The notes below the pieces were generated by a model. That model saw only the letters and a list, made by a program, of their open reading frames with translations. It had not been told where the DNA came from and did no database searches. Below are positions 1 through 46,689 of a stretch of DNA of 46,689 bases, piece after piece (position 1 is the first letter of the stretch; the number at the start of each line of letters is the position of its first letter). The translations under genes were made by a program, and so were the position numbers. The stretch comes from Bacteroidaceae bacterium (GTDB lineage: Bacteria; Bacteroidota; Bacteroidia; Bacteroidales; Bacteroidaceae), in contig JAFUYM010000046.1 of the NCBI GenBank assembly GCA_017470525.1, positions 1 to 46,689 on the forward strand, in the 5' to 3' direction.

Positions 1-60
1 CATATTAGAGTTTTGCTTGTTTTCTTTTTGCAACACTAAGATAAGTGAAAATTCTGACAT
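1..60 (-). CDS. Possible start of the IS-encoded transposase (partial, runs off the window)
   Basis: Reading the minus strand from the ATG at 58-60 gives an open frame of 20 codons beginning MSEFSLILVLQKENK, identical to the frame beginning at 46629 on the plus strand at the other end. The assignment to a transposase is inferred only from position inside a repeated IS-like end; 20 residues are too few to recognise a family. Confidence 0.3.
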   Translation of the reverse strand, partial: MSEFSLILVLQKENKQNSNM

Positions 61-136
61 GGCAAAATCCTGGGCAACTTTTTGTTGCTCAGGAACTTAT
101 AAATAAAGTTAAATTATAGTGTTGCGGAATTAAGGT
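1..136. mobile_element. Left end of an insertion sequence (136-bp inverted repeat shared with the right end of the window)
   Basis: Bases 1-136 are the exact reverse complement of 46553-46688; identity stops after AATTAAGGT at 136. The block holds a hairpin (69-93; arms of 10 with one mismatch around a 5-base loop) just ahead of a minus-strand ATG at 58-60 whose frame runs out of the window. A hairpin before a transposase start is common in insertion sequences, where it limits read-through expression. The IS family is not recognised. The shared length may reflect where an assembly stopped at a repeat rather than the biological end. Confidence 0.65.
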
Positions 137-161
137 TTATAAAGACCATAAGGTTCGTGCC

Positions 162-1013
162 GTGTGGGACGAGGAGCACAGCAAGTGGTGGTTCTCGGTA
201 CTTGACATTGTAGGTGCTATCAATGAACAAGAAGACCATGAGAAGAACCGCAACTACTGGAAGTACCTGAAAACGAAACTGAAAAAGGATGGTAGTGAAG
301 TGGTTAGTCTCACTAACCAGTTGAAACTGTCTGCACCCGATGGTAAGAAACGTATGAGTGATGTACTTGATAGTCATGGCGTAGGTTTATTGGCAAAGAA
401 CATTCATAACGCTAAAGCAATGGCTTTTCTTGACTGGTTTGTCTATAGCGACAACAGCATCGATGGACGAAGCCGAAAGAAAGCCTATACGTTTATTGAG
501 AGCAATTTAGTGGACGAGGAGGATGTGGGAACAGTGGAGGCACTTCAACAGATACATGCCTACTTGTTTGGGGGACTCTACGATTTTGCAGGGCAGATAC
601 GTACAAAGACGATTTGGAAAGATGGAACGTTGTTTTGCCGTGCAGAGTATCTGATGAAGAATCTGAAGATGATTGAGGAGATGCCAGAAAGCACTTTTGA
701 TGAGATTGTGGACAAGTACGTGGAAATGAATGTGGCACATCCTTTTATGGAAGGCAATGGACGCAGCACCCGTATTTGGCTGGATTTGATGTTTAAGAAG
801 CGTCTGAAAATGTGTGTGGATTGGAGCAAGATTGATAAGAAAGACTATCTGGATGCCATGCGGAGAAGCGTTTCTGATTCTGCTGTCATCAAGGCTTTGC
901 TTCAAGGTGCGTTGACCAATAAGATTGATGACCGCGAAATCTTTATGAAGGGCATTGACTATTCATACTATTATGAACAAGAGGATGGAAACGAGGTGAT
1001 TGGTAAAGAATAA
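162..1013 (+). CDS. Fic-domain protein (AMPylase-type), 5'-truncated at an IS junction
   Basis: The C-terminal half is a Fic domain: FGGLYDFAGQIR, then the catalytic motif HPFMEGNGRSTR (the HPFxxGNGRxxR consensus with catalytic His). Fic proteins usually transfer AMP from ATP to target hydroxyl groups. The N-terminal ~100 residues resemble the BRO/antirepressor-like domain often fused to Fic in Bacteroidetes (WWFSVLDIVGAI, HGVGLLAKNIHNAKAMAFLDWF). The frame is open upstream of the GTG at 162 to a stop at 117-119, encoding KVYKDHKVRA just before it, typical of the start of this domain. That upstream sequence runs straight into the IS end at 136. The native start codon and first residues are therefore probably lost, and GTG 162 is a makeshift start. 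It may be an inactive remnant. No antitoxin partner is visible. Confidence 0.8.
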   Translation: MWDEEHSKWWFSVLDIVGAINEQEDHEKNRNYWKYLKTKLKKDGSEVVSLTNQLKLSAPDGKKRMSDVLDSHGVGLLAKNIHNAKAMAFLDWFVYSDNSIDGRSRKKAYTFIESNLVDEEDVGTVEALQQIHAYLFGGLYDFAGQIRTKTIWKDGTLFCRAEYLMKNLKMIEEMPESTFDEIVDKYVEMNVAHPFMEGNGRSTRIWLDLMFKKRLKMCVDWSKIDKKDYLDAMRRSVSDSAVIKALLQGALTNKIDDREIFMKGIDYSYYYEQEDGNEVIGKE

Positions 1014-1040
1014 TTTGTAACTATACAAATCAATAATTGA

Positions 1041-1081
1041 AAAGCCTCAAGGTCAAACAAAGGACTTTGGGGCTTTTTCTT
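1041..1081 (+). terminator. Rho-independent terminator after the Fic gene
   Basis: AAAGCCTCAAGG and CTTTGGGGCTTT form an imperfect stem (G-T pairs allowed) followed by a run of T (1073-1081). It separates the Fic gene from leuS. Confidence 0.65.
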
Positions 1082-1136
1082 TTGTGGTGATGTTCAATTC
1101 TTTATGCTTCATTCTTCATTCTTCATTAAAATGTCG

Positions 1137-1144
1137 TACCTTTG
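1137..1144 (+). promoter_or_regulatory. Bacteroidetes -7 box for leuS
   Basis: TACCTTTG matches the TAnnTTTG -7 element of the Bacteroidetes primary sigma factor and lies 29 bases before the leuS ATG. No clear TTTG -33 element was found at the usual distance; the upstream sequence is a short ATTCTTC tandem run (about 1108-1126). Confidence 0.6.
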
Positions 1145-1173
1145 CAGTTGAAATTTAGAAAACTAAGCAAACA

Positions 1174-4110
1174 ATGGAATACAATTTTAGAGACATTGAG
1201 AAGAAATGGCAGCAACGGTGGGTGGAAGAGAAGACCTATCAGGTTGCTGAGGACAAGAGCAAGCCGAAGTTTTATGTGTTGAACATGTTCCCCTATCCGA
1301 GTGGGGCGGGTCTGCATGTGGGACATCCGCTTGGATATATCGCCAGTGACATCTACGCACGTTTCAAGCGTTTGCAGGGATATAATGTGCTGAACCCGAT
1401 GGGGTATGATGCCTACGGATTGCCTGCTGAGCAGTACGCGATTCAGACGGGTCAGCACCCTGAGAAGACTACTTTCCAAAATATTGACCGCTATCGTGAA
1501 CAGTTGGACAAGATTGGCTTCTGTTTCGATTGGAACAGAGAGGTGCGGACTTGTTCGCCTGAGTATTACAAGTGGACACAGTGGGCTTTCCAGAAGATGT
1601 TTGGTTCGTTCTTCTGCAATAAGTGCCAGTCGGCTCAACCGATTGAGAAGTTGATTGAGCACTTCGAGGAGAAGGGTACGGAAGACCTCGATGTGGCTCA
1701 GACAGAGAACCTCACGTTCACGGCAGATGAATGGAAGTCTTGGGACGAGAAGAAGAAGAGCGATGTGCTGATGAACTACCGCATTGCCTTCATGGGCGAG
1801 ACGATGGTGAACTGGTGTGCTGGTTTGGGCACTGTGTTGGCAAATGATGAAGTGGTGGACGGCGTGAGTGTGCGTGGTGGCTTCCCTGTGGAGCAGAAGA
1901 AGATGAGGCAGTGGTGCCTCCGTGTGAGTGCATACGCTCAGAGACTCTTGGATGGTCTGGAGACGATTCAGTGGAGCGAATCTATCAAGGAGACACAGAA
2001 GAACTGGATTGGTCGAAGTGAAGGTGCAGAAGTGGAGTTCAAGATTGCTGACTCGGACGAGAGTTTCACCATCTTTACCACTCGTGCAGACACCATGTTT
2101 GGTGTGACCTTCATGGTGTTGGCTCCTGAGAGCGAATTGGTGGAGAAAGTGACGACTGCTGAACAGAAAGCCGCTGTGGACGAATACATCAAGTATGTGA
2201 AGGGTCGCACGGAGAGAGAGCGTATGATTGACCACAAGGTGACAGGCGTGTTCTCAGGCTCGTATGCCATCAACCCATTCACAGGCGAGAAGAATCCGAT
2301 TTGGATTTCAGAATATGTGTTGGCTGGTTATGGTACGGGTGCCATCATGGCTGTACCTGCTCACGATAGCCGCGACTATGCTTTTGCCAAGCACTTCAAC
2401 CTGCCGATTATTCCGCTGATTGAAGGTGCTGACGTGAGTGAGGAGAGTTATGATGCCAAGGAAGGTATCGTGACGAACTCACCTCGCAAGGATGTGAAGC
2501 CATACATCGATTTCAGCCTCAACGGTTGCACCGTGAAGGAAGCCATTGCTAAGACGAAGAAATATGTGAAGGAAGCAGGCTTGGGTCGTGTGAAGGTGAA
2601 CTACCGTCTGCGCGATGCCATCTTCTCCCGTCAGCGTTATTGGGGTGAGCCATTCCCTGTCTATTACAAGAATGGCATCCCCACGATGATTCCTGAAGAG
2701 TGCTTGCCGATTGAACTTCCCGAAGTGGATAAATTCCTGCCTACTGAGACAGGTGAGCCACCACTGGGCAATGCTACCGTTTGGGCTTGGGACGAGGTGA
2801 ATAAGAAGATTGTGGAGAACTCAAAAATCGACAACAAGACCGTGTTCCCTATCGAACTCTACACCATGCCAGGTTTTGCGGGCAGTTCTGCTTATTACCT
2901 CCGCTATATGGACCCACACAACAACGAGGCACTGGTGAGCAAGGATGCTGACGAATACTGGCAGAATGTGGATCTCTACGTGGGTGGTAGCGAACATGCT
3001 ACGGGTCACTTGATTTATAGCCGCTTCTGGAACAAGTTCCTCTTCGACCTCGGAGTGTCTTGCAAGGAAGAGCCATTCCAGAAACTCATCAATCAGGGCA
3101 TGATTCAGGGAAGGAGCAACTTTGTCTATCGCATCAAGGACACGAACACGTTTGTTTCCTTCGACAAGAAAGACGGTTACGACGTGACTCCCATCCATGT
3201 GGACGTGAACATCGTGAGTGCCGATGTGCTCGATGTGGAGGCTTTCAAGGCTTGGCGTCCTGAATACAACACAGCCGAGTTCATCCTCAACGACGAGGGC
3301 AAATACATCTGTGGATGGGCAGTGGAAAAGATGTCGAAGTCGATGTTCAACGTGGTCAACCCCGACATGATTGTGGAGAAGTTTGGTGCTGACACCTTGC
3401 GTCTCTACGAGATGTTCCTCGGTCCTGTGGAGCAGAGCAAGCCTTGGGACACCAACGGCATTGACGGTTGCCACCGCTTCCTGAAGAAACTCTGGAAGTT
3501 TATGACGGCAGAAAAGGAGACCCTCTCCCCAACCCTCCCCCGTAATGGGGAGGGAGACCATGCGGGGTCTGCTTCATTAGGTAACAAACCGGATGGTCTC
3601 CCCATTACGGGGGAGATGTCCGAAGGACAGAGAGGGTCTTCTCCCCAGGAGTTGAAGGCTCTCCACACCCTCATCAAGAAAGAAACTGCCGACATCGAGG
3701 CGTTCTCTTACAACACGACGATTGCTGCCTTCATGGTGTGTCTGAACGAACTGACCAAACTGAAGAGCACCAGCCGCGAGGTGAAGGAGACGCTCACCAT
3801 CCTGTTGGCTCCGTTCTGTCCTCATCTTGCCGAAGAACTTTGGCACCTGCTGGGTCACACCACCACCGTTTGTGATGCTCCTTGGCCTGCTTTCAACGAA
3901 GACTACCTGAAGGAAGACTCTGTGAAGATGATGGTTGCCTTCAACGGCAAGGCTCGTTTCCCACTGGAGTTCCCAGCCGACGTGTCGAAGGAAGATGCCG
4001 AGAAAGCAGCACTTGCCAACCCACAATCCGCCAAGTGGATGGAAGGCTTCACGGTGGCAAAGGTGATTGTGGTGCCAGGGAAGATGATTAACATCGTATT
4101 GAAAAAATAA
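1174..4110 (+). CDS. leuS: Leucyl-tRNA synthetase with an extra inserted peptide
   Basis: Class I aminoacyl-tRNA synthetase charging tRNA-Leu. The HIGH-type motif HVGH is at about residues 48-51 (context [16 protein letters not shown]) and KMSKS at 719-723. The editing domain (CP1) is present, with the conserved run [12 protein letters not shown] and [15 protein letters not shown]. The C-terminal anticodon-binding and LeuRS-specific regions follow. At 978 residues it is longer than I expect for Bacteroidetes LeuRS (roughly 940). The excess matches a ~41-residue low-complexity peptide at about residues 782-822 ([14 protein letters not shown] ... SEGQRGS), encoded by a palindromic repeat (separate entry). 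It lies after the KMSKS loop in the helical anticodon-binding region, where an insertion could be tolerated. The stop overlaps the next gene's ATG (TAATG), so the two are translationally linked. Confidence 0.97.
3518..3639. repeat. Palindromic repeat inserted in frame inside leuS
   Basis: A ~122-bp block bounded by the inverted 9-mers AGACCCTCT (3518-3526) and AGAGGGTCT (3631-3639). Inner arms also pair: CTCCCCCGTAATGGGGA around 3535-3551 against TCCCCATTACGGGGGAG at 3600-3614, and GACCATGCGG against CCGGATGGTC. It has no stop in the leuS frame. Its left half shares GGGGAGGGA and CCATGCGGG with a block inside the PspC-domain gene (17661-17703), in the same reading frame. Confidence 0.75.
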
Positions 4111-5369
4111 TGACCAAATCTTACGTATTACATGAACTGAAGGATTATGCCCTCATCTCTGTGGGTGTAATCCTTTATGCCATTGGTGTGACGGTGTTCA
4201 TGCTGCCCTACAGTCTGACCACAGGTGGTGTGGCAGGTATCTCCTCCATCATCTACTATGTGACAGGCATCGAGGTGCAGGTGACCTATGTGATTATCAA
4301 TGCCATCTTGCTTATTGTCGCAGTCAAGGACTTAGGTATCCGTTTCTGCATCAAGACCATCTATGCGGTGTTCTTCATGACCTTCGTCTTGTGGCTGATG
4401 CAGCGACTCATCGAGGTGCCAGACCCTGCTCATTCGGGAGAAATGATGCTGCCACAGTTGATAGGCGAGGAGTCCTTCATGGCTTGTGTTTTGGGAGCCA
4501 TCTTGTGTGGTACGGGTGTGGCTCTGTGCTTCGAGAACAACGGCTCGACAGGTGGAACAGACATCATCGCTGCCATTGTGAACAAGTACAAGAACATGTC
4601 GCTGGGTTCGGTCATCATGGCTTGCGACGTGGTCATCATCTCCTCCTGCTACTTCATCTTCCACGACTGGTTCCGTGTCATCTATGGTTTCGTGATGCTC
4701 TTCATCTGCTCTGCCACCATCGACTACTGGATGCGTCGTCGTCACCAGTCGGTTCAGTTTATGATTTTCTCCCGAAATGCTGATGCCATAGCCGACGCCA
4801 TCGTCAACACCCATCACGGAGTCACAGTGCTGGATGGAGAAGGATGGTTCACCCACACCGACCGTAAGGTGATTGTCAGCATCATTCGTCGTCGCGAACA
4901 AGCCATGATACAGCGCATGGTCAAAAGTATCGACCCCTACGCCTTTGTCAGCATGACCGATGCCAGTGGCGTGTGGGGTGAAGGATTCGACCAAATCAAG
5001 GTGAGCGACAAAAAGAAGAGGGCTGATAAAAACAAGAAAAATGCCGTGTTGGTTTGTGTGACCAACAACAACACCAAAATCGACACTGCTCAACAGGTGC
5101 TGGGTGACTACTACGACATCCGTTCCCTCCTGCAAGTGGGCTGTGACACCCGCAAGGAGTTTTATTCTGTCATTCTCGGACAAGAACCTCGCAAGCGTGT
5201 CTCCTTCGTCAAGAAATTCTTTGGCTTCGATGCCTTCTACCTTTCCAAAGACGGTTCTGTCACCCTCGTGCAAGGTAACTACGACCAAGCCGAGTATGAC
5301 ATCACTCAGCATAAAAATCTCGAAGAGATGAAAGCGTATCTGGAAGGAAAGAAGAAGACAAAACCTTAG
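4110..5369 (+). CDS. YitT-family integral membrane protein with a C-terminal extension
   Basis: The first ~210 residues hold several hydrophobic segments (DYALISVGVILYAIGVTVF, ITYVIINAILLIVAV, IYAVFFMTFVLWLM) with the YitT signature TTGGVAGISSIIYY and GSTGGTDIIAAIVNKY. A soluble DUF2179-like domain follows (FMIFSRNADAIADAIV ... GVTVLDGEGWFTHTDRKVI, about residues 215-300). Function of the family is unknown; transport or sensing has been suggested. The ATG overlaps the leuS stop. Unusually, about 110 further residues follow (from KKNAVLVCVTNNNTK). Their start resembles the N-terminus of RdgB/Ham1 nucleotide pyrophosphatases (TNNxxK...LG...DIGCD-like), but no later RdgB motifs are visible, so this is only a resemblance. 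Confidence 0.9.
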   Translation: MTKSYVLHELKDYALISVGVILYAIGVTVFMLPYSLTTGGVAGISSIIYYVTGIEVQVTYVIINAILLIVAVKDLGIRFCIKTIYAVFFMTFVLWLMQRLIEVPDPAHSGEMMLPQLIGEESFMACVLGAILCGTGVALCFENNGSTGGTDIIAAIVNKYKNMSLGSVIMACDVVIISSCYFIFHDWFRVIYGFVMLFICSATIDYWMRRRHQSVQFMIFSRNADAIADAIVNTHHGVTVLDGEGWFTHTDRKVIVSIIRRREQAMIQRMVKSIDPYAFVSMTDASGVWGEGFDQIKVSDKKKRADKNKKNAVLVCVTNNNTKIDTAQQVLGDYYDIRSLLQVGCDTRKEFYSVILGQEPRKRVSFVKKFFGFDAFYLSKDGSVTLVQGNYDQAEYDITQHKNLEEMKAYLEGKKKTKP

Positions 5370-5400
5370 AACTGCACCAAAAATAGCATACGCTCAATAA

Positions 5401-5479
5401 CACAAAACCGATGTCGTCGACATCGGTGCATCGACATCGACGACATCGGTTGACCGACATCGACGATGTCGATTTTGTG
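5401..5479. repeat. Cluster of CGATGTCG palindromes between convergent genes
   Basis: Three near-palindromic units built from CGATGTCG/CGACATCG lie side by side: 5408-5426 (9-bp perfect arms around one T), 5432-5449 and 5455-5471 (8-bp perfect arms around one A). The whole is framed by CACAAAA (5401-5407) and TTTTGTG (5473-5479). It sits between the convergent YitT gene and the FimB-like gene and could act as a two-way terminator or as a binding site. A relative lies at 19368-19436. Confidence 0.75.
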
Positions 5480-5513
5480 GTTGTAAATACGAATACTTTG
5501 AATCGCTTCGTTT

Positions 5514-6923
5514 TTATTCTGATTGGATTCGGATGGTAGCGACTGGACGGAGAAGGTTCGTTGCTGCGAAGGATTGGGCTTTGGTTACAGTACCTATTCC
5601 AAATGTTGCAGGTTTCAATACACCATCCTCTTCTATCAAATATCTGTTTTCACTACCTTTTTTCAAATCAGGTGCAGAAGATTTGCAGATAATCGTTGCT
5701 TCCTCCAATGTCATTACTCTCCATCCATTTATCCCATCTACGGCACAATTAGGCAAGGCTGCTTCAACTTTTATTTTAGCCTCTTCTTTTGTTTCTCCGC
5801 CTGCTAATACTGTTCTTTGAATAGGTGAGAGTAGCAATACATCTGCCCCACCATCCACTTCTTCTACAGATACGACATAGCAGCCTTCATACGTATCACC
5901 TACTTCTGGAATCGTTCCTGTCACAACATCACCATTGTTATCCCCATTGTTGTTGTCACCAGACTCATCTCCTGAATTATCCCCTGAGTTGTCACCAGTA
6001 TTATCGTTGTTATCATTGTTACTATCATCATTATTATTGTTATCCTCTGCCGCTTGGCTTCCTTTCTCATTAAATTCAAATGAGATGGTTTGTTCACCCT
6101 TCCAAATCGCACCAGTAATGGTGCCTGTCAAAGTGACACCCATTGCTTCAGTATAGGTTCCCTGGATATTGATTTTATAACCAGCCTCCAATTGATTTGA
6201 GGTGTTATAAGTATATATTGTGGTGCCAGAAGGCTTCACAATGTTCACCATAATCGTAGCAGGGCTGGTGGAAGGTGGCAACAAATATTGGGAACCTGTG
6301 AACTGCCATGTCTGGCTCTCTGCCTGCTTGGTCAGACTCACAGTTACCATACCCGACTCACCTACATACGAAGTACCAGCCAATCCTTGATACAATGGTG
6401 AAATGGACACCGACACTGCTGTGGCTTCAGACGGGATGTTGTTTACAACCACACTTTGCAGCAGCATCACTTTTCGTTCCATTGACAATGTCAACACGTT
6501 CGTGCCACCATCCACCAGCACGACATTGCTTTTTGCTGCCATCAAGTCGCCATGACTCTTTCCTGCTTGAAGGGTAATGGTCATTGAAGGTGTCGCATTC
6601 TCCTGTGTCGGCAAGATGTAATTTTCTGATGAGGCACCACCGATGGCATACACCGAGTAACTTCCCTCTTGCAACGGGATGTTCAATGTCTCGTCCTCGC
6701 TTGCGATAGTTTGTACTGCCACACACTTTTCGCCACTGAATACATATACATTGACAGGATAACTGACTTCTCCCGTTGCTCCTGCTCTTGTGCGCACTTG
6801 AAGCAGCGAGTTCGCTTCTTCTGGGTTAATTACGGTTTCTTCAGACAAATCGGCTTTGCTACAAGCGGCAAAGCCAAGAATTACAATTGTTGCCATTAAA
6901 AGGCTGTAAAAGAAAGTTCTCAT
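5514..6923 (-). CDS. FimB/Mfa2-like fimbrial lipoprotein with an Asn/Asp-rich linker
   Basis: A lipoprotein signal (MRTFFYSLLMATIVILGFAAC) ends in a lipobox with Cys21, so the mature protein is lipid-anchored, probably exported to the outer membrane. Residues ~40-290 look like the beta-sandwich fold of FimB/Mfa2 or fimbrillin-type proteins (VNVYVFSGEKCV, GSYSVYAIGG, then a transthyretin-like second domain). Residues ~300-340 are a low-complexity linker of Asn, Asp, Gly and Ser (DNNNNDDSNNDNND). A C-terminal domain of ~120 residues follows (GDTYEGCYVVSVEEVDGGADVL ... NGWRVMTLEEA). In this family such proteins anchor or cap short fimbriae. No fimbrial operon surrounds it; it is monocistronic with its own promoter. 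The C-terminal domain is not recognised. Confidence 0.7.
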   Translation of the reverse strand: MRTFFYSLLMATIVILGFAACSKADLSEETVINPEEANSLLQVRTRAGATGEVSYPVNVYVFSGEKCVAVQTIASEDETLNIPLQEGSYSVYAIGGASSENYILPTQENATPSMTITLQAGKSHGDLMAAKSNVVLVDGGTNVLTLSMERKVMLLQSVVVNNIPSEATAVSVSISPLYQGLAGTSYVGESGMVTVSLTKQAESQTWQFTGSQYLLPPSTSPATIMVNIVKPSGTTIYTYNTSNQLEAGYKINIQGTYTEAMGVTLTGTITGAIWKGEQTISFEFNEKGSQAAEDNNNNDDSNNDNNDNTGDNSGDNSGDESGDNNNGDNNGDVVTGTIPEVGDTYEGCYVVSVEEVDGGADVLLLSPIQRTVLAGGETKEEAKIKVEAALPNCAVDGINGWRVMTLEEATIICKSSAPDLKKGSENRYLIEEDGVLKPATFGIGTVTKAQSFAATNLLRPVATIRIQSE

Positions 6924-6958
6924 ATTATATTATTTTGGTTTGGTTTGTTTTTCGTGAA

Positions 6959-6989
6959 CAAAATTATCACTCTTATAACAAAACACAAA
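6959..6989 (-). promoter_or_regulatory. Promoter of the FimB-like lipoprotein gene
   Basis: On the minus strand TAATTTTG (6959-6966) matches the TAnnTTTG -7 element. TTTG (6986-6989) lies 19 bases upstream, matching the -33 element and spacing of Bacteroidetes promoters. The start codon is 36 bases downstream. Confidence 0.7.
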
Positions 6990-7062
6990 ATATTTCCATG
7001 CTTTTTTTGAGTAAAGAGTGAAAAAATGTCTGTATTCTTCTTTTATTACCAAATTTTTGCAT

Positions 7063-7070
7063 TAACTTTG
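7063..7070 (+). promoter_or_regulatory. -7 box for putA
   Basis: TAACTTTG fits TAnnTTTG and lies 43 bases before the putA ATG. No clean -33 TTTG is seen at 19-21 bases upstream; a T-rich stretch is there instead. Confidence 0.6.
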
Positions 7071-7113
7071 CCCCCGACGATTAGCAAAACGAAAAACTAA
7101 AACTAACCTAATT

Positions 7114-10100
7114 ATGGCTGAACAGAACCTTCCTACCATCGAGGAGGTTTTCTCGTGGATGAGAAAACTGTACGATGAGAGTTATTCGGGCTTGACAAAG
7201 ACCGAAAAGAGTGAGCAACACATGTATGGCACGATGGTGACAACACCGAACGACAAGAAGTTTATCGTGCGTATGCTGGACGAGACCAGTCAGGTGAGAG
7301 ACACGCAGAAATTGGCTATCCGCGTGAAAGACCTGATGGACCAGTATGGTATTCCGAAATTCTTGGATGCAGGCGACCACTTCCTCTTCTGGATGTATCA
7401 GAAATTTGCCTACCTGCCACTGTTCAACTGGGCTGCGGTGCCTATCATCAAGTGGAGACTCCGCCGAGACACCAGTCGTGTGATTATCGACCAGGCTCGT
7501 CCCAACCTGACCAAACACTTGGCTACCCGATTTGACCAGAACATCGGTCAGAACGTGAACCTGCTGGGCGAGGTCGTGCTGGGCGACGGTGAGGCTGACA
7601 AGCGTTACTACTCCTATCTGGAAGCACTGAAAGAGCCAGACATCAACTATATCTCCGTGAAGATTTCGGGCATTTATGCTCAGACCCATGCACTGAACTA
7701 CAAGGAGTGCTTCCCCGAACTCATCAAGCGTATGTCGGCACTCTATCAGGCGGCAATTGACAATCCTTATACAGACCCGAACGGTGTGACCAAACCGAAG
7801 TTCATCAATCTGGACATGGAGGAGTACAAGGATGCTCACCTGACCATGAAACTCTTCAAGGACGTGCTCTCTCTGCCACAGTTCAAGAACTACGAGGCAG
7901 GTATTGTGGTGCAGGCTTATCTGCCCGACGCTTGGGGATTCCAGACAGAGTTGCTGGAGTTTGCCAAGGAGCGTGTGGCTGCCGGTGGTTCACCCATCAA
8001 GATGCGTATCGTGAAGGGTTGCAACCTCGACATGGAAAACATCGTCAGCGACATGAGGGGATGGCCCAATCCGGTAAGGAGCAACAAGACAGAGGTGGAT
8101 GCCAACTATCTGCACATCATCGAACGCGGCTTGAAGCCCGAGAACGCCAAGGTGCTGCACATCGGCATGGCGTCTCACAACCTCTTCACTATTTCCTACG
8201 CTTACCTGCTCACCGAGATGTATCAGACACCCAAGGACTGCTTCTGCTTCGAGATGCTGGAAGGCATGGCTAACCACGTGTGGAGGGCTCAGAAGAAGTT
8301 GGGCAACCATGTGATTCTCTACACCCCTGTGGTGAAGAAAGAGCACTTCCTCAATGCCATCAGTTATCTGGTGCGTCGCATGGACGAGAACACGGCTCCC
8401 GACAACTTCCTGACCCATTCTTTCTCGCTGAAGCCCAACACGAAAGAGTGGAAGGAACTGGAACAGCAGTTCATCAATGCCTACAACATGAAGGACACAC
8501 TCGACCACACGCCTACCCGCACTCAAGACCGCAACAAGCCTTATGAGGGTCAGGAGCCACAGGACGAGATGATTAACGAGCCAGACACCGACTTCGACCG
8601 TTTCTGCAATCAGGAATGGGTGGAGAAAATCTTTGCGAAGTGGCAGTCGAAGGGCACAATGTCGGGCGAGAAAGCAGAATGGGGAGACTGGAAACCAGGT
8701 GATGTGTTGCCCACTCAGATTGGCGACAAGTTGGTTTACAATGATGACCATGCCAAATATTATGACCGCTCGCAGGAGGGCGATGTGATAGTCTGCGAGA
8801 TGTCGCGTGCCAACAAGGTGCAGACGGCTCAGATTCTCGACATTGCGGAGAAAGACCCTGCCGGATGGAGGCAGACCACCATCGAGGAGCGTCACCGCAT
8901 CATGTACAAGGCTGCCAACATTCTCGGACAGATGCGTGGCGACCTGAACGGCTCCATGTGTGCCATCACGGGCAAGACCGTGGAAGAGGCGGACGTGGAA
9001 GTGTCGGAAGGTATCGACTACTGCCGTTTCTACACCACCACGATGAAGAAATATGCCGCCCTCTCCGACATCGACATGCGGGCAAAGGGCACTGTGCTGG
9101 TGCTCTCACCTTGGAACTTCCCTTGTGCCATCCCATGCGGAGGAGTCGTCGCTGCTTTGGCTTCGGGCAACACCTGCATCTTGAAACCAGCCACCGTAGC
9201 AGCACCTGTGGCTTGGCTGTTTGCCAAAGCCTTCTGGGAGGCTGGTGTGCCGAAGGAGGCTCTTCAGGTCGTCATTACCGACCGTGAGGCTACTCCGTTG
9301 CTGACCTCCTCTCCTGTGGTGAAACACATCATCCTGACAGGCGGCACCGAGACTGCCCAGACCATTGCTCATGCCAATCCACGCAAGCCGCTCTCGGCCG
9401 AGACGGGTGGCAAGAACGTGATGATACTCTCTGCCAAGGGCGACCGCGACCATGCCATCATGAATGCTTGCCGCAGTGCTTTCGGCAATGCTGGACAGAA
9501 GTGCTCGGCTTGTTCCATCCTGCTGGTGGAGCGTTCGGTTTACAACAACCCCGAGTTCTTCGAGAAACTGAAAGACTGTGCTTCATCGCTGAAGGTGGGC
9601 GGTGTGTGGAACGCCGGCAACATCGTGGGTCCGATGATAACGAACCACAACGAAAAACTGGAACAGGCGTTCAAACTCGAACCAGGCGAAAAATGGCTCA
9701 TCGCCCCAGAGTTTGTCGATGGGAAGAAGTACATCCTCAAGCCTACCGTGAAATACGACGTTAAGCCCACATCCTTCACCTTCCGCACCGAGTTGTTCGC
9801 TCCGCTCTTGGCGGTCACTCCTTACGACACGCTGGAAGAAGCGGTTGACCTTGTCAACAGCCTCGACTACGGCTTAACATCAGGTCTTCAGTCATTGGAC
9901 GAACAGGAGCAGCGGTACTGGAAGAACCACGTCATGGCAGGCAATCTCTACATCAACCGAGGCATCACGGGAGCCATCGTGAACCGTCAACCCTTCGGCG
10001 GCATGAAACTCTCTGCCTTCGGTCCTGGACTCAAGGCAGGCGGTCCCAACTACTGTGCCCAGTTCATGGTCATTACCGACAAGGAAGGAAGCACCACCGA

Positions 10101-10593
10101 CTACAGGAAGTCCTATGCCGAATGGTACGAGAAGGAGTTCCGTCATGCCCGCAACATTCAGCCCAAGATTCGTGGCGAACAGAACGTGTTCCGCTATCTG
10201 CCGCTGAAGGGAGGCATGGTGCTCCGACTCTTTGGCGACGAGACCCAGGAGCAGATTCAGATGATTCAGTTGGCAGCCCAGACGGTGGGTACCCCACTCA
10301 CCATCTCGGTAGATGACAACAACCCCGTGGCGGCTCAACTCACCGGCTCCGTCAAGAAAGAAAACCTCGCTGCCTTCTGCGAGAGCATCAAAAAGTACGA
10401 ACGAGTGCGTACCATCTCCCGACAGGTGCCCGACGTGGTGTTCGAGGCTGCTGCCAACTGCGACAAGTACATCGCCCAGTCCCTGCCCGTCAAGAACGGA
10501 CGCATCGAACTGGCTCTCTACATCAAGGAGCAGTCCATCGCCAACGAGTACCACCGCTATGGCTCTCAAATTGAGGTACCAGAAGTGGAATAA
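7114..10593 (+). CDS. putA: Bifunctional proline dehydrogenase / pyrroline-5-carboxylate dehydrogenase
   Basis: Oxidises proline to glutamate in two steps. The N-terminal FAD-dependent PRODH domain spans roughly residues 100-450, with KISGIYAQ, FINLDMEEYKD and MRIVKGCNLDMEN (from about residue 297). The C-terminal NAD(P)-dependent aldehyde dehydrogenase domain spans about residues 560-1060: LSPWNFPCAIPCGGVVAAL (from ~664), ILTGGTETAQTI, general-base Glu763 in AETGGKN and nucleophile Cys797 in GQKCSA. No ribbon-helix-helix DNA-binding domain is present, so it is a catalytic PutA and not an autorepressor. At 1159 residues its length fits Bacteroidetes PutA. It is monocistronic, with its own -7 box and a strong terminator. 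Confidence 0.96.
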   Translation: MAEQNLPTIEEVFSWMRKLYDESYSGLTKTEKSEQHMYGTMVTTPNDKKFIVRMLDETSQVRDTQKLAIRVKDLMDQYGIPKFLDAGDHFLFWMYQKFAYLPLFNWAAVPIIKWRLRRDTSRVIIDQARPNLTKHLATRFDQNIGQNVNLLGEVVLGDGEADKRYYSYLEALKEPDINYISVKISGIYAQTHALNYKECFPELIKRMSALYQAAIDNPYTDPNGVTKPKFINLDMEEYKDAHLTMKLFKDVLSLPQFKNYEAGIVVQAYLPDAWGFQTELLEFAKERVAAGGSPIKMRIVKGCNLDMENIVSDMRGWPNPVRSNKTEVDANYLHIIERGLKPENAKVLHIGMASHNLFTISYAYLLTEMYQTPKDCFCFEMLEGMANHVWRAQKKLGNHVILYTPVVKKEHFLNAISYLVRRMDENTAPDNFLTHSFSLKPNTKEWKELEQQFINAYNMKDTLDHTPTRTQDRNKPYEGQEPQDEMINEPDTDFDRFCNQEWVEKIFAKWQSKGTMSGEKAEWGDWKPGDVLPTQIGDKLVYNDDHAKYYDRSQEGDVIVCEMSRANKVQTAQILDIAEKDPAGWRQTTIEERHRIMYKAANILGQMRGDLNGSMCAITGKTVEEADVEVSEGIDYCRFYTTTMKKYAALSDIDMRAKGTVLVLSPWNFPCAIPCGGVVAALASGNTCILKPATVAAPVAWLFAKAFWEAGVPKEALQVVITDREATPLLTSSPVVKHIILTGGTETAQTIAHANPRKPLSAETGGKNVMILSAKGDRDHAIMNACRSAFGNAGQKCSACSILLVERSVYNNPEFFEKLKDCASSLKVGGVWNAGNIVGPMITNHNEKLEQAFKLEPGEKWLIAPEFVDGKKYILKPTVKYDVKPTSFTFRTELFAPLLAVTPYDTLEEAVDLVNSLDYGLTSGLQSLDEQEQRYWKNHVMAGNLYINRGITGAIVNRQPFGGMKLSAFGPGLKAGGPNYCAQFMVITDKEGSTTDYRKSYAEWYEKEFRHARNIQPKIRGEQNVFRYLPLKGGMVLRLFGDETQEQIQMIQLAAQTVGTPLTISVDDNNPVAAQLTGSVKKENLAAFCESIKKYERVRTISRQVPDVVFEAAANCDKYIAQSLPVKNGRIELALYIKEQSIANEYHRYGSQIEVPEVE

Positions 10594-10633
10594 AGAAATT
10601 GGTTCCCTTCTGGATAACAAATACCTCATATAC

Positions 10634-10684
10634 AAAGAAAGCCCTCAATGCGAAAGACTTTGCATTGAGGGCTTTCTTTGTTAA
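10634..10684 (+). terminator. Terminator of putA
   Basis: Perfect 18-bp arms (10634-10651 and 10662-10679) around a 10-base loop, ending in CTTTCTTTGTT. A long GC-containing hairpin right after a stop codon is consistent with rho-independent termination. Confidence 0.85.
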
Positions 10685-10796
10685 AAAAGTTCTTTCATAA
10701 CCACAGAGTCAATCTGTTAAAAAACTTGGAACGCTAAAAAACTTAAAAAACATTGTTATAAAAGTTGAAAATAGGGGTTATGTGCTTTTTTCTTGC

Positions 10797-10804
10797 TAAT
10801 TTTG
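10797..10804 (+). promoter_or_regulatory. -7 box for the DUF4294 gene
   Basis: TAATTTTG fits TAnnTTTG; it lies 19 bases before the ATG at 10823. It excludes an earlier in-frame TTG at 10793 as the start, because that codon precedes the box. Confidence 0.6.
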
Positions 10805-10822
10805 CAGCCGATTGAATGTACA

Positions 10823-11509
10823 ATGGTTATGCAGTGGTACGGTCATAAGGTTTTAGAAAGGTTCGGCAATACGGTCATTCGGTGGTGTGTGGCTGTAGTG
10901 CTGGTGCTGTCGGTCATGCCTTGTGAGGCTCAAGAAATAAAGGCAGACAGGGAGACAGACCGCAGCATGACAGGAGAACCCATCTTCACGCATAAAATGT
11001 ACTACACGGGTATGGTGGAGTATGACGGGGAGATGATTCCGAGTTTTGCATTCAGCGATTATTATGTATTCAAGAATCTGGTGTTCAAAAATGCGGCACA
11101 GGCAAGGAAATATTATAAGATTGCAAACAACATCAAGAAGGTTTACCCGATTGCATGTGAGATTCAAGCAACGGTGAACAAGACGATTGCACACATGGAT
11201 TCACTGCCGACCAAGAAGGAAAAAGATGCCTATCTGAAGCAACAGGAGAAAGAATTGAAAGCCATCTATTACCCCAAACTCAAGAAACTCACATTTGCAC
11301 AGGGGAAACTGCTCATCAAACTCATCGACCGTCAATGTGACATGACGGGCTACGAACTGATTAAGAAGTACATGGGGTCATTTAAGGCTGGTTTCTATAA
11401 TGCCTTTGCATCTCTTTTCGGAGCAAGTTTGAAGAAGGAATATGATGCAGAGGTGGATGACCGACTGACCGAACGAGCAATCTTACTGATTGAATCAGGT
11501 CAAATGTGA
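10823..11509 (+). CDS. Secreted DUF4294-domain protein
   Basis: A Bacteroidetes-specific family of unknown function. Starting at ATG 10823, a hydrophobic stretch (WCVAVVLVLSVMPCEAQ) acts as a signal peptide after a basic N-terminus. The mature part carries the DUF4294 pattern: a short beta-rich start (YYTGMVEYDGEMIPSFAFSDYYVF), then a helical region with NNIKKVYPIACEI and LTFAQGKLLIKLIDRQCDMTGYELIK. It probably works in the periplasm. The second ATG at 10829 is an alternative start. No cotranscribed neighbour is evident: a terminator lies upstream and a repeat element downstream. Confidence 0.8.
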   Translation: MVMQWYGHKVLERFGNTVIRWCVAVVLVLSVMPCEAQEIKADRETDRSMTGEPIFTHKMYYTGMVEYDGEMIPSFAFSDYYVFKNLVFKNAAQARKYYKIANNIKKVYPIACEIQATVNKTIAHMDSLPTKKEKDAYLKQQEKELKAIYYPKLKKLTFAQGKLLIKLIDRQCDMTGYELIKKYMGSFKAGFYNAFASLFGASLKKEYDAEVDDRLTERAILLIESGQM

Positions 11510-11522
11510 AACAAAAATTTTT

Positions 11523-11663
11523 AACAACGAATCACACGAACCTTTAGTTCGCCCGTAGGGCAACTTGCAAAGGCAAGTGCGTAGCCAATTGAACGAATTT
11601 CTTTGTTTGAATGCCGCAAGCGGCGACTAATTGCACGAATGCCATTCGTTTTCATTCTTTGTT
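11523..11663. mobile_element. Decayed MITE-like repeat of the GxxExxY-cassette family
   Basis: Ends are the imperfect inverted 10-mers AACAACGAAT (11523-11532) and ATTCTTTGTT (11654-11663). Inside, AATGCCGCAAGCGGCGAC (11610-11627) is identical to the hairpin in the left arm of the cassette at 40338-40885. The run CGAACCTTTAG is shared with the element at 42009-42242. It contains no gene and fills most of the 168-base gap ahead of the RNA methyltransferase gene. Confidence 0.55.
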
Positions 11664-11677
11664 AAAGAAAACATCGT

Positions 11678-12268
11678 ATGAGAAAACTGAAAATTACGGA
11701 GATGGGGCGCATGAACGTGGAAGAGTTCAAAGCGTCGGAAAAGATGCCTCTCATCGTTGTACTTGACGATGTGAGGAGCATGTATAATGTGGGGAGCGTG
11801 TTCCGCACTGCTGACGCTTTCCGTGTGGAAGCCATCTATTTATGTGGCATCACAGCCCAACCGCCTCACCCAGAAATTCACAAAACAGCACTTGGGGCGG
11901 AAGACACGGTGGAATGGCTACACTTTCCGACAACCCTTGAAGCCATCCAGTCGTTAAAGGCTAAAGGCTATACGGTTTTCTCTGTTGAGCAATGTGAAGG
12001 TTCTACCATGTTGCAGGATTTAAGTGCCTTAACTCTGCAAAAGGAAAACCTTTCGGACGGTAAAGATTCGGGAAAAGACACGAGAAGTTTCGCTGTGATT
12101 TTGGGCAATGAGGTGAAAGGTGTGCATCAAGAGGTGGTGGATGCTTCTGATGGCTGCATCGAAATACCTCAATTTGGAACAAAACATTCGCTCAATGTCA
12201 GCACTACAGCCGGCATTGTGATTTGGGAATTTGCACGGCGGCTTCTTCTTCCACCCAGCAAATCATAA
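11678..12268 (+). CDS. SpoU/TrmH-family RNA 2'-O-methyltransferase
   Basis: SAM-dependent methyltransferase of the SPOUT (trefoil-knot) class acting on the ribose of tRNA or rRNA. Motif 1 is NVGSVFRTADAF (about residues 37-48), motif 2 VILGNEVKGV (~140-149) and motif 3 IPQFGTKHSLNVSTTAGIVIWEF-like (~163-185, with the SLNVS run). At 196 residues it has only the catalytic domain, so it is closer to the TrmH/TrmL-like group than to RlmB. A Lys/Ser/Asp-rich loop (QKENLSDGKDSGKD) lies before motif 2. The exact substrate cannot be told from sequence. The last codons and stop lie within the left arm of a long terminator hairpin. Confidence 0.88.
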   Translation: MRKLKITEMGRMNVEEFKASEKMPLIVVLDDVRSMYNVGSVFRTADAFRVEAIYLCGITAQPPHPEIHKTALGAEDTVEWLHFPTTLEAIQSLKAKGYTVFSVEQCEGSTMLQDLSALTLQKENLSDGKDSGKDTRSFAVILGNEVKGVHQEVVDASDGCIEIPQFGTKHSLNVSTTAGIVIWEFARRLLLPPSKS

Positions 12269-12323
12269 TAGGCGCACCCAGCGTGTATGATTTCACACTG
12301 GGTGCGCCTATTATGATTTGCTG
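12256..12323. terminator. Bidirectional terminator with perfect 26-bp arms
   Basis: 12256-12281 and 12298-12323 are perfect reverse complements (core ATAATAGGCGCACCCAG) separated by 16 bases. It lies between the convergent methyltransferase and GH43 genes and includes the methyltransferase stop codon. Symmetric A/T flanks allow function in both directions. Confidence 0.75.
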
Positions 12324-12342
12324 AGTGCGCGCTATTAGAATC

Positions 12343-13800
12343 TTAGCGGTCTCGGAAGTTCCACTTTGAGTTGTCTGTATTGAAATCGTATTCAGCCAGG
12401 GTTGGGGTACTATCACCTGCCGAATAGAGTACGTATCGGGTGTTGATGCCCTTTTTACCGGGGATGACTTTCGGCATAATGCGGAAAGTGCCGTCAATAA
12501 GTTGTTCAATACGCCAGAGTTGTTCGTCGGCTCCAGAGAACTCAGGCACAGTAGTCACTTCCACCTTCTCTGTGGCAGCCAAGGCTCTGTTGGTGCCAGC
12601 GATGACAATTTTGTAATAAGGACCGCCTAAATAGCCTCCTGCCTCAGGCACGGGGGTGATGGTCCATCGCTGGTGAGGACGGAACATGTAGTCACCTATA
12701 CGGGCTGGGATGTCGCCTTGCGGCCAAGAGCCGATGACTTCCTCAAGTTTCTGGTTCTCCACGGGCTTGACGGGCTTCTGTTGATCTTCCTGACGGAACC
12801 ATGCCTGACGCTCCTGCTGCATACGGGTGAAATCAACTGCCAACTCCAAAGAATAGCCCCGACGCTCTGACTCTATTTCGTAGGTACCTCCCTTGAAGCG
12901 GTCTCCAGCGTATGGCCAGCCGTTTTTCCACAAGAGAGGACGGATGCCAAGCACGGAGCGACCACCCTGATCAAAGTCTGCCTCATAGTGACAGGACATG
13001 ATTTCCACACCTTCGTCAATCACTGTGCGCCCAAAATGTCCGGGACCAGCCACGCGGTTACCAGCAGCAATCACCATCTTGCCACCACCATGGAACATAT
13101 CACGCCCCACATTGTCAAGGTAAGGACCTGTAACCTGACGGGAACGCCCCACCACAATGTTGTAAGTAGAGTTTACGCCATCGCAGCATGTGCCGTGAGT
13201 GCCCAAAAGATAGTACCAACCATCGCGATAGATGAGGTCGGAGGCTTCACAGTCAATGGCGATGTCGAGTGCTTCATTGCCCGACACTCGCTTACCAGTC
13301 TTGGGGTCAAGTTCAATGAGACGAATAGTACCAAAGTAAGTGCCATAACTTGCCCAAAGTCGCCCTGTAGTAGGGTCGAGCAGAAGTCCTGGGTCGATGG
13401 CATCGTTGTCTTCCATGCCATCAGAAGATGTCACCTCTATGGCTTCAGTATATTTGAAGTCGGGGGAGTTGGGGTCGAGTGTCTTGTTCCACATGGTAAG
13501 GATGCGGCCGTTGTGCCCACCGCCCAGTCCACCACCTGTAGCACCATAGATGACGAGATAGCGGTCTCCAATCTTGAGCACATCGGGGGCAGCACCACCA
13601 CCAGGGCGGACGGCTCCGCTATGCCACGACCAACCATCCTCGGAGATGAGTCCACCACCTCCTGTGCCAAAGGTGTAATACTTGCCCTCACACTCGGCGA
13701 TGGTGGAAGGGTCATGAATGTAGGGTTGTCCTACTTGTGCTTGGCTGGAAAGTGCCATCAGCATGGCTGCGACACTGAATATATTGCGAAGATTTTTCAT
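12343..13800 (-). CDS. Secreted GH43 arabinan/arabinoside hydrolase with C-terminal lectin-like domain
   Basis: Start chosen at ATG 13798-13800, giving the signal peptide MKNLRNIFSVAAMLMALSSQA; an earlier in-frame start would lie within the upstream gene. The five-bladed GH43 propeller shows YIHDPSTI (catalytic-base Asp), DNDAIDPGLLLD (second Asp region) and CEASDLIYRDGWYYLLGTHG (general-acid Glu region). This is most like arabinan endo-1,5-alpha-L-arabinosidases and related GH43 enzymes. The last ~110 residues (YYKIVIAGTNRALAA ... DEQLWRIEQL) resemble a ricin-type beta-trefoil unit, a likely carbohydrate-binding module. It follows the upstream GH43 gene after 4 bases, so the two form an operon. 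Subfamily and exact substrate are inferred. Confidence 0.88.
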   Translation of the reverse strand: MKNLRNIFSVAAMLMALSSQAQVGQPYIHDPSTIAECEGKYYTFGTGGGGLISEDGWSWHSGAVRPGGGAAPDVLKIGDRYLVIYGATGGGLGGGHNGRILTMWNKTLDPNSPDFKYTEAIEVTSSDGMEDNDAIDPGLLLDPTTGRLWASYGTYFGTIRLIELDPKTGKRVSGNEALDIAIDCEASDLIYRDGWYYLLGTHGTCCDGVNSTYNIVVGRSRQVTGPYLDNVGRDMFHGGGKMVIAAGNRVAGPGHFGRTVIDEGVEIMSCHYEADFDQGGRSVLGIRPLLWKNGWPYAGDRFKGGTYEIESERRGYSLELAVDFTRMQQERQAWFRQEDQQKPVKPVENQKLEEVIGSWPQGDIPARIGDYMFRPHQRWTITPVPEAGGYLGGPYYKIVIAGTNRALAATEKVEVTTVPEFSGADEQLWRIEQLIDGTFRIMPKVIPGKKGINTRYVLYSAGDSTPTLAEYDFNTDNSKWNFRDR

Positions 13801-13804
13801 GCTC

Positions 13805-15916
13805 TTACTTATTATTGATGATTGTATAGTTTTTAACAGGGTTACCTTTCTCGTCAATGAAACGGACACAGAAATCGCTCATGCCAGGACCGTTGATGAT
13901 AGCACCACGCAACACGTTCCGTCCCTTCTTCAGGGTGATGCGTGAAGACATCGCATCATCCTTCACCATACGACGGTCGCCCGAGAGCAACAACGTCTCT
14001 TCGCCGTTCAGCCACCACATGGAAGCGGAGTTGGAACCAACAGCCAGACGCACATCCTTGATTTCTTCGGGACAGTCGATGATGGTGACAGCCCAGAAGA
14101 GCACGCCATATACTTGCTGACCCCATTTCTCGGCAAAGCGGAACAGTTTGACGTTGAAGCGTTCGCTGTCAAGCGCATGCCAAGTGAGTGTCTGCTTGAC
14201 GGTCTTCACCTCTGGTTTTGTAGGCTGAGCCTGCCCCATACCGCGTCCAAAGCCAGCAGGAGCCTGTTCCTGTTTGAATACAGCATTGACTTTCTGCCCA
14301 TCCTTCGGCAAAATCGTCTGTTGACCTTTGAAGTACTCTCTATTGAAGTGCTCACGCAGATAACTGTCGGTGAATACGGTATTGCCGCTGTTAGGTTTGT
14401 CAATGGGTTCCAAGAGCAACCAACGACGAATGAAACCCTCGTCGTCAGGTTGAATGGGCTGTGCTGTAGAAGGGGTGAAGTATTTAGGACGGTTCTTGAA
14501 CTGTACCCAATCAACACTCACAGCACCATTACCCTCATTGGTAATCACCAAGTCAGTGACGCCCTTCGGAGTGTAATCCAGAGTGGCTGTCTGAGTGAGC
14601 CACTGATTGCGCAAGTCGCGGCTGAAACGCCCCATCATGCCACCTCCAGCACCACCAGCGGGAGGTTCTGGTGGTCTTACCGTCAACTTGAAACGGGCAA
14701 TGACCTTCCCCTTGGCATTGTTCTCGCGAATGCAGAACTCAGTGTCATCGCTGGCTTTCACGTTGATGATGAGGTAACCATCAGTAATACAGCCAAAGTC
14801 CACGTCATTGTATTTCATCCAACTGCCTTTCAGAGGGAGATTAACACATGAACTACGCATATAGTTGGTCGTATCCACATATTCCGTGGTCACCCCCACA
14901 CTCGCGGTGCTGAAACGGTCAATCTCAATTTTTTCAGTTGCCTTGTTGATGCCCACGCCACGCATGGTAGGCTTCACCTCCTGAATGGTGCCATCAGCAT
15001 TGAAAGTAAGTTTGTCAATGCACACAGAACGACGTTTATCATCCTTCGGCGAGAGGTCATTATGATGATAGAACAAATACCACTGCCCTTTGTACTGCAC
15101 GATGCTATGATGATTCGTCCAGCAGCCATTGGCATGCTCAGCCATGATAAGTCCCTTGTATTCGTAGGGTCCCATCGGGTTCTTGCTCATGGCATATCCA
15201 AGAACCTCTGTGTTTTCCCTCACGTATGGATAGGTCAAGTAATAGTTGCCGTTGTACTCAAAAGCAAAAGGACCTTCCGCTTGACGATTGGGCAAATCTT
15301 TGAGGCAGTTAACGCCCACCATCTCTATTTCACGGTCACCCCACTTCACCTTCTCCTTCGGAGTGTCATCAGCGAGTTCCTTCATGTTCTCCTTGAGTTT
15401 GGCACAGCGTCCGTTGCCCCAGAAAATGTAGGCGTTGCCATCGGATGCCTGAAGTACGCACGGGTCAATGCCATTGATGCCCTTGATGGGTTCCGGCTCA
15501 CAGATGAACGGTCCCTCAGGGCTGTCTGCGATGGCTACACCGACCGCAAAGCCACCACCTGCAGCAGGAGCAGATGGGAAATAAAAATAATACTTTCCAT
15601 TTCTGCAAATGCAGTCAGGTGCCCACATCGAATAGGAATTAGGTCTTACCCAAGGCACCTTGTTCTGTGTGACGATAACACCGTGGTCTTTCCAATCCGT
15701 CAGGTTCTCCGACGAGAAAACATGATAGTCCTCCATGCAGAACCAATCCTTCCGCTGCCCTTCGGGAACGGGGATGTCATGCGATGGATAGAGATAAATC
15801 TTGTCCCCAAACACACGCGCCGTCGGGTCAGCCGAAAACTGGTCGCGTATCACAGGGTTTTGTGCTGCCATACTGATGGACAACAACAGCAAGGGGGTAA
15901 AGTTCAATCTTTTCAT
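13805..15916 (-). CDS. Secreted GH43 glycosidase with CBM6-like domain
   Basis: ATG at 15914-15916 preferred; a TTG one codon earlier is possible. The signal peptide is MKRLNFTPLLLLSISMAAQ. GH43 catalytic domain: FSADPTARVFGDKIYLYPSHD (base Asp), GINGIDPCVLQASDGNAY (Asp) and RQAEGPFAFEYNGNYYLTY (acid Glu). This is the pattern of beta-xylosidases and alpha-L-arabinofuranosidases acting on xylan. A CBM6-like beta-sandwich follows at about residues 340-465 (TTNYMRSSCVNL ... GAVSVDWVQF). A Gly-rich run (PPAGGAGGGMMG) lies within it. The C-terminal ~210 residues form an extra beta-rich domain of uncertain type (RFAEKWGQQVYGVLFWAVTI ... WWLNGEE), possibly for binding. First gene of a two-gene operon. 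Confidence 0.88.
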   Translation of the reverse strand: MKRLNFTPLLLLSISMAAQNPVIRDQFSADPTARVFGDKIYLYPSHDIPVPEGQRKDWFCMEDYHVFSSENLTDWKDHGVIVTQNKVPWVRPNSYSMWAPDCICRNGKYYFYFPSAPAAGGGFAVGVAIADSPEGPFICEPEPIKGINGIDPCVLQASDGNAYIFWGNGRCAKLKENMKELADDTPKEKVKWGDREIEMVGVNCLKDLPNRQAEGPFAFEYNGNYYLTYPYVRENTEVLGYAMSKNPMGPYEYKGLIMAEHANGCWTNHHSIVQYKGQWYLFYHHNDLSPKDDKRRSVCIDKLTFNADGTIQEVKPTMRGVGINKATEKIEIDRFSTASVGVTTEYVDTTNYMRSSCVNLPLKGSWMKYNDVDFGCITDGYLIINVKASDDTEFCIRENNAKGKVIARFKLTVRPPEPPAGGAGGGMMGRFSRDLRNQWLTQTATLDYTPKGVTDLVITNEGNGAVSVDWVQFKNRPKYFTPSTAQPIQPDDEGFIRRWLLLEPIDKPNSGNTVFTDSYLREHFNREYFKGQQTILPKDGQKVNAVFKQEQAPAGFGRGMGQAQPTKPEVKTVKQTLTWHALDSERFNVKLFRFAEKWGQQVYGVLFWAVTIIDCPEEIKDVRLAVGSNSASMWWLNGEETLLLSGDRRMVKDDAMSSRITLKKGRNVLRGAIINGPGMSDFCVRFIDEKGNPVKNYTIINNK

Positions 15917-16000
15917 CAATTTGGTTTTGTGATTTGTTTGTAGAGTAGTAATGAGTAGTAAATAGTAATAACATTCATCCTCAATAGGTGAACTTCATTG

Positions 16001-16008
16001 CAAAGGTA
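16001..16008 (-). promoter_or_regulatory. -7 box of the two-gene GH43 operon
   Basis: On the minus strand TACCTTTG fits TAnnTTTG. It lies 84 bases before the GH43 start, leaving an AT-rich leader with TAGTAATGAGTAGTAAATAG-like tandem TAGTAA runs. No exact -33 TTTG at the standard distance. The rest of the gap to 16166 shows nothing recognisable. Confidence 0.55.
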
Positions 16009-16166
16009 AGGAAAAAGCCCCACATCCCCTTCTACAAATGTGTCACAAACTGTTAAATTTGTAACATACCCCGAAAAAACAATATAAAAGGACAAGCGAA
16101 CTCGGAAGTTGGACAGAATACTTCCGGGGTTGTTTTGTTAAAATTCATTAAATATTAGTACTATGT

Positions 16167-16198
16167 ATTGCAAGGTATTTATGTTTTACCTATCTTTG
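16167..16198 (+). promoter_or_regulatory. Promoter of the PadR operon
   Basis: ATTG (16167-16170) and TATCTTTG (16191-16198) are 20 bases apart, close to the Bacteroidetes -33/-7 arrangement. The PadR start codon is 30 bases further on. A PadR operator probably overlaps here, since PadR regulators usually control their own operon; no clear dyad was identified. Confidence 0.6.
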
Positions 16199-16228
16199 CA
16201 GCGGATTTACATAAAAAATGATTGAGTT

Positions 16229-16579
16229 ATGAATGTTGACAATGCTAAATCGCAGATGCGGAAGGGTATGCTGGAGTACTGCATCATGCTGTTGCTCAGC
16301 GAGAAGGCATACTATACTTCAGACATCATCAAGCGTCTGAAGGAGGCAAACCTGCTGGTGGTGGAGGGTACGTTGTATCCGTTGCTCACCCGACTGAAGA
16401 ATGATGGTTTGCTGGGTTATGAATGGCAGGAGAGCACACAGGGGCCTCCTCGAAAGTATTATGTGCTGACCGACGAAGGCAAAGAGACCTTGGAGCAGTT
16501 GGATGCTGCTTGGGGGGAGTTGGAAAGCACCATTCACACCCTGAAGGAGCGAAGGCTGCTGATCGGTGAGCCCACATAA
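16229..16579 (+). CDS. PadR-family transcriptional regulator
   Basis: A winged-helix regulator of 116 residues. The PadR signature is plain: MLEYCIMLLLSEKAYYTSDIIKRL, then VVEGTLYPLLTRLKNDGLLGYEW, then GPPRKYYVLTDEGKETLE, with a C-terminal dimerisation helix. In Bacteroidetes, PadR genes often lead operons with PspC-type envelope-stress membrane proteins, as here: a membrane protein follows after 62 bases and a PspC-domain protein after that. It probably represses this operon; the inducing signal is unknown. Confidence 0.93.
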   Translation: MNVDNAKSQMRKGMLEYCIMLLLSEKAYYTSDIIKRLKEANLLVVEGTLYPLLTRLKNDGLLGYEWQESTQGPPRKYYVLTDEGKETLEQLDAAWGELESTIHTLKERRLLIGEPT

Positions 16580-16641
16580 AGGGCGAACACTTTATTCGAC
16601 ATAATATAAATAAAGATACATTCATTTAAATAATAAGACTC

Positions 16642-17361
16642 ATGGAAAATTATTCATTAAGTATTAGCAGTGTACTCAACACAGCATGGGAATATGCAAA
16701 GAAGTATGGTCTGCTCATTGCAGTGATTTATCTGTTGGTGGGCATGTTGTCGGGTGGTTTGGGAAAGATAGCCTTTCCTACTTTCAGTTATGATTATGAA
16801 ACTGGCCGTGCAATAGCTGAGGCTGTTGGCAGGGGGGACTGGCAAACTGTGGGGAGTCTGGCACCGATATTCAGTTCAGGCAATCATATTGTATGGTTTG
16901 GCGGCTGGCTGGGCAACATCGTGCATATCATTGCCAGCGTAGGTCTGTACAATCTTGCTCTTGGACTGATGGCGGGACGTTTTTCAGAGGTGACATTTGA
17001 TGCTTTTAAACTTCCTTTTGCAACGTACATCAAGGTGTTTGTTGTGGGGTTCATTACCAACATCATTATCTCGGTTTCTATATTGTGTTGCATCATCCCT
17101 GTGTTTTTCGTGGCTCCTCGCATCATATTTGCGCCTGTATATCAGGTGGAGCATCCTGAGGCAGGTATCTTTGAGTCAATCAGTGCTTCGTGGAACCTGT
17201 CGTCGGGCAACACCTTCTCACTGTTGGGCTTGGGCATCATCATGATGGGTATCTACATTGTGGGTATCTGCTGTTGCTGCATCGGTGTTTACTTTGCAGC
17301 GGCTATCAAATTGTTTGCCTTGATTGCTGCTTATAGAGCACTTACGCTAAATGACGAATGA
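16642..17361 (+). CDS. Multi-pass membrane protein of unknown function
   Basis: 239 residues with about six hydrophobic segments (YGLLIAVIYLLVGMLSGGLG, IVHIIASVGLYNLALGLMA, VFVVGFITNIIISVSILCCI, then VFFVAPRIIFAPVY, and LLGLGIIMMGIYIVGICCCCI). The run of four Cys (ICCCCIG) in the last segment is unusual. The organisation, with a cytoplasmic SISASWNLSSGN loop, recalls DUF975/glycerophosphoryl-diesterase-type membrane domains, but no firm family match can be claimed. It lies between PadR and a PspC-domain gene and is likely cotranscribed; a role in envelope-stress sensing is inferred from context. Confidence 0.75.
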   Translation: MENYSLSISSVLNTAWEYAKKYGLLIAVIYLLVGMLSGGLGKIAFPTFSYDYETGRAIAEAVGRGDWQTVGSLAPIFSSGNHIVWFGGWLGNIVHIIASVGLYNLALGLMAGRFSEVTFDAFKLPFATYIKVFVVGFITNIIISVSILCCIIPVFFVAPRIIFAPVYQVEHPEAGIFESISASWNLSSGNTFSLLGLGIIMMGIYIVGICCCCIGVYFAAAIKLFALIAAYRALTLNDE

Positions 17362-17395
17362 AAAATAGTAACAATCATAGAAAAGAAATAGCCTT

Positions 17396-19252
17396 ATGAA
17401 AAAGAATATTACTATCAATCTTTGTGGCAGACTCTATCAGATTGACGAGGATGCCTACGAACTGCTGAGCCAATATATTGAAGCATTACGCAGTTATTTC
17501 AAGAAGCAGGAAGGAGGCGAGGAGATTGCCGGTGACATAGAGGAACGTGTGGCTGAACTTTTCGACGACCTGAAGGCTCAGGGTACGGAGGCGATAGCCA
17601 TTGAGCAGGTGCAGGACATCATCCACCAGATTGGACAGGTGGAGGAGATTGCAGGGGAAACCCCCTCCGACTCTCCCGAAGGGGAGGGAAGCCATGCGGG
17701 TGGTTCGGAGAAGGTTCAGAGGCCATTGAACACGAAGAAGTATTTCCGCGATTCGCAAAACAAGTTGCTGGCAGGTGTGCTGGCTGGCTGTGCGCAGTAT
17801 TTTGGTGGCAGTGCTGATGCCTGGCGCTGGGGTTTTGTGATTCTCAGTGTGCTATGGATTGGCTTTTGGAGTTCCATTGGCACTTTTATGCTTTCCATCT
17901 TTGTTCTGCCGTTCATTTTCCTTCCGGCATTTGCCTATTTGCTGGTTGCCATCTTCTCGCCTGCCACTCAGACGGCAGAGGATGTATTGCAGATGAAGGG
18001 TAAGGAGGTGAATCCGCAGAACTTGGCAACGGAGGTGCAGGAGGCAGCACAGGTGAAAGTGAAGGTGAAGAAGGCAAGTGACACCTCGGTGTGGGACATT
18101 TTCGTAGGCATCATCTCTTTGTGCCTGAGCACGTTGCTGACAATCGGCTTTATCGTGGCATTGTGCTTCTTCGTGGCGTTCTTGGTGGCGCACGAACTGA
18201 TGGCTGGCGAATGGTGGGATGTCCATGATGCGGAGGAATTGCAGTCCATCACCCTTCCTGTGGTTCTCTGTGGCATTTTGTTGCTGGCATCGATAGGCAT
18301 CCTGCTCTATTGCTCCATCCATGCGGCAGTGAGTTCGTTTGGCAAGACAAAGCCGATGAGTGGCAAACAACGTGTCATTTGGTTCCTCCTGTGGGTGGCA
18401 TCGATGGTAGGATTTATCGGTAGTTGCGTATGGGCTGCGGGAAGGCTTGCTAATACACAGATGGGACATTGGAACACTCATCGGATGGTGACCGTTGCAG
18501 AATATGAGTCCGTCACCGATGAGCAGGGACATGTCTTCAGCAAGGAGGAGTGGGACTTCTTCCAGCAGAACGGTTGGGAGATGGTCACGGCTGAGAATGT
18601 GGACCGCTACACCTACATCGGCGAATACATGACGGGTGACAAGAATGTGCGTTATCTGGATGACTGCAATGACTACACCCCGCTTGTTTACACTGCCCGT
18701 AAACATGAGGACGATGTGGAGCCAGGCATCTATCGTCTCAGTGCTGTGGTGAAGGCAGACAACGAGAACAAGTTCATCTATCTGTATGGTGTGACCATTG
18801 ACGAGCAGACAGGTGACTCGACGGTGATTGCCGACGAAGTGAAGGAGATTCCCAATTACGGTTTGGAGGGAGGCAATATCTGGGAAGCATTAGGTGGTGA
18901 GACAAAAGGTAAGGTGGTTACTAAGGAATCCAGTTCATTGACAGTAGGAGCCGTTACTGTTCCTCTCGGAAGTAAGGTGACTGTTGAGAAATCTGAACCG
19001 GTGAATGACCCTGTTCTGATGGATTATGTCAGTCAATTTACAGACAGAACGAAGCGCAGAATCCTTGGTGCTCATGACGGTAAGGGCTTTGGCTGGAGTT
19101 ACATCTACATCGACAACATCAAGGTGGACAATCCGAACAACACCATCTTCTATGGCGTGACCACCGATGAGAGCATCACGGGCAAGCCTGCCACGACGGG
19201 CTGGTTCTCTGCCACTGACTTCAAGTTGGAGAAGATTGGCGAGGTGGAATGA
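17396..19252 (+). CDS. PspC-domain membrane protein with long C-terminal region
   Basis: Residues 1-85 form a cytoplasmic region typical of Bacteroidetes PspC proteins (MKKNITINLCGRLYQIDEDAYELL ... EISGDIEERVAELF-like). An inserted Gly/Pro-rich peptide lies at ~89-103 (repeat entry). The PspC domain follows at about 112-190 (KYFRDSQNKLLAGVLAGCAQYFG, then hydrophobic helices). More membrane segments lie near 240-275, 285-305 and 320-345. The last ~260 residues, after the final helix, are a soluble region (GHVFSKEEWDFFQQNGWEMV ... DNPNNTIFYGV) of unknown type. PspC proteins take part in phage-shock/envelope-stress responses at the inner membrane. Last gene of the PadR operon; the 35-base gap from the previous gene supports cotranscription. 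Confidence 0.88.
   Translation: MKKNITINLCGRLYQIDEDAYELLSQYIEALRSYFKKQEGGEEIAGDIEERVAELFDDLKAQGTEAIAIEQVQDIIHQIGQVEEIAGETPSDSPEGEGSHAGGSEKVQRPLNTKKYFRDSQNKLLAGVLAGCAQYFGGSADAWRWGFVILSVLWIGFWSSIGTFMLSIFVLPFIFLPAFAYLLVAIFSPATQTAEDVLQMKGKEVNPQNLATEVQEAAQVKVKVKKASDTSVWDIFVGIISLCLSTLLTIGFIVALCFFVAFLVAHELMAGEWWDVHDAEELQSITLPVVLCGILLLASIGILLYCSIHAAVSSFGKTKPMSGKQRVIWFLLWVASMVGFIGSCVWAAGRLANTQMGHWNTHRMVTVAEYESVTDEQGHVFSKEEWDFFQQNGWEMVTAENVDRYTYIGEYMTGDKNVRYLDDCNDYTPLVYTARKHEDDVEPGIYRLSAVVKADNENKFIYLYGVTIDEQTGDSTVIADEVKEIPNYGLEGGNIWEALGGETKGKVVTKESSSLTVGAVTVPLGSKVTVEKSEPVNDPVLMDYVSQFTDRTKRRILGAHDGKGFGWSYIYIDNIKVDNPNNTIFYGVTTDESITGKPATTGWFSATDFKLEKIGEVE
17661..17703. repeat. Second in-frame copy of the palindromic repeat, inside the PspC-domain gene
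   Basis: A GC-rich block with CTCCC and GGGGAGGG facing each other across CGAA. It shares GGGGAGGGA and CCATGCGGG with the insertion in leuS. Both are read in the same frame, giving PEGEGSHAGG here and [10 protein letters not shown] in leuS. It sits in the linker between the N-terminal region and the PspC domain. It appears to be a half-length copy. Confidence 0.7.
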
Positions 19253-19367
19253 ATCGTCAGATAGAAATTGATAAATATAGTTAGTAAAAGGAATATTAAA
19301 ACGAAACCGGTTGAATCCACATAGGGCTGTGAAGTCTTGTGTGGATTTTTCATTTTACAGCATGTTC

Positions 19368-19436
19368 CACCACCTCCAAACCGATGTCGACGACGTCGGT
19401 GAGGCGACCTCGACGACATCGGTTTAGGGATGGTGG
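19368..19436. repeat. CGATGTCG-type palindrome in the gap before the GH43 gene
   Basis: AAACCGATGTCG (19378-19389) pairs perfectly with CGACATCGGTTT (19414-19425), and outer CCACC/GGTGG flanks extend the stem. The core uses the same CGATGTCG word as the cluster at 5401-5479. Located after the PspC-domain gene, so it may serve as its terminator. The rest of the 19253-19627 gap holds only the promoter below. Confidence 0.65.
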
Positions 19437-19540
19437 AAGTCCTCTGAGGACACCTGTTCATTGCTGACTTTGAGGAAAGCGTTGCGCGGGTGCTTTCTTT
19501 TTGTCATGAGGTAACAAGAGTGAAAGAATTTGTTTCGATG

Positions 19541-19575
19541 TTTGAAATCCGTGTGGAGAAAAGGCGGTAATTTTG
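19541..19575 (+). promoter_or_regulatory. Promoter of the hemicellulase gene cluster
   Basis: TTTG (19541-19544) and TAATTTTG (19568-19575) are 23 bases apart, slightly more than the usual 19-21. The start codon of the GH43 gene is 52 bases downstream. HTCS-controlled promoters often lack an ideal -33 box. Confidence 0.5.
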
Positions 19576-19627
19576 TGGTCGAAAACGAAACAGAACAAAC
19601 AGAAACAATCTAAACTTCCTAATCTTC

Positions 19628-22168
19628 ATGAAGAAGCAGAACTTATTGATGGCGCTCCTGCTGGGTGCCACATCGCTGAATGTGACGGCACAGGAGGTAG
19701 CATATCAGCAGGTGTGGAGTGCTGACCAAGGTGACGGCACGTATGTGAACCCTATTGTGAACGCAGACTTCCCCGACCCCGACGTGATTCGGGTAGGCGA
19801 CACTTATTATTTGGCTTCCACCACGATGTATCATTTCCCAGGAGCCACCATTCTGAAGTCAAAGGACCTCGTGAATTGGGAATACTGTGCCAATCCCTTG
19901 GAGCAGATTCTCGACAACGATGCCTACGGCTTGAAGAATGGTGAGCACCACTATTCACAGGGCATGTGGGCATCGTCGCTCCAATACCACGACGGCAAAT
20001 TCTATTACTATTTCCCTTGTTCGACGTGGTCGAAGGATTCGCAGAGCATCCTCCTCACTGCCGAAGACCCCGAGGGGGAATGGAAGGTGACTCGATTGTC
20101 GGAGGCTTTTCACGACCCGGGATGGCTCTTCGACGATGGCGAGAAGGGCGACGGCTACCTCTATGTGGCATGCGGCATTGGCGACATCTGGGTGAACAAG
20201 ATGAATGCGAAGACCTTGCAGAAGATGGACAGCAAAAAGGTCATCAGTGTGGGCAACGGTTGCGAAGGCAGCCACATGTACCACATCGGCGACTACTACT
20301 ACATCTATGCCACATACGGAGGCACCGAACGTAGCCAAACCATCTTCCGCTCGAAGAACCCGATGGGACCCTACGAGGAGCACCAAGGACGTGTGTTTGA
20401 GCATCAAAACATTCACCAAGGTGCATTGGTGCAGACTCAGGCGGGCGAATGGTGGACGGTTCTCTTCAGGGACATCTATGGTACAGGTGGTTCCATCGGT
20501 CGCATCCCTTGCTTGGAGCCTGTGAAGTGGGTCGATGGATGGCCCGTCATCGGTAACAATGGTGTGGATGTGTCGAAGAATGGGGCTGCCTATAAGAAGC
20601 CCGATGTGGGGCAGACGTATGAAAAGACTTACCTGCCCACGAACGATGCCTTTGTAGATGAGAAGTTGGGCATGCAGTGGGAGTGGAACCACAATCCCGA
20701 CCCTTCGGCATGGTCGCTCACCGAGCGTCCCGGCTATCTGCGACTCTACACCGCCAATGTGACCTCCGACCTGAACACAGCACACAATTCGCTCTCGCAA
20801 CGCATCTTGGGTTATTCGCCCAACGGCACTTCGTCCAGCAGTTACAAAAACTCCTACGGAACAGTGAAACTCGACCTTTCGGGCATGCAGGAAGGCGATG
20901 TGGCAGGTCTTGCCGTATTCCAGAACCCCTACTCTTTCCTCAGCGTGAAGATGGTGAACGGAAAGAAGAAACTCTATTCGGAGCGTTGCACCTTCAGTAG
21001 CCAGACACTGAAAAGGGCTGAAGTGAAGACGGGCGTAGAGGTGAAGGACGATGTCATCTATCTGCGCGCTGTGGTGAACTTCGGCAACAACACGTGCAAA
21101 TACTATTACAGTTACGACAACAAGAAGTGGACCAACTGGGGTGTGAGCATGACAATGGGCTACACACTCGACTACTTTGTGGGTCAGCGGTTCTACCTCT
21201 TCAACTATGCCACCCAACATTTGGGCGGCTATGTGGATTTCGACTGGTTCACGACCGAGCAGGATTTCTCGGAAGAGAAGTTCGGCATTCAGAACCCGAT
21301 GGATGCCTACACCGAGGATGACCTGAAGATGGCAACTCTGACGGCGGAGAAGACGGAAGTGAAGATGCTGGCAGGCAATGTGGAAGCACTCGAGGTGCTG
21401 TGTACAGCTCAATCGGGCTTGCAGCAGAATGTGGCATCGGAATGCACCTACGAAATCGGCAATGCGAATGTGGCAACGGTGGCTGGCGGACGCATCATCG
21501 CGAAAGGCGATGGCGAGACGGAGGTGAAGGCGATTTACCAGGACATGTATGGCAACACGGAAAGCGTGACCTTCCATGTGACGGTAGCAACCTTTGCCCT
21601 GAACAAAGAGTTGTTCAATCCTTCCATCATCGGCAAAGGCACGTTCTCCGCAGCCTCATCGTTTGCCTCGCTGACCACCGCAAAAGACGGTTTGGGCGGC
21701 TGGCGATTCGCATCGGGTGTCGATGTGTCGGCATACAAGTATCTGGTCATCCTGTTCATGCGCGCTCCCACTTGTTCGCCTTCGTTCCACATTTATGGGG
21801 AAGACAACACGAAGGCAACCCCTTACATTTTCGACATCGGGAAAGAGAAGACGGTTGTCATCGACCTGCACAACATGAAGAATGCCGACGGCAAGAACAT
21901 CGACCCCGGCAGCATCTATCTGGCAGGTTTCAGTTCCAACGGCAGTGGCGGCATGTACATCACAAAGGTGTTCCTGTCGAATGATGGCGAGACCGATGCG
22001 ACGAGCATCGAACGTGTTGCAACCACTGTGGACGAGCAACCCACCCTTGAAATCTACACCTTGGGCGGCAAACGGGTGGAGACCCTGCAACCGGGAGTCA
22101 ACATCCTCAAAAAAACCTATTCTGACGGTTCTGTGGAGACAAAGAAGGTGTTGAAGTATCATAAGTGA
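19628..22168 (+). CDS. Multidomain secreted GH43 beta-xylosidase/arabinofuranosidase
   Basis: The signal peptide is MKKQNLLMALLLGATSLNVTAQ. The GH43 propeller spans about residues 35-320: NADFPDPDVIRVGDTYYLAS (base Asp near residue 50), FHDPGWLFDDG (Asp, ~163) and GNGCEGSHMYHIGDYYYIYA (acid Glu ~213). A beta-sandwich typical of GH43 C-terminal domains follows (~340-560; PGYLRLYTAN ... LGGYVDFDWF). Next is a BIG2-type immunoglobulin-like domain (~570-655; ATVAGGRIIAKGDGETEVKA). The module shared with the GH5 and CE proteins follows (~657-795; ELFNPSIIGKG ... YITKVFLSNDGE). The end is a short tail (EIYTLGGKRVETLQPG ... KKVLKYH). It likely removes xylose or arabinose units from arabinoxylan outside the cell or in the periplasm. 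Confidence 0.9.
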   Translation: MKKQNLLMALLLGATSLNVTAQEVAYQQVWSADQGDGTYVNPIVNADFPDPDVIRVGDTYYLASTTMYHFPGATILKSKDLVNWEYCANPLEQILDNDAYGLKNGEHHYSQGMWASSLQYHDGKFYYYFPCSTWSKDSQSILLTAEDPEGEWKVTRLSEAFHDPGWLFDDGEKGDGYLYVACGIGDIWVNKMNAKTLQKMDSKKVISVGNGCEGSHMYHIGDYYYIYATYGGTERSQTIFRSKNPMGPYEEHQGRVFEHQNIHQGALVQTQAGEWWTVLFRDIYGTGGSIGRIPCLEPVKWVDGWPVIGNNGVDVSKNGAAYKKPDVGQTYEKTYLPTNDAFVDEKLGMQWEWNHNPDPSAWSLTERPGYLRLYTANVTSDLNTAHNSLSQRILGYSPNGTSSSSYKNSYGTVKLDLSGMQEGDVAGLAVFQNPYSFLSVKMVNGKKKLYSERCTFSSQTLKRAEVKTGVEVKDDVIYLRAVVNFGNNTCKYYYSYDNKKWTNWGVSMTMGYTLDYFVGQRFYLFNYATQHLGGYVDFDWFTTEQDFSEEKFGIQNPMDAYTEDDLKMATLTAEKTEVKMLAGNVEALEVLCTAQSGLQQNVASECTYEIGNANVATVAGGRIIAKGDGETEVKAIYQDMYGNTESVTFHVTVATFALNKELFNPSIIGKGTFSAASSFASLTTAKDGLGGWRFASGVDVSAYKYLVILFMRAPTCSPSFHIYGEDNTKATPYIFDIGKEKTVVIDLHNMKNADGKNIDPGSIYLAGFSSNGSGGMYITKVFLSNDGETDATSIERVATTVDEQPTLEIYTLGGKRVETLQPGVNILKKTYSDGSVETKKVLKYHK

Positions 22169-22212
22169 AAGTTTGTGTTTCTTGAGTGACTTCACGTTTC
22201 GGGAAAAATGGC

Positions 22213-22220
22213 TACATTTG
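22213..22220 (+). promoter_or_regulatory. Possible -7 box ahead of the GH5 gene
   Basis: TACATTTG fits TAnnTTTG and is followed by GCAGCAAAATT. It lies ~118 bases before the GH5 start, leaving a long leader. No -33 partner at the standard spacing. The GH5 gene may have its own transcription start here in addition to read-through from the GH43 gene. Confidence 0.45.
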
Positions 22221-22338
22221 CAGCAAAATTACATAATCAGCGCTGTGCCTCAGCATAGTTAAAACAAGTTTTACTCTGCATCGGCTTGCAGCAAATTTCC
22301 TAATCTAAACAAAAAATTCCAAATCTTATTTTTCTTAT

Positions 22339-24204
22339 ATGAAACTAAAAACTACTTTAATCGCATGGGTTGCTGGATTGGTTTCACTCACAGCAACAGC
22401 ACAGGTGGTGGCATACGACCAACTGCAGCCACTGCATGTAGATGGCAATTATCTGAAAGACCCCTACGGCAACAAGGTGGTGCTGCATGGAGTGATGGAC
22501 ACGCCCAACGCTTGGTTCAACGGCGGTCGTTGGGGCTGGTCGTACGACAGCAATGGTGTGGTGGGCTGCATCAACTACTTTGAGAAACTCTTCACCGCCA
22601 TCACCGACTCCACAAGCGGAGCCTACTGCAACATCTTCCGCTTACACCTTGACCCCGCATGGACAAACGGAAACAGTGGGGCATGGAAGGTGGATGCCAA
22701 AGAGAAAGGCGATGGTGAGGCTGACATCAGCAAATACACAGGTACACGCTTGACATCCTATCTGAATTCTTTATACGTCCCCATTGCCCAAAGAGCCATG
22801 AAGCATGGTCTGTATGTGATTATGCGCCCCCCTGGGGTCTGCCCTGAATACATCCAAGTGGGAGGCAGTTACCAGAAGTTCCTGCTCGACGTGTGGGACA
22901 GAGTGAGCAAGAACTCACAAGTCAAGAAATATAGCGGACAAATCAGCATTGAACTTGCCAATGAGCCACGCAATGTGCTTGATGCTAATGGAAATTCCAG
23001 CGACCAAGCCCTGCATGATTTCTTCCAACCAATTGTGGATAAGATTCGTGCCAATGGTTTCACGGGTGTCATTTGGATTCCAGGTTCAGGTTGGCAATCC
23101 AACTATCGTCCATACGGCAAGTACCCCATCACAGGTGAAAACATCGGTTATGCTGTCCACAACTATGCAGGATGGTACAACAACAGCGACGAACACTGTG
23201 ACCCAACAACTGCCATCAAGGAGTTTGGCAATTCTGTTCCTATCATTTACTCTCATCCAATTGTTATCACTGAGGTCGATTGGAGTCCTCAGAACACCTC
23301 AAAGGTGGATCATTACAACGAGTTCAATCAGCCTGTCTATAAGAACTACGGCACATGGGCAACGGCATCCACCTCTAAGTGGGGCAAAGCCTATAAAGCC
23401 ATCCTCGACTACTATGGAAACATCTCCATGACGCTGACTGGTACAGGTGACTTTATCGACATTGACGACTACATCAACAAAAAGAAAGTTACACCTGCCT
23501 TCAAGACCGCGATGGAGAAGAATGGTGTTGACCCATACGAGGCTTGCGGTGTGGCATGTTTCCAATGGTATGCTGAGTACGCCAAGGTGAACTATCCATC
23601 CGACGAGCGTTATCAGCCTTTGCAGGAAGTGCCTGAGCGTCCATTTGAACTGAGCAAAAACTGGTTCAATCCTTCCATCATTCAGTCGGGAAGTGCCACT
23701 CATGCATCGACATTCTCTTCTCTGACCGTGAAGCAGAACGGTTGTGCAGGATGGTCATTTGAGGACTGCATCGACTTGTCGGACTATCAATACCTTGTGA
23801 TTCACTTGGTGCGCAGTGCAGCAAAGAACACTTATCTCCGCATTTATGATGATGGCAACTTCAATGGCGATTATTACACACTGGACTTGTCAAGCACTCG
23901 GGACTTCAAGATTGACCTTCACGACCTGAAGACAGAATCGGGCAAAGTGCTCGACCCCAGTCATATCCGTGTGGTTGGTTTCGGTTCAGCCAGCGGTGAC
24001 CAAACCCTCTACGTGAAGGAGATTTTCCTCTCTATAGATGGCGAGACCGAGGCAACGGCTATCCAGTCGCTTGATGCTGAAGGCACGGAAATGGTCAGTG
24101 CTGTTCATTATTCGATGGACGGTCGCATCATCCCCTCCAATCAGAAGGGTATCCACATTGTGAGATACAGCAATGGACAAGTGAAAAAAGTTTTTATTAA
24201 GTAA
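22339..24204 (+). CDS. Secreted GH5 glycoside hydrolase with shared C-terminal module
   Basis: The signal peptide is MKLKTTLIAWVAGLVSLTATA. The GH5 (beta/alpha)8 catalytic domain covers about residues 30-420: KVVLHGVMDTPNAWF, IFRLHLDPAW, acid/base Glu in SIELANEPRN (~208) and nucleophile Glu312 in VITEVDWSP. GH5 enzymes cleave beta-1,4-linked backbones (cellulose, mannan, xylan or xyloglucan); the subfamily is not assigned from sequence alone, though the neighbours suggest xylan. Residues ~436-575 are the module shared with the GH43 and CE proteins (NWFNPSIIQSG ... LYVKEIFLSIDGE). The end is a tail of the form VHYSMDGRIIPSNQKGIH ... GQVKKVFIK. Lies 170 bases after the GH43 gene. Confidence 0.9.
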   Translation: MKLKTTLIAWVAGLVSLTATAQVVAYDQLQPLHVDGNYLKDPYGNKVVLHGVMDTPNAWFNGGRWGWSYDSNGVVGCINYFEKLFTAITDSTSGAYCNIFRLHLDPAWTNGNSGAWKVDAKEKGDGEADISKYTGTRLTSYLNSLYVPIAQRAMKHGLYVIMRPPGVCPEYIQVGGSYQKFLLDVWDRVSKNSQVKKYSGQISIELANEPRNVLDANGNSSDQALHDFFQPIVDKIRANGFTGVIWIPGSGWQSNYRPYGKYPITGENIGYAVHNYAGWYNNSDEHCDPTTAIKEFGNSVPIIYSHPIVITEVDWSPQNTSKVDHYNEFNQPVYKNYGTWATASTSKWGKAYKAILDYYGNISMTLTGTGDFIDIDDYINKKKVTPAFKTAMEKNGVDPYEACGVACFQWYAEYAKVNYPSDERYQPLQEVPERPFELSKNWFNPSIIQSGSATHASTFSSLTVKQNGCAGWSFEDCIDLSDYQYLVIHLVRSAAKNTYLRIYDDGNFNGDYYTLDLSSTRDFKIDLHDLKTESGKVLDPSHIRVVGFGSASGDQTLYVKEIFLSIDGETEATAIQSLDAEGTEMVSAVHYSMDGRIIPSNQKGIHIVRYSNGQVKKVFIK

Positions 24205-26740
<2,536 letters not shown>

Positions 26741-26751
26741 CCTAAAAACCT

Positions 26752-29700
26752 TTAATCCAAGAGTTTTTTCAAGGCTTCTTGGTTCTCTTCCGCAGAATAA
26801 TAGACAACGAACTCCTTAGGCGACATGCCGAAGTATTCATGGAATGAGGTGGTGAAATAAGAGTGGCTGGAGAAGCCCACCTTATAAGCCACCTCACTTA
26901 CATTCACTTTGTGGTAGGCAAGCAGATAAGCGGCTTGCTTCAAACGGAAAGATTTGATGAAGATGTTTGGTGACACACCATAGCGTTCCTTCATCTTACG
27001 GTTGAGGTGAACACGACTGATGCCGACTTCTTCACTGAGTTGCTGTACGGAGAACTCGGAGTTGTCAAGATGGCTCTTGATGACTTCGTTGACACGAGTG
27101 AACATCTTTTCTTCAGCACTTTCAATCGTCATATTAGACATCTCGCTACCCATTTCAGAACGGTTCACCTTACTGCGCAGGTTCTCTCTCACAATCAACA
27201 CCTGCTTGATGGCAGAACGCAACAGCATCATGTTGACAGGCTTCTCCAAATAGTGGTCAACCTGCAGGTTAAGACTGCGCAACTGCAACATCTCGTCACC
27301 TTCACCTGTCAGCATGATAACAGGGGTGTTGTTGGTTTCAGGATTGTCCTTGATGTGCTGGCACAGTTCCATACCGTTGCCATCGGGCATGTGGTAGTCG
27401 GTCACCACCACGTCAGGGCGCTGTGTGAGCACCTGCTTCCACGCACTATTGCCTGAGAAAGCGGTGATGATGCTGTAGTCTTTCTGAAGTTGGTTGCCAA
27501 TATATTCAATCATTTCAGCATCATCATCAACGAGCAGCAAAGTTGTGTGCGCATCCTTCTCCGCCGTAGTTTGTGTGTTGAAATACGGGAAGTGCAGGAT
27601 AAATTCCACCCCATCGGGAGCCATGTTCTTCGCATCAATGCTGCCGTGGTGCATCTTCACCAGTTCATAGACGAGGTTCAGCCCGATGCCAGAGCCGGAA
27701 GCCTCACTGCTGGCACTGCCTTGGTAGAAGCGTTCCCAAAGATGGCTCAGGTCTTCTTCATTGAAGTGGGAACCGCTGTTGTAGAAACGCAATTCCACCT
27801 TACCGCCAACAATCCCACTCTTCACAACGACTTTGCCGCCTTGAGGCGTGAACTTGAAGGCATTGGAAAGCAAGTTAGTGATGATTTTTTCGAAGTGGGT
27901 TACGTCTATCATCATGAGTAGTTCCTCCTCAGCATGCTCCACCACAAAATCAATTTCCTTTACAGTGGCAACTCCCTTGAACTGCTCAAACACACGTTCG
28001 CTATATTCCACATAGTCCTGTTCTTCGAGTTTCAGTGTCAACTGTCCCGAATCAATCTTGCGGATATCGGTGATTTGCTTGACGATGCCAAGCAGACGGT
28101 CACAATTGCGCTGCATCACCTTGTAAAGTGACTGGTGGTCTGCATTCTGGTCTTCTGCCATCAACTGCTTCAATGGCGACTCAATCATCGTGAGTGGCGA
28201 ACGCAGTTCGTGGGTGATAGAAGTGAAAAGGTTTAGTTTTGCCTCTTTCATTCGGTCGCGCTCTGCCGTCTCTCTCATAAATTCTTTCTGCTTCTTGCGC
28301 GCCTTGACTTGCTGATAGATGAAATAAGCAATCACCAAAGCAATCAGCGTATAGACAAGGATTGCCCAAATAGTGGCGTACCATGGCGAAGCAACATGAA
28401 TCTGAATGCTGTTTTCGATGTAGTCGGTCGGATTGTCCTCCAAATAAGCACGTACACGGAAAGTGTAGGTGCCAGCCGACAAGTCAGAATAGCAAGCATA
28501 CGGAGTAGGGGCATCCGTGTGCCATTGACTTTCCAATCCCTCAAGAATGTATTCGTAGTGTATGCGTTCGGGGTCACCCAATTCTACAGAGGAGAACTCG
28601 ATGGTGAAGGTGGCATTGTCGTTTTTCAGATAGATATTCTTTGCATAAAGAATATTGGCATCCAGTTCCTCGGTGTTCAGTGCAGTCTTGAAGTTGGTGA
28701 AATATACATGCTTGATTTCCGACGGACGGTTGCTGATGAGTTTAGGAGTGAAACAGATGATGCCGTTGTCACCACCAAAGAGGATGTAGCCAAACCCAGG
28801 TTTTACCGCTGAATTACGATGGAACTCACCTATCTGGTAACCGCTGAAAGAAGAGAAGTTCTTGACCTCATTCGTTTTCTTGTCGATAGAGGCAATGTTG
28901 AGGCGAGTGGCAAGCCAGATGTGTTCGGGAGTGGTGATGATAGAGCATACTGAAGGGCATGAAAGTCCCTGCTCCTTGGTTATCTGCTTCTGTTCCTGAG
29001 TCTTTATATTATATATAATGAGTCCTTCGTCGGAAGCGATGAGGATGTCGTCACCATCTTGCTGAATGGCGCAAGCATTGCAGATTTTGTCGCCCGATGC
29101 CGTGATTTCGCCATGTTTGCCAGTTTGTGAATTGTAGTAAATCAAACTATTGCTGGAGCCAATCCAGAGAGTCTGGTTGGAGTCGAGCAACAGACTGTTT
29201 ATCCAACGATTGTAAGCAAAGGGTATATGAAGTGGCTCAACCGTTTTCTTTGCTGCATCAATACAGAAGATGCCATGCCCGTTCGTGCCGACCAGCAGTT
29301 GGTCCGTTTTTTCATCATAACACATGGTCATGGCAAGTTCTTGATTGAGAAGTGAAAGCCCTCGGTCTGTCCATCGTCCATTCTCCAGATACTGCACTCC
29401 CCCACCAAAACTGGAAGCCCAGACGGTACCGTGTTTATCTATTTTGATGTCCTGAATCAACATAGAATTCAGCCCATCGTTGACAGGATGTGCCGTGGCA
29501 AGTTTCATTCCATTGGTGGTGAACACACCGCAGCCATCGGTGCCGACCCAATAGTTTTTGTCTGCATCAATCGTAATGGAAGTCACACAGGTGGCGTTCT
29601 GTCCGTTGGCAACAGGTGAGATTGGATGGTAATGGAAGCAATCGCTCTGAGGCGGAATGACTACGATACCCTTCTGCAACAAAGCAGCGATGACATTGCC

Positions 29701-30690
29701 CTTCTGGTCTTCCTTCATGTCCATCACCTTACCATACGAAATGGCGAACCCTGCCATTTGTGCATAGATGTCTTTCAAGGTTGGAGCACCATTTTCAATG
29801 TCATATTCCCAAATGCCGCGTCCATCGGTACCGACGAGAATGCGGTTGTCGTGGGTGCGGATGATGGATTTGATGCACAGGTTGTTGTTAGGGAAATCTA
29901 TCTTATCAACAAGGTTTTGTTTCAGATTGTACTTGAAAAGTCCATGATTCGTTCCAATCATCAGCCCCTCGTCTGTCTCGAGCAGGCTTGTCACTGTATA
30001 GCCATGAATGCCAGCAGCCGCAAGAGGAGAATAATTCAAGATCTTAGCCTTCATCGTCTTCAGGTCAACACATGCCAAAGGACCTGTTTGAGTGGCTAAC
30101 CAAAGGTTGTTGTGCTTGTCTATCAAAGGTTTTGACGCAAAAAGGTCGCCAACCTCCGTGTTCAGTTGCTCTGACAACTTCTTATCCACTTGCAGGCTCT
30201 TTGCATCAAAGACAAAAGTGCCATATCCATCGGTGGTGACCAGTTTGTAGTTCTGTTTCGGATAGTCAATAATGTTGTTGCTGGCATACCCGTAAATACT
30301 ATCCTCCTTCTCGTTCAGGAAGATATGCTGAAACTGCATGGTACGGGCATTGAGTAGGAAGAGTCCGTGGGAAGAACAGAGCCAATAGTGGTCATCTTCC
30401 GCCTCCTTCACCCTAAATGCCGTTTGAAACAAGGGACGTCCTTCGGCTGTCGTGGTGGGCAAATATTGGAAATGGGTGCCGTCAAAAAGTCCAAGTGACC
30501 CAGCCCCAGAGATCCAGACAAATCCTCTTGAGTCAATATCAACACCATGACAATTACTTGTTTTCAACCCATGTTGATTGGTGTATAACCGTGCAACTTG
30601 AGCCTGGATTTGGTATGTATATGGCGATAAAAATAGAATTGCAAAAAGAGTGACGATTCTTGTAATCGCAGAGATAAAAGACCTTTTCAT
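26752..30690 (-). CDS. Hybrid two-component system regulator (HTCS) of a polysaccharide locus
   Basis: Start chosen at ATG 30688-30690 (MKRSFISAITRIVTLFAILFL, a signal/anchor), since it follows the promoter box. One chain of ~1312 residues combines sensor, kinase and regulator. The periplasmic region (~30-765) is made of Reg_prop beta-propeller repeats (GVDIDSRGFVWISGAGSLGLFDG and many like it) and a Y_Y_Y domain (YEYILEGLESQWH). A membrane helix lies at ~770-793. HisKA has its His in SITHELRSPLTM (~825). HATPase has NLLSNAFKFTPQGG and GSGIGLNLVYELV. The receiver has DDD and phospho-acceptor Asp in VVVTDYHMPDG (~1097). The AraC-type HTH is C-terminal (VQQLSEEVGISRVHLNRKM ... VGFSSHSYFTTSFHEYFG). 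Such proteins bind oligosaccharides in the periplasm and switch on their locus. Confidence 0.96.
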   Translation of the reverse strand: MKRSFISAITRIVTLFAILFLSPYTYQIQAQVARLYTNQHGLKTSNCHGVDIDSRGFVWISGAGSLGLFDGTHFQYLPTTTAEGRPLFQTAFRVKEAEDDHYWLCSSHGLFLLNARTMQFQHIFLNEKEDSIYGYASNNIIDYPKQNYKLVTTDGYGTFVFDAKSLQVDKKLSEQLNTEVGDLFASKPLIDKHNNLWLATQTGPLACVDLKTMKAKILNYSPLAAAGIHGYTVTSLLETDEGLMIGTNHGLFKYNLKQNLVDKIDFPNNNLCIKSIIRTHDNRILVGTDGRGIWEYDIENGAPTLKDIYAQMAGFAISYGKVMDMKEDQKGNVIAALLQKGIVVIPPQSDCFHYHPISPVANGQNATCVTSITIDADKNYWVGTDGCGVFTTNGMKLATAHPVNDGLNSMLIQDIKIDKHGTVWASSFGGGVQYLENGRWTDRGLSLLNQELAMTMCYDEKTDQLLVGTNGHGIFCIDAAKKTVEPLHIPFAYNRWINSLLLDSNQTLWIGSSNSLIYYNSQTGKHGEITASGDKICNACAIQQDGDDILIASDEGLIIYNIKTQEQKQITKEQGLSCPSVCSIITTPEHIWLATRLNIASIDKKTNEVKNFSSFSGYQIGEFHRNSAVKPGFGYILFGGDNGIICFTPKLISNRPSEIKHVYFTNFKTALNTEELDANILYAKNIYLKNDNATFTIEFSSVELGDPERIHYEYILEGLESQWHTDAPTPYACYSDLSAGTYTFRVRAYLEDNPTDYIENSIQIHVASPWYATIWAILVYTLIALVIAYFIYQQVKARKKQKEFMRETAERDRMKEAKLNLFTSITHELRSPLTMIESPLKQLMAEDQNADHQSLYKVMQRNCDRLLGIVKQITDIRKIDSGQLTLKLEEQDYVEYSERVFEQFKGVATVKEIDFVVEHAEEELLMMIDVTHFEKIITNLLSNAFKFTPQGGKVVVKSGIVGGKVELRFYNSGSHFNEEDLSHLWERFYQGSASSEASGSGIGLNLVYELVKMHHGSIDAKNMAPDGVEFILHFPYFNTQTTAEKDAHTTLLLVDDDAEMIEYIGNQLQKDYSIITAFSGNSAWKQVLTQRPDVVVTDYHMPDGNGMELCQHIKDNPETNNTPVIMLTGEGDEMLQLRSLNLQVDHYLEKPVNMMLLRSAIKQVLIVRENLRSKVNRSEMGSEMSNMTIESAEEKMFTRVNEVIKSHLDNSEFSVQQLSEEVGISRVHLNRKMKERYGVSPNIFIKSFRLKQAAYLLAYHKVNVSEVAYKVGFSSHSYFTTSFHEYFGMSPKEFVVYYSAEENQEALKKLLD

Positions 30691-30726
30691 TAGGTTTTTA
30701 ATTAAGTTAGTTTTTATTTCAACATA

Positions 30727-30759
30727 CAAAGGTACATCTTTTTCTGATAATTTGAACAA
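30727..30759 (-). promoter_or_regulatory. Promoter of the HTCS gene
   Basis: On the minus strand TACCTTTG (30727-30734) fits TAnnTTTG and TTG (30757-30759) lies 22 bases upstream. It is 36 bases before ATG 30690 and rules out the in-frame start at 30759, which overlaps the -33 position. Confidence 0.65.
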
Positions 30760-30882
30760 TTATCTTACAAAAAAAATTCATTTTTACGAAACATAACCTT
30801 TTGTTTTTGAAACATCGGCATGTAAGCACCTAATTTTTATTTCAAAAAATGGAACAAGTTTTTTTGTTGTTGAAAATGCCTC

Positions 30883-30913
30883 TTGTACCATTGTTAAGAA
30901 GAACGTAATTTTG
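30883..30913 (+). promoter_or_regulatory. Promoter of the large secreted protein gene
   Basis: TTG (30883-30885) and TAATTTTG (30906-30913) are 20 bases apart; the ATG is 45 bases downstream. The divergent HTCS promoter lies ~125 bases away, so the intergenic region may hold shared control sites; the sequence between is AT-rich without an obvious dyad. Confidence 0.7.
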
Positions 30914-30958
30914 CAGCGTGTTTTCTAAACTATTTTTATCAATTCCTAATCTTAACTT

Positions 30959-33900
30959 ATGAAGAAGATTTTACTTTTAGCGTCATGTCTTATAGGTATG
31001 ACAACCGCTTCTGCTCAGGACGCGTCCCAGTGGAATGTGGGAGACGAGATTACCAACCAGATTGGGTGGGGTAACCTCAGTTTTGAAAGTGATCCGATGG
31101 ATTACTGGAAGGTAGAGAACATCAACGGTAGCCCAACAAATACAGGCGGCTTGTTCGAGTCGTATGAAGGTGGCGATGCTGTTGACCTCTATCAGTATGT
31201 ATATCTGCCCGCAGGTATGTACAAGGTGGAGTGCCAAGGTTACTACCGTAACGGTACTTCTTGGGATGCCGACCCCAAGGCATTCAACACCGACAACTGG
31301 AAGGACTACGCGATGCTGACCGTACAAAATGGTATTTACAACATCGACAGCGATGAGTTCACAGGCGGTCGTACCTTCTCCAACCCTCTGATGCCACGTC
31401 TGTTTGACTATCAGGACACAAAGATTTACGATATGGCTGAGGCTGGCGACGAAAGCAGTTGGGACATGAGTGACGGTGAATACGGTGAATTTGGATGGGG
31501 TCCAACCTCTGTACCCGGCACTCGCAAGTGGTTCCAGGCAGGTAAGTACCAGCCATACGATGAGGGTGGCGTGACCTACAACATGGTGAACTTCTTCTTG
31601 GTAGAAGATGGCTATGTAAAGGTTGGTGTGAAGAAAGTAGGCAGTATTTCTGCTGACTCTTTCTTTGCCACAAACTTCAAGATGTATTACATGGGTGAAG
31701 CAGGCGAGGCTGCTGAGTTGATGGCTCTGCAGGATGACATCGCTGACTACTACCACAAGGTGGAAGACATCAGAGATTCTTACGACGGCGGCTTGCTCTA
31801 CACATTGCTGGGTGATGCTTTGATGGAAGAGTTCGATGATGCATTTGGCAGCATCTCGAATATGTCAAAGGAAGAATGTGAAGAGGCTCTTCCTGTGATT
31901 CAGGGTCTCTACACAAAGGCTCTCAAGGCTCAGGAGGCTCGCACAAAACTGGAAGATGTGATTGCCACGATGGATAATCTCTCTGAAAAGACAAATTACG
32001 CTGGCAAGGCTGCATTCACTGCTGCTTTGAACAAGGCTAAAGGCTTCATCGACCCAGACAACGAGGATGTTGAAGGTGACTTCGACTCATTCCAGGAGTC
32101 TTACGACGAACTGTTGGCTGCACGTGTTGTTTACTTGCAGACTCAGACAAAGGTGGATGGTGCATACGACTTCACTCCGCTGATTGCTTATCCTTGGTTC
32201 TGCAACCCAGAGTATGAACCATCTTGGGATGCTGACGCTAACTGGTGGGCTGCCAATCAGGCTTCTCTTGATGCTGGTTGGTCAGATTATGATGACGTTG
32301 ATGGTACAGGTAAAGGCAGACACGATGATGGCAAGGCTGAGGCTACTCCTATTGCCGACAAGGTGGTGCTCTCAAGCAAGAGCGATGTTGTTGGTCAGTG
32401 GTACCAGGTGAACAATGGCCTTGTGATTTACTGGAACGACAATCTGCCTTGTGTGAAGAAGTGGGATATGCCACACTCTGACGCTGATGATTATCCACGC
32501 GACGTGGCACAGCGCATCACAGGTGTTCCTAACGGTTACTACAAACTGAGAGCACTTGCTCAGACTTGGATGAACGACTGGTCTGACTCTCAGCCTTGCA
32601 AGAACCGCATCTACATCCAGTCTGGCGACAACTATTCTGAGTCTGACTACCTGGAGCCAGGTGGCTGGTGGGGTAAGGACATCAGACAGTGGAAAGAACT
32701 GGAGACAGACATGATTCAGGTTACTGATGGTGAGATTGTCGTTGCACAACGTGACAATGGTTTCGCTGCCGTTACAGGTTTCCGTCTCTTCTACTATGGT
32801 GAAACTCCTGACTATGCAACACTTGTTCAGCCAGAAATCGAGGCTGCCAAGAATAGTGTTGACGGTCTGCAATGGGAAGGCGACAAGGCTGCTGCCAATG
32901 CTATCCTCGCCGAAATTCCTGCCACTATCAATGACGACGAAAGTTTCAAGTTGACCAAGTTGGTGATTGCTGAGGCTAAAGAATATGTGAACAATGCCAA
33001 CAAGGCTATCAACGGTTATAAGGCTGACAAGACCTACACCACCCTTCTTGAGGAATATTCATCAGAAGATGTTCAATCCATCGTTTCTGTGGCATTTGAA
33101 TACGCCATCATGCTCGGTACAGGCGAGAACGACACCTACGAACTCGTACAGCCAGCCAACGACGCCGCTGTTGCATACACAAGTTATCTGGCTACTTATG
33201 AGAAGGCTTTGGCTTACAATGACGCTACACTCAACGCCATCGTTGCCAAGCAGGTGGCTGAACTGAAGGCTGCTTACAAGGATGCCGAGACCATCGAAAA
33301 GTACATCAATGAACTTGCCACACCAATGACCATCAGCGAGTTCAATAAGATCGGTGCTGGCGAGGCTTCTGAGGCTAATCCTCTGAATGTAACCAACATG
33401 ATTGTGAACCCAACCTTCGCCGACGGTCCTATTCGCGACATGATCAACAACACTTCACAGAACGGTGCTCCTGGTTGGAACTGCGAATTTACTGCAAGCA
33501 TCAACGAGTACGGTCGTGAAAACGCTGAAATCTGGAATCAGGGTCCATTCACATTCTCTCAGAAGATTTCTGGTCTGCCTGCTGGTACATACGAACTCCG
33601 CGTCAAGGCAATCTACCGCGACGGTGGCAGCGTAGGCACTTCAAGAGTAGAAGCATACAGGGCTGCTGGTGGCGAAGAGGATTGGGACAACCACAATGCA
33701 CAACTCTTTGCAAGAACAGGTGAAGATAATGACCAATTCACCTATGTGAAGGCTATCGAGTCTCTCGTAAGCACTGAAAACTCTTTCACTGAGGTTGTCA
33801 CTCGCTATGACCAGGAAGAGGATATGCCAGAACCATTCCCAGTAAACATCTCTACACTGGCTCCAGCCGAGACTGGTGAGGATATCGAGACAGCAAGTTA

Positions 33901-34294
33901 CACTCACGTGGCTGATGGTTCTTACCCATTCGATGAGAAGGCTACTGTAGGTGAGGAAACTTACTACTATCCTGCTTCTATGTACGGATTCTACATGTGG
34001 TGTGTGAACCATCCAGAGGATGTGACCAACAAGGTTCAAATCACCATCAACCCGGGCGACATCCTCGAAGTGGGTATCCGCAAGACTGATGCCATCGGTT
34101 CTGACTGGGTGATTATGGATGACTTCGAACTCTACTACCTCTCTGGCAACACCTTCAAGGAGGTTCTCACAGGCGTGAAGGACGTTACTGCTCCTGCTCA
34201 GAACAACGCCATCTACAACCTCGCTGGTCAGCGTGTAGATAAGAACTACAAGGGCATCATCATCCAGAACGGCGTGAAGAAGTACGCCAAGTAA
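30959..34294 (+). CDS. Large secreted protein with three beta-sandwich (binding-domain-like) repeats
   Basis: The signal peptide is MKKILLLASCLIGMTTASAQ. No catalytic motif was recognised in 1111 residues. Three regions repeat one pattern: a short 'GxYxLRxxAxYRxG' strand followed later by 'GxxxVGxxKxxxxxxxDxFxLYYxG'. They are ~residues 80-245 (LPAGMYKVECQGYYRNG ... FFATNFKMYYMG), ~520-625 (VPNGYYKLRALAQTW ... AAVTGFRLFYYGE) and ~865-1065 (LPAGTYELRVKAIYRDGG ... VIMDDFELYYLSG). This resembles galactose-binding-like carbohydrate-binding modules. Helical stretches rich in Ala and Glu link them (PEIEAAKNSVDGLQWEGDK). The tail is IYNLAGQRVDKNYKGIIIQ ... VKKYAK, as in the neighbouring enzymes. It is divergent from the HTCS gene. 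A glycan-binding or scaffold role is inferred. Confidence 0.75.
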   Translation: MKKILLLASCLIGMTTASAQDASQWNVGDEITNQIGWGNLSFESDPMDYWKVENINGSPTNTGGLFESYEGGDAVDLYQYVYLPAGMYKVECQGYYRNGTSWDADPKAFNTDNWKDYAMLTVQNGIYNIDSDEFTGGRTFSNPLMPRLFDYQDTKIYDMAEAGDESSWDMSDGEYGEFGWGPTSVPGTRKWFQAGKYQPYDEGGVTYNMVNFFLVEDGYVKVGVKKVGSISADSFFATNFKMYYMGEAGEAAELMALQDDIADYYHKVEDIRDSYDGGLLYTLLGDALMEEFDDAFGSISNMSKEECEEALPVIQGLYTKALKAQEARTKLEDVIATMDNLSEKTNYAGKAAFTAALNKAKGFIDPDNEDVEGDFDSFQESYDELLAARVVYLQTQTKVDGAYDFTPLIAYPWFCNPEYEPSWDADANWWAANQASLDAGWSDYDDVDGTGKGRHDDGKAEATPIADKVVLSSKSDVVGQWYQVNNGLVIYWNDNLPCVKKWDMPHSDADDYPRDVAQRITGVPNGYYKLRALAQTWMNDWSDSQPCKNRIYIQSGDNYSESDYLEPGGWWGKDIRQWKELETDMIQVTDGEIVVAQRDNGFAAVTGFRLFYYGETPDYATLVQPEIEAAKNSVDGLQWEGDKAAANAILAEIPATINDDESFKLTKLVIAEAKEYVNNANKAINGYKADKTYTTLLEEYSSEDVQSIVSVAFEYAIMLGTGENDTYELVQPANDAAVAYTSYLATYEKALAYNDATLNAIVAKQVAELKAAYKDAETIEKYINELATPMTISEFNKIGAGEASEANPLNVTNMIVNPTFADGPIRDMINNTSQNGAPGWNCEFTASINEYGRENAEIWNQGPFTFSQKISGLPAGTYELRVKAIYRDGGSVGTSRVEAYRAAGGEEDWDNHNAQLFARTGEDNDQFTYVKAIESLVSTENSFTEVVTRYDQEEDMPEPFPVNISTLAPAETGEDIETASYTHVADGSYPFDEKATVGEETYYYPASMYGFYMWCVNHPEDVTNKVQITINPGDILEVGIRKTDAIGSDWVIMDDFELYYLSGNTFKEVLTGVKDVTAPAQNNAIYNLAGQRVDKNYKGIIIQNGVKKYAK

Positions 34295-34377
34295 GGTTCA
34301 TCCCAAGAAAAAACAAATAAGCAATATAGTTTTGGTTAAAAAAGGAAAGGGCGAAAGCCCTGTCATCTAAGACGAAA

Positions 34378-34414
34378 GGTGGCAGTTACCGTAATGGTAA
34401 TTGCCACCTTTTTT
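34378..34414 (+). terminator. Terminator of the large secreted protein gene
   Basis: GGTGGCAGTTACC (34378-34390) pairs with GGTAATTGCCACC (34396-34408) with one G-T pair around a 5-base loop, followed by a T run. A smaller GGGC-GAAA-GCCC hairpin sits just upstream (34350-34361). Confidence 0.85.
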
Positions 34415-34551
34415 GTTTTGTGCCTTCTGTCAATTTGCTTTTGTTAACGTGAGTTCAGTATAAGAAAATGTGAAGTCAAATGTTTTTCACCTTCAGCGAA
34501 TACCTTATACCGAAATACCGAACTCACGCTTCTTTGCTTCTCCACATAAGT

Positions 34552-34612
34552 GTACCCCTCGACTACGACACACCGTACCCCTCGGGTACACCATGCCGTA
34601 CCCGAGGGGTAC
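34552..34612. repeat. GTACCCCTCG palindromic repeats between convergent genes
   Basis: GTACCCCTCGGGTAC (34575-34589) and GTACCCGAGGGGTAC (34598-34612) are perfect 15-bp inverted copies with an 8-base loop. A third, partial copy GTACCCCTCGACTAC lies at 34552-34566. Possibly a second, two-way terminator between the large secreted protein gene and the GH127 gene. Confidence 0.7.
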
Positions 34613-34621
34613 GCTTTTATA

Positions 34622-34648
34622 GACGATACTTTATCGTTTTTACTTGAC
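34622..34648. repeat. Diverged duplicate of the 3' end of the GH127 gene
   Basis: CGATACTTTATCG followed by TTTTTACTTGAC here is repeated at 34731-34757 with one change (CGATACTTAATCG). The second copy includes the stop codon and last codons of the GH127 gene. The copies are 108 bases apart. The sequence between them (34649-34720) shows no feature. Confidence 0.6.
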
Positions 34649-34720
34649 TTCCACCGATGTTCGTTCGTTTTCCGCTTCGGCTTCGTTCCTTGCCTCGCGC
34701 AAAACTACTTCCATCCCAGC

Positions 34721-34757
34721 GTCAAGCAAAAACGATACTTAATCGTTTTTACTTGAC
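34721..34757 (-). terminator. Terminator of the GH127 gene, overlapping its stop codon
   Basis: GTCAAGCAAAAACGAT (34721-34736) and ATCGTTTTTACTTGAC (34742-34757) pair over 16 bases with one mismatch around a 5-base loop. Read on the minus strand, the inner ACGAT-TAAGT-ATCGT hairpin is followed by a T run. The stop codon (34749-34751) lies in the arm, as with the methyltransferase gene's terminator. Confidence 0.6.
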
Positions 34758-37235
34758 GCTCCATTCAAAGACGCCTGCACTGTAGTCGCCTTGTACGATT
34801 TCCAGTTTCACGGCAGTGGTCTTCACGGGGTCGAAGTTCACGATGTTGGCGGCACCCTTCACGGTGCTGTATTCGGTAGGATTCTTCACCTCTGCCCACT
34901 CGCCAGCGTCGGTCTTGTAGTAGAGTTTCCATGCATCTGGCACACGGCAACCGCCCCAAGGACCATCGTCGAACCAATAGACGGTGGAAGTGCTGATGGT
35001 TTTTGGCTGCTTAAATTCGTAAGCAAGCCACTCGGTGGAGTTCTTGGCTGGCCACCAGTGAGTGTAAGGAACAGAACGGTCGGTGCCGTCAGCAGGCACG
35101 AGACGGTCGTTGATGGCTGAAAGGGCTGGGAGTCCACGTTTGCTGGCGCTAATCTTGCTCTCTGAAGCAATGGAAGCAGGGAGGGCTGGAGTGGTCGCAT
35201 TGAGGTCTTGTGGAATCCAAACAGTCATCTTGCCAGGACCACGGTGTGCCCATGCGTAGTAAGGGATGAGCACGAGACGCTCTTCTTTGGTCTGCAGTTT
35301 GCCCTGCTTGTCGAAGTTAAGGGTCTGGGCATCTGTCGTGAGGGTCTGCACGTTGGTGTTCATGATTTCCTTGTTGCCAAGGGTGAACTGAGGCTCCTGA
35401 TTGATGAGTACGGAGAGCACATCGCACTGGTTGTCAGGCCACTCTGCGCAATACACAATAGGACCACGCTCTACAGAAACACGTCCCTTGTCGGCAGCCA
35501 CCTGTCCGTTAGCACGAACCACACGGGGTTCCATGTCGAAGTGGATTTCCACCTTGTCGCCCTTCTTCCACTGGCGGTCAATCACGAAGTAACCCTGCTG
35601 AAGTTCACTCTTCACTTCCTGACCGTTCACCTTGATAGTGTAGCCAAGACGCTTGCCATCAGCATAGGTGTAGAGGTTGCTGGGCACCACTTCACCCTTC
35701 ACCCATCCTGGGATGCGGATGTTCAGTGCATATTTGCCAGCACCATTGTCAATCTTCAGTGCCACATCGCCATCCCAAGGATAGTTGGTCTGCTGGGAGA
35801 GAGTGACGGCAGTCTTGCCCACCTTCACATTCACGGTGTTGGAGTTGAAGAGGTTGATATAGAGACCGTTGTCCTTCACCGCATAGATATATTGTGGCAA
35901 GGAAGGAATGAAACGCGCTGCATTGGATGGGCAGCAAGCACAGCCGAACCAAGCCTGACGCTGGTGCTGACCCATGCTTTGAAGTGGGTTAGGATAGAAG
36001 AAACTGCCACCGTCGATGGAAATGCCCGAAATGACACCATTGTAAAGGCTGCGCTCAAGGGCATCATAGTATTTGCTGTCGCCATGCAGGAGGAAGAGGC
36101 GGTAGTTGAGATAGACCTGGGCAATCGCAGCACAAGTCTCGCAGTAAGCGCTCATGTTGGGCAATTCGTAGTTGGCACCAAATGCCTCACCGCTGGCTGT
36201 GGCACCTACACCACCTGTGATGTAGAACTTCTTGCCAACAATGTTGTCCCAAATGCGGTCGATGGCATCAATGTAACTCTTGTCGCCTGTGAGGGCTGCC
36301 ACATCTGCCATACCTGCATACATGTAACCCGCACGAACGGCGTGACCGACAGCCTCATCCTGCTCCAGCACGGGTGCGTGGCTCTGGCTGTAGTCGCTCA
36401 AAGAGTGGAAGTAACCATCGGCATCGTAGAGTCCGCCGCGTGTCTGTTTCCATGCAGGGTCTTTCTTGCCGCGCTTGTCAAGGAAGAACTTGGCTTGGTC
36501 AAGATATTTCTTGTCGCCTGTAGCGATGTAGAGTTTTGCCAAACCCATCTCTGCAATCTGGTGACCGGGCACCACGCTTGCCTGACCTGGCTTGTTGCCC
36601 ACTTCGCGGCACACGCAGTCAGCATACTTAATGGCTACGTTGAGGAAGTTTTTCTTGCCTGTGGCATAATAGTGAGCCACAGCAGCCTCGCAAAGGTGTC
36701 CGAGGTTGTAGAACTCATGGCTGAGGTCTTCCACACGCTCCCAACGCTTGCTTCCAGCCCACTCATGCGGACGCTCTGGATTCTGGGTACGGGAGGTGTA
36801 AAGATAACCGTCTGGCTCCTGACCCGAGGCAATCACGGCAATCACGCTATCCACATACTTGTCGAGACGACCACCCTTGAACTTGGCATTGGGGTAGGTC
36901 TGCAACAGATAACTGGCACCTTCGATGGTCTTGTAAGGGTCGGTGTCGTCAAAAGAGTAAGTGCCCCGTTTGATTTCAAACACTTTCGATGGGTCTTTCA
37001 GGTGCTCGGCAGCATTGCTGAAGTTGGTGTAACGTCCAGTCTCCTCACTCTTTGAGAAAGCGAGTGGAATCGTCACGTCCTGACTGGCTTGGAGACGCTG
37101 TCCCCAGAAGGTGTTCTGAGCAACTTTAACCTTCGTGAAAGGCACTTGAGTGATGGGGTAGCCACCATTCTTGTCTTGGGCTACCATGCTGACAGCCACG
37201 GTTGCAGCCATCGTCAAAGCAATAAGTCTTTTCAT
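34749..37235 (-). CDS. GH127-family beta-L-arabinofuranosidase, secreted
   Basis: The signal peptide is MKRLIALTMAATVAVSMVAQ. The (alpha/alpha)6-barrel of GH127 (formerly DUF1680) is clear: SGQEPDGYLYT, FYNLGHLCEAAVAHY, KFYITGGVGA, then MSAYCETCAAI and WFGCACCPSN (~430). In characterised GH127 enzymes a zinc-bound Cys in the CACC-type region is the nucleophile and a nearby Glu the acid/base; both regions are intact here. The enzyme removes terminal beta-L-arabinofuranose, found in pectic side chains and hydroxyproline-rich glycoproteins. The C-terminal ~120 residues form a separate beta-sandwich (STVYWFDDGPWGGCRVPDAWKL), F5/8-like and probably carbohydrate-binding. Length 828 residues. Its own promoter lies 47 bases upstream. 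Confidence 0.92.
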   Translation of the reverse strand: MKRLIALTMAATVAVSMVAQDKNGGYPITQVPFTKVKVAQNTFWGQRLQASQDVTIPLAFSKSEETGRYTNFSNAAEHLKDPSKVFEIKRGTYSFDDTDPYKTIEGASYLLQTYPNAKFKGGRLDKYVDSVIAVIASGQEPDGYLYTSRTQNPERPHEWAGSKRWERVEDLSHEFYNLGHLCEAAVAHYYATGKKNFLNVAIKYADCVCREVGNKPGQASVVPGHQIAEMGLAKLYIATGDKKYLDQAKFFLDKRGKKDPAWKQTRGGLYDADGYFHSLSDYSQSHAPVLEQDEAVGHAVRAGYMYAGMADVAALTGDKSYIDAIDRIWDNIVGKKFYITGGVGATASGEAFGANYELPNMSAYCETCAAIAQVYLNYRLFLLHGDSKYYDALERSLYNGVISGISIDGGSFFYPNPLQSMGQHQRQAWFGCACCPSNAARFIPSLPQYIYAVKDNGLYINLFNSNTVNVKVGKTAVTLSQQTNYPWDGDVALKIDNGAGKYALNIRIPGWVKGEVVPSNLYTYADGKRLGYTIKVNGQEVKSELQQGYFVIDRQWKKGDKVEIHFDMEPRVVRANGQVAADKGRVSVERGPIVYCAEWPDNQCDVLSVLINQEPQFTLGNKEIMNTNVQTLTTDAQTLNFDKQGKLQTKEERLVLIPYYAWAHRGPGKMTVWIPQDLNATTPALPASIASESKISASKRGLPALSAINDRLVPADGTDRSVPYTHWWPAKNSTEWLAYEFKQPKTISTSTVYWFDDGPWGGCRVPDAWKLYYKTDAGEWAEVKNPTEYSTVKGAANIVNFDPVKTTAVKLEIVQGDYSAGVFEWSVK

Positions 37236-37281
37236 TGAATATAGGTTTTGAATTAGTTATAAAATGTCTGCGATGATGTTG

Positions 37282-37311
37282 CAAAGGTAGGAAAATAATG
37301 TGAAAGACAAA
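37282..37311 (-). promoter_or_regulatory. Promoter of the GH127 gene
   Basis: On the minus strand TACCTTTG (37282-37289) with TTTG (37308-37311) 18 bases upstream, close to the Bacteroidetes consensus. Confidence 0.7.
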
Positions 37312-37430
37312 AACAATTGGACGATAAAGTCATTTTTGTGGACGTTTATGCTATTTTTTAGATGTTCGTTCGACGATGCACTACAAAAACTCCATTGTCA
37401 GCCTTTCGTATAGGCAAACAACGCTCACCC

Positions 37431-37692
37431 GTATCTTCCTCCTTCTCTCGCTCGTCATCTCCTCAACCTCATGCCCGTCGTCTCCCCACCCTCTCACCCG
37501 TTGTCTCCTCGCCCTCTCACCCGTCATCTCCCTGCCCTGTCACCCGTCATCTCCCTGTCCTGTCACTCGTCATCTCCTTGCTCCCTCACCCGTCATCTCC
37601 TTGCTCCCTCACCCGTCATCTCCTTGCTCCCTCATCCGTCATCTCCTTGCTCTCTCACTCGTCATCTCCTTGCTCTCTCACTCGTCATCTCC
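37431..37692. repeat. Tandem repeat, 11 copies of a 23-bp pyrimidine-rich unit
   Basis: Units start with GTCATCTCC and end with CTCACCC, each 23 bases: 11 in a row (37431-37683) plus a 9-base partial. The first ones are diverged and the later ones nearly identical, as if the array grows at its right end. A degenerate unit may precede it at 37408. The plus strand is nearly all C and T. With a 23-base period all three frames stay open, so long frames here are artefacts. There are no spacers, so it is not a CRISPR array. It lies between the GH127 promoter and the korA promoter. Confidence 0.9.
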
Positions 37693-37755
37693 GAGGAAAA
37701 AACAGGTGGTAGCATTCCTTATTGACGGGTCTGTGGTCAAATACTTATGCTGCAA

Positions 37756-37787
37756 TTTGGTCAGAATGAAAAGAAAGTGTAACTTTG
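37756..37787 (+). promoter_or_regulatory. Strong promoter ahead of the GxxExxY cassette and korAB
   Basis: TTTG (37756-37759), 20 bases, then TAACTTTG (37780-37787): the best match to the Bacteroidetes -33/-7 consensus in the window. A CTTTGC-AGTC-GCAAAG dyad (37783-37798) overlaps its downstream edge. It lies 53 bases before the cassette's left repeat, so it probably drove korAB before the cassette arrived. Confidence 0.7.
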
Positions 37788-37840
37788 CAGTCGCAAAGTG
37801 TCAGCAATTTGCGGTTTTCGCTAATAAAATGTGACTCCAT

Positions 37841-38423
37841 CGGCACATTCTGTGCCTTGGACAAACGATAATTACCGATAATTGACGATAATTTGTTCCG
37901 ATAATTTTTATATAAAAAGGATGATGACAAAAGAAGAGTATATGCGGATGTACGAACTTGTGGGTGCTGCGATGGAGGTGTACAACGAGTTAGGGTTCGG
38001 CATGGAAGAGCCACTCTACCAAGAGGCGATGGCAATAGAGTTGGAAGAGCGAGGCATCCCATACATTCGCGAGAAAGTGCTTTATACCTACTATAAGGGC
38101 AAACAAATGAAGAAGACTTATGTGGCAGATTTTTATAGTCAAGAGATGATTGTAGAATTTAAGTCCGTCAGCAAGGTTACGCCCGAGCACCGTGCTCAAC
38201 TTTTCAACTACCTGCGCATCACAAAATTGCGATATGGAATATTGGTCAACTATGGTGAAGACCACTTTCATGCAGAACGGTATGTTTATGATGATGAAGA
38301 GAAGCACTATGTGTTGCTGTCAAAAGATAATCTTCACCTCTATGTGCTAAACTAAAAAATTATCGGAACAAATTATCGTCAATTATCGGTAATTATCGTT
38401 TGTCCAAGACACAGAATGTGTCG
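37841..38423. mobile_element. One-gene cassette with 69-bp terminal inverted repeats carrying a GxxExxY gene
   Basis: 37841-37909 and 38355-38423 are inverted copies, 67 of 69 positions identical. The two differences are a matched pair in a 5-bp hairpin near the outer end: GGCAC-ATTCT-GTGCC on the left, GACAC-ATTCT-GTGTC (as reverse complement) on the right, so pairing is kept. Each arm holds four CGATAATT words (left: 37866, 37876, 37886 and 37899), spaced 10, 10 and 13 bases, like binding iterons. The only gene starts 12 bases after the left arm, and its stop codon touches the right arm. Weaker similarity (CTCC) continues outside. No clear target-site duplication was found. Confidence 0.8.
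37921..38355 (+). CDS. GxxExxY-family protein (PD-(D/E)XK nuclease-like fold)
   Basis: 144 residues from ATG 37921 (a second ATG follows directly); an in-frame TTG at 37882 would lie inside the inverted repeat and is rejected. The family motif GxxExxY is seen in GFGMEEPLYQEAMAIEL. The PD-(D/E)XK-type core is TYVADFYSQEMIVEFKSV, with Asp before and ExK (EFK) at the second strand, as in the PDDEXK_3 group. These small proteins have no established function; they occur in several copies in many genomes. It is flanked directly by inverted repeats and shares about a third of its residues with the gene at 40405-40806. A role in moving the cassette is an inference. Confidence 0.85.
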   Translation: MMTKEEYMRMYELVGAAMEVYNELGFGMEEPLYQEAMAIELEERGIPYIREKVLYTYYKGKQMKKTYVADFYSQEMIVEFKSVSKVTPEHRAQLFNYLRITKLRYGILVNYGEDHFHAERYVYDDEEKHYVLLSKDNLHLYVLN

Positions 38424-38476
38424 TAGGAGCAAAACAAAATATTAAAGAATAAAAATGATTGTTAAAAAATAAATTT

Positions 38477-40327
38477 ATGGCAGAAAAATTGGAAGTGAAG
38501 GAACTCGCCGAAGTGGCGGTTCGTTTTTCAGGTGATTCTGGCGACGGCATGCAACTCGCCGGAAACATCTTCTCCACGGTGTCAGCCACCGTGGGTAACA
38601 GTATCAGTACTTTCCCAGACTATCCAGCCGACATCCGTGCCCCGCAAGGTTCGTTGACGGGCGTGAGCGGTTTTCAGGTACACATCGGTGCGGAGATGGT
38701 CTATACTCCAGGCGACAAGTGCGACGTGCTGGTGGCAATGAATGCCGCAGCACTCAAAACACAATATAAGTACGCGAAGCCAGGAGCCTCCATCATCATC
38801 GACACCGACTCGTTTCAGGCTGCCGACCTGAAGAAGGCGGCATTTGCCACCGACGACTATCTGGGCGAGATGGGCATCGACCCCGACCGTGTGATTGCTT
38901 GCCCCATCACCACAATGGTGAAGGACTGCTTGGCAGACAGCGGCATGGACGTGAAAGCCATGCTGAAATGCCGCAACATGTTCGCCCTCGGACTCGTCTG
39001 CTGGCTCTTCGACCGCGACCTCAACATCGCGTTCAACTTCCTCAAGGAGAAATTTGCCAAGAAGCCCGGTGTGGCAGAAGCCAACATCAAGGTGATTCAG
39101 GCGGGTTACGACTACGGACACAACACCCACAGCAGTGTGGCTAACGTCTATCGCATCGAGACGAAGAACAAGGTGCCCGGACGCTATATGGACATCACGG
39201 GTAACAAAGCCACAGCCTACGGTTTCATTGCCGCTGCCGAGAAGGCGGGCTTGAAACTCTACCTCGGTTCTTACCCCATCACCCCTGCCACCGACGTGCT
39301 ACACGAACTCTCCAAGCACAAGTCTCTCGGTGTCACCACCGTGCAGTGCGAAGACGAAATCGCAGGTTGCGCCTCGGCTGTCGGTGCTTCGTTTGCAGGT
39401 GCTTTGGGTGTCACTTCCACTTCGGGTCCTGGCATCTGCTTGAAGAGCGAAGCCATGAACTTGGCAGTCATCATGGAGTTACCACTCGTGGTGCTCGACG
39501 TGCAGCGTGGCGGTCCTGCCACAGGTCTTCCTACGAAGTCAGAGCAGACCGACCTCTTGCAAGCCCTCTTCGGCAGAAACGGTGAAAGCCCGATGCCTGT
39601 GATTGCAGCCACATCGCCCACCGACTGCTTCGATGCAGCCTACGCTGCTGCCAAGATGGCGTTGGAGCACATGACTCCTGTCATCCTCATGACCGATGCT
39701 TACGTAGCCAACGGTTCGGCTGCCTTCAAACTGCCTAACCTCGCTGACTATCCAGCCATCAACCCACCTTACGTGCCAGAAGAACTGAAAGGCTCATGGG
39801 CACCTTATCTCCGCAATCCTGAAACAGGCGTACGCTACTGGGCAGTGCCTGGTCGTGAAGGCTTCCAGCACATCCTTGGTGGCTTGGAGAAGGACAACAA
39901 GACGGGTGCCATCTCCACCGACCCTGAGAACCACGACCTCATGACACGTCTCCGCAAGGAGAAAATCGACAAAATCCAAGTGCCCGACCTCGAAGTGCTG
40001 GGCGACAAGGACGATGCCGACCTCCTCATCGTAGGCTTCGGTGGCACTTACGGACACCTCCACGCCGCCATGGACGAACTCCGTGCCCAAGGCAAGAAGG
40101 TGGCACTGGCTCACTTCAAGTACATCAACCCACTGCCCAAGAACACAGCCGAAGTGCTGGGCAAGTACAAGAAAGTCGTCGTTGCCGAACAAAACATGGG
40201 TCAACTCGCTGCTTGGCTCCGCATGAAAGTGGACAACTTCACCCCCGAACAGTTCAATCAGGTGAAGGGACAACCCTTCGTGGTCAGCGAACTCGTAGCA
40301 GCATTTAATGAGATAATCAACAAGTAG
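38477..40327 (+). CDS. korA: 2-oxoacid:ferredoxin oxidoreductase, gamma-alpha fused subunit
   Basis: Start at ATG 38477; an in-frame TTG at 38459 is less likely. The N-terminal ~190 residues are the gamma domain (VRFSGDSGDGMQLAGNIF ... DYPADIRAPQGSLTGVSGFQVHIG). The alpha domain follows, with pyrimidine-binding region GSYPITPATDVLHELSKH, QCEDEIAGCASAVGASFAGA and TSTSGPGICLKSEAMNLAVI. The C-terminal domain has VVAEQNMGQLAAWLR. With the beta subunit it makes a thiamine-diphosphate enzyme that oxidatively decarboxylates 2-oxoglutarate (or another 2-oxoacid) to the acyl-CoA with ferredoxin reduction. In anaerobic Bacteroidales it often runs reductively for 2-oxoglutarate synthesis. The partner korB lies 591 bases downstream, separated by a GxxExxY cassette. 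Confidence 0.93.
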   Translation: MAEKLEVKELAEVAVRFSGDSGDGMQLAGNIFSTVSATVGNSISTFPDYPADIRAPQGSLTGVSGFQVHIGAEMVYTPGDKCDVLVAMNAAALKTQYKYAKPGASIIIDTDSFQAADLKKAAFATDDYLGEMGIDPDRVIACPITTMVKDCLADSGMDVKAMLKCRNMFALGLVCWLFDRDLNIAFNFLKEKFAKKPGVAEANIKVIQAGYDYGHNTHSSVANVYRIETKNKVPGRYMDITGNKATAYGFIAAAEKAGLKLYLGSYPITPATDVLHELSKHKSLGVTTVQCEDEIAGCASAVGASFAGALGVTSTSGPGICLKSEAMNLAVIMELPLVVLDVQRGGPATGLPTKSEQTDLLQALFGRNGESPMPVIAATSPTDCFDAAYAAAKMALEHMTPVILMTDAYVANGSAAFKLPNLADYPAINPPYVPEELKGSWAPYLRNPETGVRYWAVPGREGFQHILGGLEKDNKTGAISTDPENHDLMTRLRKEKIDKIQVPDLEVLGDKDDADLLIVGFGGTYGHLHAAMDELRAQGKKVALAHFKYINPLPKNTAEVLGKYKKVVVAEQNMGQLAAWLRMKVDNFTPEQFNQVKGQPFVVSELVAAFNEIINK

Positions 40328-40337
40328 TTTTGATAGT

Positions 40338-40885
40338 AACAACGAATTTATCGAATGATACGAATCTGAGTGTAAATGCCGCAAGCGGCGACGAATAGAA
40401 TCGAATGGCAATGGAAACTCAACGAAGAGACTTGATATATCCTCAAGAAACCTACGAGATTATCGGGGCTGCAATGGCTGTGCATAATGCCCTTGGCAGG
40501 GGATTTACAGAAAAAGTGTATCAAGAGGCTTTGGCGATTGAGTTTCAAGAGAAAGGCATACCTTTCCAGCGCGAAGTAGAGATTCATGCTGTTTATAGAG
40601 GTAGTAACACTCTTTCAGCAACATTCGTTCCAGATTTTATCTGTTATGATAAAATCATCGTAGAACTGAAAGCGGTGAAAGAACTTGAAGATGCATATCG
40701 TGCTCAAGCACTTAACTACGCAAAGGTCGCTGGAATGAAATTAGCCCTCCTCATCAACTTCGGTGAATCCCGTTTAGTCGCAGAAAGGCTTCCCATTCTT
40801 ACCTAACATCTTACATTCGTTTTTATTCGTTGTCGTCCACGACATTCCAAAAAACCGATTCGTAAAATTAGAAAAATTCGTTGTT
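40338..40885. mobile_element. Second GxxExxY cassette with ~75-bp imperfect inverted repeats, between korA and korB
   Basis: The outer ends AACAACGAATTT (40338-40349) and AAATTCGTTGTT (40874-40885) are perfect inverted copies. Further inward the arms stay similar (TACGAATC, then a hairpin, then ACGAATA-AA-CGAATG). The hairpin is kept but its bases differ: GCCGC-AA-GCGGC on the left (40378-40389) and GTCGT-GG-ACGAC in the right arm (40830-40841, as reverse complement). The only gene begins where the left arm ends and stops ~5 bases before the right arm begins. It separates two genes that normally adjoin. No clear target-site duplication. Confidence 0.7.
40405..40806 (+). CDS. GxxExxY-family protein (PD-(D/E)XK nuclease-like fold), second copy
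   Basis: 133 residues (a second ATG at 40411 is possible). Motif GxxExxY in LGRGFTEKVYQEALAIEF; PD-(D/E)XK-like core in ATFVPDFICYDKIIVELKAV (Asp, then ELK as ExK), then YRAQALNYAKVAGMKLALLINFGE. Related to the protein encoded at 37921-38355, but its flanking repeats are of a different sequence family. It lies in the same direction as korA and korB, so the cassette may be cotranscribed with them. Confidence 0.87.
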   Translation: MAMETQRRDLIYPQETYEIIGAAMAVHNALGRGFTEKVYQEALAIEFQEKGIPFQREVEIHAVYRGSNTLSATFVPDFICYDKIIVELKAVKELEDAYRAQALNYAKVAGMKLALLINFGESRLVAERLPILT

Positions 40886-40918
40886 CAAAAAATATCAAAG
40901 TCAAAATAATTTAAGTAT

Positions 40919-41923
40919 ATGGAATTCAAAGTACAAGATTATAAAAAAGGTCAGCCACGTTGGTGTCCTGGCTGTGGCGACCACTTCTTCCTTGCCTCCC
41001 TCCACAAAGCAATGGCAGAGATTGGTGTGGAACCTTGGAATACAGCCGTGATTAGCGGTATTGGTTGTTCATCGCGTCTGCCGCACTATATGGCAACCTA
41101 TGGCATGAACACCATTCATGGTCGTGCTGCTGCCATCGCTACTGGTTGCAAGGTGGCAAACCCCGACCTGACCGTGTGGCAGGTGAGTGGCGACGGTGAT
41201 GGTCTTGCCATCGGCGGTAACCACTTCATCCATGCGAACCGTCGCAACATCAACCTCAACATGATACTGCTCAACAACCGCATCTACGGTTTGACCAAGG
41301 GTCAGTACTCACCCACCTCTCCCCGTGGCTTCGTCTCGAAGTCCAGTCCTTACGGAACGGTGGAAGACCCGTTCCGTCCTGCCGAACTCTGCTTCGGCGC
41401 TCGTGGACACTTCTTTGCACGTGCCGTCGCTACCGATGCACCCGGCACCGTGGAAATCCTCAAGGCTGCCTACAACCACAAAGGTGCTGCCGTGTGCGAG
41501 ATTCTGCAGAACTGCGTCATCTTCAACAACGGCACCCACGATGCTGTCTATAGCAAGGAAGGACGTGCCAAGAACGCCATCTACGTGGAGCATGGCAAGC
41601 CCCTCATCTTCGGCGAGAACCGTGAGTATGGTCTCATGCAAGAAGGCTTCGGCTTGAAGGTGGTGAAGATTGGCGAGAACGGCATCACAGAGAAGGACAT
41701 CCTCATCCACGACGCACACTGCGAGGACAACACCCTCCAACTCAAACTCGCCCTCATGGGCAATGGCGACGGCTTCCCCGTGGCACTCGGTGTCATCCGC
41801 GATGTAGATGCTCCCACCTACGACGACTGCGTAACCGCCCAAATCGAGGAGGTGAAAGCACAGAAGAAGTATCACAACTTTGCCGAACTGCTCGAAACTA
41901 ACGACATTTGGGAAGTAAAGTGA
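40919..41923 (+). CDS. korB: 2-oxoacid:ferredoxin oxidoreductase, beta (ThDP-binding) subunit
   Basis: 334 residues. The N-terminal RWCPGCGDHFFLASL carries the conserved Cys pair. The thiamine-diphosphate-binding motif is GDGDGLAIGGNHFIHANRRNI ... NLNMILLNNRIYGLTKGQ (GDG followed after ~28 residues by NN). IGCSSRLPHYMATYGMNTIHGRA also fits KorB-type beta subunits. It contains no 4Fe-4S ferredoxin domain. Works with KorA. Only 33 bases separate its ATG from the upstream cassette's end, so its own ribosome-binding region is intact but it has no visible promoter of its own. It depends on transcription through the cassette or starting within it. Confidence 0.94.
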   Translation: MEFKVQDYKKGQPRWCPGCGDHFFLASLHKAMAEIGVEPWNTAVISGIGCSSRLPHYMATYGMNTIHGRAAAIATGCKVANPDLTVWQVSGDGDGLAIGGNHFIHANRRNINLNMILLNNRIYGLTKGQYSPTSPRGFVSKSSPYGTVEDPFRPAELCFGARGHFFARAVATDAPGTVEILKAAYNHKGAAVCEILQNCVIFNNGTHDAVYSKEGRAKNAIYVEHGKPLIFGENREYGLMQEGFGLKVVKIGENGITEKDILIHDAHCEDNTLQLKLALMGNGDGFPVALGVIRDVDAPTYDDCVTAQIEEVKAQKKYHNFAELLETNDIWEVK

Positions 41924-42008
41924 TACAGTGATTTGAGTTAAAACTACAGATTTGGTTACGCCGAACTAAAGGTTTGCTACACAGATTTTAACTTCTGCAG
42001 GTTTTTTT

Positions 42009-42242
42009 AGAACAACGAATTTTACGAATGAGACTAATTTTTTCTTGCCATACCGCAAGCGGTGACGAATAAAAACGAACCTTTAGATCGACGTAGCCAA
42101 TATCGTCGCGAGGCGAAGTGGCTATACCCTGCTGGTTTGTACGCCGTATGGCGAAGCCGTCCAAGGCTCCAATTCGTTTTTATTCGTCGTCGCCTCGCGA
42201 CATGAAAAAAAGATTCGTCCCATTCGCAAAATTCGTTGTTCT
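42009..42242. mobile_element. MITE-like, gene-less relative of the second GxxExxY cassette
   Basis: Outer arms 42009-42034 and 42217-42242 are inverted copies, 24 of 26 identical, starting AGAACAACGAATTTT. Inner arms share GACGAATAAAAACGAA exactly (42064-42079 and, inverted, 42173-42188). Beside each is a small hairpin with different bases: ACCGC-AA-GCGGT (42052-42063) on the left and GTCGC-GAG-GCGAC (reverse complement) on the right. This matches the arm layout of the cassette at 40338-40885 but with no gene inside. The centre (42080-42172) can fold (TAGCCA ... TGGCTA). It lies 85 bases after korB. The rest of the 41924-42300 gap shows nothing clear. Confidence 0.75.
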
Positions 42243-42300
42243 AAGAACTTGCGAACTCTGTAGTTCCTGTATTATTCCGTGGTTCCTTTTTCTCCGTTTC

Positions 42301-42798
42301 CTACATCATGTACTGTGCCGTTATCTCCACCATCTTCCCCCTCGAAAGGGAGGCTGGCACGTCAATGATGCGTTGGTTCTCACTGCCTCGGAATCGCAGT
42401 TGGATGTTGCGTTGGGCAAGGATGAAAGGAGCATCGACCAGCACATCTATCTGTTGGAGAAGAGGAAGAAAACGGGGCATCTGAATGAGTTGCTCCCATC
42501 GGTAACCCGTGTAGCACCAGATGTTGCGGTGCTGCTCCTCTTTGATGCGTTGGGCGAGGTGAGCCACGGCTTCTGCCTGAAAGAAAGGGTCGCCACCCGA
42601 AAAGGTGACAGGAAAATCGTTGTAGGCAATGATGCGGAGCAGTTCATCTTCCGTCATCTCAGCACCCCCGTCGGGATTCCATGATTGTGGGTTCTGGCAA
42701 CCTTCACAATGATGGGTGCAACCGGCAAAATAGATGGCGGTGCGGAGACCAGGACCATCAACAGAAGTACCTTCGGATATGTTGAGAACACGAAGCAT
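42301..42798 (-). CDS. nrdG: Anaerobic ribonucleoside-triphosphate reductase activating protein (radical SAM)
   Basis: Start at ATG 42796-42798 (MLRVLNISEGTSVDGPGLRT); a TTG six codons earlier is less likely. The 4Fe-4S/SAM motif CxxxCxxC is CTHHCEGC. FSGGDPFFQ and the ending RFRGSENQRIIDV match NrdG. It makes the glycyl radical on the class III reductase NrdD, needed for deoxynucleotide synthesis without oxygen. nrdD itself is not in the window. It follows the C_GCAxxG_C_C gene after 28 bases, and all three minus-strand genes here may be one transcript. Confidence 0.94.
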   Translation of the reverse strand: MLRVLNISEGTSVDGPGLRTAIYFAGCTHHCEGCQNPQSWNPDGGAEMTEDELLRIIAYNDFPVTFSGGDPFFQAEAVAHLAQRIKEEQHRNIWCYTGYRWEQLIQMPRFLPLLQQIDVLVDAPFILAQRNIQLRFRGSENQRIIDVPASLSRGKMVEITAQYMM

Positions 42799-42826
42799 CA
42801 CGAACTCTTCTTGCAATGATGAATTG

Positions 42827-43306
42827 TCAATTGTGCATTAGATAATCGCAGTAAATGCGCACCGCTGTTTCCACCATGCGGATGCAGGGGCGCTTCTTGT
42901 AATATTCGTCAGTGCGGGCTTCGGGCGTGGCTACAATCTTGATTTCGGGAATGGTGCCGTCAGCACGTTTCTTGTTCAGCCCGAGGAGTTCCTTGCAGAG
43001 GAGGGAACCCGTTTCAGCCTTGAAGTCGGCAGCCAACCGCTGCACCACCTCATAGTTCCGTTTTTTCAGTTCCTGGTCGGGATAGTCACCCTTCACCTCA
43101 AGTCCTGCCAGCATGAACATGCCACATGCCGTGCCACACGTCTCTCTCATGCGACCGATGCCGCCACCGAAAGAGGCGGAGATATGGGCGGCAAAAGACT
43201 CGTCCAGTCCGTAGTAGTCGGCAAAAGCCAACACCACGGACTGGGAACAATTATAGCCTTGTTTGAAGTAAGCAACTGCTTTTTGGACTCGTTCTTCGGT
43301 GTTCAT
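42827..43306 (-). CDS. C_GCAxxG_C_C-family (putative redox) protein
   Basis: 159 residues. Conserved cysteines occur as FKQGYNCSQSVVLAF, then RETCGTACGMFMLAGL, then LLCKELLG and RPCIRMVETAV. This is the layout of the C_GCAxxG_C_C family, a small redox-active or metal-binding group of unknown function. Its ATG overlaps the stop of the dTDP-glucose dehydratase gene by 4 bases (ATGA). A functional link to NrdG (both suited to anaerobic redox chemistry) is only suggested by position. Confidence 0.9.
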   Translation of the reverse strand: MNTEERVQKAVAYFKQGYNCSQSVVLAFADYYGLDESFAAHISASFGGGIGRMRETCGTACGMFMLAGLEVKGDYPDQELKKRNYEVVQRLAADFKAETGSLLCKELLGLNKKRADGTIPEIKIVATPEARTDEYYKKRPCIRMVETAVRIYCDYLMHN

Positions 43307-44445
43307 CGGTTTTTATACATGTCGTCGTAGTATTTCTCATACTCTCCGCTGGTGATGTTGTCCATCCACGCCTCGTTCTCGAGATACCATTTCACGGTCT
43401 TCTCAATACCCTCCTCAAACTGGAGGCTTGGCTCCCAACCCAGTTCCTTCTGCAACTTGCGGGAGTCGATGGCATAGCGGGCATCATGTCCGAGGCGGTC
43501 GGTCACGTAAGTGATGAGGTCGAGGTCGGCACCCTCAGGGCGACCCAGCAGGCGGTCAACCGTCTTGATGACCACCTTGATGATGTCGATGTTCTTCCAC
43601 TCGTTGAAACCACCGATGTTATAGGTCTCGGCGATTTTTCCATTGTGGAAAATCGTGTCGATGGCACGGGCATGATCCACCACATACAGCCAGTCACGCA
43701 CATTCTCACCCTTGCCATACACAGGCAGCGGCTTGCGGTGACGGATGTTGTTGATAAACAGCGGAATCAACTTCTCAGGGAACTGATAAGGCCCATAATT
43801 GTTCGAGCAGTTCGTCACGATAGTCGGCATGCCATACGTGTCGTGGTAAGCCCTCACAAAGTGGTCGCTGCTTGCCTTCGATGCGCTGTAAGGAGAGTGT
43901 GGATTGTACTTCGTCGTCTCCAAGAAGAAATCCTCACCGTAGGCAGCATGATGCTCACAACTGGATGCCGTCGTGGTGAACGGACTTTCCACCCCCTCGG
44001 GGCAAGTGAGTTTCAGCGCTCCATACACCTCGTCCGTCGAGATATGGTAAAAACGCTTGCCCTCATACCCTTCGGGCAGGCTCTCCCAATAGAGTTTGGC
44101 GGCTTGCAGCAACGAGAGAGTGCCCATCACGTTCGTGCGAGCAAAGGTGAACGGATCCTTGATGCTCCTATCCACGTGGCTTTCGGCAGCCAGATGGATG
44201 ATGCCGTCGATGTGTTCGTCCTGCATCAACTGATAGAAGCCATCAAAATCGCAGATGTCCATCTTGACAAACTTGTAGTTAGGCTTGTCCTCGATGTCCT
44301 TTAGGTTGGCGAGGTTGCCCGCGTATGTCAACTTGTCGAGGTTGATGATTTTGTACTCTGGGTACTTGTTTACAAACAAGCGCACCACATGGCTGCCAAT
44401 GAAACCAGCACCGCCAGTGATAACAATGTTCTTCTTGAATTCCAT
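43303..44445 (-). CDS. rfbB: dTDP-glucose 4,6-dehydratase
   Basis: Start at ATG 44443-44445 (MEFKKNIVITGGAGFIGSHVV); an earlier in-frame start would overlap the promoter. Short-chain dehydrogenase fold with NAD-binding GGAGFIGS, the HLAAESHVDRSI loop, HISTDEVYG (active-site Thr-Asp-Glu) and YSASKASSDHFVRAY (YxxxK). Typical RmlB features are NNYGPYQFPEKLIPLFI and GENVRDWLYVVDH. It converts dTDP-glucose to dTDP-4-keto-6-deoxyglucose for rhamnose and other deoxysugars in surface glycans. An extra segment (SSCEHHAAYGEDFFLE) before the YxxxK motif occurs in Bacteroidetes homologues. The other rml genes are not in the window. Confidence 0.95.
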   Translation of the reverse strand: MEFKKNIVITGGAGFIGSHVVRLFVNKYPEYKIINLDKLTYAGNLANLKDIEDKPNYKFVKMDICDFDGFYQLMQDEHIDGIIHLAAESHVDRSIKDPFTFARTNVMGTLSLLQAAKLYWESLPEGYEGKRFYHISTDEVYGALKLTCPEGVESPFTTTASSCEHHAAYGEDFFLETTKYNPHSPYSASKASSDHFVRAYHDTYGMPTIVTNCSNNYGPYQFPEKLIPLFINNIRHRKPLPVYGKGENVRDWLYVVDHARAIDTIFHNGKIAETYNIGGFNEWKNIDIIKVVIKTVDRLLGRPEGADLDLITYVTDRLGHDARYAIDSRKLQKELGWEPSLQFEEGIEKTVKWYLENEAWMDNITSGEYEKYYDDMYKNR

Positions 44446-44480
44446 AAATGTTTGCACTATTCCTTTTTTCGTTTCGGCTG

Positions 44481-44488
44481 CAAAGGTA
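44481..44488 (-). promoter_or_regulatory. -7 box nearest the rfbB gene
   Basis: On the minus strand TACCTTTG, 35 bases before the rfbB ATG. Identical to the box in another copy of the same repeat at 44682-44689 (see the repeat entry). Confidence 0.65.
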
Positions 44489-44701
44489 CGATTAAGTGAG
44501 CACAATACAAAACGAAAAACATTTTTTTTCGTTTTTATTGTCGAGCGTGAGTACCTTCGGCGGAGCCAACGGTACGAATAAGTGAGGACAATACAAAAAT
44601 AAAAACTCTTTTTTCATTTTTATTGTCGAACGCAAAAAAGAAAATAGGCAATGATTGGTGCGAACGCACCTTCGACGGAGTCAAAGGTACGATTAAGTGA
44701 G
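44481..44701. repeat. Three spaced copies of a promoter-containing repeat upstream of rfbB
   Basis: CAAAGGTACGATTAAGTGAG occurs at 44481-44500 and 44682-44701, and as CAACGGTACGAATAAGTGAG at 44567-44586. The copies also share ACAATACAAAA and TTTTTATTGTCGA runs and an upstream CCTTCG-CGGAG motif (at 44554 and 44670). On the minus strand copies 1 and 3 contain TACCTTTG, and copy 2 a damaged TACCGTTG. This gives up to three promoter-like modules ahead of rfbB. The spacer is AT-rich and has no gene. Confidence 0.75.
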
Positions 44702-44793
44702 AGAAAAACAAAACTTCTTTACTCATTTTAGAACTAAAGCCATCAAAAATCGCATTTTGTTGCGAATTTTTAGTTCGATTGAAAAGATTTGCT

Positions 44794-44813
44794 TATCTTT
44801 GTAGCGAAATCGC
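44794..44813 (+). promoter_or_regulatory. -7 box and dyad (possible operator) of the hip operon
   Basis: TATCTTTG (44794-44801) fits TAnnTTTG and lies 26 bases before the hipB ATG. The dyad GCGA-AA-TCGC (44804-44813) directly follows it, around the expected transcription start, where an autorepressing HipB-type antitoxin would bind. Confidence 0.55.
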
Positions 44814-44827
44814 AATATAATGAGATT

Positions 44828-45049
44828 ATGACACAGCAAGAAATAGGAAATGCCATCAAAAAAAGGCGAAAGAAGTTGGGTATCAATCAACAGACGTTGG
44901 CTGATTTGGCAAGTGTGGCTGTAAACACCGTTGTGGCAATTGAACGCGGAGAGGGTAATCCACAGTTGGCAACCCTGCTGACAATCATTGACACGTTGGG
45001 TCTGCAAATGGATATCAACATCAAACAGTTGGATTATGAGGCAATGTAA
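44828..45049 (+). CDS. hipB: HipB-like XRE-family DNA-binding protein of a tripartite HipBST system
   Basis: 73 residues from ATG 44828. It is a single XRE helix-turn-helix (IGNAIKKRRKKLGINQQTLADLASVAVNTVVAIERGEGN-like), close to HipB antitoxins, with a short C-terminal strand (LQMDINIKQL). In hip operons HipB represses its own promoter and helps control the kinase. The following gene starts 14 bases before its stop, implying translational coupling. Confidence 0.9.
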   Translation: MTQQEIGNAIKKRRKKLGINQQTLADLASVAVNTVVAIERGEGNPQLATLLTIIDTLGLQMDINIKQLDYEAM

Positions 45050-45344
45050 GGTATTCATCCACGACAGAGAGGCTGGCATACTTCAAGAAACTGATGCCAG
45101 AGAATATGTGTTTACCTATGATGGGAATTATCAAGGCGAACCAGTCTGTTTGGCTATGCCCGTAAGAAAAGAGCCTTACCGTTCCAACCATCTCTTTCCT
45201 TATTTCTATAATATGTTGTCTGAAGGCTCCAATCGTCAGGTGCAATCCATGTTGCATCATATTGATGAAAACGATGATTTTGGTATTATGGTGGCAACTG
45301 CCCAGCACGACACCATTGGAGCCGTAACCGTAAAACCAATGTAA
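45036..45344 (+). CDS. HipS-like protein (free-standing HipA N-terminal subdomain)
   Basis: 102 residues from ATG 45036 (MRQCKVFIHDREAG). FTYDGNYQGEPVCLAMPVRK and HLFPYFYNMLSEGSNRQ are the hallmarks of the N-terminal 'couple_hipA' subdomain that in classical HipA is fused to the kinase. Here it is a separate protein between HipB and the kinase, the arrangement of HipBST. In the studied E. coli O127 system the small HipS, rather than HipB, neutralises the HipT toxin. Only 2 bases separate its stop from the kinase ATG. The assignment as antitoxin follows from that precedent. Confidence 0.85.
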   Translation: MRQCKVFIHDREAGILQETDAREYVFTYDGNYQGEPVCLAMPVRKEPYRSNHLFPYFYNMLSEGSNRQVQSMLHHIDENDDFGIMVATAQHDTIGAVTVKPM

Positions 45345-45346
45345 GT

Positions 45347-46354
45347 ATGATAGAGATTAAAGTTTGCCCATCCACCTTGCAGGAGGGCTTTGACACATAT
45401 TCTCCTGCAGCCCGGAAACAATTGTTTGACGGGAAGGTGGTTTCACATATCCTCGATTTTGACAGCCCGAATAACGACGGTGCTGACAACGAAGACTATC
45501 TGAAGAATGTTGGACGCATATCTTTATCAGGTGTACAACCAAAGGCGAGCATAGTGGTCAATGCAGACAATCAACTGGTAAAGCCAGCCGAGGGTGAACG
45601 TGGAACATACATTCTGAAACCTGCTCCAACATCATACGCCCTGCTCGACCGCAAGTATTGTCCTGCCAATGAGCATCTGACCATGCAACTGGCATCACAG
45701 GTCTATCACATAGAAACAGCGGCCAATGCCATCTGTTTCTTCAAGGACGGAGAAGCCGCCTATCTTTGTCGTCGGTTCGATGTCGGGTCCAATGGACAAA
45801 AGTATAGCCAAGAGGATTTTGCCTCGCTCTCTGGATTAACCAATGCTAATGGTGGCAGCGATTTCAAGTATAGTAATCTGAGTTATGAGGAATGCGCTGA
45901 CATCATCCGCAAGTACGTCAAGGCGGCTCCTGTTGAAATTCTGAAGTTCTTCCGCATTGTTGTCTTCAACTATCTTACCCTCAACGATGACGCGCACCTG
46001 AAGAATTTCTCACTCATCAACCGAGGCGATGGCGAATATCATCTCGCTCCTGCATACGACCTCATCAACACCAGCCTGCATCTGAGTATGCCACGCATAT
46101 TCGCCCTTGATAAAGGGTTGTTTAAGGAAGGGATGCAGTTGACCGATGCAAAAACCGTAAGCAGAAATGACTTTGAGGAGTTTGGGCGGCGTATTGGCTT
46201 GTCTGCAAGATTGGTGAAAAGGGAACTGGATTTCTTTGCAGCCGTGTACCCGTTGGCCAAAGAATTGATAGCCCGCTCCTTCTTGTCGGACTCGTTGAAA
46301 CAAAGTTACTGGCTTTCCTACAACTATCGACGTGCGACGTTGACTTTTGTTTGA
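45347..46354 (+). CDS. HipT-like serine/threonine kinase toxin
   Basis: 335 residues; a HipA-type kinase without the N-terminal subdomain. The Gly-rich/autophosphorylation loop is GRISLSGVQPKASI (SLS before GVQPK; HipT-type proteins carry two serines here). The ATP lysine is in YILKP, followed by NEHLTMQLAS. The catalytic loop is FNYLTLNDDAHLKNFSLI (Asp, Lys, Asn) and the metal-binding segment LAPAYDLINT. HipA phosphorylates GltX, and E. coli HipT phosphorylates TrpS, blocking translation; the target here is unknown. All key residues look intact, so the toxin should be active. Last gene of the operon. Confidence 0.92.
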   Translation: MIEIKVCPSTLQEGFDTYSPAARKQLFDGKVVSHILDFDSPNNDGADNEDYLKNVGRISLSGVQPKASIVVNADNQLVKPAEGERGTYILKPAPTSYALLDRKYCPANEHLTMQLASQVYHIETAANAICFFKDGEAAYLCRRFDVGSNGQKYSQEDFASLSGLTNANGGSDFKYSNLSYEECADIIRKYVKAAPVEILKFFRIVVFNYLTLNDDAHLKNFSLINRGDGEYHLAPAYDLINTSLHLSMPRIFALDKGLFKEGMQLTDAKTVSRNDFEEFGRRIGLSARLVKRELDFFAAVYPLAKELIARSFLSDSLKQSYWLSYNYRRATLTFV

Positions 46355-46470
46355 TTGTCTCACTCCATCTTTTCCACTCCTTCCGCCATTCTCCTTCCGC
46401 ATCCTTCACCCCCTTCCCTCCGCAGCCTCCACTCCATCCCTTCCACAATCTCTTACCTCTTTAGCCTGAC
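46355..46470. other. Pyrimidine-rich spacer
   Basis: After the HipT stop the plus strand is mostly C and T up to about 46460 (repeated CACTCC, CCTTCCGC and CTCC words) without a clear repeat period. No gene or hairpin terminator was recognised. Confidence 0.5.
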
Positions 46471-46553
46471 TATACAAAAAGATTTGGCTTGAATACAACT
46501 TTTGATTTGGCTTGATTATACTGAAGTGTATTCAAGCCAAATTATTTTGTATA
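46471..46553. repeat. 26-bp inverted repeat next to the IS end
   Basis: 46471-46496 and 46528-46553 are inverted copies with two mismatches (TATACAAAA ... TTTGGCTTGAATAC). An extra direct copy of GATTTGGCTTGA lies between them at 46504. The right arm ends at the first base of the IS-like inverted repeat. Could terminate the hip operon, or be the end of another element into which the IS jumped. Confidence 0.6.
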
Positions 46554-46688
46554 CCTTAATTCCGCAACACTATAATTTAACTTTATTTATAAGTTCCTGA
46601 GCAACAAAAAGTTGCCCAGGATTTTGCCATGTCAGAATTTTCACTTATCTTAGTGTTGCAAAAAGAAAACAAGCAAAACTCTAATATG
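46553..46688. mobile_element. Right IS end, inverted copy of bases 1-136
   Basis: Exact reverse complement of 1-136. Contains the hairpin CCTGAGCAAC-AAAAA-GTTGCCCAGG (46596-46620) 8 bases ahead of an ATG at 46629 whose frame is open to the window end. Confidence 0.65.
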
Positions 46689-46689
46689 A
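46629..46689 (+). CDS. Possible start of the IS-encoded transposase (partial, runs off the window)
   Basis: Open from ATG 46629 for 20 codons to the edge (MSEFSLILVLQKENK ...), identical to the frame at the other end. Transposase identity is inferred from position only. Confidence 0.3.
   Translation, partial: MSEFSLILVLQKENKQNSNM

Follow-up and report, generated by a model that had tools for sequence, protein, structure and literature searches.

A GxxExxY gene between inverted word-and-hairpin arms: a candidate minimal mobile element of the Bacteroidaceae with gene-less derivatives

The 46,689 bp stretch of Bacteroidaceae bacterium DNA analysed here (the window; contig JAFUYM010000046.1 of assembly GCA_017470525.1) carries two GxxExxY family genes, each enclosed by inverted arms made of short repeated words and a hairpin. 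The first of these units, unit 1, is probably a mobile element of a minimal, autonomous kind: its PD-(D/E)XK protein would act on its own arms, and it would have MITE-like derivatives. The mobility of such units and elements is well supported; from the association of gene and arms we infer that the protein binds and cuts them and that it, rather than another enzyme, is the mover. This is also where the original prediction of a minimal mobile element divides: mobility has stood, as the unit is not fixed, its words occur elsewhere and empty sites exist, and the protein's part in it keeps the rank of a proposal.

Two units and a gene-less miniature in the window

Unit 1 lies upstream of korA (this name, like korB, prs, pflA, metK, guaA, thyA, folA, iorA and iorB below, is presumptive and was assigned by reading neighbouring sequences). 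Its left arm (37835-37909, forward strand) and right arm (38355-38429, reverse strand) are 75 nt each, 95% complementary and 445 nt apart, and their inverted-repeat score is 130 versus a maximum of 23 in 30 shuffles. The gene is thus confirmed as packed between near-perfect inverted repeats; the originally predicted length of 69 nt describes their core (37841-37909 and 38355-38423), but the true arms reach a few nt beyond it. In the left arm an outer hairpin (37842-37856) is followed by four CGATAATT words starting at 37866, 37876, 37886 and 37899, and the right arm has the mirrored words, starting at 38358, 38371, 38381 and 38391, and then its own outer hairpin (38408-38422). Four words per arm at about one helical turn had been predicted, and there are four, but their spacings are 10, 10 and 13 bp, the last of which is too long. 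The hairpins are 15 nt, with the form GGCACA-TTC-TGTGCC on the left and GACACA-TTC-TGTGTC on the right, and the two differences between the arms do compensate each other as had been claimed, the G/A and C/T being pairing partners. The gene itself (37921-38355, forward strand) encodes a 144 amino acid protein with the PD-(D/E)XK residues D70, E79 and K81 and the motif residues E30 and Y33; its ATG is 11 nt past the left arm and its stop codon shares one base with the right arm, so the repeats indeed stop near the gene's codons. A 23 bp minisatellite of 11.7 copies occupies 37424-37692, immediately upstream of unit 1. Units 1 and 2 are also found on contig C54 of the source genome (G000) with the same arms and 100% identical proteins, which is probably assembly redundancy.

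Unit 2 (40338-40885) lies between korA and korB, and its arms differ from those of unit 1. The left arm (40338-40404, forward strand) contains CGAATNN words, the hairpin GCCGCAAGCGGC and inner CGAAT words, the GxxExxY gene (40405-40806, forward strand) encodes 133 amino acids, and the right arm (40811-40885, reverse strand) has a start position set by reading of the sequence. Downstream of korB, the stretch from 42011 to 42240, to which no strand is assigned, has inverted repeats at 42004-42046 and 42205-42247 and at 42059-42079 and 42173-42193; judged from its sequence it is a miniature version of unit 2, with the arm layout kept and the gene missing. An inverted module whose sequence is close to GGCTACGCCGAGCTAAAGGTT is present at 41952-41974 and 42078-42100, and the same module occurs within scattered elements of other types (L065 and L350) and upstream of the element of L056.

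Arms around GxxExxY genes in the genus and in other phyla

GxxExxY matches are present in 35 of 45 genomes of the genus, all of them drafts, and 93 loci were analysed, the C54 duplicates (L002 and L005), the short L031 and the unfetched matches (mostly weak, short or truncated) having been set aside. Flanks swapped between loci and shuffles served as controls. The median flank inverted-repeat score of the 93 loci is 45, versus 18 for swapped flanks; measured against these swapped flanks, 74 loci lie above the 95th percentile and 56 above the 99th, and 19 fall short of the 95th. The 27 other genes of the window also have a median of 18, and the highest among them is korB at 46, whose flanks contain arms from both unit 2 and the miniature; the next is 24. 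Beyond the genus we collected 80 relatives from named genomes reaching outside the Bacteroidota, with a query of five sequences that is biased to the korA-korB lineage because three of them come from that junction. Among the 74 with enough flank, 59 exceed the 99th percentile of shuffles, and against swapped flanks 40 lie above the 95th percentile and 24 above the 99th. Arms can be seen, for example, in Oligosphaera, two Desulfobacterota, Prosthecobacter, Brocadia and one Cloacimonadota genome; within this wide set none are visible in Wenzhouxiangella, Nitrococcus, two further planctomycetes and one of two spirochaetes. From such comparisons, a similar arm layout appears to surround the GxxExxY family in several bacterial phyla.

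In many units the arms are close to the gene ends. The best word spacing is 9-11 bp in 43 of 54 genus arms (most commonly 10 bp, 26 arms) and 9-10 bp in 30 of 33 arms of the wide set (most commonly 9 bp, 25 arms). The words themselves vary with the protein lineage: close relatives of unit 1 have either CGATAATT (G000, G041, G012 and G010) or CAATAATT (G019, G030, G008 and G001), and its more distant relatives have very different words, which are found in both arms of the units displayed. By a longest-open-frame rule applied to 90 loci, the gene downstream of the unit is co-directional with it in all 58 callable cases, and 53 of 61 upstream genes also share its direction, indicating that units live inside operons, probably because only copies there remain expressed.

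The GxxExxY protein

In profile searches the unit 1 protein matches TIGR04256 (GxxExxY; E 1.5e-33) and PF13366 (PDDEXK_3; E 4.9e-32) and no transposase family. The two window proteins score 115.6 and 134 bits against TIGR04256, which has a curated cut-off of 35 bits. Eighteen aligned proteins show no variation at residues E30, Y33, D70, E79 and K81, and the conservation of these residues is 1.0 in the genus set (67 of the 93 proteins taken in); the PF13366 match and the invariance of D70, E79 and K81 bear out the earlier view of these proteins as PD-(D/E)XK-like. The nearest PDB folds to the AF2 model of the protein (pLDDT 95.8) are SSO0001 (E 6e-4), which we take to be a Cas4 protein, followed by lambda exonuclease and LHK-Exo; the TM-scores are about 0.4-0.54. 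PADLOC gives weak matches (Cas4 and PDC-M36A) for two of four proteins, the unit 1 protein matching Cas4 at E 2e-4, and nothing for the unit 2 and L006 proteins; an identity as a defence system was set aside on these results. Cas4 holds an iron-sulphur cluster with cysteines, and the unit 1 translation contains none, so it is not a Cas4 of that kind. The top PDB sequence match, T7 endonuclease I, is non-significant (E 0.17); this junction-resolving enzyme is only a lead, which would fit cutting at an extruded hairpin. In-frame stops interrupt 8 of the 93 genus genes (L025, L026, L027, L103, L104, L105, L109 and L119), which would be in keeping with the decay of mobile genes.

Four-helix-bundle genes in similar arms

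A second family shows a parallel arrangement. Of the 45 genus genomes, 35 carry genes of TIGR02436, which we take to be the four-helix-bundle family of the 23S rRNA intervening sequences, and these genes lie between inverted word arrays (L187-L216); 30 loci were fetched, and 22 of the 26 that are long enough exceed the 95th percentile. Their words have a best period of 7 or 14 in 11 of 16 cases, mostly a spacing of 7 versus the 9-11 bp of GxxExxY arms. This second class of element may have the 23S rRNA intervening sequences as one of its landing sites, and these may also be one place where a wider class of one-gene elements lands.

Gene-less copies, and whether the gene is a passenger

Arms that never occur elsewhere would have spoken against a mobile unit, but their words do occur elsewhere. 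The CGATAATT arrays give 61 matches in the source genome, 12 of them within unit 1, which is present as two identical copies on contigs C45 and C54, and a manual count places arrays at 21 further sites; the reversed-pattern control gives 0. The word of another GxxExxY unit of that genome (L007) has 55 matches there with at most two mismatches, two of them its own arms (reversed control 0), and with at most one mismatch it has 43 matches in the source genome versus 0-4 in each of 44 other genus genomes. All nine sampled CGATAATT elements lie outside ORFs of at least 100 codons, as do 10 of the 11 from G012 and G007; for the L007-word type this is so of 19 of 30, the other 11 overlapping one, and some of the overlapping ORFs start within the element. 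Several elements of G012 and G007 (L347, L350, L351, L354, L359, L360 and L366) have the hairpin on the outside as in the unit. Those CGATAATT elements of the source genome in which both halves were read are inside-out relative to unit 1, as if each were the junction of a circle, a resemblance that we cannot explain with certainty. Three copies of the L007-word type (L317-L319, on contig C3 of G000) are exactly 1578 bp apart, apparently through tandem amplification of neighbouring genes that carry the element. We note also that a further GxxExxY unit of the source genome (L327, contig C42) follows a likely iorB, and that the likely iorA and iorB genes have an element of the L327 type between them, both gene names being presumptive.

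At least two CGATAATT arrays outside units are found in all four genomes that have such a unit versus 3 of 41 without one (p 2e-4, with the cut-off of two arrays chosen after the counts were seen), and CAATAATT arrays are numerous where a genome has no close unit (28 matches in G036 and 12 in G004); the link between unit and copy is good for CGATAATT and poor for CAATAATT. This abundance of CAATAATT is what would be seen if the arms and miniatures are mobile and the GxxExxY protein is a passenger or a regulator (for instance a nuclease by which the repeats are kept in check or repaired), with another enzyme or host recombination moving them. Such an account, which we regard as unlikely but worth keeping in mind, also suits the protein's lack of a transposase match, the enclosure of the unrelated four-helix-bundle genes in similar arms, and the finding of no clear target-site duplication in the presence/absence alignments, in which the junctions are diverged. 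Against it stand the closeness of arms to gene ends, the tracking of protein lineage by the word and the invariant active-site residues. Arms flanking unrelated genes had moreover been named in advance as evidence against a mobile unit, and among the 61 CGATAATT places of the source genome (positions read by eye in a draft genome) no gene other than GxxExxY is enclosed by convergent arrays.

Hairpins and pairing in RNA

The hairpin was examined in 19 of 42 arms, picked by the position of a flanking CTCC/TTCC motif, the other 23 being in other registers. The share of hairpin cells that pair is 90.4% in these 19 distinct arms versus 71.9% in shuffles, 19 cells are changed on both sides versus 7.6, and the covariation score is 0.442 versus 0.140; neither of the last two values is reached in 500 shuffles, which treat the arms, although related, as if without kinship. 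Changes on both sides affect four of the six pairs, which 83 of the 500 shuffles match, and the innermost pair fails in 10 of the 19 arms. The hairpin seems to be selected within each arm, and this covariation supports the selection on a small folded form that was originally proposed.

The same proposal had offered, as its alternative, pairing of the two arms in RNA. An RNA element resembling the 23S rRNA intervening sequences, in which an ORF sits inside a terminal inverted-repeat stem that RNase III cuts (according to the accessible text of PMC4990558), would have its arms pair in the operon transcript, sealing the gene off or allowing its excision by RNase III, and its repeats would be selected for RNA folding. 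The covarying hairpins and the uniform direction of units and their downstream genes would suit it, but the arms lack the expected G-U bias: in 192 arm-to-arm transitions from 81 units (nine near-duplicate loci and units scoring under 40 removed), 88 keep pairing through G-U and 104 break it (p 0.28), which leaves pairing of the arms in RNA without support. The hairpins themselves contain one G-U pair in 114 cells, the word spacing is near the DNA helical repeat, and the region 37700-41000 has no Rfam match up to E 1, which also removes a known RNA family from consideration. We therefore give the RNA reading little credence.

Occupied and empty sites

Comparison of the regions upstream of korA, as originally suggested, finds the unit there in five genomes (G000, G041, G012, G010 and G030) of the 39 in the genus that have a match to korA, so it is not fixed. 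Of the 30 korA-korB junctions fetched, 19 are empty, their stop and start codons being parsed as 16-21 bp apart. Nine contain a GxxExxY unit, that of G036 contains a four-helix-bundle gene, and that of G038 is unreadable. Similar units also occur in flanks without detectable similarity to each other (L129/L135, 89.5% at the protein level, L007/L148, L141/L156 and L001/L011); at unrelated sites the proteins are 80-90% and the unit DNA 72-80% identical. Among the scattered elements, the one at prs is absent from G029, G026, G030 and G032 and the one at pflA from G006; the metK and guaA sites align with too much divergence in relatives to be called. The search of relatives' sites covered 5 of 15 extracted miniatures (L347, L350, L351, L352 and L354; 1776 of 5400 bases), the elements of G007 and two of G012 lying outside it. 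In the close species G012 and G010 it gives near-exact presence/absence of one insertion (L350), and at two more G012 sites G010 has other words; the L347 site has no usable match in the relatives. The thyA-folA junction is empty in G010 and G043 and holds three different element types in G012, G030 and G029.

The korA-korB GxxExxY lineage, on the other hand, looks like a long-term resident. Motifs of korA and/or korB accompany 23 of the 80 wide loci (L217-L227, L229-L237, L243, L245 and L262), a set whose query is biased to that lineage, so part of the pattern may come from descent or homologous recombination; the idea that a polyphyletic series of insertions produced the korA-korB occupants is weakened, since related wide loci are also at the kor locus. 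To extend this to all units, as old non-mobile residents whose arms are operators for their own regulation and which spread by descent and homologous recombination of neighbours only, would accord with those 23 loci and with the flank identity of roughly 70-98% in same-site pairs, but it is very improbable in view of the units without flank similarity, the scattered gene-less copies and the presence/absence at matching sites, the empty sites already weakening it.

Proposed working and significance

If unit 1 is a mobile element served by its own protein, several copies of the protein would bind the words of both arms, which as iterons about 10 bp apart would present themselves on one face of the helix, and the bound copies would bring the two arms together. 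The protein might then cut at or near the hairpins once these are extruded, and copying or movement would follow, either of the unit or of a gene-less version bearing its arms. New copies would persist mostly between operon genes and in the orientation of the gene downstream, where the element's gene can be expressed by host readthrough.

This working assigns a role that can be tested to a widespread family of proteins whose function is unknown, connects that family with the repeats scattered in operon junctions, and points to a possible new type of enzyme for moving DNA. More tentatively, GxxExxY proteins may be a new class of single-protein mobilisers that work through iteron-hairpin arms with no classical transposase and are the source of a large undescribed share of the operon-junction word repeats in Bacteroidota and other phyla, and the four-helix-bundle proteins of the 23S intervening-sequence type may be a second, parallel class.

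Comparison with known systems

Searches of open papers, which covered PF13366, MITE-like elements in this group and arm words other than the window's own, and of which one was narrow, found no description of such units; two open papers mention GxxExxY in their accessible text, only incidentally. In fold the protein is most like Cas4 and lambda exonuclease, through its best structural matches and the weak Cas4 profile match, and it is unlike Cas4 in lacking the cysteines for the iron-sulphur cluster.

In RAYT/REPIN systems a GTAG or CGTC tag lies beside the palindrome. In Pseudomonas and others, as far as the available text of PMC3116915 goes, a single RAYT gene lies beside palindromic repeats and there are many gene-less extragenic inverted doublets, joint evolution of repeat and gene is proposed, and RAYTs are related to IS200/IS605 transposases. 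A gene flanked by its repeat and dispersed inverted doublets are found here too; in place of a Y1 (HUH) transposase there is a protein of PD-(D/E)XK nuclease fold, and the repeat consists of words about 10 bp apart and a hairpin.

The units and their copies likewise resemble insertion sequences and MITEs such as BrickBuilt of Porphyromonas gingivalis (accessible text of PMC4596501) in their terminal inverted repeats, short gene-less derivatives in several copies, intergenic sites and presence/absence at matching sites; the same text makes no link to the present elements. Unlike insertion sequences they match no recognised transposase family, and no clear target-site duplication could be made out at their diverged junctions. 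With the 23S rRNA intervening sequences that carry an S23p ORF (as the accessible text of PMC4990558 describes them) they share a small ORF of unknown role between inverted repeats and a scattered occurrence, but unit 1 is upstream of korA and the units occupy operon junctions of mRNA genes, not rRNA, and the protein is GxxExxY, not the four-helix-bundle S23p. In working, the nearest systems are the RAYT/REPIN and insertion sequence/MITE pairs, but the enzyme that defines each of these is absent here; if the nuclease is the mobiliser, the GxxExxY units would stand beside them as a new class.
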